From NCBI RefSeq assembly GCF_050624435.1, contig NC_134537.1, positions 120,455,586 through 120,519,585 on the forward strand: a DNA stretch of 64,000 nucleotides, in the 5' to 3' direction. The translations under genes and the position numbers were made by a program. Under the pieces are notes generated by a model. It made no database searches, was not told the DNA's origin, and saw nothing but the letters and a program-made list of their open reading frames with translations. Source of the stretch: Tenrec ecaudatus. Lineage: Eukaryota; Chordata; Mammalia; Afrosoricida; Tenrecidae. How positions within the stretch are numbered: position 1 is the first letter of the stretch; each line of letters opens with the position of its first letter. Below are positions 1 through 64,000 of this stretch, piece by piece.

Positions 1-79
1 AATTCTCATGACCATCAATATAATTGCACATGTGATAAATTAGCACCTATAGATATGCTAGCAGCCCTGATGACATGAT

Positions 80-275
80 GGTTACTTGTTGGGCTACTAA
101 CTGCAAGTTCAGTAGTTTGAAATCACCAGCCCACTGTGCAAGAGAAAGATGAGGCTTCCTACCCACGTGAAGAGTTCCCCTCTCGGAAACCCACAGGATC
201 CATTCAACCCTGTCCTGTAGAGTCACTGGGAGTTGGAATCAACCAAATGGCTGAGATTGACACACGCATTAGTGA
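80..275 (+). mobile_element. AfroSINE-type tRNA-derived SINE
   Basis: The order of blocks is that of the afrotherian SINE: a tRNA-like start, then GAGAAAGATGAGGC, then CGGAAACCCACAGG, then a tail resembling GTCGCTATGAGTCGGAATC. The tail here is mutated, so the copy is not young. A 68-codon open frame across it has no coding meaning. Confidence 0.8.
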
Positions 276-1624
276 TTGCAGCCCTTGTCCTCCCCCCTCC
301 CCCACTCCACCTGGTCAAGAGGATGGCAGTGATGCAAAATGAAATAGGAATAGGAATACAAAAGAAAACTGTGTGGGTGGGATTTGACTATTGATAAGAA
401 CCTGCATGTTTTGGTCTTTGTTACCTAAATAAATAAGGCTACCCAAAGAAAACCAGCTGACTGAAAAAGAATGTGGGCAGTGGCTCTTTATAGGGAGACT
501 ACAGGCAGCCCCAAGGTTTCCAATGAGGTCTATTCCTAATGGTGTCTTTAAGTAAATTTGTAGGTGAATCAGAACCAGTGCATATGGTTCATATTTAGTC
601 CTATTTTAGGGCAAGAAAAGGCTGAAAGCTCTTTTAATGAGTTAAAAGCTTTAAGTGCATCATATGAAGGTGATTGTGAGGAAGAATTTATTATGAGATG
701 AGGTTGGCTAAATTCTTTCAAATTGAGAGCAAGTATACAGCACATCAGAGGGCCAGTAGCAGTCGTTCAGTAGTGGGACAAAAGTAACCAGGGCACTGTC
801 TCTACTAATGTTTCCCTCCTGGAAAAATATCAGACTTGGTAGATGGGATGTAGCTGATCCTTGGGATTTTCTCTTATATTTTTCCATATAAATCTCATTT
901 TTTTCTTCACCTCAGATTTAGTTTACACCTATGAGAAAATAACAGAAAGGCTTCAGTTTTTGGTTTCCAAACTGAAAATTGTAGAGAACGTCTTTATTGT
1001 CCCATTTTAGAATAAATGCCCACCATTTAACCAGTCAACAAGGGTTGAAGTATAGAGACTAGCTCACTTCAACTTATATATACCTGCCTAACCACCTTTA
1101 AATTCTGGCTGCCATTCTGGGCTAATGTAAACATATGGCTGTTCTCATAAAAAACTATATTAATGGTGTTTTCCACAGAAAAAGGGAACTGAGCAAGCAT
1201 GTGCTCTATAAAGCACTGTGTTTATCACGTGGCAAGCTTCTCCAGAGCAATGAGGAGACAGACTCATCAACTAAAAAATATTCTGAAATAATTAGAAAAC
1301 TGCCTGTTTTGCAGTTATAAATATAATATTTTTATGTTTTCAAGGAATCAATTTGATTAAATACTTTTTTCCTGAGAAGGTCCTCAACTAAGCAAACTTA
1401 TATAGACAAGGTGTCTTTGGAAAACGATCCTCCATGTCAAATTTTCTTGAATGTTCAAATGAGTCTTTATCTGTGAAATGCTTTACAACTCCTCTTTAAC
1501 GGGGCTAATTGGTAATTCTCCTCCAAGATGCAAAATTGGTATGATTTCCTTCAAAAGGAAACCGCTGTACCTCCTGGAGTGTAATACCTCCTTAAAGCAT
1601 TGTGTGTATATTTCATTAATAAAA
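276..1624. other. No recognised feature
   Basis: AT-rich single-copy sequence. A 61-codon frame at 1135-1320 has no recognisable domain and no supporting splice or promoter context. I see no repeat family here. Confidence 0.5.
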
Positions 1625-1850
1625 TTTATCAGACAGTAATCACAAAAGACGGATTACTGGAAAAGAACATCATGTTTGTTAAAACAGACAATGAAAGTGA
1701 GGGAAACCCAATTAGATGGACTGACACCATGGTCACTACACTGGACTCAAACACACCAATGATCACGATCAACTCACCTAAGCAGACACTGTCTCCATCT
1801 GTTATGCATAAGGCTGTTAACCAATAACAGGCCGACAGCAAATGATACGT
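1625..1850 (+). mobile_element. BovB/RTE LINE 3' fragment, diverged
   Basis: Blocks equivalent to the BovB 3' region occur in order: GGAAAAGAACATCATG, a stretch like ATGGACTGACACCATGG, then a degraded end around 1800-1850. Heavily mutated and 5'-truncated. A 75-codon frame (1600-1827) lies across it and is not a gene. Confidence 0.6.
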
Positions 1851-2215
1851 CAACACACAATTGTTGGATCGTTCCTTTTCTCTCCCAATTCTCTTGTAAA
1901 ATAGCATTACTTTTAAATAGTTTCAATTCTTTTTTTCTTTTTAATCCTTCAAACTGAAATACCAGTTTAGCAACAAGGAATTAGCTATTAGAAAGAAATT
2001 CTTATTTGAATTCAGTATCTCTTTAGGCATTACTACTTTTACTTTTTTTCTCCAAATAGTCTAATTTTATAGCTGAATGTTTAAGTTCTGAAAATCATTT
2101 TTATAAGTCTTATTACAAAGGAGGAATGATGCTAGTGGGAAAAAGCCACAAGAAACAAAAGTATAAAAGCACCAATTATACTTATATCCCCAAACACACA
2201 CACACATATTTCTTT
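1851..2215. other. No recognised feature
   Basis: T-rich unique sequence with a short (CA)n run near 2194-2206. Nothing else is supported. Confidence 0.4.
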
Positions 2216-2286
2216 ATTTTATTGTTTTATTAGGGGCTAATAAAACTCACCACAATCTATACATACATCAATCACACAAATATTTC
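2216..2286 (-). mobile_element. Family N retroelement, short 3' end
   Basis: The plus strand reads T-rich then TTTTATTAGGGGCTAATAAA and a stretch resembling ACAATCTATACATACATCA. This is the reverse complement of the 3' terminus seen in the larger family N copies (for example 21510-22832). It is an extreme 5' truncation of about 70 bp. Confidence 0.65.
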
Positions 2287-3279
2287 TTACAGGATTGTTT
2301 TTTCATGGAATTTGCTAGTAAGTCACAGTCAATTAGGGAATGAAGTACCACTTAGTGAACCGAAGCAGCAAAACAATTTAAACAGTGAATAATTACAGGG
2401 CTCACCTTGAGGATAAGGGATATAGTATATTTATAATTTTTCTGCTGTCAGTTACACTGCACTGATTAAATTATAGAGCAAGGGATTAATCAGAATATGT
2501 GATATCTTAATAAGAGAGCTAATGGACATATTTCTCCATTATGAAAACAGTCAGTTTTAAAGAGTAAAGACATTTGGTTCTAGTATATTTTAGTTGTAGA
2601 ATTCCATACAAAGAAAAATATTTAGGACATGTATTTTTTTATTTTGTATACTGCAGAATTTAGTTTGATATTTTTATACTTTTTTCTGTCCTGATTTTAA
2701 AGTCTGTTCATAGTTGTAGGTATTTCATTTTGAAGTTCTTTTTGTTGTTGCTGTTAATAGCCGGAGTACTAGTTATGACACTGACAATGGTCAGCATTGC
2801 ATGGTGACATGGCTACTCTGTAGACCCAAGTTAAGGGTTGTGGTGGGAATATTTTGTATATATGATGAAAGTTTATAATCAGTTGACTTTAAGTGAGAAA
2901 GAGTATTCGAAGAAATTTTTGTGGGGTTGATTCAATCAGTTAAAAAAAAAGAGAGAACACCAAAAAACATTAAGGCCAGTACTGTGGATTCCCTTAAAAA
3001 TTTCCCTTGTAGGTAGTGACTTTGACTCATTCCCTCAAATCCACTCTTCCTTCCCTGACAACTTGACCTACAGATGTCAGGTGTGGTTTGTATGAGTCCC
3101 CACAATCACTTCTGAATTTACTTGAAGTATTTTCTTCTGTTTCTCTGGTTGTACGCTGACTTATATGACCTATATAAAATCAGATTCATGGCAATCAAAA
3201 AAAAATTTTAACAAGTGATTTCTATAAGATAGGAATGCTCTGTGATATGAAAACCGGTGGGATTTTCCTTTAGAATATT
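2287..3279. other. No recognised feature
   Basis: AT-rich unique sequence up to the 5' end of the MLLT3 retrocopy. I see no repeat family, ORF or RNA gene. Confidence 0.4.
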
Positions 3280-3364
3280 TAGGCTGCTGCTGCTTTTGCT
3301 TTGGGAGCCGAGTTCAAGAAATAAGCAAGGCAGCTAGCAAAGCTCGGGGCTCCCCGCAAACTCC

Positions 3365-3470
3365 TGTGTGGGCAGGGGGAGCTGGGGCGGGGGCGGGGGC
3401 AGGGGAAGGTGGGACGAGGGTGGGGGCAGGGGAAGCTGGGGTGGGTGCTGGGGCAGGGGCAGGGAAAGGG
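3365..3470 (+). repeat. G-rich minisatellite in the retrocopy 5' end
   Basis: Irregular repeats of GGGGCAGGGG, GGGGCGGGGG and related units replace the expected start-codon region of the MLLT3 copy. Runs of four or more G suggest possible G-quadruplex formation on the plus strand. Overlapping Gly/Arg-rich or Pro-rich frames here are compositional artefacts. Confidence 0.75.
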
Positions 3471-3673
3471 AAAGCCAGGGCGGGATCTGGGGCAGAAGAA
3501 ACCCTCAGTGGGAGGCTTCCCCCAGGAGGCGATGGTGTCTGTGCGCAGGCCTGAGCGTAGCAACAAACACAGTGCTTGGTGGAGAAAGCCGTTTTTTACT
3601 TGAAAGCTTTCGTGTGCAAGGTCCCACCGTGCAAAGCAGAAGAATCTGGGTTTGCTGGTTTCATTTTGCCGCC

Positions 3674-3857
3674 GATTGAGGTTTCTTTCTTTCTTTCTTT
3701 TTTTGAATCAGACAGGAGCAAACAGGATGTTGCGAGTCCTGCTCACAAGGAGACGCTAATCACGTATCATGAGAGCTCCGATCATCATTTTATCTCTGTT
3801 CTCCAGAAGGAGGAACAGGTAAGGATTAACCTTACTGACGATGATTGAGGTTTCTTT
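3674..3857. repeat. Target-site duplication around the U8 insertion
   Basis: GATTGAGGTTTCTTT occurs at 3674-3688 and again at 3843-3857. Read on the minus strand, the right copy sits at a TT|AAAA site, the L1 endonuclease consensus. The two halves of the interrupted MLLT3 frame meet exactly at this duplication. Confidence 0.92.
3706..3842 (-). pseudogene. SNORD118: Retroposed U8 snoRNA (SNORD118) copy
   Basis: Read on the minus strand, this 137-bp segment starts ATCGTCAG and has the U8 blocks AATCCTTACCTGTTCCTCC, a box C-like ATGATGA, ACGTGATTAGCGTCTC and a 3' end TGCTCCTGTCTGATT that includes box D (CTGA). Vertebrate U8 is close to 135 nt, so the copy is full length. U8 is a C/D-box RNA needed for 5.8S and 28S rRNA maturation. 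On the minus strand the 3' end is followed by an A-rich tail (3689-3705), and the whole is flanked by a 15-16 bp duplication, so it arrived by L1-type retroposition. It carries many substitutions and brought no promoter, so I call it a pseudogene, although boxes C and D remain. Confidence 0.9.
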
Positions 3858-5924
3858 TAAGAACAAGGAAGAACCTAAGGAAGTTTGATTGGATTATGAC
3901 TTGTTCCTGCATCTTGAGGGCCATCCACCTGAGAAACTGTCAACAACCGCACCTAGGAGTTTAGAAGAAAGTTGCTGGGGGCGGGTGGGGACCCTACTAG
4001 GAGAGATTGCACCAGCAGCAGCGGCAGCGGCAGCAGTAACACCCAGTGGACAAAGCCTCACATGTTAAGGAATGGGCACAAGGAACAACCTTCTACAGAC
4101 CCCAGAGAATAGGAGAGGGCCTTCAATGAACCTTCCCGGGATCGCAACAAATCTCCCAAAAATTCCTCTGAGAAACCCCAAGAAAACAAACCACCGAAAG
4201 AAGAAAAAAAAGTTCCTAAGATGGCCTGGACACTGGTCCACGTCACAAGAACCCCACCTCGACGGGCACTCGCTGTCCATCACCAGCGGACAAGAAGGCG
4301 CCCAGGAAAGGCCCCATTTCAGATTCTGAGCAAGTCTCGGGCAACAGAAAGGACAAAGAGCAGCTCGAAGGTTCCTTTCAGATCCCTCTAGCCGCCACCA
4401 TCATTGATGCCCACTGGTTCTGCTGACAACAAGCACACAGCTAAAAGACAAATCCCCTGTCACGGTGGGAAAGGTCAACATAGAAAGGGAGCCATCGGAG
4501 GAGGAGAAGAAATCAACTTCACCTTTTGAGGATGCCGTCGTGGCTCCTCCCGATGACTGAGGAAGGAGACCGTTCCCTGCAAATCAGATTCCCAACAGCC
4601 GCCGCTGCCCGTTCCAGCTCCCGAGAGCCGTGCGGCCTCCGGACAGCTCTGCACCCCCTGACACGGCGACACGGCGACCCGAGGGGGAGTCCCATGAGGC
4701 CGCAGAGGAGGACGGTGCCTCCGAAGTGGAGAGACCTGCGACTGGAGGGGGCAGAGCTTGCTCGCTGGCGTGATGGCAGCCACCGTGAAAGCAGCCCTGC
4801 GCCTTTCCCCCATCACCGTATTGAAATCCACCAGGAACCCGATTCTTGAAGTGAACAGTCCGACACAGCGAAACAAGTCAGAGAAGCAAATAAGAGTGGC
4901 CAAGGACCCGCGGACCTGCTTGCAGCGGTAGGGCCGCCCAGGACGTTAGTGGCGCTGAGCAAAAGACGCATTCTGCCACAGATTGTGAGCCTTCTGGAAG
5001 AAACTGGACACTTTCTTATCACGGACACATTTCATTTTGACCTGGCCTCCTTGGACAAAACGACAGTTCGTAAACTACAGAATTACCTGGAAACATCTGG
5101 AACATTCTGAGGACACAACCGAATGCATCACATACTGTTGGGGTTTGGGGCGTCTGCTTGGTCTTTTTTGGGCGGGGAGGGGGCGTGGTTTGTGATTGTG
5201 TGTGCGCGTGTGTGTTTGATTCTTTATATGAGCAACCGAAAGGGGGAAAAGCAAAAACCAAACAACCTTCAGCTTTACATTTCTTTAAAGCCAGCCACGA
5301 TCTCTTGATAAAGCAGAGGGCGCGCAAGCCACACCCTTCTCTCGGGGAAAGCCCAGGGAAGAGTTAGCCTGCGTAGCCCGACAACAAGCCAACCAGAACA
5401 CAAGGCAACTGACAGACTGTGTGTGGTTTCATGTCTCTAGCTGTGGTGGTGCATTCCACAGGATGAACTCATATCAACACTTCACCCTATTACATAACAG
5501 ACCTATTTATTATCACATACAGATATCTGGAAGTTGTGGACGGAATGACACCACCAGACGTTATAAGCAGGTGGCCCCGTGGATGCTTTTTCAATGAACG
5601 TCCTTGCCACCCCAAGCCTAGTGACCTTACTCGTACGTCATGCCGCTTCCCACCAACTTTTTCAAGTCCTTAACTCATCGCAGTCTGCATTTTCTAACTT
5701 CATTCTCACTCCCCTCTCCCTCAGGCCTCCCCCCAGTTCCGGGACACATGTTATGAACTAGAGAGAGAGGAAGCGGCGCACCAAATAGCCCCCACTGATT
5801 TTCTTCTTTGTGGTCTTTTTCCTAAAAGTGTGGCCAGTTCTTGGCTTGTATCCATGTAATGATCTTGGACTATGGTAGAAAATGCACCAAATAGGATCAT
5901 ATAAATTCCTGTCTGGCCTTAGTC

Positions 5925-5930
5925 AATAAA
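5925..5930 (+). terminator. Poly(A) signal of the MLLT3 retrocopy
   Basis: AATAAA about 15 bp before the A-rich tail (5945-5965), marking the end of the retrotranscribed mRNA. Confidence 0.75.
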
Positions 5931-5989
5931 CTTGTAGGACTTTTAAACAAACAAACAAAGACAAAGAATAGTCTTAATGGGGAGTTGGA

Positions 5990-6012
5990 GATATATATAT
6001 ATATATATATAT
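5990..6012. repeat. (AT)n microsatellite
   Basis: Uninterrupted AT dinucleotides just after the retrocopy tail. A second short (TA)n lies near 6224-6238. Confidence 0.95.
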
Positions 6013-6014
6013 AG

Positions 6015-6700
6015 TTTTATTTTATTAGTCTCTTCAAGTAATCAATGTTGGTTTATGGTTCCAGTTGATTCTATTTTGCTTTCTATTTCATTATAGTCTG
6101 ATTTTGATGATTATCTTCTTTCTTTTGCATTTTAAAAGTTATTCAATTATTATTCGTTACTTGACTTCCTCATTTTGGCATATAAATAATTTATTCCCAA
6201 GCATTTTCTTTTTCTCATGTCTATATATATATATATATGCTTTTTAAGCTTGACTGTAGCTGAATCCAAAATGTTTTGATAAGCATTTTTTTTAAATGTG
6301 GCATGAGACAGAACACAATTTTCTGTTCCCACGTACCAACATGATTTAACTGCTTTATCCAGAACATTTACCTTCAGGAAAATAAGTCATGAGTCAATAA
6401 ATAATGTCACTGTTAGTTGTAGGAAATATTTTCAACTCGACTTGTAAGGGTAAAGAACTTGTTTGTTAGGGGGGTGGGGGAGTATCCATTAGAATAGAAG
6501 CGCACCCAAACAGTTTGTTCATACTCACTTAAAGACATTCATTTTACTTCCTCCATCAGCTCTAAAATATATTTAACACAAAGTTTGCATAACCTAAATT
6601 CCTTGGCTTTAAAGACCTCCTTTAAGCTACCAGAATGGTCCTATGAGAAAATCATCACAAAGTGATGATAGTGACGAGATATAAAATGTTACTTGGCATG
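6015..6700. other. No recognised feature
   Basis: AT-rich sequence with two unconvincing 60-codon frames and a G-rich patch at 6470-6480. Nothing else is supported. Confidence 0.4.
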
Positions 6701-7540
6701 TATGGTAAAGAGAAAAGAGAGGCGGGAAAAGGGCTGACACATTATCAAAGCTGTGGTCCAGTCCAAAGAGCAATACAAGATCATCAGTTCACATAGAGAA
6801 TTGGTGGTGGGTTCATCCTTTCAATAGACAAGTTAAACATAAACAGTAACTTCTGCAAGGATCTTTGCTAAACACTTTTAGAATAAAAAAAGTCAGGAGG
6901 GGGTGTTTGTTGATCCATCAGTCCCAAATAGGGAAAACAAAGGAGATTGCTCTTTGTCAGGGGAGGCCAGTTCCTAACACATCATTAAGGGTCCAGTAGG
7001 CACAATTGTACAGATAATAAGTAAAGATCATAGTAAAGTTAGAGAGAGCATGATAGGTAGAAGAGAAGTGTTGAAATAAATGGAGTCAGATACAATTCAT
7101 GGTAGCATGCTCACCTCAGCCCCGCTTGGTGGTCCACGTGGAGGGAGAGAGAGAGATCTTTAATGCTAGCCCAGGCTTTTTATATTCTCTGGGGACATGC
7201 AAGCCCCCTAATTACAGGTGAGGACATACATCACAGGAAGGGGTTGTGTTATAGGTAATACAGTAATGAGAGGGGGTGGTCTAGGGACATACATGCAATA
7301 GGAAGAGGAGGAATTGGGGGTATACATGTAACAAGATGGGTGAACCCTAGATTCAAGATGGCAGCCTAGCCTTAGTCATCCTTGGGTGGGTTTGACTTCT
7401 CTGGGGTCTCCTACAAGGAAACAGACAACTACTATCCTTATCAGAAGGGAGTGGGCCCTACTTGTGGTGGGATAAACAGTGGTGACTGCTTGCTCTAGAT
7501 GGCTGATTACTCTCAGGGAGAATAACCCCTGACCTACTTC
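6700..7540 (-). mobile_element. Possible old ERV LTR and flank, unclassified
   Basis: This block is more GC-balanced and purine-rich than its neighbours. On the minus strand the order is reminiscent of an LTR: a TATA-like stretch (complement of 7177-7184), then GGACCACCAAGCGGGGCTGA. I do not recognise the family and see no clear terminal TG...CA or target duplication. Low confidence. Confidence 0.3.
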
Positions 7541-8797
7541 TGATGACCTTCAAGTGTATAGTCGTTCACAAGCAGCTGTTTGGCATAGATTTGGGGGAGA
7601 AAGCTTGGGAGAAATCCTTCTGTATCCCACAGCTCTTCTCTATGCACAATCTTAGTCTGAGGGGCACTCCCTTTCTTTTTTCGTGTGTGTGTGTGTGTGT
7701 GTGTTCCTTGATCTGCCTTTACAGTAGGCAGGCTGTTCTTCCCTGCCCTTTGCCCCTCCTTGTCTCTGGTGACTTCATCTTGAATGTTTGGTGGTCACAA
7801 AGTGAATGTATTGCTCTTTGGACGTAGACATAGCATGGAGAGAGTATCAACCCATGTCTCACCTGTCTTCTCTCTTTACCTCATATGTGTTTCTCCTCAC
7901 TATTATACCTTTGTGGTGATTGTGCCCTAGGACAGTTCAAGTAGTGTAAGGTAGGTCTCTCAGGCTAGGGAACACAGACTGTGTGAACTTCAGGGTATAT
8001 GTTTTAGTATTTCTGGAGGAAGGAAGATAGAAAGCTTTCAAGGGGTAATTTTGAACAAACTGGCATTAGGACCATTTCAAGATTTAGGATGAATCTGGGG
8101 CTCTGGCTGGTGTGTCTTTGCTTTATACACTAACACAGAAGTCAGATCCTAAGTGTTATAAACAAATTCCAAGGACTCATTGTTTTGGAGACACTGTCTG
8201 ATTTCAATTAATTGTTTCTCTTTTCATGCCCTGGAAGAGTCTTGCACCCCTTTTAAAGACAATCCATTTGTTAAATGTTATATCTCTGTGATTTACATAG
8301 CAAGTATATTTATTTGTATGTTAAAAATAAAAATAGTAAAGAGTTATACTTTTTAATACATTCTGGTTTTAAACATGTCATTTTGCGATCATCCAAATCA
8401 AATCTCTATTTAACTCATGCTGAAAGGCAGTCAGAGATGTGTTTCTTTTTAGAAGCTGCCAACACAGGGCTCAAAGCTAGGTTCCAAGCCAGACCCCAGA
8501 ATGGACATGGTGGCTGAGCCAAGAGTTCTATTGGAACTATCATGTAGCAATCAGTATGACTCTTGTGTCATTGCATTGGAATAACTATTTTTGTTTTCTA
8601 TTGTCATCTGTCTTTTAAAATCCCCATGTATGATATCGTATGAAAAACCCGGATACTTCATTCTTAGGTACTTACCTGCTATTCCTGTGAAATGCCAAGA
8701 AGAAACCCAGGGGCGGCTCAAGGCAAAAAAGGTAGGAGAAACGTGCCCAGGGATAAAGTGTTACTTCTGCTCACATGTAGTTTCCCAAGCTGCTTCT
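7541..8797. other. No recognised gene; contains (GT)n
   Basis: A (GT)n microsatellite lies at 7683-7704. The 94-codon frame at 7543-7827 runs through it and its Cys/Val run is repeat-encoded. The rest is unique sequence. Confidence 0.45.
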
Positions 8798-8925
8798 CCA
8801 TGTGGTTGGTACATGCTCTCAAGTTGCTTCTGACTCACAGTGACCCTCATACAAAAGTACAAAATTCTGTCTGGTCCTAAGCTACCCTCACAATTGGGTT
8901 TGAGCCTGTGGTTGTAGTCAGCAGT
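8798..8925 (-). mobile_element. BovB 3' end fragment
   Basis: Antisense BovB terminus: blocks resembling GTTGCTTCTGACTCACAGTG, CAAAATTCTGTCTGGTCCT and CCCTCACAATTGGGTTTGAG are in the order expected for the reverse complement of the BovB tail. Diverged. Confidence 0.65.
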
Positions 8926-9418
8926 TCTTCTCTGGCTTCATCCTCTATGTTTACATCCCTCAGGGAGCTACAGGGTGGCAGGGTTTCTGGTGGGTGGTCT
9001 CCTCCTTGGATCTGAGACTAACATTATTTATTATTACTAAGATAATACTATTGTTTTTAGTGAGATAGTCTGGAGAGAAAACTAAAGTTAAAGTCAAGGT
9101 AAACAAGAATTCAATTTTCATTTGTTTACTTACTTATCTATTAATTCACATGCAGTCCCTATATCAATATGTCTCAAGGGTTATTTATGTACCCATGATG
9201 AATGCAGTTATTGCGTGTGGAATCTAAGAACTATACCATACAAGTCCAAAGGAATTTGAAATAGTCATGCTTTCTAATCACACCCTCCTCCCCCTTTTAA
9301 CCATAGCTGTGGTTAGGCATACTTTAGCCCCCAAAGTGACACATTCACTTTCTAACACTTTTTTTAAAGGTGTATAAATGTTGGAAAATTCATAAAACAG
9401 CTTAAAGAAGAACTGATG
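8926..9418. other. No recognised feature
   Basis: Mixed-composition unique sequence. Nothing is supported. Confidence 0.4.
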
Positions 9419-9419
9419 C

Positions 9420-9775
9420 TTTTAAATCATGGTTTGGGGAAAGAATACTAAATAGACCATGGACTGCAAGGAGAGTGAACAAGTCTGTTTTTTGAAAACG
9501 CACAGCCAGTATTCTCCTTGAGGCTCAGGATCATGCAACTCCATCGCACATACTTTGGGAAGAGTATCAGGGGGCCCCAACCCAGAAAAGGACATTACAC
9601 GTGGTAGAGAGTCAGCAAAAATGAGGAACACCCTCAATGAGATAGATCGGCACCTTGGCTCTAATGAGAGCGAATATAGAAATGCTAGTCAGGACAGTGC
9701 AGGACCGGACAGTATTTCCTTGGGCCATTTTGAGTCAGAATTAATTCTACGGCAGCTAGCAACAACATAGCCACA
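9420..9775 (+). mobile_element. BovB 3' end fragment
   Basis: Sense BovB tail: AATAGACCATGGACTGC, TATTCTCCTTGAGGC, ACACCCTCAATGAGATAGAT and AGTGCAGGACCGGACAGT follow the family order. Ends near GGCAGCTAGCAACAAC. Confidence 0.75.
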
Positions 9776-9894
9776 CAAACAGTACTTTTCTTTGTAAAAG
9801 TGGTAAAAATAAAGGATAGATTGAAAGAGCGGAGAATTATTTGTAGAAGCATAGTAAAGATAAAGTATGTACAAAAGAGAATTATGTAGAAGAA

Positions 9895-10975
9895 TATCAG
9901 AAAGATATTTACTTGTTTTCTATTGACTATACCAAGGACTTCAACTGTGTGGATCACAACAAACTGTGGATGGCCTTAAGAAGAGTGGGAATCCCAGAAT
10001 ACGTCATTGTGCCCATACAGAATCTGTACATGAAACAGAGGTGTTTGTGTAAATAGAACAAAGGAACCCTGTGTGGTTAAAATCAGGAAAGGTGTGTTAG
10101 GGTTGTATCTTCTCACCATATTTATCCAATCTGTATGCTGAGCAAATAGTCAGAAAATCTGGATTATACGAAGAAGAATGTGGCATCGGGATTGGGGGAA
10201 GGCTTACTAACAACCTGAGATATCAGCTGACGCAACCTTGCTTGCTGAAAGTGCAGAGGACTTGATGCACTTGTGGATGAAGTCAAGGATTGCAGCCTTC
10301 AATATAGATTAAAACCCAATGTAAATAAGACTCAAATCCTTACAACTGGACAAAAGATAACATCATGATAAATGGAGACAAGATTGAAGTTGTCCAGGAT
10401 TTCATCTTGCTGGGATCTACAATCCATGCTCCTGGAAGTAGCAATTAAGCAAGCAAGTGATGTTCTGCCGTAGGCAAAGCTGTTGCACAGGATCTCTGTA
10501 AAGTGTTGAAAAGCAGGAAGACTTTAAGGCCTAAGGTGCACCTGACCCAAACGATGGGTCATATGCATGTGAAAGTTGGCTATTGAATAAGGAAGACTGA
10601 AGAAGAATCGATGCATTTGAACGATGGTGCTGCTGAAGGATATTGGAAGTACCAGGGACTGCCCAAAGGACAAACACATCTGCCTTGGAAGAAGTATGTG
10701 AAGAACACTCCGTAGAGCAGGGGTGGAGACAATTCATCTTACAAACTTTGGACATGTCAGGAGGACAGGACATGGAGAAGGACATAATGCTTGGTAAGGT
10801 AGAGGGGTAGTGAACAAGAAGACGGTCCCCAATGAGACGGACTGACACAATGTCTGCAACAATGGGTTCAAGCACAGGGACAGTTGTGAGGATGGGGTAC
10901 GACTGGGCTCTATTTGATTCTGTTGTCCATCCAGGTTGGGACTGACTTTAGGGCACCTAACAACCACAGAGTATA
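9895..10975 (+). mobile_element. BovB LINE: RT core to 3' end, degenerate
   Basis: A longer BovB copy. The reverse-transcriptase palm motif is readable as DFNCVDHNKLWMALRR near 9920-9975. It is followed by the GVRQGC-like region (here GVLGLYLLTIF, near 10095) and by C-terminal and 3' sequence with GGACAGGACATGGAGAAGG. Stops and indels in all frames show it is inactive. It lacks the endonuclease half. Reverse-strand frames of 114 and 90 codons here are shadows. Confidence 0.88.
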
Positions 10976-11039
10976 GGAGAGACATTCTCAACCACTGCTT
11001 TGTCAATACATCTAAATTGGTGTTGTCAAGCTTTATTTT

Positions 11040-12145
11040 CTTTTTTTAAAAATTCTTTTAAGTTAGTCATCCTACTGGGAGTGACATGGTGTCGCATTGT
11101 GGTTTTGAGTTACATTTCTCTGATGACAAATAAAGCTTTGCATCTTCTCATGTGTTTTGCCACTGTTTGAGGTCCTCTCATGAAATATCTATTTAAATTC
11201 CTTGCCTGCTTTATGGTTGGATAAGTAGTCAGAATTTTATATGTATGACTTTCTATGAGGGTCCTTTTGTTTGTTTTTTCTTTTCCTGTTTGTATTTTTA
11301 TTATTAGCTGGGATTAGCTGTTGTTGAAAGCTAGGCCTCACCATGTCCCTGCTTTTTGTTCTAAGGACCTTATGGTTGCTGCTTACACTTTTGGCTTTCA
11401 ACCAATTTTGACGTTGCTTTGATGTTGAGTGTGGCACGTGGATCCTGTTACATTTCTCTGTATGTGGAAATAAAATTTTGCCAGAACCATTGACTGAAGA
11501 GACTCCATTTGAATAGACAGAGCCCTTGTCAGAACATCCATCGACTATATTTATTTAAAATTTTCATTGTGAATTAGGTGGGATTTTCTCTATCAAATCA
11601 TTATTTTTTGCACATAGCAGCTTAAACTTATCAAACATCCCAATGGCTTTCCCTGGTTACCCTCATTTTTTCCGTAGCTCTGCCTAGTAAGATATAATCT
11701 CCACCTTCACCCAAGGTAACACCTACCTGCCCTCCATTAGTTCCCCTTTCTCCACTGCTACCCCACACCTTTCTATTTTATGATAATTATAAAAGTCTTT
11801 TGCTGTTGGTATGGAAACCTTTGTTTTGACTTTTAAAATGTCACATAGCAGTGGTCTCAGACAGTATTTGTCTGCTTGTGATTGACTAACTTCACTCAGC
11901 ATAATGTCCTCCAAATACATGCATGTCAGGAGGTTTTTCAGTTTCCCCATTATTTTTAATGATGCATACTACCCCAGTATGTACCAACATTTATTTATCG
12001 ACTCTTCCGTTGATGTGTCTCTAAGTTGTTTCTATGTTCTTACTATTGTGAATACTGCTGCAATGGACATGGTGTATATATAGCTGTGTTCTTTCTTTCT
12101 TTAGAGTATAAACCGAGTGGAGAGATCATTTGACCACATGGTATT
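11040..12145 (-). mobile_element. Old L1 (L1M class), 3' half
   Basis: Antisense L1 is recognisable from GTGGTTTTGAGTTACATTTC with CTGATGAC (11100-11125), CACTCAGCATAATGTCCTCC (11894) and CTATTGTGAATACTGCTGC (12042). This is the classic reverse complement of mammalian L1M ORF2-end and 3' UTR sequence. Well diverged, no ORF. Confidence 0.85.
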
Positions 12146-12149
12146 TCTC

Positions 12150-12520
12150 CACCACTTGTCCGTCACTTTGTTGTATTGTAGTGACTTGCATGTTGCTCTC
12201 ATGCTGGAAACTGCGTCACCAGCATCTTAAATACCAACAGGGTCATCTAAGATAATCAGGGTTCCGAGAAGTGTCTAGACTCACAACCAAGTGCAAAGCA
12301 CAAATAGTATGTGAACTTCCGAGACATTAGCCACTGGCAACCTTATGAATAGCAGGGGAACCCTGCCAGATATAGTTCTGGGAGATGGGCCCCTCCAGCT
12401 GGAAGGCAATCAAAATAGGATTGGGAAGAGCTTCGTCCTCAAAGTAGAGTCAACCATAATGATACGGATAGCGTAAAGCTTTTGAGAAAGCCATTTGCTA
12501 ATGAGACGCAACTGTGAAAC
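12150..12520 (+). mobile_element. BovB 5' end region
   Basis: Matches, in sense, the same sequence that forms the right (5') end of the antisense BovB at 41040-41345: CATGCTGGAAACTGCGTCACC, ATCTTAAATACCAACAGGGTC, ACCTTATGAATAGCAG and CCTCAAAGTAGAGTC. It breaks off before the endonuclease region. Confidence 0.78.
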
Positions 12521-12914
12521 TTGTTATTGGTTATAGCCCCGCTTCCCTCTCAAAACTCACTGCCACAGAGCAAATTCTGAATATAAGGTAGATAAATTTA
12601 ACAGGAGACATGAAGTAAGGGCGCCAAACAGAAATTTTCAAACGGCAGCTTGGAAAGGTAAAGTAATGGATTATAGTTAGAGACTTCCAGCAAGATGTTG
12701 GACCAAACAGGCCCACTACACAGACCCTCTATAACAAGACATGAGCTACCACTCAAAATGGAGACCGGCACTTGCAGGGAAAGGATGGAGAAGTGATTGA
12801 ATACTGATGTAGAAGAAACAGCTGAACAAAAGTGGCCATAGGAAAAACAAATGAGAGGATCATTGACTGGCCAGATGCAATTCCACTACAATTAGCTTTC
12901 TTGCTCAGAACCAA
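12521..12914. other. No recognised feature
   Basis: Unique sequence between a BovB 5' fragment and a SINE. A 61-codon reverse frame has no known similarity. Confidence 0.4.
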
Positions 12915-13095
12915 GGAGGCCTGCTGGTATAGTAGCTATGCATTAGGCTGCGATCTGCATGGTTGGCAGTTCAAAACCACTAGCAGCTCCCCGTACGAGA
13001 AAGACTGGACTTACTACTCCCATAAACAGTTACAGTCTCTGTCATCCACAGGAGGGTCACTATGAGTCAGCATTGACTTGAATTTGCTCAGAAGC
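12915..13095 (+). mobile_element. AfroSINE-type SINE
   Basis: GGCCTGCTGGTATAGTAGC..., GCAGTTCAAAACCAC, CGTACGAGAAAGACTGG and the tail GGTCACTATGAGTCAGCATTG are in order. Nearly full length. Confidence 0.85.
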
Positions 13096-14764
13096 AGCAT
13101 AAAGTACCCACCCTATTTGGTGATGAGGAGGAAGATGGGATCTTTCCTGACTTCCCAGGCCTTCACCTCACCCCCCAGAAGACAAACCCGTGCCTCCCTG
13201 CACAGAGCCTGCTGTGACCCGGTTCCTGCAACGCCCCACTTCAGATAGAAGCACAAAAAGAGCAAACGTGATTTGTCACTGGCTACACGAAGCAGCAAGA
13301 ACTCCTTCCACAACCACCTGCCTTGCTCCCAGCGACCCTCTGGGACGGATAAGATTTGTTTGCCAGTTCAGTCCCCCGGTGCGTGGTGAACAGATTCCAG
13401 TAGAACTGAGCTGGTACTTATGGTACTGGTGTTGGAGCGCCCAGCAGCACAGTAAAACACAAGTACTGTAAACTGACAGAGAAGAGGTGGCATTTAATTC
13501 TTAGTGTCGGTATATGGCTTCAAAGTCTCATTGCTTGGATTTCTAATAATTAAAAAAAACTTATGTCATCAAGTCAATTTACAGACAATCGTTATTTTAC
13601 CATGTACATTTTTTTCTCCTCAGTTTTCACCTTCACGAGAATTAACCATGCTATATTCGATGCTGGGTATGTGGTTTGCTATTAGATTGCTTTCCCTTGA
13701 GTTGGTTAGTCCATCAATATTCTAATCAAAAAGCTTAGTGCATGGGTGATAACATTACGTCATATTTCAGGTAAAGAAGTCACAAGGTTTTCTTGAGTTC
13801 TTTTAACCATATTTTGAAAAAAGCATGATGTCAGAATAAATCAGAAAGACACAGCAGGAGCACTCTCTGCAATTTTAGTGAAATTTGTGTCTCCTGAGTT
13901 TACTAATGAAAATGAATGGGGCAGTTTATGAGTTCCCACAAACTCTTCAAAACCTTTGCTACTTCTCAATGGACAGCTGCTGTAATTGAATAGAATGCAG
14001 AGATTGATATTAGGATTAAAGGTTAGGAGCTATGAGCACAGCTGAAAACTTAGATCGCTAAATTCTATGAACAGCCAGCTATTGAAATAAAAATTTGAAG
14101 GCATATATATATATATAAACCTGTTGCTTTTGTTTATTGTGTCCAAGGCTAATTATACTAATTGGATCAGAAGCCATGAATTGAAATGAAAGAAAAAGCC
14201 ACTCAAGGGAAAAACTATATAAAGAATTGCTTTGTTCATTGTTTACTAGGAGGAATTGAAGAGTAGTTTCAATCATCATCCAGCCCTGTAGATATATTGT
14301 GTGGAAGTGAAATTCCTGTAAGCAGAGATGATATTCTGTGCTCATGCAGTAACACTATCTCAGTCATTAACTATGAGGACTAAAGATGAAGCACCCTACA
14401 CTTGTATGTGAAGTAAATGTAGTCCATAAAGGATCAGAAAATCCACACAACAGAAGCAAAAATCATCTCTAAGTAGAACATTTGTGAGAGATTTCAATGA
14501 GTCGCCTGCAACCCTACCAAACTAATAAGCATGAGTGGAGAATCTGAAAAACAATGAAATTTTAAAGTCGAGCGGCCTAACAAGAGCATGGGCATCCTGA
14601 GAACCAGTGCGCGATGGGTAAAGAAGGACCTTGAAGGCACAGCCACACGACAGCATTTGTGTGCAGTCAAATAACAAAGCTCACAGGTTCATTGGCAAAT
14701 AATCTGAAAGATCACCTGTATCCGTTGCTTTGTGGGGGAAATGAATTTATTTATTCAGCAAATA
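13096..14764. other. No recognised gene
   Basis: 13110-13480 is more GC-rich with overlapping frames of 66 and 93 codons on opposite strands. Neither resembles a family I know, and an old retrocopy or LTR is possible. The rest is AT-rich. A short (TA)n lies at 14104-14117. Confidence 0.4.
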
Positions 14765-14843
14765 TGAAGTGGCTTCAAAAAATCCATGGAAAAATTCCAT
14801 TATCTTGTTATCGCATTTCCCACCAGCTTTTGAAGCCACCTCT
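14765..14843. mobile_element. 79-bp mariner-type MITE
   Basis: Palindromic element: GAAGTGGCTTCAAAA at the left and TTTTGAAGCCACCTC at the right are near-perfect inverted repeats. Both sides are flanked by TA (14763-14764 and 14844-14845), the Tc1/mariner target duplication. No coding capacity. Confidence 0.75.
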
Positions 14844-14845
14844 TA

Positions 14846-15370
14846 TTTGTTTATACTTACAATGTTCCAGGTCTATTTTTTATACCTAGTTGTGGAGAAT
14901 AATATGAGGATGGAGGAAGCATAGAAAATAATGAGAACCTCATGGCGGGAATCTTTTATGTATTTTTAGGACAAAGGAAGTCTTGGGAAAAGAAAAACAA
15001 AACAGATCAAATTGCTGAGTAGGAACAGGCAGAATGAAGTAACTTTAGGGAGTAACATATTTAAAAGTCTCAAGGCAAGAAAAAGAAATGGAAATTCATC
15101 TATAATTTAAATTTCAAGGGAAAGAGAATTTTGTCAAAGAATGATTCTAGAGAACAGGCATAAATATGCTTAAGAAGGACTTTGTTAGTCATATTAAATA
15201 TTACTGACTTTATCCCGAGGCATAAAGAAACCATGATAGGTTTTAAGCTACAAATGTGTGATATGTCAGAAGCTGATTTCAAAAGACTATACTTATGGCA
15301 GTGGAGAAGATGAATTGGAGATGGAAAGAATGTTCTTTAACCTGGACATAATTAAACATTTCTGCAAACA
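14846..15370. other. No recognised feature
   Basis: AT-rich unique sequence. No repeat or gene is supported. Confidence 0.4.
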
Positions 15371-15612
15371 TACAATCATCGGATAGTGTAAGATATGACA
15401 AAATTAATAATAATTTATAAATTATCAAGGCTTCATGAGGGAGCAAAGAGCCGGGAGGGAGGGGAAAATGAGGAGCTGATACCAAGAGCTCAAGTAGAAA
15501 GCACATGTTTAGAGAATGATGAGGGCAACAAATACACAAATGTGCTTGACAAATGCATGTATGTATGGATTGTGATAAGAGTTGTACAAGTCCCAAATAA
15601 AATGATTTAAAA
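15371..15612 (+). mobile_element. Family N retroelement, 3' end
   Basis: Contains GGATAGTGTAAGATATGACA, AATTTATAAATTATCAAGGC, GGATTGTGATAAGAGTTGTA and the terminal CCCAAATAAAATGATTTAAA. 5'-truncated copy with the poly(A) signal and tail in place. Confidence 0.85.
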
Positions 15613-16139
15613 AGTATTACCCCCAATAAAAGAAAAGAAAATGAAAATCCAATCAGGAGGATGCTGCAGACATACTTAGCTCAAAATTTAACATACTATT
15701 TATTTTATCATTGGCCTATTTTAATGTGTTCTAGTTTCTATTATCATCGCTTTCTTTCGGATTTATGTTTCCCTCTGTGTTTTATTGTCACTGTTGTGTT
15801 TTCTGCATGATCTTTGTTTAATGGAAATTCGGATAGGTGCCCCCCAGGCTAGGGGTTGCCAGACCAGCACTCCGGCTCTCTGCGGCCCTTCTGGTACACA
15901 TGTGGAGCTCTGAAGAAAAATTGAGAAAATTTAAAGGCAATTATTCAGATAACTGTGATTCATTTGTTTGTAAAAATATGCTTATGGCCCTCTAATAATT
16001 TTCAATTGTGAGGGATAGGATTGGTTATTCCTCCTGAAAAGTTTTCCAACCATACATAGTAATTAGATTAATAGGTAATAGAATAGAATTATATATAAAA
16101 TTGTTTAAAAGTATTAAACAGTAAATATTAATGAATATA
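15613..16139. other. No recognised feature
   Basis: AT-rich. A short GC-rich patch lies at 15838-15910. No family is recognised. Confidence 0.4.
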
Positions 16140-16355
16140 ATAATATATTATATTATATGCTATAGACAGTAAGTAGGTTAATAATTCTTTAGGGTTATCG
16201 CAAGGAAGGTGGAGGGGACATGGGGAGGTAATAATGGGTGGAAGAAAATGTTCCTAAATTGATGGGGTGATGAATGCACACATTTTTAAGCCATTGAATT
16301 GTATAGTATGTGGCTTATAGGCTAATCAAACTTATAAAAAAGAAAATACTATCAG
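16140..16355 (+). mobile_element. Old L1M 3' end
   Basis: GGGGTGATGAATGCACAC, GCCATTGAATTGTATAGTATG and a following A-rich end match the typical L1M 3' UTR pattern. Diverged. Confidence 0.7.
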
Positions 16356-16554
16356 ATTCAAAACATAAATTGAAGGTTAGTTTAAAAAGTAGTGCTACAA
16401 AAGTATAGAAATCCCCATTAAACAAATATTATCAAAATGTAAGCTGCTGTTTCTTGACAGATCCTCCAACTACATATATACACTTCTAAAGAAAATATTT
16501 CCATCTCTGCAAACCTTCCCCAGAGTGGGTGGGAGTGGGGTGGGGGAGGGGAGG

Positions 16555-16662
16555 GCTTTCCAATCCTGCAAACAGTTCCAGTCTTGGAAACTCCCTGGGC
16601 AGATTCACCCCGGCCTGGAGGATCACCAGGAGTTGGCATCGACTCGGTATGGTAGTGAGTGA
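16555..16662 (+). mobile_element. AfroSINE 3' half
   Basis: CAGTCTTGGAAACTCCCTGGG and AGGAGTTGGCATCGACTCGG identify the SINE body and tail. The preceding G-rich run (16525-16555) may be an expanded internal tract. Confidence 0.7.
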
Positions 16663-16679
16663 GAAACCTTCCCCGAGGT

Positions 16680-17250
16680 TTTTTACACTCTAGCTTACAC
16701 CATATAAAAATGACAGTTCGCGCATCCTTGAGAGATTCAGCTCATATTCTTTTAAAACATTCTTTGAGTTTTAGGAACAAAAAGCTGGTCTGAGGAGCAA
16801 GGTCAGGGTTCTCAGGTAGCTAGGGTAAGGTTTTCCAATAGAATTTTCACAGAACAGCACTTGCCACCTTGAAAAAATGAACAAAGTGCATCGTCCTGAT
16901 GGACAATTTTCACTGTAGCTTTCCTGACTGTTTCCTCACCAATAGTTTTCAATTTTCTTTCAACTTCTTCCTAATAAGGCCCCATGATCTGCATGAATCC
17001 TTCAAGAAAACCTATCAAGTTTACCTGGCCAAAAAGTCACCATATGAACTGGCATCTCTGCCTTGAATTCATTTTCCAGATCTTTTTAACCTGCTCTAAA
17101 ATGATAGATTGATCTAAAAATTTTTGTTTCATGTAGGGAAGTATTTCTGTAAACATGTTGCAATGCTTAAATAGGAAGATGTCTATTTGAGTTGTTAAAA
17201 ATTGAATTATGAACCCTGAGCTCAAACATTTTTTTCCCATATCACTAATA
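16680..17250 (-). pseudogene. Decayed mariner transposase remnant
   Basis: On the minus strand a frame near 16850-16750 reads NPDLAPQTSFLFLKLKE, matching the conserved mariner pattern SPDLAPxDFFLFPKLK. Just upstream VHQDDALCSF aligns with the catalytic HDNAxxH block. Further upstream (17030-16900) RKLKTIGEETVRK is compatible with the preceding region. Frameshifts and stops are frequent. I did not find the terminal inverted repeats. The assignment rests mainly on the DLAP motif. Confidence 0.5.
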
Positions 17251-17866
17251 GAATTCTTATTTGTGAAGTAACTCTAACAAGACTAAGTGTATCCCTGAGA
17301 AAAGAAGCCATCCATTGATTATGGAGACATGTTCAAACAAGTTTTGTTTGGAATAAATACATATGTGTGTGAACGGGAATTGTAGAGTCAATACTTTCTC
17401 ACTAATTCTCATATGTCAAAGTGAAATATGCCAGCATTAATATGGATCTGCTTTCTCAGTACTTAAAAAATTTCAAGAAATACATACGTAACAAAACATT
17501 GTCTATCTTGACACATTTTACAAGTAAATTTTAGTGGTGTTAAATACATACTAGATAAGCAGGCAGCTAAAAATCACTGTGCTTGTGTGGGATTCAGCAT
17601 CAGCAAACTATGGAAGCGTTGGGAAAGAGAACAAGGTGTCTGAAATGAAACTTATATAATATAGTGGACAACGAAATGGAAATTCACAGATTACAGAGAT
17701 GAGGCTGTCAATGGAACTGATATCCAAAGCACTGATGCCGATAAGGATACAATGGATATGGAAAATGCTTGCATTTTAGGAATAAAGGGAAAGATTTCCA
17801 AAAAAAAGTAGGGAAAGCAAGAACTAATCTAGTCACTCCTTAGGATATGGTACAAGGATGGTATTT
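17251..17866. other. No recognised feature
   Basis: AT-rich unique sequence. Nothing is supported. Confidence 0.4.
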
Positions 17867-17894
17867 TAGGCTGGTTTCTTTAGAGAAATAAAAC

Positions 17895-17896
<2 letters not shown>

Positions 17897-17932
<36 letters not shown>
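17897..17932. repeat. (GT)n microsatellite
   Basis: Perfect GT dinucleotides, 18 units, inside the LTR-like element. Confidence 0.97.
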
Positions 17933-17938
<6 letters not shown>

Positions 17939-18216
17939 ATATCAACAAAATAACTCACACAATTGTAAAAGTAGGCAAGTCCAGACAGCTTCCACATCTA
18001 TGGGTCAGATGGTAAGCTGGAGGTTTTTCCTAACTCAGTTTTTCCAAGATTGACAGGAAGATGACAGGTTGATGGTTGCAGAGGCAAATGAATTCAAAAT
18101 CAGCAAGACAGGATTGTGGCTTTAGTGGCAAATAAATTCAAGATTAGAAAACCAGGCTGTAGATAGTTGCAGAGACTGGCAATTTCCAAGCCTTCAGGTT
18201 AGATGTTCAGCTGGTG

Positions 18217-18408
18217 CAGTGGTTCTCAACTTTCCTAATGCCATGACCCTTTAATACAGTTCCTCATGTTGTAATGACCCCCCAACCATAAAATTAGTTT
18301 GTTGCTACTTCATAACTGTCATTTTGCTCCTGTTATGAATCAGAAGACCCCTGTGAATGGGTTGTTCGATCCCCAAAGGGGCCACGACCCACAAGTTGAG
18401 AACTGCTG
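18217..18408 (-). mobile_element. SPIN-type nonautonomous hAT element
   Basis: Ends CAGTGGTTCTCAAC and GTTGAGAACTGCTG form hAT terminal inverted repeats. The interior has the SPIN blocks ACAGTTCCTCATGTTG and CCCCAAAGGGGCCACGACCC. Length 192 bp. The 8-bp flanks AGCTGGTG and GGCTGGAG agree at six of eight positions, consistent with a decayed hAT duplication. Strand is assigned against the usual orientation in which CGACCC precedes CCTTT. No transposase is present. Confidence 0.9.
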
Positions 18409-18854
18409 GGCTGGAGGCTTCTCTTGACTTGAGAATCTGCAGGTTCGGAGGAAACCCGAGATTGGCAGGTCAGCGGACAGAATTATGATAATGAAGGTGA
18501 ATGCATTATGAAGATCAACAGAGAATATGATAAGCTGATGATGACCCCCAGGATTGGCAGGGAGTATGGTAGGCTACTGGCTCAAGTTCAAAGAATCAGA
18601 GGTTGGAGGACAAACCATATGCAGATTACAGACTTAACAAGAGGCAAGCAAGTCTTTCCATAATAGCTACTTATATTGGAAGCTGGTCACACCCAGAGGA
18701 CACTTCCTTTTGCTTGATTGCATCGGGGCGATGTCTTGAGTAAGGGGTTGTAAGCCACCCTCATCTTCTGACAACTGATTAGCTGCTCATAACAGATTCC
18801 ATTCTGGAATGGAGCACAATATGTTAGCCCCATGAAGAGGATTTGCTAGGTATG

Positions 18855-18962
18855 AATTGTCCCATCATTGTGAGCATAGTACAGAACTAAGCAGTGCTTT
18901 GTTCTGTTGTACACGCAGTCTCTATGGGTCAAAACCAACTCGACAAAAACAGCAATTGCCAC
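18855..18962 (+). mobile_element. BovB terminal 3' fragment
   Basis: GTGCTTTGTTCTGTTGTACAC and the end GGGTCAAAACCAACTCGAC match the last 100 bp of BovB. Confidence 0.65.
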
Positions 18963-19149
18963 ACCATTGAGAATCCTGGCCTGGCAAAGCTGGCGCAAAC
19001 CTGAACTATCACACATGGTTCAGCAGATAGATGGTTAAGTAAAGGATAGTAGAGACTATAATCTATATTGGCTTAAATAAAATTCCTTTTCTCAATCCTA
19101 TAGTTTATTGTCCCAGCCTGGCCAATAAACACAAGTAGGATTAGCTGAA

Positions 19150-19606
19150 GGGCAGAGGGATTAAATGGCTCGGTGAGCCTTGCCTTGGTTGTTCTGTGCC
19201 TCAGTTTAAAGGGGTACACTACCTGTGGGATGCCTAGTCTGTGGACTGTGTTGCTGTAAGGTGAGGTCCCTTTAAGCCCACACGATTGGAATGTTCATCT
19301 CTGGAGCTGGGGACTGGCAGTTGATGACAGTTGGGGACCTGCCTTGCTGTTTGCTACCTGGGTATATATAGCCCAGCTCTCTCTACAGAAGGGGACTGGC
19401 AACTGGCAGCTCTCAAACCTTGAAGGACTGCTAGTGTCTCACTGCTTTATAATTTAACTGTTAATTTCTTGTATTATCTATCTGTATATTATTTAACGGT
19501 TTATTTCTTGAATTATATATCTATCTTTATAAATATATTTTTATATAATTACCAGCAATCTGGTTTGTCTCTCTAGAGAACCCTGTCCAATACGCTCATA
19601 GAGATG
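19150..19606 (+). mobile_element. ERVL-like LTR
   Basis: The sense order is LTR-like: a CTGTGCCTCAGTTTAAAGG start region, TATA box GGTATATATAGCCC near 19361, and a terminal CTCTCTAGAGAACCCTGTCC. This end is the hallmark of ERVL/MaLR LTRs. No internal region adjoins it, so it is a solo LTR or fragment. Confidence 0.6.
19361..19374 (+). promoter_or_regulatory. TATA box of the LTR
   Basis: GGTATATATAGCCC followed about 20 bp later by CTCTCTACAG. This is the expected U3/R arrangement of an LTR promoter. Activity is unknown. Confidence 0.5.
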
Positions 19607-19810
19607 TCCTGCTTGTTCAGTAGTTGAAAGCGCTCGACTGCTAAGCAAAAGATCAGAGGTATAAACGCACCATCTGCTCCACGGATGAAAGAGGTAGCAA
19701 TCTGCTTCAGTGAAGATTTACTGACATGTTTGGATGCCCTGAGGACCAGTTTTACTCTCTCCTATAGCGTCTCCATGACATGGAGCTTACTGGATGGCAA
19801 CTCCCCTGAT
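19607..19810 (+). mobile_element. AfroSINE-type SINE, diverged
   Basis: TAGTTGAAAGCGCTCGACTGC, GCTAAGCAAAAGATCAGAGG and a tail TTACTGGATGGCAAC match the alternative AfroSINE subfamily with the GCGCTCGGCTGCTAAC start. Confidence 0.65.
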
Positions 19811-21494
19811 GAGATCCCAAACCAAAGCCATTGTCATCAATTCAGTTTCAATTCACGGCAAATCTGTAGGTAGGTAGAAACTCTTGGGGAGAACTTCTTC
19901 AGGGGCTATGTCATTGCTAAGAGGCTGGTGGGTGTGGGACACTGACTTTGAGAGGTGGAGCCCCATGCTTAATGCATAGCGCAACTAGGGAGGCTGGTTA
20001 TATAACAAAGTAGACTGATCCAGATGCCGCATGATGGCTTCAGGAACCCAGGTCTTTCCTTTCTCTGTTAAATGAGAATTATCAAGTGTCTTTTGCCCTC
20101 ACCGTTTGTTAAAAGATTGTCTCCAAACACCAGGTAGAAAGCGATGGATAGGGAAAGGGATACAAAAATAATCAAAGTAGTATCACATCATCACAAATAG
20201 TGGCAAGGAAGGATGGGATATGTAGAAATTTGAGTTCACTTCTCTTAAATCTGGCATATTACACTATGAAAAGGTATTAAGTTTTGATTTTAAGAAGCAG
20301 GAAAATATATTGGCAGGGCACTGAATGTCACCACTATAGAGTTGATGCAAACTCAAACTAGTAGGATGTAAAACAGGTAATAAAAAACTGAGATGTTTCA
20401 AAAAGAGGCTTAAATTGCAATTCTGGTGGTAACATATTAAATGTATGAAATGAAGGAGCCCAATAATTTAACAATTATTGTGGTTTGTTTTGTAGATGTA
20501 GGACAATATCCATCCATTATAGAAAGAAAGTAAACAAAGGAAGGTTTTAGGAAAGAGAAAAAAATGTAAATTGGTAAGCTACCATTCTTCATTTCTCAAG
20601 TAACGGATTTCAAATGCTCCAGAGTTTTATAAAACAATTTTTGCATTATACTATCCACAGGGTTGTTTGTGACAGTAAGTCAAAATATATTTCCTTTTAC
20701 CTGGCAAATCTGAGGAAATAAATAGGGGCTTCACAATAAACTATCCAAGAATCAATAAAAACTTAAAATGTAAAAAAAAATTACCTATGAAAACTGCCAT
20801 TCTATTGCATAGAAATATAATTTCATCACTCCAATGTACATATCAATTGAAAAAATGCAATTTTAAAATATAATCTCTTCTGAGCTTTATATTTTTTAAT
20901 TTTACAGTTTAAAGTCATGGGGGTGAAGCACATACAAATTGGTTTCCTCTTTATTTCTCAAGAAGCCACTCTTTCTTTTTCATTACCATATTCTTCGATT
21001 ACTATTATGATTTTACCTCAAAGGTGACTATGACAGTAGAAAGGTGATATCATTATTAAAGTTCTGCTCTTATTGCATTTCTAGAGAAAGCTGAAGGAAT
21101 GAAAAATAATTATGTAGGAAGATATGTTTCAAAACAAAGAAAAGACCTTATTAAGAATAAGAACTCATAAGTGCAAGTAGCACAGATTGACTAGATCAAA
21201 ACAATATGCATGAATTGAATATATTTTTGGATAATAAATTGATAAAATGAACCATGTATCTGCATTTATTAAAGAGGGAATACTATCTACATGTAAATGT
21301 GTAGTGTGATCTGGCATTCTGTTTGAATTGTTAGTCAATTTATAAATATGACCTATGTGAAATGTAAAACAGTCATTCTCAGAATAAGCTACTCATCACA
21401 AGGTCCTGGGAAAACCTTTTAAAATCACATATTTCTGCGTCCTATCCAAGAAGATTCAGTAGGGTCTAAGTTGATTCTGGTAACCTATGGCATT
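19811..21494. other. No recognised gene
   Basis: 1.7 kb of AT-rich, largely unique sequence. A possible tiny antisense SINE scrap lies near 20325-20385. No ORF, RNA or LINE family is recognised. Confidence 0.45.
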
Positions 21495-21509
21495 TAAAAT
21501 AAGCTTCCC

Positions 21510-22832
21510 AAGCAACTAAGTCACAGGGAATACCAAAAATAGACTTTGGGGCCAGAGCTTGGTGCCCCAACAGACTTGACTGGAAAACACTCCTAAAGGC
21601 CAACAAACAGTCCTTGAACTAACTACAAGCTTTTCTTTCTTGTGTGTGTGTTTTTTTTTATGCCATTGGCTTGTTGGTGATGGTATTGTTTTATTTTGTT
21701 GTTTGGTTTTGCTCTGTCTTGTTTTTATGCATGTTATTATCTCCACCGGTCTGTCTAAATTAGATAGACTGGATGAACAATCTGGATGAGAAAACAACGG
21801 GACCGACTGTCCCGGGGGACATGGGAGAGGGGAGGTGGATGGAAAGGTTGTGTTGTTAACAAACCAAGGGACAAGGGAACAACAAGTGATCCAAATCAGT
21901 GGTAAAGAGGGTGTAGGAAGCCTGGTAGGGCATGACCAAGAGAAATGTAACCGAGGGGAATTACTGAAACCCTAATTAAGGCGGAACATGATAGTGGGGC
22001 AAGAGGAAAGTCAAAGGAAATAGAGGAAAGAGCTAGGAGGTAAAGGGAATTTATAGAGGTCCAAATAAAGGCATTTACATATGTAAAATATTTATATATG
22101 AGGATGTGGAAATAGATCTATGTACATATATGTCGATCACAAGGTGTTGAAGGGATCAGTTATCAGGCATCATCAGAACAAAAAATTATATCACTCTGAA
22201 TGAGGGGGAGTGCAGAGTGGAGACACAAAGTCGATCTGTAGGCAATTGGACATCCCTTTATGGAAGGGCCTGGGGGGGTGGGGGGAGGAAATGAACCAGT
22301 CAGGATGCAGTGTAGCAACCATGAAACATACAACTTTCCTCTAGTTCCTAAATGCTTCTGCCTCCCACTATGATGATCTCAATTCTACCCTACAAATCTG
22401 GCTAGACTAGAGGATGTACACTGGTACAGATAGGAACTGGAAACAGGGATTCCAGGTCCAATGATGCCTTCAGGACCAGTGGTGAGAGTGGCAATATCAG
22501 GAGGGGAGGGAGGGTGGGGTAGATAAGGGGAACTGATTACAAGGATCTACATATAACCTCCTCCCTGGGGGACGGAAAGCACAAAAATGGGTGAAGGAAG
22601 ACATTGGACAGTGTAAGATATGACAAAATAATCATATGTTTTAAAGTATTAAGGGTTCATGAAGGAGGGGGCGTGGCAAGAATGGGGAAAAATGAGGAGC
22701 TGATGCCAGGGGCTTAAGTGGAGAGCAAATGTTTTGAGAATTATGAGGGCAATGAATGTACATATGTGCTTTACACAATTGATGTATGTATGGATTGTGA
22801 TAAGAGTTGTATAATAAAATTATTTTTAAAAA
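21510..22832 (+). mobile_element. Family N retroelement, 1.3-kb copy with TSD
   Basis: A complete insertion flanked by TAAAATAAGCTTCCC at 21495-21509 and 22833-22847. The left side reads ATTT|AAAA, an L1 endonuclease site. The body has no ORF above background. The 3' end is GGATTGTGATAAGAGTTGTA, then AATAAAATTATTTTTAAAAA. Sequence equivalent to its 5' part recurs at 36155 onward in a longer copy, so this one is 5'-truncated. I infer L1 mobilisation. Confidence 0.88.
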
Positions 22833-22902
22833 TAAAATAAGCTTCCCTGGTGGTTATCATATACAGACAACAGAGAAGTAGACAGTTTATTTTGAAGCAC
22901 CT

Positions 22903-23122
22903 CTGTAAACCAGAGCAAACTCACTGCCAACTAGTTCATTTGGATTCAGAGCGACCTTATAGAACAGAGTAGAACTGCCGCTGTTAGTATGTAAGACCAT
23001 CACTCTTGACAGGAGCAGAAATCCTCATCTTTCTCCCTCAGAGCAACTAGTAGTTTCTAATTGCTGACCTTACGGTGAGCAGTCCAGTGCATTATCCACT
23101 CCACAACCAAGCCTCCAGCTTT
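22903..23122 (-). mobile_element. AfroSINE-type SINE
   Basis: Reverse complement order: AACTCACTGCCAACTAGTTC, GACCTTATAGAACAGAGTAG and, at the right, the tRNA-like region. Nearly full length. Confidence 0.82.
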
Positions 23123-23127
23123 GAATC

Positions 23128-23475
23128 ACCATGCCTTTGAACTACGGTGTTGCTAAGGAGTATTGAAAACAGCATAGACTACCAAAAGAACTTGGAAGAA
23201 GTCCAGCTAGAATATTTCTTAGAGGCTAGAATGGTGAGACTTCATTTCATATACTTTGACATGCTATCAGGAATGATCAGTTATAAATCCTCAGAGAAGG
23301 ACAACATGCTTGGTAAAGTGGAGGGGCAGCCAAGAAGATGGATTGACACCGTGGCAGCAACAATAGGTGCAAACATGAGGATCATTGTGAGTACGGTACC
23401 AGACATGGGAGTGTTTTGTTCTGTTGTGCATAAATCTCTGTGAACTGGAACCAACTTGATGGCACCTGCCAATGA
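23128..23475 (+). mobile_element. BovB 3' end fragment
   Basis: AGAAGGACAACATGCTTGG, GATGGATTGACACCGTGGC, TTGTTCTGTTGTGCATAAA and the end GAACTGGAACCAACTTGATG follow BovB order. The 98-codon frame at 23147-23443 lies in it and is a LINE relic. Confidence 0.85.
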
Positions 23476-23932
23476 CCACTATGGGGAAACTATTGTGCTC
23501 AACAGTTCAGGGCAGTGATGGACTCTCTATTCTTATGGAACTTCCATCTAGCACCTTGACTCTCAAATGAGAGGAACTTTGCCTTTCAAGTGGGCATTGA
23601 GCAATGTCTGAAGATATTTCTTGTCATAACTGAAGGGAAGAGGTGCCATTTATCAGAGGCAACAGATATTGCTAAATATCCTCTAATGCACATGACCACC
23701 TTCTTCCCCCCCCACCCCCCGCCCACCCTAAATTCTAACAGCATTCTTTAATGGCTCTTGAAACTAATCACAAATTTGATATGAAATGGAACCTACTGTC
23801 ATCAAGTTATTCGGACTAATAATGACCTTATGTAAAGTTTCAAAGGCTGTTCCTTTTTTTTCTTGTCCACAAACACCATTTATTGAAAAGCCTATCACTT
23901 TACCAAGATCCTTTAATGTTTTTTCTTTTTTT
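23476..23932. other. No recognised gene; C-rich tract
   Basis: Contains a poly-C/CCCACCC tract at about 23706-23728. The rest is unique and AT-rich. Confidence 0.4.
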
Positions 23933-24325
23933 CTTACAGTTTTATTGGCACATAATCCACACATCATACAATTCAATCATTCAATCATATCAAGAATTGT
24001 AAATCATTACCACAATCAATTTAAGAACATTTTCTCTGCAGCTCCCATGATTAAATCACCTTTAAAATGAGTTGGTAATCATATTCAGTTCTAGTGCTCC
24101 CTTCCCCTCCCACATTCATTGTTTCCTCCCAAAATGGTCTCTTCCTTCCTGAACCCCCAATGCCTACAGCCCCTACAAACCCTGGCATCTGTTATTGTAC
24201 CCACTCCTTCTGTGCTTCCCAAACTGAAAAACCTTCTTCATGAAAGATGTGTCTGAGCCACAATATCAGTAGTGACAAGATTGACAAACCATGTTTCCAT
24301 AAGAGGAACAAAAATTAAACATTAA
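23933..24325 (-). mobile_element. Old L1M 3' UTR, antisense
   Basis: TTTTATTGGCACATAATCC, ATCATACAATTCAATC and CACAATCAATTTAAGAACATT are the reverse complement of the common L1M 3' UTR. Diverged. A 94-codon frame (23786-24070) crosses its edge. Confidence 0.7.
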
Positions 24326-24427
24326 AAATATAATTAATGGTATAAATATTTAAATTTTATTGCAAAGATACAGGTAAATATGTCAAGACAGTATAGAGTA
24401 ACCTGTAGACAGCAGGTGAAAAATCAT

Positions 24428-25103
24428 TCTCAAAACATTTGCTCTCCATGTAAGCCTCTGGCATCAGCTCCTCAATCTCCCTCCCCCTCCCTCCCCATAC
24501 CCCCTTCCCACATGAGCCTTGGATAATTTATAAATTATTATTTTGTCATATCTTACACTGTCCGATGTCTCCCTTCACCCATTTTTCTGTTGTCTGTCCC
24601 CCAGGAAGGAGGTTATATGTAGATCCCTGTAATCAGGTCCCCCTTTCTAACCCACCAAACCCACCCTCCTGGTATCATCGCTCTTACCACTGGTCCTGAA
24701 GGTATCATTTGTCCTGGCTTCCCTGTGTTTCCAGTTCCTATCTGTACCAGTGTACATCCTCTGGTTTGGCCAGATTTGTAAGGTAGAATTGGGATCATGA
24801 TAGTGGCGGGAAGGAAACATTTAGGAACTTTACTAGAGGAAAATTGTATGTTTCATCATTGCTACACTGCACCCTGACTGGCTCGTCTCCTCCCCGAGCC
24901 CCTTCTTTAAGGGGATGTCCAGTTGCCTACAGATGGGCTTTTGGTCTCCACTCCGCACTCCCCCTCATTTACAATGATATGATTTTTTTTGTTCTTTGAT
25001 GCCTGATACCTGATCCCTTCAACACCTCATGATCACACAGGCTGGTGTGCTTCTTCCATGTGGGCTTTGTTGTTTCTCAGCTAGATGGCCTCATGTTTAC
25101 CAT
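24428..25103 (-). mobile_element. Family N retroelement, lacking both ends
   Basis: Antisense blocks CATTTGCTCTCCATGTAAGC, TTTTGTCATATCTTACACTG, GGAGGTTATATGTAGATCC and CAGTTCCTATCTGTACCAG are collinear with the reverse complement of 21900-22740. The 3' terminus is missing. It stops at 25103, where LTR sequence begins. Confidence 0.85.
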
Positions 25104-25164
25104 AAAGCTCTTTCTTATACATCTATGAATTTGTTTCTCTAGTCAACCCAGACCAACACAATGT
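25104..25164 (+). mobile_element. LTR 3'-end fragment (MaLR-like)
   Basis: AAAGCTCTTTCTTATACATC and TTTGTTTCTCTAGTCAACCC match the sense 3' end of the LTR family seen at 32587, 52937, 53501 and 57025. Only 60 bp remain. Confidence 0.6.
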
Positions 25165-25905
25165 ACAAGAGAACAAAGAACTGCCTGGTTCTGTGCCATG
25201 CTTATAATCTTACTCTGAGCTCTGTGTTTCACGGTGTCAGTCCATCTCCTCCAGAATCTTCCTCTTTCTGCTGACTTACTTTATCCAGCATGATGTTCTT
25301 CTCAGGGACTGGTCCCTCCTGACAACATATCTAAAGTATGTGAGGTGAAGTTTCCTCTTTCTGTCTCTGAGAAGAATTATGGTTACAATTCTTTTGAGAC
25401 AGATTTTTTTCATTCTTATTGCAGTCCATCATATATTCAACAGTCTTCACCAACCACATACTTCAAAGGTTTTTTTTTCTTCCTTTTTCAGTCTTCTTTT
25501 TATGTTGTTCAGCTACTTATGTGCACACATGGGTAACTGAAAATACCATGTCATGGGTCAAGCCCTCTTTAGTGTTTACTATATGCATTTTTATCACTTT
25601 AAAGATATATATATATATATATCAGCAGATATGCCCATTGATGTTGATTGTAGATTCAAATAAAATGGAATTCATGACAACTTCAATTCTCTGTTTTTGA
25701 TGATATTGCTTAACCATCCAGTTGTGAGCATTTTTATTTTCTCTATGCCAGGATGTAATCCCTACTCAGGGCTGTACTCTTTGATCCTCATTAGTAAGTG
25801 TTTTTAAGTTTTCCTTACTTTCTGCATTCAAGGTCGTGTCATCTGTGTATCACAAGGTGTTAATGAGTCTTTCTTTAATCCTGATGCTGAATAGATCTCA
25901 GGACT
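25165..25905 (-). mobile_element. BovB fragment, 3' third, antisense
   Basis: CAGCATGATGTTCTTCTCAGGG, ACTGGTCCCTCCTGACAAC, GAAAATACCATGTCATGGGTC and TGATCCTCATTAGTAAGTG match the reverse complement of the BovB C-terminal and 3' region. It contains a (TA)n at 25605-25622 and a T-rich insertion near 25470. Confidence 0.85.
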
Positions 25906-25959
25906 TTGAACCTGTTCAAACTTGTTCAGCACTGATGTATGTAGGGAAATAAAAATGAA

Positions 25960-26400
25960 TCAAAATTTGTAAAAACATTTTATAAGCACGTGAAAGTTGA
26001 ATACCGAATAAGGAAGAACAAAAAAGAATCACCACATTTGAATTATATGTTGACAAAGAATATTGATAGTACTCTGGACTACCAAAGAACAAACAGATCT
26101 GTCTTAGAAGAAGTAAAGATGGCAAGAATTTGTCTTACAAACCCAGGACATGTTGTCAAGAGAGACCAGTCCCTGGAGAAGGACATCATGCTTGGTAAAG
26201 GAGAGGAGCAATGGAAAAGAGTAAGGACGTCAAGGAGACAGAGTGACACAATGTCCTAACAATGGGCTGGCTCATCATAAGAACAATTGTGAGGATGGTG
26301 CAGGACTGGGCAGTGTTTCATTCTTTTGTGCATAGGTTTGAAAATGACTTAATTGCACCTAACACCAACACCAACAAATTCAAATCAAAGTCGAAGAGAA
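25960..26400 (+). mobile_element. BovB 3' end fragment, sense
   Basis: GAATACCGAATAAGGAAGA, CTCTGGACTACCAAAGAAC, GGAGAAGGACATCATGCTTGG and GCAGGACTGGGCAGTG, ending CACCTAACACCAACACCAAC. Frames of 89 and 86 codons here are LINE relics. Confidence 0.87.
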
Positions 26401-26464
26401 GGAATAAAAGTCGATGGGTGATGAATTATGACCACAAGTTAAAAAAAATCACAATGATGTCAAC

Positions 26465-26690
26465 AACAATAAAAAAACTCACTGCTATAGAGATTCCAAC
26501 TCATAGAAACCCTAGTGTTTAACCACAAAGTAAGCAGTTATTAACCACAAAGTAAGCAGTTCAAACCCATCAATACAATGGGAGAAAGATGAGCCTATCG
26601 CTTCCCTTAAAGATTCAACATCTCAGAAACTCAAAGAGACTGTTAACCCTGCCCTATAGACTCTCTGTGAGTCAGAATTGACTCAATGAC
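26465..26690 (+). mobile_element. AfroSINE-type SINE with internal duplication
   Basis: GCAGTTCAAACCCATC, GGGAGAAAGATGAGCC and the tail CTGTGAGTCAGAATTGACTC identify a sense SINE. The left 50 bp resemble an antisense SINE end, so two fragments may abut here. Confidence 0.75.
26521..26561. repeat. 22-bp tandem duplication
   Basis: AACCACAAAGTAAGCAGTT occurs at 26521 and again at 26543, spaced exactly 22 bp apart, within the SINE start. Confidence 0.95.
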
Positions 26691-26884
26691 TCTGAGTTCT
26701 TGACCAGGAATACATCACACCTGAATTTAGTGACTATCTCAACAATAGATTTGACCCATGGAGCACTAATCACTAGAGAAGAAAGAAAAGATCAAAGTGG
26801 ATGTCAGAACAGATCTGAAGCTTGCCTTTGACCATGGCATAACTAAGACTTAAGGAAGATATGATGAAGACAAAGCAGAACAGA

Positions 26885-27010
26885 CGATGTCCAATGGAGG
26901 CTCGGCAGCTCACTGCCATCGACGTGATGCTGACTCATAGGGTAGAACTGCCCTTGTGGTTTTCTGAGTCTATAGTTCTCTACAGGTGTAGAGAGCCCCA
27001 ACTTTCTCCT
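26885..27010 (-). mobile_element. AfroSINE fragment inside BovB
   Basis: CACTGCCATCGACGTGATGC, TGACTCATAGGGTAGAACTG and CCAACTTTCTCCTGGAAGC are the reverse complement of the SINE 3' two-thirds. BovB sequence resumes on both sides. Confidence 0.8.
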
Positions 27011-28289
27011 GGAAGCGCAATAAGACAAAGTAAATTATTATTATGACATATGCAAATATCTAGAGTTAGAAAGTCAAACGGGAAGAACACCCTCCACATT
27101 TCTCAAGCTGAAAAAAATTAAAGCTTTCATTTGTAATATAAAAGGATTCTGTGGGCAAAGTAATAAAGGTGCTGGGAGCATCAAAATAGATGGAAGACAT
27201 ACACAGAGACATCGTACCAGAAAAAACTCATTGACATTCATCCATTTCAAAAAGTTATATATGATTAAGAACTGATGGTATTGAAGGAAGAAGTCCAAGC
27301 AGTTCTGAAGGCACCAGTGAAAAATATGGCTTTGGGAATTGATAGAATACTTATTGAAAGTCTCCAACCAACTGACACCATGCTAGAAGAAATCAATCTA
27401 TGACAATATTTTTGAAAGACAGCTACCTAACCAATTGACTAGAAGCAATCCTATTTGTATCAGTTCCAAAGAAAGATGACCCAGAAGAATGCTGATATTA
27501 CTGAACAATATCATTACTATCACATGCAAGTAAGATTTTGCTGAAGATAATTCAACAGCAGGTGCAGCTTGTAATCAACAGGGCACTGCCAGAAATTCAA
27601 GCCAGACTCAGAAGAGGATGTGGAAGGTTGGAGACCAATGGTAACATCAGATGAATCTCAGCTGGAAGCAGAGCATGACACATATATTTACTAGGATTTT
27701 ACTGACTATGCAAAGACATTCAATTAGAAAGATCATAAAAATTATAGAGAATAGTTTTGGAAGAATTGAAATTCTTCCAACATTCTATGGAAGTATGGAA
27801 ATTCTAGAAGACTTCATTTTGCTTATGCAAAGTCTGTACACAGTTGAAGAGTCCAAACAGAACAAGGGAATTATTTTGTGGTTTAAAATCAGGAAATATG
27901 AGATCAGGGTTGTATAGTTTTGCCATACACTTCAATTTATGAGCTCAGCAAATGACGTGGGGAGCTGGATGATATGAAGAAGCACACAGCACACAAATAT
28001 AACTCAATAACATCTTACAATGAGCACGTGACACAACTTAGCTTGCTGAAAGCAAAGATGGTTTGAAGTGCTTACTGATGAACATCAAAGATTATAACCT
28101 TCAATGTGGACTAAATCTTAATCTAAAATAAGCAAAAATCCTCACAATGGAATCAATAAGAAACATCACGAGAAACAAAATATTGATGTTGCCATGAATT
28201 TCATTTTACTTTGATCTGTATCAACACTCATGAAAGTAGCTGTTGAGATGCTAAATGATTTACCTACTGCATTAGTTGGGTCTATTAAA

Positions 28290-28380
28290 AGAACGCTTTT
28301 AAAAGTGTTTTTTAAATGTATGGATTGTTATAAGAGTTGTATAAGGCCCCAATAAAATGATTTTTTAAAAAATGTTAAGT
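28290..28380 (+). mobile_element. Family N retroelement, about 80-bp 3' tail
   Basis: TGTATGGATTGTTATAAGAG, TTGTATAAGGCCCCAATAAA and a T/A-rich tail interrupt BovB. Only the last few dozen bases of the element were inserted. Confidence 0.75.
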
Positions 28381-28865
28381 AAAAATGTGACATTGAAAGT
28401 GAAAGGGCACCTAAACCAAATCATGGTCTTTCAATTGTCTCATATGTATGGGGCAGCTGGGCAACGAATAAGGAACACGTAAAGGGAGCTGATGAATTTG
28501 CATTGTAGTGTTGTGAAGAAGGTTGAATAAACCATGAACTGCCAGAAGAATGAAGAAATCTGTCTTGGACAAAGTACAGTCAGAATATTCAGTAGAAGTA
28601 AGGATGGTTAGATGGCAGCTCACACATTTTAAATGTATTATTAGGAAGAACTACTTCCTGGAGAAGAAAATCATGCTTCGTAATAGAGAATCCGCAAAAA
28701 ATAGGAAGATTTTCAAGAAGATGCGTTGAAATAGTGACTGTATCAAGGGACATAACCACGACAATGATTATGTACATCATGTAGACCAATATTTTGTTTT
28801 GTTGTACTTAAAGGATCTAGGAGTCAGAACTGACTGGAGAATGCCTAGCAACACATTTGAATGAA

Positions 28866-29624
28866 AATATTTCTTTAAGATAATTGTGTGATGATCCGTC
28901 TATAAAGAAGAATAAAGTGAAAGAGTAGAATTAGAGAAGGGGGTGGGGTCAAGAGCAGGTGCAGGGCATGGCATTATATGTTTCAGAGGTCAACAAACCA
29001 TTTTCTCTAAAAGGTGAGATAAACATTCTAGTCTGCCCTGTCAGTGTGATCTCTGTCAAAATTACTCAGTTCTGCTGTTGCTAAAGCACAAGCAGCCGTA
29101 CACAATTTGTGGATTAGGATAAATGAGTGTAGCCGTGTTTCCAAATTTAATTTATGGATATCCAAAATTGAAATTCATATAATTTTAATGTACCCAAAAC
29201 ATTATTCTTCTATCAATTTTTCCAGATCATTTAAAAATGGGAAACAAAAGTCTTCGCTTGTGGGCCAGGCATAAGTTATGGCTCATAACTTAGATGTAGT
29301 CAGGGCAGGAACCATCAAACAATTGAGAAAGCAAGCTACATGTTTCTCTTAGAGAAATGGAAGTGAGCGCTCGAGCTCTGAGGTAAAAGCTTTCTTGATG
29401 CGTCCAAAAGCAGCCATCTGGCTAGAACGGAGTGAACCAAAAGGAAAGCAGTCGAAGAGGAAAATCAGAGAAGTCGATAAGAGCACGTGGAGTTTTCCAG
29501 ATACCTGTTAGGCAACGAACCTTTTATAGTAAAAGGATGATAAATTGATGGGGAGAAATACCATGAACACAAGCCAGAAGTTTTAAGAATATGGAGCAGA
29601 GAAAATAGGAACTTGGGTGGAGTG
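28866..29624. other. No recognised feature
   Basis: Unique, AT-rich, with a purine-rich patch at 29380-29500. Nothing is supported. Confidence 0.4.
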
Positions 29625-29800
29625 GAGACCTCTATGTGCCACAAATGGTTTACACTTGATTGTTAACCTAAACGTTGGTGGTTCAAACCAACTCAGTCAC
29701 TGCGGAGCCAAGACCCGGGACTCCACTGAATGACGGCCTGGAAGCTTCTGCATGAAATGGGTCATGATGCTCGACATTGTATTTGAACAAAAGCTCACCC
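29625..29800 (+). mobile_element. AfroSINE-type SINE, second subfamily
   Basis: CTTGATTGTTAACCTAAACG, TTGGTGGTTCAAACCAACTC and downstream body identify the tRNA-like head. The 3' part is strongly decayed. Confidence 0.6.
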
Positions 29801-29829
29801 ATTGGGTTTTTCACTTGGTCACAATGACA

Positions 29830-30440
29830 GATGTTATTATATCCAGCTTTAGCCAGCCAACGTTTGTTCTTTTACCTAGTATTGTACAATTGCTACCACA
29901 ATCCGTTTCAAAACCTTCTCTTCCTTCTTGAACTCCTTGATATCAGTTCTCCTTCAGCATCCCTCTGTCCCAGGTGCCCCACTCCCCATGGAACCCCTAT
30001 TCTGCTTGCTGTCTCTATAGGTTCATGAGTCCTGGGTTTCATATACGAGAAAACAGAAAAACAACAATCCGAGACGGTTACCCTCAATGACAAAATACAT
30101 CTGAAATACTCATAAATCCTGATATGGAAAAAAAAAATCTCCTATAAAACAGAAAAACACAAAAAATGTTGAAAACGAGATCAGGCCCAATGTGCATCAG
30201 AGGGGGATCAACTAATAAGGTTTTAACTATTAAAGTCAGATTTATCATTTTGAACTCTTATAGTCATCTCTCTGATGCACTCTGTTTAGTAAGCAGTTTC
30301 TTCCTGTTCCTCTATTATGGATAGAGGAAAATCATCAGAGGCCTATTTCCTCTGTAGATCTCACAAATGTAACTCGGGCTTCCACTGTCATCTATAGCCT
30401 TCTGCAAACCAGAATCTCCCAATTTAGGCTCTGATGCTAT
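29830..30440 (-). mobile_element. Old L1M 3' region, antisense
   Basis: TACCACAATCCGTTTCAAAA and CCCATGGAACCCC with following A-rich and family-like sequence resemble the reverse-complement L1M 3' UTR seen at 38680 and 48665. Strongly diverged. Confidence 0.5.
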
Positions 30441-30504
30441 TCCCTACTTCAGGATCGTATGATTTACGCATAAATACGTATTGGTATTGGTATACCAAAT
30501 TACA

Positions 30505-30708
30505 CATGGTGGCCCAGTGGTTTACCAGTTGGGCCGCAAACTGAGGGTCAGCAGGTTGAGCTCGCCAGCTGCTCTGTGAGAGAAAGACCAGGTTTTCTGC
30601 TCCCGTAACGATTCACAGGCTCTGAAACCCAAAGGGGCAGTTTGACTCTGTCCAATAGGGTCACTATGAGTCGGGGTCGACTTGATGACAGTGAGATTTT
30701 TGTTTGTT
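30505..30708 (+). mobile_element. AfroSINE-type SINE, full length
   Basis: GGTGGCCCAGTGGTTTACCAG, GTCAGCAGGTTGAGCTCGCC, CGTAACGATTCACAGGC and the tail GGTCACTATGAGTCGGGGTC. One of the better preserved copies. Confidence 0.9.
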
Positions 30709-30721
30709 TTCTTTTCAGTCA

Positions 30722-31020
30722 TGCATTGAATCGTGTCCCCCTCAACATGGGTGTCAACTTGGCTAGAACATGATTCTCCATCATTTGAGAGTTACATAAT
30801 GATATCATTTAGCAGTTATGGCCTGGTGCATCATGTCCTCTGATGCCATGTGATGTAATTCCCCTCCAATTGTGATAATTTAGAAACCCAGATTCTCCAT
30901 AGGAGACAGATGGAGCAGTCTGCTATCCCAAAGATTACAGCCTTGAGAACGGAATGTGGCAGCTCGACGTTCCTGTGCAGCATTGCTCTGTATGGAAATT
31001 GACTCGATGACATTGGATTT
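30722..31020 (+). mobile_element. Possible old LTR fragment
   Basis: GAATCGTGTCCCCCTCAACATG and GTCAACTTGGCTAGAACATG resemble the start of an old mammalian ERVL-type LTR. The 3' part degrades into unrecognised sequence. Confidence 0.35.
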
Positions 31021-32148
31021 GAGCTCGGGGTGCTTTACCCACCATGATGCTCTTTTCTAATGGCATATCCGCACTAAGGAAGCCAGATGAAATCGTGCCA
31101 ACCTCATAATGCTTCTAAGGAGTGTTTCTTCTATGTAGACCCTAACATGTCCAACGTACACCTATTCTAATGTAAAATATAGATACATTTATGAAATTTC
31201 TATGTTTATGAAATATACTTTGAACTGATCCCTCTCAATTAATTGCTTTCTTTGACTGGTTTTTGTTTTATTTTCCCTGTGTGTGTGTTTTCATAGTGAG
31301 TAAAGTGTAGCGAGAAGTGCTGAACTATTTTTGTAGAACTCATTTTTAATTTAAATGTGGGCTTTATAGACAAGGATAAGAAGCCTTGATTGCAGCTAAT
31401 TTCAGCAAATTAAGAAGAGCCTACAGGGAAAACCGACTGGTAATGATGGAATGCAATCAAGTGTGCAGCAATATTGATCTTCAAACACCAAGCTGAAAAG
31501 ATAATAAAATACAGTTTGAAAATCTCCTTCATTTTTATGATGAGGATATAGCAGATGCTGACTTAAGTACTAGAATAAAACAAAAATCCCATTGATTATT
31601 ACAACCGATAGTGACAACATTGTATATGCATAACTCTTCTCAGTTTGTAATTGTTCATGTCCTCGGGCAGCGTACTTACCCAGAGTTGGCAGTAAGCTAC
31701 TTTTATCTGAACAGAACCTCTCACATTAAATATTTAGGTTTCAGCAAGTAAGGAAAGGGGAAGGAAATCAAACAGATCCTGGGGATGTGTGCATGCAGCA
31801 TTGTCAGAATGTAAACACAGCATGCTCACAAACCTCTCTGATATGCCCTCTAAAACTTCTCTTGTCTTTGTTTGATTGACAAAAGTCTCCTGAGCAAGGG
31901 GTTATAAAACAGGCCCAAGCAGTACCTTGAAATAAATTACTGTCTTAATTCCTAAGCAGAAATTGTTTTTTAGGATTAGTATTTATGATAGAAGAGAGAC
32001 TTGTTTAGTATAGATGAGGATGTTGTCAGTTTACACTATAGTTTTAGATGAAGGGATAGCTCATTTAGACTGGAAAGTCTGATGGATCCTAGAGTAATTA
32101 GGGTTGGCATGGGGGCAGTTATCAGGAGAAACTTCTAGACCTATTAGC
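31021..32148. other. No recognised feature
   Basis: Unique AT-rich sequence. A purine-rich segment at 31400-31520 may be a BovB scrap, but I could not place it. Confidence 0.4.
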
Positions 32149-32156
32149 CTCTAGAA

Positions 32157-32312
32157 CAGCGGTTCTCAACCTGTGGGTAGCTTGATTCATGACAGTAGCA
32201 AAATTACAGTTATGAATTAGCAAAGAAAATACTTTTATGGTTAGGGGGGGGTCACCACAACATGAGGAACTGTATTAAAGGACCGCGGCCTTAGGAAGGT
32301 TGAGAACCACTG
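32157..32312 (+). mobile_element. SPIN-type hAT MITE with perfect TSD
   Basis: 156-bp element with ends CAGCGGTTCTCAACCTGTGG and GGTTGAGAACCACTG, internal CACAACATGAGGAACTGTA and a shortened middle. The 8-bp duplication CTCTAGAA is perfect (32149-32156 and 32313-32320). Nonautonomous, with no coding capacity. It is better preserved than the copy at 18217. Confidence 0.95.
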
Positions 32313-32586
32313 CTCTAGAATATAGCTTACATGCCACAGAATAAATACAAAAGAAATTGAGTTGAAATGTTGCCACCAATATGATTCTTCAATGCTGAAT
32401 TACACTTAGATTATCTGAATAGAAATCACACAAATTAGTTCTGATCACACCCCCATAGACATCAATGTGATTCCCACCCTGCTAAATTCCAAGTGTTAGA
32501 TCTGGAGGATGAAGGGTAAGGTTAACCAGATAAAATACATTCTACATGTTTAAGTTGAAATTCAAGATGAAATTAAAATATAATTG

Positions 32587-33088
32587 TGTTAGTTTGAGTT
32601 GCCTAGAGAAACAAATTCATAGACACTCATATGTGTACAAGAAAGAACTTTATTTCAAAGAGCCATTGTATTTTAACAAAACATTCCAGTCTAGTCAGAT
32701 CAAGTCCATAAGTCTGATATTAGCCTATATGTCCGTTATCAATCTATAAATTCCTCTTCATACTCACTAAACATATGCAATGATGCTGAATGCAGGAAGA
32801 TCACAGGCCAGTGGATAGAAAGTCTTGTGGATCCAGTGGCATTGGAAGCAGCTTAGTGCTGGCGTGGGTCTCCACGTGGTTCTTCCAGCTCCAAGGCTCT
32901 GGCTTCCATCAGGGTAGCTCCATAAGGCTCATCGTCAGTAATGTCTCGCAGGGAGTGAGCGAGTGTCCCACCTTCAGTGAGCTATTTATCTCCATGGAGC
33001 CTCCAAATGAGGTCATCAAGCTGTGATCAGATTAACAGGCTAGACTCCATCCCTTCACAAGTTGACAGCAAATTATGTAACTACCACA
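32587..33088 (-). mobile_element. MaLR-like LTR
   Basis: Plus strand starts TGTTAGTTTGAGTTGCCTAG and ends AATTATGTAACTACCACA. The middle has GATCCAGTGGCATTGGAAGC and TGGTTCTTCCAGCTCC. It is collinear with the copies at 52937, 53501 and 57025. The minus-strand (sense) end TCTAGGCAACTCAAACTAACA suits an ERVL/MaLR LTR. No clear flanking duplication. Confidence 0.75.
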
Positions 33089-33186
33089 ATTAATGAATAA
33101 TTATAATGTCTTTGATTTCTATTTATGAAATCTGACAATTCTAGGAAGGGACTACTAGGAAATAAATATTCTCATGGTTCAGTTAT

Positions 33187-33712
33187 TTTTATGTGCTGTC
33201 AAATCAGTATGGACCGCTGCACTGTTTTCTATTGTACTATATTTGAACTCATTTGTTATAGTGACTGAGTCACCAAGGGCACATGAGGGAGGGGGGAAAG
33301 GGGAGGGAGGGGGAAAAAAGAGGACCTGATGCAAGGGGCTTAAGTGGAGAGCAAATGCCTTGAGAATGATTGGGGCAGGGAATGTATGGAGGTGCTTTAT
33401 ACAATTGATGTATGTATATGTATGGATGGTGATAAGAGTTGTATGAGTCCCTAATAAAATGTAAAAAAAAAAATAGTATAGTGACTGAGTCACTCTATCT
33501 CCTTGAAGGTCTCCCTCTTATTTGTTGACCCTCTATTTTCCAACCATGATGTCCTGCTCTGGGAATTGGTCCATTTTGGTGGCATGCTCAAAGTATGTGC
33601 AGCAGAGCCTCACCATCTACCCTTCTGAGAAGCACTCTGGCTGTACATCTTCCAACACAAATTTGTTCTTTCTTCTGGCAGTCCATGGTTTATTCACTAT
33701 TCAAGTGTTGGA
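33187..33712 (-). mobile_element. BovB 3' end, split by family N insertion
   Basis: Antisense BovB terminus at 33187-33256 (TGCTGTCAAATCAGTATGGAC) continues at 33494 with TCTATCTCCTTGAAGGTCTCC and GCAGTCCATGGTTTATTCAC. The two halves rejoin exactly when the insertion and one duplication copy are removed. Confidence 0.87.
33274..33476 (+). mobile_element. Family N 3' end with 17-bp TSD
   Basis: TATAGTGACTGAGTCAC is repeated at 33257-33273 and 33477-33493. Between them is a 203-bp 3' fragment ending ATAAGAGTTGTATGAGTCCC, TAATAAAATGTAAAA and a poly(A) run. Textbook L1-type insertion into BovB. Confidence 0.95.
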
Positions 33713-33714
33713 TT

Positions 33715-33822
33715 ACTCGTGGTAAGGTTGGCAGTTCAACCCTATTAGCAGCTCTGAAGGAAAAAGATGAGGCTGCCTCTTGCTGTAAAAGTTTACAAAC
33801 TCAGAAACCTTATATAGAGTCG
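33715..33822 (+). mobile_element. AfroSINE fragment
   Basis: GTAAGGTTGGCAGTTCAACCC, GGAAAAAGATGAGGCTGCC and ACTCAGAAACCTTATA identify the SINE body. The tail is lost at the family N 5' boundary. Confidence 0.75.
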
Positions 33823-33850
33823 TTAAAGAGTTGGAAAGAGGAGACGGAAG

Positions 33851-33858
33851 AAGATGGC
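33851..33858 (+). promoter_or_regulatory. YY1-like motif at the family N 5' end
   Basis: AAGATGGC lies 15 bp from the inferred transcription start. A YY1 site in this position directs L1 start-site choice in human L1, so function here is by analogy only. Confidence 0.4.
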
Positions 33859-34464
33859 TTCCAGTTAGAATTACCTGCCCTGAGTTCCTGCTGCCAGACA
33901 AGAAAATTGGGAGGTAAGGTGAAGGAGACTGGGAGGCAGAGTCCGGAAATTAGAATCAGGGTACTAAGGTCTGTACTGAACCCCCCTTTTATTAATTTTC
34001 ACTCACAAAGCGAAAGGAGAACGCATTAAATTGCTCTAGGTTGTGTGTGCTGGGCTTGTGGACTCCTGCCCAGCAGCTACCAGTGGCCAAGGGAACATAA
34101 TCTCAGACCCTGGGAGACCCTCTGAGAGCTAGTCACAGGACCCACACCAGAGCTCCCCCTGCTGTTCGCTGCCTGGAGTTCATAGCCTGGCGGGGGGTGG
34201 GGGGGTAGCCAAAGATTTGGAGCAATTGAAAAGAAGTAAGGAAATTTACCTGACCAGGGGCAAATTCAGTTCCAGTTGGCCGAGAAGAAAACAACCTCTC
34301 TGATAAGTTAGATCTCCTTCACTGAGGGTCAGCGTGACAGCCCGGAAATCAGCGCACCCCATAAGCCCATTATAAAAAAGAGAGAAAAATATTTTCTCAG
34401 CAAAAACTGAAAATCCCAGGCTCACTGTTTAACTCCAAGACAACTGGTAGAAGGAGTCCTTGCT

Positions 34465-34950
34465 ATGGAATGCCAGAAGTTAGCTAAGAGCCCAGAGGCT
34501 TTCAACATAACAAAGACCCCTGGAGCAAGCCTAGGGTTCAGAATAATTTACCATATATACTCCTGTAAGCAGAGTTTTTCAGCACAAAAATGTGCTGAAA
34601 AACTGGGGTTCAGCTTATACTCAGGTCAGTGGCATGAATGGATGTCATCTGATCAAGCCCGACTAACAAAAGGAGGAAATCTCATGAAGCCCGACATAGA
34701 GTTAATAGCAAAATGGGTTCGAGATGCATGGGAAGACATTCCAGAAGACATGGTGCGATGTGCCTTCCAGAAATGTAGTATTAGTAATGCTATGGATGGC
34801 AGTGAAGACTGCGCTTTGTATGAAAATGACAGCAGTGATGGTGATGACGGCGATCTCAGTGAGGACAGCGTCTATGATGACCTCACACCAGCTGAAGCTC
34901 TGCATTGGGATACGGATGATGATGAGGAATCCAGTTTTGAAGGATTTTAA
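34465..34950 (+). pseudogene. Open transposase C-terminus (Tigger-like), chimeric start
   Basis: An uninterrupted 161-codon frame. Codons 1-29 come from family N sequence, then the transposon end and hairpin, and from about Met74 (34684) a transposase-like C-terminus. This includes PDIELIAKWVRDAWEDIP, then a FQKCSISNAMDGSED block, which resembles the pogo/Tigger KSFxKCGISNALDGTED motif, and an Asp/Glu/Ser-rich acidic tail ending SSFEGF before TAA. The DNA-binding and DDE domains are absent. A transposon remnant is the simplest reading. The open frame is notable given the decay around it, but translation is unsupported. Confidence 0.7.
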
Positions 34951-35315
34951 TTCTTGACATTTTAGCTTGGTTGCTGATTGAGCTCAGGGAATAGTACTCT
35001 TAAGGTATCATTGTTGATATCTTATTGTTTCTGTTGAACCTATTTTCCACTTACTGTGCTGGTTTACTAATGTTAAATGACTTGTCCTTTTATTTATGTT
35101 TTTTATTTAAAATAAATATTTAAATACATTACCCCACTGACGTCTCGATTTTTAGTAATTTTATTTTCACTTGTTTTGATTATTGAAACTCACCAATAGT
35201 TTCTGCATTTTCCACCCTAGGCTTATACTCAAGTCAATCAGCTTTTCTGGTTTCCCAGGTAATAATTAGGTACCTCGGCTTATACTCAGGTCGGCTTATA
35301 TTTGAGTATATATGG
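34551..35315 (+). mobile_element. Pogo/Tigger-like DNA transposon, internally deleted
   Basis: Terminal inverted repeats CCATATATACTC and GAGTATATATGG bound a 765-bp element. The left flank is TA and the right flank is CA (a mutated TA). Subterminal GTATAAGCC-like motifs recur at both ends. The left end contains a perfect 14-bp hairpin (34573-34586 with 34591-34604, AAAA loop). The interior keeps the 3' part of a transposase frame (see the next entry) and its trailer. The catalytic region is missing, so it is nonautonomous. It sits inside the family N copy, so it inserted later. Confidence 0.85.
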
Positions 35316-38300
35316 CAATTCAATTCCACCTGGCCAGGAGAAAAAACAAACAAACAAAAAACTTCTGAGCTATTAAGTATCAGTGGTCTTGGCACAAGCT
35401 AGAGCTACAACTCCACAAGCCCAACAGCGGTGGAGGGTAGTGCGGTGTGAGGGGGGCGGGGAGCAGAGAGGCGGGGAGCTACTGTCCACCCTCAGTGATC
35501 CTGCATTCAGCTGGGTGGGGGGGGGCGGTTCCGGCCTGTATTCCATGTGACTGGGGGACCTCTGACTGTCCTGGGGCCCTCCATGGGGACAGAAAGAGAA
35601 AAAAAAGACAGAAGTAGGTGGGGAGCAGGACACTAACTCACCCAAAGGGAGGATATTGTTTATATCTCCACAAGAGAGGGAGAGAGAGACCAGGCTTCAA
35701 CCCAATGCTTCAAGTCGTGAATACAACACACCAGCATGTGCTAGGGAACCAATAGAGGAGTCTGCGTGGCATTCCCAATCCTAACTATGTGGACCACACC
35801 CTCTCCCCCTCCTCAGAAGAATGCATTTCAGAGGACAGCACTGGGGCTACAGCTTGGGGAGAGGGGTGCATTGGATTAGAGCACACGGGAGAAATGAAAA
35901 GGGATGGAGAGTACTGAGTGGACATTCTGGCCTACCAAGCCCGAAGGATTATAATCCTGCTTAGAGCAGACAACACACAGGGAGGACAGTAGGGTCGGCC
36001 CCACCATGGGACATGGCATCCCTCACCTAACCATGGCGCTGTGGGGTACTGTACTGGAGATAGAATGTGGGAATAGTGCATGGTCTGGCCCCATCACAAT
36101 GGGGTGAGGCACTGAGGGCAGGCAGTAGAACAGCATGGGAAGCAGAGTGATGAAATCCCAGGGGAATACCAAAAATAGACTTTGGAGACAGACTGTGGCA
36201 CCCCATCAGACTCATCTGGAAAACAGTTGTAAAGGCCCAACAAACAGACCTTGAACTATTTATAGGTTTTTCCATTTTTGTCAGTGATTTTCTTTTTGTT
36301 ATTATTACTTTGTTTTTGAGTTTGGTGGTTGTTGTTATTTTGTTGGTTTTGACTTCTTTTGTTGTTTTATTTGGCTTTGCCGGGTTTTTGCACTTATTAA
36401 TGCATCTGCATGTCTATATGCATAAGCTAGATGGGATAAATAATTCGGAGATGAAAAGAACGGGACAATTGGTTCCAGGAGGATACTGGAGAAAGGGAGG
36501 TGGAAGAAACAAAAGGGGGGAGGATAACCAACCTAGGGACAAGGGAACAACAAGTGAACCATAATCAATGGAAAGAAGGTAGTAGGATGCCTAGTGAGGC
36601 TTAATCAAGGGCAATGTAGCAGCAAGGATTTACTAAACCCAATGAAGGTTGAACATGATAGTGGGATATAAGGAAAGTAAAAGGAGAACCAGGAGGCTAA
36701 GGACATTTAGAGAGGCCTAAATACAGGCATGTACATATGTAAATACATATATAATGAGAGTTGACTAGAAACTCATATCTATATGTTAAGAATTAAGGTT
36801 GCAGATGGACATTGGGCCTCGACACATGTACTCCCATAGCACAAGAACACTTTGTTCTAACAATCTGGCATTCTGTGATCCTCACCTTCCTGACACAATC
36901 ATTAAAGACAAAATGGGTGCATAAGCAAATGTGGTGAAGAAACCTGATGGAGCCTGACTATCAAAAGATATAGCGTCTGGAGACTTGAAGATAAACAAGT
37001 GGCTATCTAGCTGGGAAGCAAGAAAGGCCACGTGGAAGAAGCACACCAACCTGTTGATGGGATCATGTATCAGGTGTCTAAGACCCAGAATAAAATCATA
37101 TCCAATGAGAATGGGGGTAGGGGGAATAGAGGGGAGATCCAATGCCCATCTGTAGATAATTGGATATCCCCTCACAGAGGGGTCACAGGGAAGAGATGAT
37201 CCAGTGAGGGTGCAATAGAGCACCAATTATACACATAACTTTCCTCTAGTTCTTTGATGCTTTCTTCATCCCAGTATCATGACATCAATTCTACCTTACA
37301 GATCAGATTAGACCAGAGCATGTACACTGCTACAGATAAGAGCCCACAACACAGGGAATCCAGGATAGATAAACCCTTCAGGGCCAACAAGGAGAGTAAA
37401 GGTTCCAATAGGATTAGGGTTTGGTTGGGGGAAAAAGGAGGAATCAACCGCAAGGGTCAATATATAACCTCATCCCAAGGGGATGAATAAAGGAAAAGTT
37501 GGGTAGGGGTGATGGAGGACAATGTAAGATATAGAAACAATAATCTATAACTTATCAAGGGATCGTGAGGGAGGGCGGGTGGGGGAGGAAGTGGGAAGAA
37601 GTGGGTAGTTGATATCAGGGGCTCAAGTGGGAAGAGAATGCTTTGAAAATGCTGATGGTGGCATATGTGCAAATGTGCTTGACACACTGGATGAATGTAT
37701 GGATTGTGATAAGAGATGTAAGAGCCCCCAATAAAAGTATTTTTTAAAAAGAATTGGAATATAAAATTAAAATGTTTTAACTAACATTTCCTTGCATGTG
37801 ATTTAAACATTTGTGAAAAGCATTAAACAAAAGCCTATACGCTGAAAAAAAATAAAATAAAATAATAAAATTCTATAGCCAAATATCTTTTTTGGCTTTC
37901 TTTGCTTTCAGCTAAGTCCACTTGATATCAACAATATCATTTATTTCATCTCCTCTTCTGAATCTGAATTTATTTACTGGCAGTTCCCTGTTGATATACT
38001 GATAAATTGCTGAAAAACTTTTGCATTATCAACAGTAAAGTTTTACTAGCATGTGCAATTAAGGATATTGTTTGATGATGTCCACTTTTTAGATCATATT
38101 TCTATGGAATGGGCAGGACTGTGAATTTCTTCCAGTTGGTTGTCCAACTAGCTGTCTTCCTGTCAAAGACAAATGAGCATCAGTATGTTGAAACATTTCA
38201 ATTGATATTCCCGGAGCCTTATTTTTTCACCAATACCTTCAGTGAAGTTTGGATTTCTGTATTTATTACTATTCTTCTTGATCATATGATACCTCCTGAA

Positions 38301-38654
38301 ATGGTTGCTGGTCAACCAATTACCTTTGTGAGAATGAGTGGCTCTGTGCATTTCCTCCATCTTATCTTGATGCTTACTGTGCCATTGACTATTTTGCCCA
38401 TTGAGTCCCTAAATATTACAACTCAAGGCTTGATATTTCCTTCAGTTGTTCATTGTGAAAAATATTGAACAGTTTCTTTCCTTTTGGTTTCCTAAATCTA
38501 GCCCTTTGCACCTTTCATTACAATTTTTTTGCAGTCTTCCTGAGCTATCCTTTCAAGTCTTTTACTCAATTATTTCAAACTTTCTCCATTCCAGAGTAAG
38601 TTTGACAGTCTTTTTGGATAACTATTTTGTGTTTTTTCCTCTTTCCTTTTTTTA

Positions 38655-40035
38655 AAAAGTGTTTTTGGGAAACAAGAAAAAATGTATAATTATCACCACA
38701 ATAAATTTTAGAACATTTTCTTTGTTTTTGTACTCATGGTCATTAGCTCCCTATTTCCCCCCAACCTCCCCTGCCATAACCCAAGAAAACATTAAGCCAG
38801 CTACTGTCTATAAATTCAACTATCCTGGATTCCACACACAGAAAAACATTTTAAAAAGAAAACAATAATGAAGTAAAACAGAAAACTCTCAATAGAAAAG
38901 AAAGTAACAAATATTAAAAACTAGAACAAGTTTAAAATGGGTTAAAAGGGAGTTCAAATGATAAGGTGTTAGATTTTAATCTAACTGGTTCTGTAGCTTT
39001 CCACTTTCCCCTGTGCCCTGCACCAGAGCAAGACTATTCACATCTTTGAACTACCGTCAGAGAATTTTCACAGGATGCTTAATCCACATGTATACATCCC
39101 TTGACTTTATTTTTCTTGAAACAAGTTAAAATGGATCAAAAGGGAGATGAAATGCTACGACATTACATTTTAACCTAACTATATCTGCCCTAATTGACAT
39201 TACACTGCCCTCTGTCCGTTAACAAGCTATTGCATCACTCAACTATGGTCAAAGGGGATCCCCCGAGACTTCCTACATGCATGAGCTCTGTAAATGGATT
39301 TTGGACTTCCGCTGTGATCCACAGTTTTTTGCAAACAGCTCTTCACAATTAAAGCTCTGATCCTATTTCCTCCTTAAATTTTGGTTATTATTATTATTTT
39401 TAAACATTTTATTAGAGGCTCATTCAACTCTTATCACAATCCATACATAGACATACATCAATTGTCTAAAGCACATCAGTCCATTCTTTCCCCTCATCAT
39501 TTTCAAAGCATTTGCTCTCCACTTAAGCCCTTTGCATCAGGTCCTCTTTTTTCCCCCCTCCCTCTCCTCTCCCCACTCCCTCATGAGCCCTTGATAATTT
39601 CTAGATTATTATTTTGTCATATCTTGCCCTATCCGGTGTCTCCCTTCACCCCCTTCTCTGTTGTCTGTCCCCCAGGGAGGAGGTCACATGTAGATCCTTG
39701 TAATCAGTATTTATAATCCTTGGATCATATGGGCTTGTGTGTTTCTTTCATATGGATTTACTTGATGCATCAATTTACTTACAAGGATACTTGTTTGAAG
39801 ACAAGACTTAAGACTCTAGACACTATTCTGATAGCAGAGCACTGACCAGTTTTCCATCACACTTTGCTAGAGCACCCATATTTTCAGTCATCTCTGGATG
39901 AGCGTGAGCATCAAGCAGGGTGATATTCTAAGAACTAATTGTTCTGCGATTGCAGAGAGAATTAAGTGTGAGTCCCACATTCATTACTATAGCTTTGGTC
40001 TATGTATGTCTCTGGTTCACCTTAGAGTCATCATT
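38655..40035 (-). mobile_element. Old L1-type 3' region inserted in BovB
   Basis: TATCACCACAATAAATTTTAG with AACATTTTCTTTG (38690-38725) is antisense L1M 3' UTR. The stretch to 39385 and then 39706-40035 (with ATGGGCTTGTGTGTTTCTTTC) resembles older relatives of the family N interior, also seen at 49500-49925. A younger family N tail is nested at 39388-39705. Confidence 0.6.
39388..39705 (-). mobile_element. Family N 3' end, nested
   Basis: AACATTTTATTAGAGGCTC, TTATCACAATCCATACATAG, CATTTGCTCTCCACTTAAGC, TTTGTCATATCTTGCCC and GGAGGTCACATGTAGATCC are in reverse-complement order. 5' truncation at 39705. The 111-codon frame here is not a gene. Confidence 0.9.
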
Positions 40036-41345
40036 GCTGTTTTTTATTAGAAAACATTAGGAAAAGCCCAGCTTACTTCATGGGTCTTTTCTGTCATTTT
40101 AATGACCTGTTGCATTGTTCACATATGATGTCTTTGATGTCATCCTGCAACTCACCCAATCTTTAATCATTGGTCATCAATGCATCAAATATCTTCATCA
40201 GATGGCCTCTAAATTCAGGGTGGATATACTCAAAGTCAAATTCTGGTTCCCATGGACTTTTTCTGTTTTTTTTCTCAGTTCCAACTAGAACTTGCATACG
40301 ATCAATGCATGGTCTGCCTTTGGCTTTTTTCTGACCCATGCTATTTAATTTTTCCATTAACTATTTCCAAAGATGTAGTCCGTTTGATTCCTGAGTATTT
40401 TATCTGGAGAGATCCATGCATGTAATTACAATTTATGTTGTTGAAAACAGTATTTTCAATCAATAGGTCATTAGTCAAAATTCTTTCAAGTAATTCTCAG
40501 AGTTGTTTCTATTACTAAGGCCATATTTCCCAATTCAGATGATTTGTTTTTGTTTCCAGTTTTTGTGTTCTAATCACCAGACGTTATCATTCCATCTTGA
40601 CATCATATTTAATTAATTTCAGAAAGCAAGCATTGGTGAAAATCTTCAGTTCACTCATCTTTGGCATTAGTAACTGGTGTTTAAATTTGAATAACTGTAT
40701 TAACTTGTCTTTTTAGGCATATCAATCTTCTCGACAGCACTGTGGTTCAGGATAGATCTTCAAATGATCCTTTTGACAATGAGTGCCACGCCAGGCTTCA
40801 ATATGCCATCCTGGTGTAGTAGCTCATATGATTATTTAATTCAAAATGTTCAATAATAGTTTATTTCAGTTCACTACTGCCTAAGCTATCCATCTTTTAT
40901 GCATTCTATTTCAGTTTTGAAGCGTTCCCGTTTTCCTAGAATCATACTTTGTCCTTTGCAAGTCCCAGTTATTCCTGATGTTTTCAGCTGCTTCTTCCCT
41001 CGTTGAGTTTGCAATAGCAGATGAGGAGCCCCAAACTTCTTCCATCCACATCCTTAAGGCAAACTCTACTGTGGGAGGCAGCTCTTCCCCTGGTATGCTT
41101 TCAGTACCTTTCAGCCTCAGCAACTTATCAGACAATGTTTCACTCTTCTTCAAAAGATTTCCAGTGGTTAAATTTTCAGAAGTGACATCCTCTTTCTCAA
41201 TCCAAATATATTTTATTCTGGGAGATCCACTGAAACCTACCTATCATAGGTGGGTCCATTGTTATTTGAAATATCAGGGGTATGGCTTCCAATATCACAG
41301 CAACACAAAATATGCCCCCATGTGACACATTGGCAGACAAGTGAT

Positions 41346-42186
41346 CACGACTCAGAGTAAGAAGGAATAAATGACTTCACTTTCTTATGAGTGATGATTC
41401 TAATGGTGGATGCATATAAGGAGTTGGTCAAGTCTTTTGTCATGTCCAGTGATGCACTTTGGAAAAAGCCAAAATAGCCAATTGACTGAAAGAATGGGGG
41501 ATTCCTAAAAGATTGTTATAAAATGTGTAAGAAAATGTCCCTGGTATGTTAGGCAAGACAGAGGCATTGGCTCTCCTCTCACTTCACTTTGGGGAGAGAA
41601 GAATCGCCGTCAGCATCAGCCCAAGGCTGATATCTGTGAAGCAGAAGTCAGGCATATCTCCTCTTTTCAGCCTTGTTATTAATTTTGATATACCTGAAGT
41701 CTTTCCTTTGGCATTCTGTATTTCTTTGCTTTGATCGATAATCTGTGGCCATGGCCAAATAGAACTCATAGCAATACTCACCATTATGAGAGCAATCAGC
41801 GAAGTAACGAGTTATAATTTAAAATCAAACACGACTCATGAGACAGTTCTTTGGTCATGAGAGCCTCTTGTCAGTTGTGCCCACAGCAGACCTCTCTGGT
41901 TTTCTGATCCTGTCGCACCAGTGCTAGGTCCTACTGTTTTTGTTTGTTTATTTGTTTTTAGCCACTTTGGCTTCAACCCTGTTAGGATGTGTGTTACAAA
42001 GTCTTCCACGCCACCAATAAGTGACCACAGGTACCCAATTCACCAGAAAACCTTGGCCTGCAAGCACTCTGCTCCCTCCCTTCATGGCTCAACCAGCCCC
42101 CCTTGAGCAAGTGCACGGCAGCATCAGCCAGCAATTCCCTGCTTGAAAGTGCTAGATTCCTCACTCTGTGACCTCAGAAGCCTACC
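41346..42186. other. No recognised feature
   Basis: Mixed sequence right of the BovB 5' end, with short frames of 61-66 codons. I see no family match. It may be continuous with the unexplained ORF block to the right. Confidence 0.4.
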
Positions 42187-42555
42187 TTGCTGTCATTTGT
42201 GGCCTCATTTCTATTGCCTCTGGTGCTATTGTTTCTATTTGACTCCTATGTCTCAGATGTTCACAGTGCTGAGACCTTGGGTCTGAAGGTTGTGCTCTGC
42301 GCATGTCTTTTCTTGGTGTTTGAGCCCTTCTTGGTGTTATATCTCCTCGGTCCTCGGCAAAATGACAAGTCCCTCATTAGGGTCGAATACACCTTATTTG
42401 CAGGGTTCCACACCGAGTACCTTGCATCTTTTCTTTTCATTATTAACAAGTTATCCGATACCTTTGATGAACTACCAGTAGCTCATTTGTATAGCCCTAC
42501 CCAGATAAGTGATGTAAATTACAAAGTTTTTGTCTACAAGGACCATATTAAGTAA
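42187..42555 (+). other. Unexplained 122-codon open frame
   Basis: A hydrophobic N-terminal half (two stretches resembling membrane segments, codons 1-20 and 35-55) is followed by a polar part with GPRQNDKSLIRVEYTLFAGF. I do not recognise a domain. There is no clear poly(A) tail or duplication, and the reverse strand is also open for 62 codons. It could be chance, an ancient retrocopy or part of an unclassified transposon. Not called as a gene. Confidence 0.3.
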
Positions 42556-42609
42556 TTCACTGCACTACTCCTTGGAAATGGAAGATGAGGAAAATATGTT
42601 TTCCTATTC

Positions 42610-42825
42610 CATGAGTGTTTTCCTGGATGGTGCAAACAGTTAACATCCTCATTTGCTAATGGAAATGTTTGAGGTTCAGAACTCCCTAGAGGAATCTCAG
42701 AAGCAAATCCTGGAGATCTATTTATGTAAACTTATCATTAAAAAACCCTATGGGGCAGTGTTCTGCTCTTATATACAAGGAATCTCCATGAGTCAAGATA
42801 ATATCAACAGCAACTTTCCCCCTCT
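42610..42825 (+). mobile_element. AfroSINE-type SINE, second subfamily
   Basis: GGATGGTGCAAACAGTTAAC, AAAAAACCCTATGGGGCAGTG and CCATGAGTCAAGATAATATC follow this subfamily's order. Diverged. Confidence 0.75.
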
Positions 42826-43119
42826 TACTCTTATTTTGTATCTCTTGTTCCATACTTTAAGAGTAAATTAGAAATATCACTTTCAGATATTATAACCAAG
42901 TCAAGGAAAGGAGAAGTAAGACAAGAAGTAGGGAAATAAGGAAAGATAGAAAAGAGGTAAGAACATACAGTTTCTATTTACTATTGAAAGGTGTTCAGAA
43001 AATCTTGACGTATAGCCCAGAAATTTAAAAAAAAAAAAGATGTTTTTTGTTTTTTGACAGTGCTACAGGAGATGCAACAAAACTTCGTGAGATTAATAAA
43101 AGAGCATGTGGCTAGGCCT

Positions 43120-43322
43120 ACTCTCATCGGAAGAAGTCTTCGGTTATGAGTTGGGCTGATAACGAAAAGGTCAGCCAGCAGCTTAAAACCATGAGCCTTT
43201 CTGAATGTAAATATGATGTTTTCTAATCTTGTAGAGATGTGCAGTCTTGGAAAGCCACAGGGGCATTTTCACCGTCTTATAGCACTTTAATGAATTGGAC
43301 TCTACTTGATGGCAGTGAGTTT
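43120..43322 (+). mobile_element. AfroSINE-type SINE
   Basis: AACGAAAAGGTCAGCCAGC, AAAGCCACAGGGGCATTTTC and the tail GGACTCTACTTGATGGCAG. Preceded at 43020 by a poly(A)/poly(T) patch. Confidence 0.8.
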
Positions 43323-44739
43323 ATTCTCATCTGAACTTTGAGATTGGGAGAGGGAAGACGGACTGGCTCAATTTTTGATAAGTATGAGAGGGCTGAAAAA
43401 GGACACACACAAACAGAGCTGGCAGATTGAAAGCTCAGATATTCCAGAGTGAATTAAATTTAGAAAAATTAATGGACCACGTAGATTCCCCAACACATGG
43501 GTGAGAAAAAGAACATGAAATCCTGAGAGGAAAAAAGTCAACTATAGAGAAGATGGAAGAGTAGATAAAATGAATAATTATGCTGAATTGGCTTGAACAA
43601 AATATAATTCAAGAAATAGAATGTAATTAATTGTAAAAGTTATATCTAAGTTTTTATTAGAATAATTCCAAATAATAATGATAAGAACTATCTTAATGCA
43701 GGAATAAATTCAATACCATTGCCTGTGAGAAATCTAATTATGTCAGTTAAGCTGGAGATAGGCTATTGGATACACAGTGCCTCTCATTCCAATAGCAAAG
43801 ACATTTTGTTTCCATGGGAAACTTCACAAAAGAAGTGTAAAGTGCCTTTGCCAGTAAGACCTTACAAAAGTGAAGTTGATAAATAAATCACTTACGTTTA
43901 AAAAAGGACAGTTCAAGGAAATCATAAAGTATCCTACAAGAGTGTGGCTGTCAAAAATATCTGTGATTATGTAGTCTGTTAAGACATGCAGCCCTTATCA
44001 AAGGACACCTTTGGATCACTGTATGCTCTAACTCTGAAGACAATGTCAAGATCAATAATCTTTCTGCTGATACTGATGAATGCATCCCAGCTTATGTCAA
44101 CCCCAGACAAGGAAACAGTGTAGCGTTGCATCAAGATGTCTCAAAGGAAGAGAAAAAGAAGAGGAAGGCAGCAGAAAAATAAACTTCACAGTAAATAAAG
44201 AACATAACGTTGCCATCTTTACGTCTAGAAGACTATACATTGAATGAGTAAAGCGGCTCTCAGACCCATTGATGACAACAAGGAAAAGAGCAAAACAATA
44301 GCAATCCCGCCTGACACCATGGCCTGTACTTTCCCAAGAATGACACAAGTGGTAAGAATATCCTGTTCATACAACATAAATAGGCCTCCTTCTGCTGCTT
44401 GCCAGTGGCAGCGAGAAACATCCTCTACCATTTGTTTTATTGTTTGCCCTTATGGAGGCTTTTGGAAATACATATAAATACCTGAACTGTTCAAGGAATG
44501 ATATTTGATTGTGTGTGTAGAAGTGTGACCATCACACACAAACCATTTAAGAGGAAAACTTTACCATCACATCATAGATTTTGGTATCTATTGAAGACTA
44601 TCCATTAACATAAATGATGTGTACTTGAATGCTGAAAATAGATCACTTCAATTTCAGTCATTTGCTCATTTATACAGTACAAAAAGGCCTGTATTGGATA
44701 CAAAAATGAGAAACAAAAACGAAAATGTAACAACAATCC
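43323..44739. other. No recognised gene
   Basis: 1.4 kb of unique AT-rich sequence. Frames of 68-83 codons at 44097-44477 overlap on both strands and show no family resemblance. Confidence 0.4.
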
Positions 44740-45100
44740 AGAATATGCATGTCCACACAAAAACTTTCATATGAATATTCATAGCAGCATCATTCATAAC
44801 AGCCCCAAAGAGGAAAAAATACAAATTAATGGATAACTAAAATGTGGTACATTCACATAGTGAAAAAATATTGAGCCATAAAAAGTAATGAAGTACTGAT
44901 ACATACTACACCATGGATGAGCCTTGAAAACATTCTTCAAAGTGAAAGAAACAAGCCGCCGAAGCAGCAAAAGATATGATTTTATTTATATGAAATTTCC
45001 AGAATATTTAGAGAAAGAAAGCAGGCTACTGGTCACCTAGGACCCGAGAAGCTGGACTACAGGAAGAAGAAAGGGGCCTGAGGATCGGAGGGAATGTCAG
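44740..45100 (+). mobile_element. Old L1M ORF2 end / 3' UTR, left part
   Basis: CATAGCAGCATCATTCATAAC, TGGATAACTAAAATGTGGTAC, TGATACATACTACACCATGG and GATTTTATTTATATGAAATT are classic L1M 3' sequence. It is cut by BovB at about 45105 and resumes at 46000. Confidence 0.85.
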
Positions 45101-45104
45101 TCCA

Positions 45105-45970
45105 ACCTACGACATGTAGGTGACACACCTTGTTTGCGGAAAGCCAAGGGGACTTGAAGAGTTTACAGAAAAAGATCAAAGACTGCAGCCTTCAGTATGA
45201 ATTATAATTGACTGTAAGGACAATAAAAATCCCCACAACTGGACCAACAGACAAAATCATGATAAACTGAGAAAGGATTAAAGTTGTCAAAACCAAAGTT
45301 GATTCTGACTTGAAGCAACCCTGTAGGACAGGGGAGAGCTGCCTGTGTGGGTTTCCAAGCCTGGAAATCTTCACAGGAGTGGACAGCCTCATCTTTCTGG
45401 AAGCAGCTGGTGGTTCCAAATCCCTGACCTCGGGATTAGAAGCTGCAACTACCATTCATGGAAGCAGCACTCAAGAAATCAGATGATACGTTGCTTTGGT
45501 CAAAACGGTGGCACTAGACCTCTTTCAAGTGCGCAAGCTCAAAGCTATTACCTTTTGAAATAAGGTGACTGCGTCTAAGTTGTGTCCAACTTAACAAATA
45601 CATGTTAAAGTTAGACAATGAATGAGAAAGATGCAGAAGACCCGATGAATTTGAATTCTGGTGCTGTCAAAGAATATTAAATGTTTCATGGACTGCCAGC
45701 AGAACAATAAGCAATCTGCTTTGGGGGACACACAGCCAGATTCTCGTGGGAGGTGGGATTACTTTGTACATGTGATCAGGAGAGTCCAGTCATGGAGAAG
45801 GATATCATGCTTGGTAAAGCGGCGGAGCAGCGAGTTGACAGAGTGGCTGCAACAGAGTGGCTCAACCCTAACATCAGCTGTTAGGCTGGTGAAGGACTGA
45901 GCAGTGCATTCTTCTGTTGTACAGCGTTCTCTATGAATTGGAAACAACTCAGTGGCACCAAACAACAGGA
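45105..45970 (+). mobile_element. BovB 3' third inserted in L1M
   Basis: CTTGTTTGCGGAAAGCCAAG, AAAGACTGCAGCCTTCAGTA, GGAGAAGGATATCATGCTTGG and TTCTTCTGTTGTACAGCG are in BovB order, ending CAGTGGCACCAAACAACAGG. It carries its own antisense SINE at 45285-45440. Confidence 0.87.
45285..45440 (-). mobile_element. AfroSINE inside BovB
   Basis: GATTCTGACTTGAAGCAACC, CTGTAGGACAGGGGAGAGC and AGCCTCATCTTTCTGGAAGC are the reverse complement of the SINE body. Third level of nesting (L1M, then BovB, then SINE). Confidence 0.82.
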
Positions 45971-45999
45971 CGGCGGGGGCGGGTGATCAAAAAGGGAGA

Positions 46000-46178
46000 T
46001 AGGGTGCAGTTGCCAAAGAGTAGAAGGTGATGCTTTGTTTTTCAGAGTGATGAAAATGTTTGAAAGTTGATCAGAGTGATGTTTGTACGACTTTGTGAGC
46101 ACACTAAAAACCAGTGAATTGTGCACTTTGAAATGGTGAATTACTTGGCATGTGAATTGCATCTTGATAATATTTTTT
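46000..46178 (+). mobile_element. Old L1M 3' end, right part
   Basis: GTGATGAAAATGTTTGAAAG, CCAGTGAATTGTGCACTTTG and GCATGTGAATTGCATCTTGA complete the L1M element begun at 44740. Confidence 0.8.
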
Positions 46179-46224
46179 AATGTCATTTCTACATTTCATT
46201 CTTTTAAAAATGTCTAGTCATCTT

Positions 46225-46885
46225 TAGTTTCACTGGAGCTTAAATTTGGGGAACCTCAGTTTGCAGAAGCAGATGAGAGTAAGAGGCCCAAACCCACTGG
46301 CAGAGTCCTCCCATAGAGTGAGCCTCCATTGTGCATTAAGCAAGGATGTAACTACTGATGTCCTCAGGCAGAATGCCTTGGAAAGTGGATTGCCTCTGCC
46401 CTTCTTCAGTCAACCTTGGAAGACCAAACCTCTCTTAGTGGCTTCCCTGGGTGTGTCCTTGATGGAGGTCACTGTACTAGGGATAGTACTGGAGTCACAC
46501 AGTCAAGAATCATACCCCATCAATCATGCATTGATTGCCTTGGTTGGCAGGTCTGGACCGATCTTGGAAGGCCTTCGAACAGTGTGCATATCCCAATCAG
46601 AATCCTGTTCTGGCTTCTGTCGTCTCACCTCTAACTGTGATGTATTGATCTGCCACGAGTCATGCTTTTGTGACAGTTTCCTTAGATGTCCCATCTCCTT
46701 TTTAAAGCTCTCTCTCTCAACCAATCCTTGGAGGCCGTTCCGACTGCATGCTAATGACCCCCTCTTCCGGATGATGTGCCTGTGTCTTTGCATTGTCTGT
46801 CCCTTTAAGACTTTGTAATGTTTTCTTGAAATTATATTTTATATTGTACCCTAGAACATGACAGATTAAAAAGTTTTTTTTAAAA
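46225..46885 (+). pseudogene. Candidate retrocopy of an unidentified transcript
   Basis: A GC-balanced block in AT-rich surroundings. It ends with an ATTAAA poly(A) signal variant (near 46864), then T- and A-rich sequence ending in eight or more A (to about 46890). The left side has a TTTTAAAAATG site suiting L1 endonuclease. It contains a 190-codon open frame (46246-46818), the longest in the window, with no domain I recognise and opposite-strand frames also open. It may be a retroposed 3' UTR or a decayed coding mRNA. A flanking duplication is not clear. Confidence 0.45.
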
Positions 46886-46964
46886 AAAAACATGTAAGTG
46901 TGCTGTGCCTTCTTACCTAAGGTTATGAATGTATATTGCGTTTGTTAGTTTCTTTAGATTCCTT

Positions 46965-47045
46965 TCTAACTCACTGCAACACCCTGGGGGCAGAAGAGAT
47001 GTGTGTTCTGTAGGGTTTGGAATATACTTTCCAGGGTTTTTTTAT
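46965..47045 (-). mobile_element. AfroSINE 3' fragment
   Basis: AACTCACTGCAACACCCTGG and GTGTTCTGTAGGGTTTGGAA resemble the reverse-complement SINE tail. Diverged. Confidence 0.5.
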
Positions 47046-48664
47046 GCTTATGCTGTAACATATTCACAATATCAGTACAAAGGAGTGTCTGTGTATATGT
47101 ATTTTAAACAAACATTACATATCACCAATATTTGTCTGTTACTTGCAGGCTAATATATTAAATTTCCTACCAGTACATTTATATCCCGTTCCCTCACACA
47201 TGTTCTTTCTGATCATTCCCATCAACCTGGAACTCAAGTCGCATGTAAGACCGAAGGTGAGATGCACAGGTGAGATGCACTAGTTTAGCTTTTTTATTTA
47301 CTTATTCTTTTTCTAATAGCTTCTATGTTTTGAAAGAGAAGTGACTGCTTGCACTCTCCAGCCCTCAGGATATGAAGGGGTAGTGGAAAACAGAAGAGGT
47401 AATTCTGAGAATTGAGAAGATAGGATGACAGCCATCATCCAACTTCTCTAACCTCTTCCTATCATAGTCGGTTAGGAGTCCGGTCCCAGTGTCGCAGCGC
47501 TTAACCAACATCCAGCGTGTTGCCGTTTTCTTGTTCTGTACTGGCAATGGAGGCATCTTTCCCTCTTTTGATGTTGATGCCAACTCTCCTCCACTTGGCA
47601 CTGCCAATTACCAAGGCAGAGACAACTTCTGTTGTTCCAGAGTTTTCCATAATTGTTACAGAACTTCGATAGATGCACCTCCCTCACTCTGGTCTGTAGA
47701 GCACTTCAAGGACTGGGTTAGGAGGAGAACAGCCCATAGTAGTCGGCCAGCTTTTCATTAATCCAAGTCACTTCTATTCTTTGAGCGCCATCTTTTATGT
47801 GACTCCTTTGAGTATTTCAGTACCACGTGCAAAGGGGCATGCAGTTGGGAAAATGATTTCCCCCCCAAATCATATAGCTAATCAGTGTTAGAATCAGGTT
47901 TGTGACACAGACAGTCTGTCTCCACATTTCATACAATTTCCAGTCTAATTTGAAGCTCTGCTATCAATTAAGTAGTGTTACAAAATGATTATTAAAGATG
48001 ATAATTTAAACATGTTGTAACATAATTTTTAAGAGAAAAAACATTATTGTGGCATCTTTGGCCATATTTTTAACAGAACACATTTTATTTTAGCATATCT
48101 GCTTGTGAGCAGAGTATATTTAACAAGATAAAGTGCTCACTTTATCTACTGAAATATTTCATATTTTTCATTTTGTATGAGTTCACTTTTTTTCAGGTAT
48201 GATGAACTATCTTCAGGTTTTAGATAAGATTACAAAAACAACTTTTTAAACCTAAATGTTTGTTGCAATCCAGGCCATAAAACTGTATCAGAAGGAGGGA
48301 GAATTTAGTCATTTAATCAAACAGGTTATCAGTACTTCTATTAAAAGGTTTTAAATGGCAAGGAGACAAAATGTTAAAAGGGGATAGTAATTACTTGCCT
48401 TTATCGCTTGTACCAGGTTTCAAACCTCACCATATGGTTGTTTGTGCAAGAGTCAGTATCTATTCAAGTGTGTAATGAGGTATAGATAGTAAACTAAATC
48501 AAAAGGTACGAGATATTCATATAGCATAGAAGAGGCTCAAAAAGAGCCACTCTAAAACTGGTATATGAAAGAGTTGATGAATAGATTGTCATTATTCCAA
48601 TTTTACATGTTTTTTGAGGACCTTTTAACAAAATAAAGAAAACCTTTCTTTATTACTCTTATGT
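47046..48664. other. No recognised gene
   Basis: A GC-balanced block at 47340-47800 has minus-strand frames of 80 and 71 codons (47365-47607 and 47472-47687). They contain RKRLEKLDDGCHP and could be an old retrocopy, but I cannot identify a parent. The rest, to 48664, is AT-rich unique sequence. Confidence 0.4.
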
Positions 48665-48981
48665 TTTCAAAACTGATTTTATGGTCCTATACTTCACATA
48701 TCATACAATTTAATTGTTCAATTATATTAAGATTTGGGCAATCATTATCCCAATCAACTTCAGAACACTTTCTTCATGTGCTCATTATTGTTAGCTCCCC
48801 ATTTCCCCCATCCTTCCTTGCCACGCCCCTAAGAATTTAGCAATCCAATTCCTGTCTGTGTAGCTCTAACAGAAGCTAGCACAATGACTAGACAAAACAG
48901 AAAAACCTCAAGCAAAAAGGAAGCGGAAACTATTGATAAGGGAAACAACTTGAGCTTGGATCAAAAGGGAGACCAAATGAG
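48665..48981 (-). mobile_element. Old L1M-type 3' region, antisense
   Basis: ACTTCACATATCATACAATTT, ATCATTATCCCAATCAACTTC and GCTCCCCATTTCCCCCATCC match antisense L1M 3' UTR. It continues at 49441 after a BovB insertion. Confidence 0.75.
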
Positions 48982-49440
48982 GCTGCTGTTGTTAGGGGCC
49001 ATTGAGTCCATTCCAACCATCGCTGCCTGTGCACAGCAGGAGGCCATACCCTCAGTCCTGGGCCATCCTCAGAACTGTTGAGCCCATTGTTGCCGTGACT
49101 ATGTCGATCCATCTCTTTGGGCGCTTCCTCATTTTTGTTACCCCTCTATTTTAGAAAACATGATGTTTTCTTCAAGGACTGGTCCCTTCTGACAACATCT
49201 CTGAAGTATGTAAGACTAGTTCTCTCCATCCTTGCCTCTAAGAATCATTCTGAGCATGCATCTTCCAAGATGGAATTGTTTGTCCTTTTGACAGTCCCTG
49301 ATACTTAACAATATTCTATGCCAGCACCACAATTCAAATGCATGGATCTTCATATGCATATGAGGGAATTGAAAATACCATGGCTTGGGTCAAATGATGG
49401 TCGTATCTGCCATAATAGGTATTACAATGCTCTCTGACTG
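48982..49440 (-). mobile_element. BovB 3' fragment inserted in L1M
   Basis: TTGTTAGGGGCCATTGAGTC is the antisense BovB terminus. ACTGGTCCCTTCTGACAAC, AAGTATGTAAGACTAGTTC and GAAAATACCATGGCTTGGGTC follow in order. Confidence 0.88.
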
Positions 49441-49925
49441 ATACCAAGTCTACTCCCACCCCTGACTATGTTCACAGGGATCCACCAAAGGCTTAATCCA
49501 CGTGGGGACACTGCAAATGCATCTGGGGCTTCTGCTGTTATCCACAACCTTCTGCAATATCCGGGGTTCCCCACTCAAGCTTTGATACCCTTTTCTCCTT
49601 CAGATTTTATTTTATTATTTACAATCCTTGGCTCATACAGACTGGTGTGTTTCTTCCATATGGACTGAGTTGTGGATAGCCAAGCACCAGCTAGGCTTTC
49701 TTTTTTTTTTTTTTTTTTTTTTATCTAGCTAGGCTTTCACTACACTTGGATATCACCTTCATATCGTCCGCCAGCTCTTTATGAGGGTGAGCATCATGCA
49801 GGGCCACATTATAAGAACTAATTGTTCTTAGACTGGGGATAGAATTAAGTATGAACTCTAAACCCATTGACATATCTATGTTTATATCTGTGTCTGGTTC
49901 ACTTTAGAGAGCTGTATTATATACT
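49441..49925 (-). mobile_element. Old L1-type region, continuation
   Basis: TGTTATCCACAACCTTCTGC, GGTGTGTTTCTTCCATATGG and GAGGGTGAGCATCATGCAGG resemble 39300-40010, the older relative of the family N interior. A poly(T) run lies at 49699-49722. Confidence 0.55.
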
Positions 49926-49972
49926 ATAGTAGCTATAGTACAAAGGAAGATGGGATGTATCCTAGGGAACAT

Positions 49973-50075
49973 TAGTGTGTGTGTGTGTGTGTGTGTGCAC
50001 GCATGTGTGAAGGAGCGAGAGAGAAGGAGGGAAAGAGAAAGGGAGAGGAGAAGGAAGACGAGAAGGGGGGCAATG
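49973..50075. repeat. (GT)n followed by (GA)-rich simple repeat
   Basis: GT dinucleotides at 49974-49996, then GAGAGAAGGAGGGAAAGAG-type purine repeats. Confidence 0.9.
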
Positions 50076-50369
50076 GGACATCTAGAGGGAGAGAGAACAT
50101 CTAGACTCTTTCAGTTCTTCTAGAGAGAGAAAGAACCATTTTGGTAACAAGATCTCATACAAATTCTGAAAATATACGAGATAGCAAATATATCAACATA
50201 AATATAAAAGTATAATAAAACCAACATGTTTTTAAAAGCAAACTTGGAAAATTTCAGGATATGTTAAATATAAACCACAAGAGAAGAATTTATGATTTGG
50301 AAAAATGCCCAAGATATATTATTGTTAAATTGCAAAATCTACAGCAAAATATATTTAAAAACAACTAGA

Positions 50370-50500
50370 ACAAAAACCCAACAAAACTCCCTGCCATTGA
50401 GACCTGCCCCAGTGGGTTTCTGAAACTAGCTCTTTCCCAGAGCAGAAAGCAGTTTTCTGGTCTGGCAGCAGGAGCTCTGGGTGAGTTAATCTACCTGGAT
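50370..50500 (-). mobile_element. AfroSINE, antisense
   Basis: AACTCCCTGCCATTGAGACC, CCCAGTGGGTTTCTGAAAC and AGAGCAGAAAGCAGTTTTC match the reverse-complement SINE body. Confidence 0.75.
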
Positions 50501-51097
50501 GCCATTTTCTTTCGTCGCTCTGTGTAAATCCCTGAATATTCTTTCATCTCTAAATTATTATTTTTATTTTGAAAAAAATATTATTAGCAATCTATAGATT
50601 TTAGACTTGTGTTTTAGAAAAGGAAAACATTTACTTCACATTATTTATTTATTTTTCACTAGAATTGGAAGTTACTTAAATATATATAGTTTTGTATTTT
50701 TGGTTAAAATTTATATCGCAAAACACTTCCCATTCTGATAGATGGGGTGAAAAAGTTAGCTTACTTTAATAAAAATACTAGAATTATAGCATAATTTAAG
50801 ATTTAGTTTGTTAGAAGTAAAATAAATGGTTAACTTATTTTCCCTTGCAGTAAAAACTTCTCTTAAGTCTTATCATGATGGATATTTGGTAAGGCACTAA
50901 ACAGGCAATTAAGATAGGTATCCAGGTACAAATCATCCCCCATTTGGATAACCAAGAGAGCATGGTGCTTTGTGGGCTGTCAGTCTGGTAACCCTTAGAA
51001 AAATGGATGTATTTCTAGTCATTTCCTGTGATCATTGAAAATGTGCTTTTTGACACACACAGTTCAGGGTATAACTTGCTAAATCTTCATTGAATTA
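50501..51097. other. No recognised feature
   Basis: Very AT-rich unique sequence. Nothing is supported. Confidence 0.4.
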
Positions 51098-51600
51098 AAA
51101 AAAATCATTTTATTGGGGGCTCTTATAGCTCTTATCACAGTTTATGCATACATACATCGTGTCACCCACATTTGTACATATGTTGCCATCATCATTTTTA
51201 AAACATTTTCTTTGTAAGTGAGCCCTTGTCTTACACCATGTCTTACACCAACCCCCGTCTTTGCTTCATCCACTTTTTTGTTGCTTATCCCCCTAAAAGG
51301 CGTTATATGTTGACCATTGTGATTGGTTCCCCCTTTTCCTCCCCCATCCTTTTCCTTTCCCCTCTAGTATTGCTATTCTCATTATTGTCCCTGATAGGTT
51401 TATCTGTCCTGGATGCCCTGTGTTGAGATCGCTTATCTGTACCAGTGTACATGCTCTGGTCTAGCTGGATTTGTAAGGTAGAATTGGGGTCATGACAGTA
51501 GGGGGGAGGAAGCACTAAAGAACTAAAGGAAGTTTGTATGATTTGTTAGTACTATGCTGCACACTGACTGGCATGTCTCTTCCTTGTGGATGTTCACTGA
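51098..51600 (-). mobile_element. Family N 3' end
   Basis: AAAAATCATTTTATTGGGGGC, CTCTTATCACAGTTTATGC, GGCGTTATATGTTGACCATTG and CTTATCTGTACCAGTGTAC are in reverse-complement order, ending at GGCATGTCTCTTCC. Contains a short local duplication of TGTCTTACACC near 51227-51248. Confidence 0.9.
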
Positions 51601-51760
51601 CTTTTTGAAGCAGTTTGGAGGTGGCAAACCCACTTTTTCATTTTGTCTTGAGCTTATAGAATAAATTTGGTTTTTCAAATCAACCTGGTGTCTGTCTTTG
51701 GCTCAAATGGTGAATGATAATGCTAGACCTTTGTTCTTGGCAATAATTCCACTATATTTT

Positions 51761-51829
51761 TATTATTATTTTTTTAAATCATTTTATTGGGGGCTTATAT
51801 AACTCTTTTTTTAAATTATTTTATTTGGG
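51761..51829 (-). mobile_element. Family N micro-insertion (69 bp) with 16-bp TSD
   Basis: AATTCCACTATATTTT is duplicated exactly at 51745-51760 and 51830-51845. Between them are a T-rich tail, then AAATCATTTTATTGGGGGC, only about 40 bp of element. A very short L1-type product. Confidence 0.93.
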
Positions 51830-51845
51830 AATTCCACTATATTTT

Positions 51846-52237
51846 AACATATTTTCAGTGACACTGGTAACATTATTCAGTCATTTGTTAAAAATACCAA
51901 TAAAATCATAATGATGCTTCTGATCAAATCAAGTAAACATCCTAATCTATGATTCAAATAAATAAATAAAATAGAAATGGATCATAGTGATATCCAATCA
52001 TTCAATATAAACAACTTTATGCAATTGTTACAACTCAACTTAAACTTATCATGACAACCAAGTCAAACAGTTCTCCTTAAAGTACATAGACATAATTACT
52101 TTATATGAATCTTGGAACATCTTTGCTTTGCAGAGATAAGAAAATGTATTCTCTCTTTTCTCCAATTTCCTTTCAGTTACCAGTATTCAATCTCATTGTT
52201 AAAAGTGCCTTTTATACGCAAATGTTGTTGTCAGGTG
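51846..52237. other. No recognised feature
   Basis: AT-rich unique sequence with a short (AAAT)n at about 51957-51970. Confidence 0.4.
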
Positions 52238-52860
52238 TCCTCAAATCAGTGCTGACTCAGGGACCCTAACTAAGCACAATAAAAGGGAACACTGCCCAGT
52301 CCAGCATCTTTTCACAATTGTTATCTTTGAGCAAAATTTTGCAGCTGTTTTTATCAATATATCTCATCCAAGGCTTTCCTCCTTTTCACTGCCCTTCTCC
52401 TCTACCATGCATGATGTCCTTCTCCAGGGAGTGGCCTCTCCTGATGGCTTGTTCAAAGTACAAGAGATGAAATTTCACCATTCTCTTCAAAGAGCATCCT
52501 GGCTGTACTTATTCCCAAATATATTTGTTTGCTCTTTTTTTTAAAAAAAATTAAAAACCTTTATTGTGGGCTCTTATATCTCTTATCACAATCCATACAT
52601 TCATCCAGTGTGTCATGCACATTTGCACATATGCTGCCATCGTCATTTTCAAAGCATTCTCTTCCCACTTAAGCCCCTGGTATCTGCTCCCCATTTTATA
52701 TATTTGTTCATTTGGCCATCCATGGAACTTTCAGTATTTTTCACCAGTACCATAATTCGAACACATGAGTTCTTCAGTCTTCCTTATTCAATGTCCAACT
52801 TTCACATGCATATGAGATGATAGAAAATAGTATGGCTTGGGTGAGGTGCACCTTAGTCTT
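52238..52860 (-). mobile_element. BovB 3' fragment, split by family N
   Basis: GGTGTCCTCAAATCAGTGCTG, AACACTGCCCAGTCCAGC, CATGATGTCCTTCTCCAGGG and, after the insertion, GGCCATCCATGGAACTTTC and GGTGAGGTGCACCTTAGTC. Confidence 0.88.
52540..52695 (-). mobile_element. Family N 3' end inside BovB
   Basis: TTAAAAACCTTTATTGTGGG, CTCTTATCACAATCCATAC and CCCACTTAAGCCCCTGG. ATATATTTGTT recurs on both sides as a probable duplication. Confidence 0.87.
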
Positions 52861-52936
52861 TAAACTCATAGAGACTTTATATAAAACAACAGCACCCTCA
52901 AAATTGTTTTGATCCCAATTTTTCAGTCAGTATGTG

Positions 52937-53421
52937 TGTTAGTCTGGGTTGACTAGAGAAACAAATCCAGAGACACTCATATGTATAAAAGAAAGAGCCT
53001 TATATAAAGAATAATTGTACATTAAGAAAACATTCCAGGCCAGTCCAGATCACGTCCATAAGCCCGGTATTACCCCATATATCAATACTAGCCCACAAAC
53101 TCCTCTTTAGACTCATGCAACACATGCTATGATGCCCAGTGCAGGAAGATTACAGGCCAGCGAGTGGAAGGTCTTGTGGATCCAGTGGTGGTAGAAGCAT
53201 CTCAGTGCTGGAGTGGGTCTCCACGTGGCTCCTCCAGCTCCAGGACTCGAGTATAGCTCCACGTGTCTTGTCAGCAGGAAGACAAAGTAGAGAATGTGGG
53301 TCTGGGCTCCAGTGAGCTATTTTTATATCTGCCGCACCTCCAAATGAGGTTATCATGCTGCGACTCATTGACAGGCTAGACTCAACCCCTTTGCAAGTTG
53401 ACAGATTATGTAACTGCCACA
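52937..53421 (-). mobile_element. MaLR-like LTR
   Basis: Starts TGTTAGTCTGGGTTGACTAG and ends ATTATGTAACTGCCACA on the plus strand. The sense strand carries a TATA-like AGATATAAAAATAGC (complement near 53320-53334), as expected for U3. A 104-codon reverse frame is a shadow. Confidence 0.8.
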
Positions 53422-53601
53422 GACCACCCCTTGTCAACAACACTCTTACACAATTCTTAGCCATACATAATTTTTAATAAAACAATAATAAAATCATATC
53501 TTTGTTAGTCTGGGTTGACTAGAGAAACAAATTCATAGACACTCATGTGTATGAGAGAATTTTATATCAAAGAGCAATTGTACATTAAGGAAACATCCCA
53601 G

Positions 53602-54474
53602 AAGGGGAGGTAAGAGAAAGGGAGGTGGGGGGAAACCAACCCAGAGACAAGGGAGCAACAAGTGAACTAAAAGCAATGTGGAGAAGGGTGTAGGATGCCT
53701 AGTGGGGCTTCATCAAGGGCAATGTAGCAGCGAGTAATTACTAAACCCAAATGAGGACTGAACATAATGGTGGGACAAGAGGAAAGTAAAAAGAAATAGA
53801 GGAAAGATCCAGAAGAGAAAGGACATTTATAGAGGTCTAAATACAGGCATGTACACATGTAAATATATTTATATATAACAAGAGGGGAATAGATCTTTGT
53901 ACTTACCATATGTACTCATGTATAAGCCGAGTTTTTCCAGCACATTTCCTTTATTTATTTGGTACATCCTTCCCCCCAGTATCATGACTTCAAGTCTACC
54001 TTACAAATCTGATCAGACTAGAGCATGCACACTCCTACAGAAAAGAGCTAGCAACACAGGGAATTCAGGATAGATAACCCCTCAGGGCCAACAATGAAAA
54101 TAGAGCAAAATACCAGCAAGATAAGGGGAAGGTGGGGGGAGGAAGGGGGAAATGAACACAAGGATCAACATATAGCCCTCTCCCAGGGGGATGAACAACA
54201 GAAAAGTGGGTGAAGGGCAACAGAGGATAATGTAAGATATGAAAATAATAATCTATAGCTTATCAAAGGTTCATGAGGGAGGGCGAGCAGGGAAGGAAGA
54301 GGGAAAATGAAGAGCTGATATGAAGGGCGCTCAAGTGAAAAGAAAATGCTTTGAAAATGATGACAGCATATGTACAAATGTGCTTGATACAATGGATGAT
54401 TGTATAGATTGTGATAAGAGATGTAAGAGCCCCCAATAAAATTATTTAATTAAAAAACAACAAGAAGAAAAAAA
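53602..54474 (+). mobile_element. Family N copy with internal deletion and Tigger end
   Basis: Collinear with the 3' 1.3 kb of the family up to about 53905 and from about 53965 on. About 250 bp are missing at the junction, where a Tigger-like terminus sits instead. The 3' end is AGATGTAAGAGCCCCCAATA plus an A-rich tail. The flanks AAACATCCCAG and AATCCTAG are similar. Confidence 0.85.
53906..53946 (+). mobile_element. Tigger-like terminal fragment
   Basis: After TA, CCATATGTACTCATGTATAA and GCCGAGTTTTTCCAGCACA match the first 40 bp of the element at 34551. No right end is present. Confidence 0.8.
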
Positions 54475-55889
54475 ATCCTAGTCCAATCCCGATAAAGTCC
54501 ATAAGTCCAATATTATCCCATATGTCAATACTAGTCCATCATTTCCTCTTTAGACTCACACAGCCATGCAATGATGCTGAATTCAGGAAGACCACAGGAT
54601 AGTAGGTGAAAAATCTTGTGAATTCAGTGGTAGTGGAAGCATGTCAGTGCTGGTGCGGGTCACCATGTGGCTCCTCCAGCCACAGGGCTCTGGCTCCATC
54701 TGGGGTCTCTATGTGGCTTGTCAGCAGGAAGGAAAGCAGAGTGTCTGTCTATATCTGGCCTCCAGTGAGCTATTTATCTCTGTGGCCTCCAAACGAGGTC
54801 TTCAAGCTGTGACCTGATTGACAGGCTAGACTCCAGCCCTTTGCAAGTTGACACCAGACTATGTAACTACCCAATATCTATATGTAATAGGATAAAACTA
54901 AAAAGCATATAATTCAATATATGCCATCCTCATTTAAACATAATATTCTATAAGTAAACAAAACAATATTCTATGATTAACAATTGCAGTAAAGTGAATA
55001 CCTACACCATAATCCTATAAATATAGTCCTACTAATATATTCTCCCAATTATCAAAGTTTGTAAGCCAGCCACTTCATGCCTTTAACCACCCTATTTTGG
55101 GTATCCAATTGCTATACGGCCACTTACATCAACCCAGTGCTCTGAGGACACAATCAAATTCTTTGATGTAAAGAATCTCCAATCTAAGTTGGAATCTTGT
55201 GAATCGTATCCATAAGCAAAATCAAATCAGGACAGGTCATCCATAAAGTAAGCAGCCATTTGTACCAATTCACAGGCTCAAAAATATTCTCTTCATCTGG
55301 TTGGGTTCTGGTCAACTCAATGTGGGCTGACTCACTTAGCCTCAGCAGGATGCCCATTGGTTGCCTTGCCTTTAGAACATCAGCCCCATCACAAATTCTC
55401 AAAAACCCTAGACCCCTTGTGCTAGGTCATGAACTTCAGACCTAGTCCCTCATTTTCTTCTCTAATGCCTGTGAACCAGGTACACATGTGTCAGCAGCCA
55501 GACTCAAACTCTCTCTTTATTGCTGTGTTTCTCTCACTTCCACTAACAAGTGGATCCAGGTGGTTATCTAGAAAGCATTTCAGCCTGCCCATGGACTCCC
55601 TTTAATGTTCAGTTCTAGAGAGGAGAGTTTCTTCATGGCTCTAGATTTTCCAGCCTTAAGCATAAAAACCACTACTACAAAATTTAAAAAATCCAGAGTT
55701 CCATTTTTTCCTTTCAATCTTTCAACAAACAGCCCTCTAGGCAAGTATCTTCACCTTCAAATGCCCTGAGCACTCAGAATATTGGGTAGGGCTTACCTTT
55801 TCAGTCTTCTTTGCAGGCATGTTCTAAACCCATCTAACAACCTAATTTTAATGACTGAAAACAAGTGGGTTTACAAGTTCTCTATTTCG

Positions 55890-56285
55890 TTTTTTCTTAG
55901 GAAGTTCAATTTTTATTTGGTGGGTACAAGTGGGGCAGTGCACAGAGCTACCAAGGCCTTTATGAATGCAAGGCCCACACTTCTCTGGGGTCCACAGTTA
56001 GGGATGTTTTTGACACCACAGTTAACCAGAATGAGGTGCTTCATAGCCACCATGTCCTCAAACTTATCCACATGAAACCTGGTGACGCCCTGTTTCTTGG
56101 AGATGTGGATCTTCTGGCACCTAGGGAACTTGAACTTGGCCCTGAGCAAGGCCTCAGTCACATGCTCCTTGACTTTGATTTGAAGCTTGGTGTGGATGGA
56201 CATGATGACCTGGCCAATTTGGAGTCTAGCCACTATGCCTTGAAGCTTCCCCAAATACCTTGCATCCCAGTTTGGAGCCTAGTTT
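55890..56285 (-). pseudogene. RPL10: RPL10 processed pseudogene, 5'-truncated
   Basis: RPL10 encodes uL16, a 60S subunit protein needed for late subunit maturation. The minus strand encodes its C-terminal 40 percent: [18 protein letters not shown], then [30 protein letters not shown] and [11 protein letters not shown]. These match the family's [36 protein letters not shown] and CGVKYIPNRGP blocks. A 3' UTR with AATAAA (complement of 55912-55917) and a poly(A) (T-run at 55890-55896) follow. The frame has insertions and a lost stop, and it continues into the UTR (113 codons), so it is not functional. The full protein is about 214 residues. An RPL10L parent is less likely but not excluded. Confidence 0.92.
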
Positions 56286-56666
56286 AGGGAGAGCAGAAAT
56301 TAGCCAGGCCAGAGCCATCAAAAAGCAGCAAAGTGTTGTCTCCAAGGTCCCTTAGGGCAACCCATACCTAACAACAGGCTGCGTATACAACAGAGGGGGC
56401 TTGCTGTTTGCAGCCACTGCATACCAGCCCCCACAAGGAACAAGTTTTCTATTTTCATACTTTCCAATAATCATTTATATCAATCATTGTATCAAAAATA
56501 AGCAGAAGAAAAAACAGTATAAACAAAGTAGAATCAGAGCCTAAACGCAATTCTTAAAACAGTCAAGTTCAATCCTTGTCTAACTTACTTTAATCCTTAT
56601 CTAAACTATTCTATTGATACTAAATATGCCTTTAGGCCTCTGGATGAATCAAGCCAGTCCCAGGCT

Positions 56667-56724
56667 TTCTGTCAGCCATTTTGACCTTCTGTCAGCCATT
56701 TTGACCTTCTGTCAGCCATTTTCA
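56667..56724. repeat. 20-bp tandem repeat, 2.9 units
   Basis: Unit TTCTGTCAGCCATTTTGACC at 56667, 56687 and 56707 (the last unit is incomplete and ends TTCAC). The units are otherwise identical. Confidence 0.97.
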
Positions 56725-57024
56725 CTAAGCAGCATGGTCTCTGAGAAATTCCAATGGCGATTTCTCTCCCTGAGCTCAAAATATATGCTAACAACATTCA
56801 CTTTTTGCCATTTCAAACAGGGATAACCAAAAACAACAACCAAAGAAAAGAATCAAATCTTTAACTTTCCATATTCTTTCCAGAAAGCAACCCAGTAAAC
56901 TGTATGGCCGTACTGAACCTCCGGCTAGCCAAAGAAGCACTAGCATGAGACAGGGCTCCAACAAGCTTCTGTTCTCATCGTTATGATTTGTTTCTCCAGC
57001 GCCCACTCCCGAGGTCCCATAATG

Positions 57025-57934
57025 TGTTAGTCCGAGTTGACTAGAGAAACAAATCTAGAGACACTCATGTGTTTAAGAACAAGCTTTATCACTGGTACAG
57101 ATAAGGACTGGAAGCACAGGGAATCCAGGATAAATAAACCACTCAAGACCAATAATGAGAGTAGCCATACCAGGAGGGGAAGCAGAAGGTAAGGTAGAAA
57201 GGGGGAACTGATCACAAGGATCTACATATAATCCTCTCCCTGGGGGATGGACAACAGAAAAGTTGGTGAAGGGAGACATCGCATAGTGTAAGACACGATA
57301 AAATAATAATTTATCAATTATCAAGGGTTTGTGAGGGAGGAGAAAAATGAGAAGTTGATACTAAGGGCTCAAGTAGAAAGAAAATGTTTTGAGAATGATG
57401 AGGGCAACAAAAGTACAAATGTGCTTGACACAATGGCTGCATGTATGGATTGTGATAAGAGTTGTACGAGCTCCCAATAAAATGACTTTAAAAAAAAGAT
57501 TAAAAAAATAAAAAGAGCTTTATATAAAGAATAATTGTGCATTAAGAAACATCCCAGCCCAATCCAGATCAAGTCCTTAAATCTGATATTTCCCCATATA
57601 TTGATACTAGTTTATAAATTCCTCTTTAGACTCCCCTGCAGCCATGCAGTGATGCCAAACACAGGAAGAGCACAGGCCAGTAGCTGAAAGTCCAATGGAT
57701 CCAGTGGTGGTGGAAGCATCTCAGCGCTGGTGTGGGTCTCCAGGTGGCTCCTCCAGCTCCTGGGCTCTAGCCTAGCTTCACATGTCTTGTCAGTAGGATG
57801 ACAAAGCAGAGTGTGGGTATGGCCTCCAGTGAGCCCTTTTTATATCTGTCATATTTCCAAAGAAGGTCATCAAGTTGTGACCTGATTGACAGACTTGATG
57901 ACTCCATCAATTGACAGATTATGTAACTGCCACA
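57025..57934 (-). mobile_element. MaLR-like LTR split by family N
   Basis: Starts TGTTAGTCCGAGTTGACTAG. After the insertion it continues with AGCCCAATCCAGATCAAGTC and ends GATTATGTAACTGCCACA. Same orientation as the two LTR copies at 52937 and 53501. Confidence 0.8.
57090..57515 (+). mobile_element. Family N 3' end inside LTR
   Basis: Starts ACTGGTACAGATAAGGACTGG and ends CGAGCTCCCAATAAAATGAC with an A-rich tail. AGCTTTAT is duplicated at 57082-57089 and 57516-57523. Confidence 0.9.
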
Positions 57935-58411
57935 AGTATGTTACTCCATCTTATTGACAGTTGTTCTCTTTTTCACTGTGAATTCACTTTTACCATGTGA
58001 ATATTATCAGGTGAAGAATAATATTCTGAATATGCATGGATTTTCCTTATTTTTAGACCAAACTAATTTGCAATTTAAACCTGTTATTGTCTGTATAACA
58101 TACCAAATAGCTCCTTCAATGTATGTAATTAGGAGTTGAATTCTACAAATATTATATGGAAATTCTAGGAACAGGCTTTACAAAAACATGAGCTTCACAG
58201 TACTTTAAATAGGCTAGTCTATGTTGTTGGAGACTCCTTCCTATCAGCATTTTTTTTTTTATGTCTTCTTTTTCTTTAAACCTGTCTGATTTCCTAGAAA
58301 CTATCTTCCAATTTCCTGCCTGTGAAGTATAAGTCTAGCTAACAGCATATTGGGAGTCACAGGGAAAAGGCCAATGTTCATTTTGTTAATGTTTATGTTT
58401 CACTCATTTCT
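57935..58411. other. No recognised feature
   Basis: AT-rich unique sequence with a T-run at 58250-58260. Confidence 0.4.
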
Positions 58412-58745
58412 TTTTATTTTTAAACAATTTATTGGGGCTCATACAATTCTTTTTTTCATACAATTCTTATCACAGTTCATACATATACATACATCAATTG
58501 TATAAAGCACATCTGTACAGTCTTTGCCCTAATCATTTTTTTCTCCTCTTTTCTTTTTTTACATTTTATTAGGGACTCATACAACTCTTATCACAATCCA
58601 TACATATACATACATCAATTGTATAAAGCACATCCATACATTCCCTGCCCCAATCATTCTCAAGGCATTTGCTTTCCACTTAGGCCCCTTGCATCAGGTC
58701 CACTTTTTTTTCTCCTCCCTCCCCTTTCCCCCCTCCCTCATCACT
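58412..58745 (-). mobile_element. Two adjacent family N 3' ends
   Basis: Two antisense tails in tandem: 58412-58540 (AACAATTTATTGGGGCTC) and 58553-58745 (ACATTTTATTAGGGACTC). Each has its own T-rich start and ATACATACATCAATTGTATA block. Confidence 0.88.
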
Positions 58746-59290
58746 CGTTTCTAATAATTGCCCACATCATCTTCTCTTTTGTTTTTGTTTTGTCATTACA
58801 GAGACCCTTGTACTGCACAGAACATCTTTTGTCTTAGATGATAAAGCAATGATAGTTGCCCAGATGGACGGATGTTACAGGGGTGATGATTGGCCAGGGA
58901 AGTTAACTACTTGCTTCATAAACCAACTTTTATGCAATTGCCACCAATTCCAGACCCTTAGGTTTCCTACTCTAACTCATGCTGCTTCTTTGCTTTCCCT
59001 GTTGCCGTCATTGGTTTCAGCATTCACAGGCCTGCTGAGCTTACTATCATTCACTCATTTACTTTCCATCTTCCAATATTTTTTTGGTTTTGGCTACTTT
59101 ACTTGATAGCTTTACCCTTATGCGTTTTGTCTTAAAGAAAGCAAAACAAAACAAAACTAATTTGTATGGAGATCTGAGCAAAAGCGGAGGTCAGTTTGTA
59201 TTTTAAACTGTCTTTTCAATCAGGAAATTCTTATTTTTGCAAGCTCATGAATGTAACATTATTGCAATACTATGAATGTAACCATAGTGA
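58746..59290. other. No recognised feature
   Basis: Mixed unique sequence. An 85-codon frame (58849-59106) has no recognisable domain. Confidence 0.4.
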
Positions 59291-59699
59291 GTAGGAAAGA
59301 ACTTCAAATGGATCACAGGAAAGTGAGGTGAGAAGATAATGGTGCGGCAAGGGTCTCCCACAGATTGAGTTCTTTCGCTTGCCCAACGAAGACTCATGGG
59401 GCAGGGAGCCAAGCTTACCATGCCAGCTACAAGCCTTTTTATAGAAATGCCTTGCAAAGGGCGGGGTGACAGGGGCCCTTTAAAAACACAGATCTCTCCG
59501 AGTCATGCAAAAGGAGATGCTTACAAGGCAGTTTAGGAAGAAGGGCATTATGTTTATTTACGATGAGAGGTACTGAAGCCTGGGATTTGGGTCTACATGG
59601 GTAGAATTTGGTAATTTGGTATGCGTGCACGAGGTGTCCAAAAATCGAGTCAACTGTAGTGGTTTCTGAGTAGGCTGTCACCACTTATTATGGGGGGAT
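59291..59699 (-). mobile_element. Possible LTR, unclassified
   Basis: On the minus strand, TTTCTATAAAAAGGCTTGTAG lies near 59440 and a downstream AAAGAACTCAATCTGTGGG suggests an LTR U3/R layout. No termini or duplication found. Confidence 0.3.
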
Positions 59700-61679
59700 G
59701 TACATACTCTGGGCAGCTAGTTCCTGAGGTTTAACACTTGTGGTCAGATGTTCTTTGCTCTTGGGTTCAATTCCAGATCACCAGCATTTGGTCTGCTCCT
59801 GCTGCTATGATTAGTGTAAGGTGGTCCCTCGTTGAAAAGCAAGGCTGTGTAAGTAAAATGCCAACCCCCTCCTTAGAAAACTGCACTACAGAGGACAGTG
59901 CTGAAGATACAGCCCAGGGAGAGCGACAGTCGGCTTCCCGGACCACATGGCAGCAAACTAAGAGAGAGAGAGAGAGAAGCATCCTGGCCCACCAAGTTCT
60001 GAGGATGACCTTCTGATCGGAGCAACTAATGCACAGAGAGGACTGTAGGGTTGGCTCCACAAGACACAGGGGGCAGCAAATCAGGGACACAGTGTGGGGA
60101 TTGTGTCCAATCTGATTCCCCCCCCCCCCAACACTTGAGGAGCAAAGCAATAAACTCCCTGAAGAATTTTGAAAATAGACTTTGGACTCGGGGTGGGGGC
60201 GGGGGGTGGGTGGGCAGCAGGGCTTGGAATTGCATCAGACCTGAATGGAAACATTCATAAGGGTCAGAAGACAGACTTGGAATGATTCATAGGCTATTTT
60301 AAAAAGCTTTTATTTTTCATGTCTATCTCTGTAAGATAGGCAGGATAAACAATCCCGAAGAGAAAACAATGGGACAGATGGTTCCAGGGGGTGGGGGGCA
60401 GGGGAGAGGAGGAAGTGGGGGAAAAGGATGGGGGAGTCATAAAAACAATCAAAGGAAAAGGGAACAGCAAGAGATCTAAAATTGATGCCAGGAGTGCATA
60501 GAATATCTGGTGAGGTTCGATCAAGAGCAATGAAGCTGAAAGAAAGAACAGAGAACCGAAAACAGGTCAAACATGATGGTGGGACAGGAGGAAAGTAAAA
60601 GAAAATAGAGGAAGTAGGAGGCAAAAGACATTTATAGAGTTATAAACGTAGGCATGTACATATGTAAATATATTAGGTGTATATACATATATCTATAAGT
60701 TGCATATTAAGGTAATAGGCATTGGGCCTCTACTCAGATCCTCTCTCAATGCAAGAACACTTTGTTCTAATAACCTGGCATTCTGTGATGCTCACCTTTA
60801 CAACACAATCATCTCTGAAGACAAAATGGATGCATAAACTAATGTGGTGAGAAAAGCTGATGGTGCCTAGCTATTATAAGATATAGTGTCTGGGGTCTTA
60901 AAGGCTTGAAGTTAAACAATTGGCCATCTAGCAGGGAAGCAACAAAACCCACATGGAAGAAGCACATCAACCCATATAATCACAAGGTGTCAATGGGATC
61001 AGGTATCAGGCATCTGAAGACCCCAACAAATAACCATTTTGATGTGAATGATGGGGGTCAGAATGGAGACCCAAAGCACATCTGTAGATGATTTGACATC
61101 CCCTCACAGAAGGGTCACAAGGAAGGGATGAGCGAGCCATCGTGCAGTAAAGCACCAACTAAACACACATTCCTCAAATTCTTTAATGCTTCTGTCTCCC
61201 CACTCACTATCATGACCCCAGTCCTATCTTACAAATGTGGCTAGACAAGAAGCTCTTGATACACAGAATCCAGGACACATAAACACCTCAGGACCAATAA
61301 TGAGAGTAGTGATAGCATGAGGGTAGGGGGAAGGTGGCGAGAGAAGGGGGAGTGAGGGGAAACTGATTGAAGTAATTGATGTACGACACCACCTCCACCA
61401 CTCCCCCACCTCCCCGCTGATGAACAACAGAAACATGGAGGAAGGGAGACAGCAGACAGTATAAAATATGAAAATAAAAATAATTTATAAATTTATCAAG
61501 GATTCATGAGGGTGAGATGATGAAAGAGGGAGTGGAAAACAGATACCAAGGGCTCAAGTAGAAAAAAAACAATCTGGAGATGATAATGACAACATATGTA
61601 CAAATTTACTTGATACAATTGATGTGTAGAATGTTATAAGAGCTGTAAGAGCCCCCAATAAAATGATTTATTAAAAAAA
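59700..61679 (+). mobile_element. Family N retroelement, about 2-kb copy
   Basis: Collinear with 35650-37745 of the full-length copy: CAGAGGACAGTGCTGAAG, CATCCTGGCCCACCAAG, TTTTGAAAATAGACTTTGG and ATGGGACAGATGGTTCCAGG. The 3' end is GTAAGAGCCCCCAATAAAAT plus tail. The left edge is approximate. Poly-C (60118-60130) and G-rich tracts lie inside. Paired frames of 92/127 and 78/104 codons on opposite strands are compositional. Confidence 0.87.
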
Positions 61680-61728
61680 TGAGTTACAGTCTCAGAAATT
61701 CACAGGCACAGTTCTACCCTGGCTATGA
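61680..61728 (+). mobile_element. AfroSINE fragment
   Basis: GAGTTACAGTCTCAGAAATTC and GGCACAGTTCTACCCTGGC match the SINE body just downstream of the family N tail. Confidence 0.65.
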
Positions 61729-61782
61729 AATCAATCAATCAATCAATCAACCAATCAATTAATCAATAATCATTCAATCAAA
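61729..61782. repeat. (AATC)n microsatellite
   Basis: Repeats of AATC, perfect at first and then interrupted (CCAATC, AATTAATC). Confidence 0.95.
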
Positions 61783-63150
61783 TGCATGATTCTGACAGGT
61801 GAGAAAAATACATCCTTATGGGATGAAAAGAAAACGGAAATGACAGAGGTTATTGTAATATACCATAAGTTAAAATGTTAACTGGATGTGGGTTTTGATT
61901 GATCCCATATGTCTTGACTTGGGGAAGTTCTTCAAAGTCTTATGAACTTGAAAAATGGGGGTGGAAGAATCAAGTTTTTTTCCTAACCTGTCTCAATGGT
62001 ATTTTTCTATGAACTTTTAAAAACAACTTTGTACTAAAATATACTTTAAAAACTGTTAACATTACTTTTCCTGCATATATATAATAAATATCAGTGCCAG
62101 TTTACATATAAAATTATTTAAATATATTATATAGATTATGTATAACATAACTGTACAGTGTATGAAGTAATGCTATTATATATAAGCATGGATAAAAGTA
62201 TATATTTAAATAAGTCAGTACAAATTGTATAGCCCACTTTACATTTAAAAATCATATTATGACTATTGATTCATGAAATAAAATATTAATTGGCACATAA
62301 TTTTAATTGCTACATAATATTGTAAGTGAACCTGGTTTACTTAATGCCTTTATTTTTAGACTCTGAATTTGTTTTCTGAATTTAGTTTGTTGTCATATGG
62401 TTGTCTGGCTCTCACCTCCGCTTTTCTTCACGAGTGGCACACGTGACTTTGATCACATTCCCACCATAAAGTGGGACCTCTGCTTATTCACCAGGGAGTC
62501 TCACTAAATCAGCTCTGGAAAGTCCTTCAAAAAGGCTCAAGAAAATCCTTCCTGAGAAACAGAGGAGTGGCTGTCGGAACCCCTCGCTGTGGGTAGTTGC
62601 TGCTATTGCTCCTGCTGCACAGCGTGTACGTGTGTACTTTGGTTGGAAAGAGCAATACAGATTCCTTCGCTGTCAGACTCCCCTGGGCCACCCAGCATGC
62701 ACAGGGATTTCCCTCTCCAAGGGGAAAGGTGGGTATGATGAGTGTTGTGTAATATCAGATAACATGACGTTCCTATAGCACACAAATAGACATTTACTCT
62801 CCCAGAACAGCTATTGAGTGTGAGGCTGAATCACTCATTAATGTAAGCCATTTATCCATAGGCTGACTTTCCCACTTTGCTTCATTGGCCTTCACTGAAT
62901 TCTAAATGTACAGTGGCAGGAGGTGTGTGGAATGTGGGCACCGTGAAGGCACACTGTCAGAGAGTGACAGCCGAGTTATCGTCTGTAAATTTTTTATGCA
63001 GTATTTTGGCTGAAATTTATTTGTTTTAAATAAAACATATTTCTGGAGTTAGTTATAACAACAAAAACCATTTTTGTAAGCTCAATTTACATGTATCATT
63101 CTATTTACAGAGCTAAATCTCTATGCTAATTTACTTTTTGAAACTTCTAA
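61783..63150. other. No recognised gene
   Basis: AT-rich to about 62400, then GC-balanced unique sequence at 62400-62970. No repeat family recognised in the latter. No ORF above 60 codons. Confidence 0.45.
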
Positions 63151-63151
63151 T

Positions 63152-63350
63152 GAGACCTGGTGGAGTCGTGGGTTATGTGTTGGGTGGATAACCACAATAT
63201 CAGCAGTTCAAAACCATCAGCTCCTCTGTGGGATAAATATGAGGTTCGCTGCTCCCATGAAGTATGACATTATTAGAAAATCACAGGGGCACTTCTACTT
63301 AGTCCTATGGGATCACTAGGAATCAGAAGAGCTTTGATGCCAGTGAATAA
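63152..63350 (+). mobile_element. AfroSINE-type SINE
   Basis: GACCTGGTGGAGTCGTGGG, TCAGCAGTTCAAAACCATCAG, GATAAATATGAGGTTCGCTGC and GGGATCACTAGGAATCAGAAG are in order. Nearly full length, moderately diverged. Confidence 0.87.
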
Positions 63351-63393
63351 TATACCCGTCAGAAATGCCATTAGTTGATTACCACAATGCTGA

Positions 63394-63432
63394 GTGTGTG
63401 TGTGTATGTTTGCATGTGTGTGTGTGTATGTT
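63394..63432. repeat. (GT)n-rich microsatellite
   Basis: Interrupted GT repeats. The Cys/Val-rich frames through it are repeat-encoded. Confidence 0.9.
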
Positions 63433-64000
63433 TTTTTTTCTGACATTGCAATCATGCACTGTTATTTTCCTTCCAGCTGGTGTTTGTGGAAAAAACATTC
63501 TTTTTTCTTTGTATTGTCAATGGGTGAAGGTTTGCAGAATACATTAGTGTTCCATTCAACAAACCATGTCCATTTTCCTTCATCTCATTGACTGCCATTC
63601 CATCATGAACCAACACGTCCTACTTCCTCCCCGTGCTGTTTCCATCCTTCCTCTTTCCTACCTCTTCTGAAATGCATCCTTGGGTAAACACGACCTTTGG
63701 AACTCAAACAGTTGATTGTTTTAAGGTGTTTACACTTTCTTACTGCCATTGTTCCCCGCTGTAGACTGGTCTGTTGTTGGGCTAAATTTGCAAAGGGTGC
63801 CTTACTTTCCAGACCAGAATGGCAGTTAGGGCCATAGTCCCTGGTTTCCATTAGACTCTACTGAATCAGTAAGCCTAGTTTATAAAAAATATTTTTGAGC
63901 TTTGTTATGCTTTTTCTTCCACTCTATCTAGTACCTTCTCTTGTAAACCCTTTCAGAATTGCCTTTTTAAAAAAGTTGCTGATTTTGAGAGGGGTGGGCG
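63433..64000. other. No recognised gene
   Basis: GC-balanced unique sequence to the window end. Frames of 60-82 codons overlap on both strands, with no recognisable domain. Confidence 0.4.

Follow-up and report, generated by a model that had tools for sequence, protein, structure and literature searches.

The analysed window, a stretch of 64,000 nucleotides from the genome of Tenrec ecaudatus, contains a young copy of the U8 snoRNA (SNORD118) nested in an older, dead copy of MLLT3 (AF9). We regard it as nearly certain that this insert goes back to a SNORD118 transcript that would have been trimmed, A-tailed and copied by LINE-1 into an old MLLT3 retropseudogene. The initial annotation had proposed two stacked retroposition events at this place, and in this respect it was borne out by the analysis.

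The U8 insert is a full-length retrocopy that occupies positions 3706 to 3842 on the minus strand, with its +1 position at 3842 and its TGATT end at 3706. In the Rfam scan of the window, U8 (RF00096) was matched at 3707–3841 (minus strand) over model positions 1–135 of 135, with 135.6 bits (cut-off 41) and an E-value of 2.1e-25. Addition of the +1 A (3842) and the final T (3706) to this span gives a length of 137 nt. The identity, the 137-bp length and the reverse orientation that had been claimed for the insert were thereby all confirmed, and so was the survival of box C (ATGATGA) and box D (CTGA), both of which are intact with respect to what we take to be the canonical motifs. The only other Rfam match above its cut-off in the window was one SNORA70, and a permissive scan added solely a sub-threshold snoR35. 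In comparison with the parental gene, the copy showed 0 differences over the 136 nt compared (136/136), and the DNA search aligned the parent with it over 137 nt at 100%. The copy starts with A +1; none of the adjacent upstream bases matches those of the parent, and the directly adjoining 3′ flank shares one base with it.

The parental gene (L010, C84:85207675-85207809) carries no tail and no significant duplication. New in our analysis is that it sits downstream of TMEM107, 856 bp from the last coding exon and on the same strand, as placed with a protein sequence that we assume to be that of TMEM107. In a functional SNORD118, a PSE is expected near −55, and with what we take to be the PSE motif, a PSE-like element was found in L010 at −62 to −43. 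The 3′ flank of L010 (CTGACGAT) and the 5′ end of U8 (AUCGUCAG) are complementary, and the predicted pairing of 3′ extension and 5′ end amounts to −10.9 kcal/mol for the parent vs −0.6 kcal/mol for the window copy. Because of the TMEM107 neighbour, the PSE-like element, the pairing 3′ flank and the lack of both tail and duplication, L010 was taken as SNORD118. The available part of a review describes a predicted pairing of the pre-U8 3′ extension with the 5′ end, and it also mentions a TMG cap and a promoter predicted for SNORD118 (PMC8993069). In combination with the PSE-like site of the parent, this supports the earlier statement that U8 has its own promoter.

On the insert strand, U8 is followed by one C and then by an A-rich tail (AAAAAAAGAAAGAAAG; 3689–3705, minus strand, read directly from the sequence). 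The tail itself (3689–3704), which had been noted correctly before, consists of A7 followed by GAAA units, and the A7 begins two bases past TGAT. The preceding C at 3705 mismatches the 3′ flank of the parent (TTTCTGACG) at the same place and could be a mutation or an untemplated base. The 3′ copy of a target-site duplication (GATTGAGGTTTCTTT on the plus strand) lies beyond the tail at 3674–3688, and the copy 5′ of the insert lies at 3843–3857. These 15 exact bp, within the range of LINE-1-type duplications (approximately 7–20 bp), are present just twice in the window. An exact match of at least 15 bases was reached in 3 of 5000 random placements of the same geometry, and the best score among 1560 mismatched flank pairs was 13 vs 15 for the window insert. 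The 5′ flank reads CTTAAAAGAAACC on the insert strand and contains a TT/AAAA-type endonuclease site (CTTAAAAG; CTTA/AAAG upstream of the insert). Of the proposed 15–16 bp duplication at a TT/AAAA site, the 15 bp stand exactly, whereas TT/AAAA fits only with a 16-bp duplication that includes one mismatch, as the 15 exact bases begin one A later. A full-length copy that starts at +1 without the 5′ flank of its parent, with a tail, a duplication and a TT/AAAA-type site, bears the mark of LINE-1-type copying of an adenylated RNA. Assignment to the tailless, 3′-truncated class of retropseudogenes was rejected, since the copy reaches 135 of 135 and carries a tail.

The host of this insert is an old, spliced MLLT3 retropseudogene on the plus strand (3496–5951, 5′ limit uncertain), which runs from the YEATS part to the end of the 3′ UTR and is interrupted by U8. 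A tblastn search with what we take to be the AF9 protein, whose YEATS and AHD parts are backed by PDB matches, gave matches at 3496–5104, and AF9 is spelled by three reading frames of the insert flanks. When the insert and one copy of the duplication were removed, as had been suggested, the AF9 reading was restored across the join; the resulting peptide matched AF-9 chains in the PDB (5.8e-22) and, less well, ENL (6.4e-19). The C-terminal part of the host matched the AF-9 AHD in the PDB (4.2e-18). In Pfam, AHD scored 53.6 bits, above its cut-off of 27, and YEATS scored 21.1 bits, slightly under its cut-off of 22. The functional MLLT3 gene lies in the same genome on the minus strand of C84 (20.09–20.21 Mb) with its exons apart. 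At 3867/3868 (plus strand), the host reads AACAAG/GAAGAACC without an intron, and the functional gene has AACAAG/GTACGT (L091) and CCCAG/GAAGAACC (L085) approximately 16 kb apart. It is at this junction that intron removal is established, and together with the PDB matches it substantiates the earlier description as a spliced AF9 copy. The AF9 matches lie in different frames, with stops, and in the three regions that could be aligned by BLAST, 13.4%, 15.1% and 18.6% of the ungapped positions differ from the parental MLLT3. The host ends approximately 15 bases past AATAAA with an A-rich tract. A duplication of at least 7 bp flanking the MLLT3 copy was looked for and not found, as would be expected if the copy is old. 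Another locus (L088, C80:143968403-143968547) matches only the 3′ end of the MLLT3 copy and is 90% identical to the host end in the window. At the 5′ end of the host, G-rich imperfect repeats were seen by eye at 3343–3480, and these possibly derive from the MLLT3 5′ region.

Elsewhere in the window, self-comparison revealed an element at 82–236 with one partner, and a SINE near 1–280 resembles the AfroSINEs, which would fit an afrotherian mammal. The SNORA70 match (56334–56458) lies within a segment at 55897–56458 on the minus strand, in which it is followed by intron-like sequence, by RPL10 exon sequence at 56254–55988 (71% identity over 89 aligned residues with a protein that we take to be RPL10) and, approximately 415–435 bp past SNORA70, by a polyadenylation signal and an A-rich tract. 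To judge from its sequence, this segment seems to go back to an RPL10 pre-mRNA that was retrocopied when only partly spliced. Macaque and mouse SNORA70 copies have been described with an unexplained 3′ consensus of approximately 490 bp plus poly(A) in the available text of PMC2832892, and this consensus may be the same RPL10-type sequence.

Within the tenrec genome, the U8 insert is one of many. At least 31 U8 loci were found with the covariance model, and the DNA search gave 41 matches at 40 places (two of them from L038), so that the detected loci comprise the parent and 39 others, the window copy among them. Since scoring was limited to the best candidates and the model has a bias towards full-length copies, these counts are lower bounds and the fractions given here are not unbiased. 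Of the 31 model-found loci, only L009 besides the window copy was identical to the parent over 136 nt; 28 others differed from it in 2 to 48 alignment columns. An A run at the 3′ end, defined as at least five A's beginning at most 10 bases from the U8 end (end points were set by hand for L029, L035, L036 and L037), was present in 34 of the 40 loci. All 23 loci with a significant duplication, i.e. a score at or above the 99% level of the 1560 mismatched flank pairs, also had an A run; in 21 of these 23 the duplication starts with A, and alignment into the A tail inflates the count. By the A-run rule, six loci were without a run, namely the parent L010, L015 with its AAACAAAC-type tail, L017, L035, L081 and L083. 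The last four had neither an A-run tail nor a significant duplication by these family criteria and are only candidate retrocopies, not demonstrated ones.

The position of the tails was more uniform. Among the 30 non-parental model-found loci, L035, L036 and L037 stop short of the U8 3′ end, and in 24 of the 27 that extend to it, the tail began 1–3 bases past TGAT. The bases between TGAT and tail were T in 12 copies, TT in 10, TTT in two and TTTCTG(A) in one (L030); the remaining two were the window copy with TC and L017 with GA and no tail. In L030, 6–7 nt beyond TGAT follow the genomic 3′ flank of the parent before the A's begin. Nine extra partial loci (L075–L083) include five that are 5′-truncated and tailed (L075, L076, L077, L079 and L082) and four that lack both ends, of which L078 and L080 have A runs and L081 and L083 do not. 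In L077 four and in L082 five T's precede the A's after TGAT, and the parent has three, followed by C; the extra T's may be added U's or mutations. The 3′-truncated L036, L078, L037, L080 and L083 stop near two places, GUGA and CAGGAC(U). A's adjoin four of these five ends directly or nearly so, directly in L036 and L078, and L083 leads into GAAA-type repeats; those of L036 may be target-site sequence rather than a tail. These five loci may go back to decay intermediates that had been adenylated, or some of them to insertions without a tail. A further observation concerns the loop at U8 positions 36–37, which in the window copy and L009–L038 mostly shows TTCT, TTTT or TCTT. The TTCT variant is shared by the current parent, the window copy, L009, L018 and the diverged L035, and the variants suggest changes in the source gene or its alleles over time.

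Two readings that would alter the nesting order or the status of the insert have to be weighed at this point. If U8 had already been part of the MLLT3 mRNA from which the pseudogene arose, it should be found in the functional gene as well, a check that had also been called for initially. However, exon L091 of the functional gene is uninterrupted at this site, by which a U8 insert inside functional MLLT3 was rejected; an insertion there would moreover disrupt the YEATS domain. In addition, 0 of the bases compared differ between the insert and its parent, as against 13–19% in the host (mismatch fractions of 0.134–0.186 in the three aligned regions). No point in favour of this order was found, and we consider it next to impossible. 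The insert is thus young, because all 136 of 136 bases are identical to the parent. A search of the assembly for an empty allele of the host yielded the window itself as the sole full match; the parental exon and the restored frame nevertheless point to an empty site before the insertion. The window U8 could also be a second working U8 gene, to which its identity with the parent and its intact boxes C and D would lend some credit. Against this, its adjoining flanks share 0 bases (5′) and one base (3′) with those of the parent and are unlike the PSE-bearing parental flank, the pairing 3′ extension is missing (−0.6 vs −10.9 kcal/mol) with the 3′ flank unpaired, and the copy lies antisense within a dead pseudogene. 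A second gene is therefore very improbable. As the copy is antisense and without the parental flanks including the promoter region, it is most likely inert, and expression from it would most likely be absent.

With regards to the young retrocopy that we favour, U8 RNA would have been transcribed from SNORD118 downstream of TMEM107 and trimmed to approximately its mature 3′ end, after which a short A tail would have been added. LINE-1 proteins would have acted in trans on the tailed U8 by target-primed reverse transcription, with insertion at a TT/AAAA-type nick in the already old, spliced MLLT3 retropseudogene, and the product would be an antisense insert with a 15-bp duplication and without the flanking and promoter sequence of the parent. 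In this course of events, we infer both the LINE-1 machinery as the copying agent and the tailing of U8 before reverse transcription. Since 24 of 27 tails start 1–3 bases past TGAT, the template was probably a U8 RNA to which A's had been added near the mature end. From tails that begin at or near the mature 3′ end one cannot conclude, as was done initially, that the RNA taken up was non-polyadenylated; adenylation before reverse transcription explains their positions more simply, if not exclusively. An idea that A-tailing is special to U8 was dropped. The same genome contains 45 U3 loci, of which 20 (L094–L113) were examined with tails judged by eye; four were gene-like (L095, L096, L098 and L113), and at least 14 of the 16 others showed an A-rich stretch directly at the 3′ end or close to it (none in L111, ambiguous in L112), so tailing is not peculiar to U8.

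Nor is tailing a universal rule, because only 3 of 25 recent human and chimpanzee ncRNA retrocopies had poly(A) and the other 22 were untailed, according to the available text of PMC2912911. For those three, template switching has been proposed (PMC2912911), and likewise reverse transcription could here have begun on the poly(A) of a different RNA, LINE-1 or otherwise, before the enzyme jumped to the U8 3′ end. In human cells, snoRNAs are reported to be transiently oligoadenylated by TENT4A/4B. The same work places U3 and U8 in one class with the snRNAs, whose tail is as a rule just one A and showed no significant response to knockdown of TENT4A/4B; longer tails were found on snoRNAs whose processing was incomplete (PMC12811392, available part). 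The typically mono(A)-tailed state of this class speaks for a template switch, and the overall pattern suits L030 better than the majority of copies, which counts against a simple tailing reading. TOE1 is described as not limiting for the 3′ ends of U3 or U8 in the accessible part of PMC7328512. However, the junctions gather at the mature U8 end (24/27), at most a base or two separate U8 from the A-rich tail in those 24, and the tail of L030 joins inside the genomic 3′ extension. Although junction positions of this kind remain compatible with a jump to a free 3′ end, we judge template switching to be unlikely.

With adenylation before reverse transcription as the preferred account, the U8 retrocopies could be a fossil record of germ-line U8 3′ ends, mostly approximately mature, once a 3′-extended precursor (L030) and in a few cases shorter forms near GUGA (L036, L078) or CAGGAC (L037, L080). 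We put this forward tentatively, with our confidence slightly short of even. If it is true, junction maps may read the past adenylation of capped snoRNAs across mammals. The window locus alone matters little, as a clean young LINE-1-type copy of a small capped RNA in an older retropseudogene, but its insert is useful as a presence/absence marker. The 39 non-parental U8 loci are somewhat more useful, as their tail junctions may record adenylation sites.

For comparison with known systems, mammalian small nucleolar RNAs are reportedly mobile genetic elements, as the title of a work by Weber has it. The MLLT3 host resembles processed pseudogenes of protein-coding mRNAs in being intronless and in having an A-rich tract after the polyadenylation signal. 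A literature search on U8 pseudogenes and retroposition, which was not exhaustive, found no work devoted to U8 retrocopies, and in one study pseudogenes were masked (PMC8058046, available part). Many dispersed copies of independently transcribed snoRNAs are found for U8 and U3 in mammals alike (PMC2832892; PMC5967550 on U3; both in their accessible parts). In macaque, 13 U8 and 50 U3 loci are annotated (PMC2832892, Table 2); the table, as available, gives annotated counts only, whereas the 40 tenrec U8 loci were scored for tail, duplication and junction.

Comparable to the window insert are the snoRNA retroposons (snoRTs) and snoRNA retrogenes of mammals such as SNORA76b and SNORA24b of macaque, with which it shares poly(A), duplication and T2A4 nick site (PMC2832892, available text). 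The two macaque examples are H/ACA RNAs and carry sequence 3′ of the snoRNA, whereas U8 is a C/D RNA with its own promoter that was copied from its own start to approximately its own end. With the tailless small-RNA retropseudogenes, the window copy has LINE-1-type insertion and target-site duplications in common, but those are 3′-truncated and without a tail, and it is full length and tailed (PMC2912911, available part). LINE-1 copying of snoRNAs in general is published, and in chimeric insertions small capped RNAs such as U3 are likewise carried by LINE-1; unlike these chimeras, the window U8 leads directly into the A-rich tail and the duplication, with no LINE-1 sequence attached (PMC13174262, as far as its accessible text goes). 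The event is also less special than the initial annotation had implied, given 39 other U8 loci in the genome, the parent included, and the snoRNA retrogenes already known (PMC2832892). The window insert is a standard A-tailed snoRNA retrocopy and an ordinary case of a known process.
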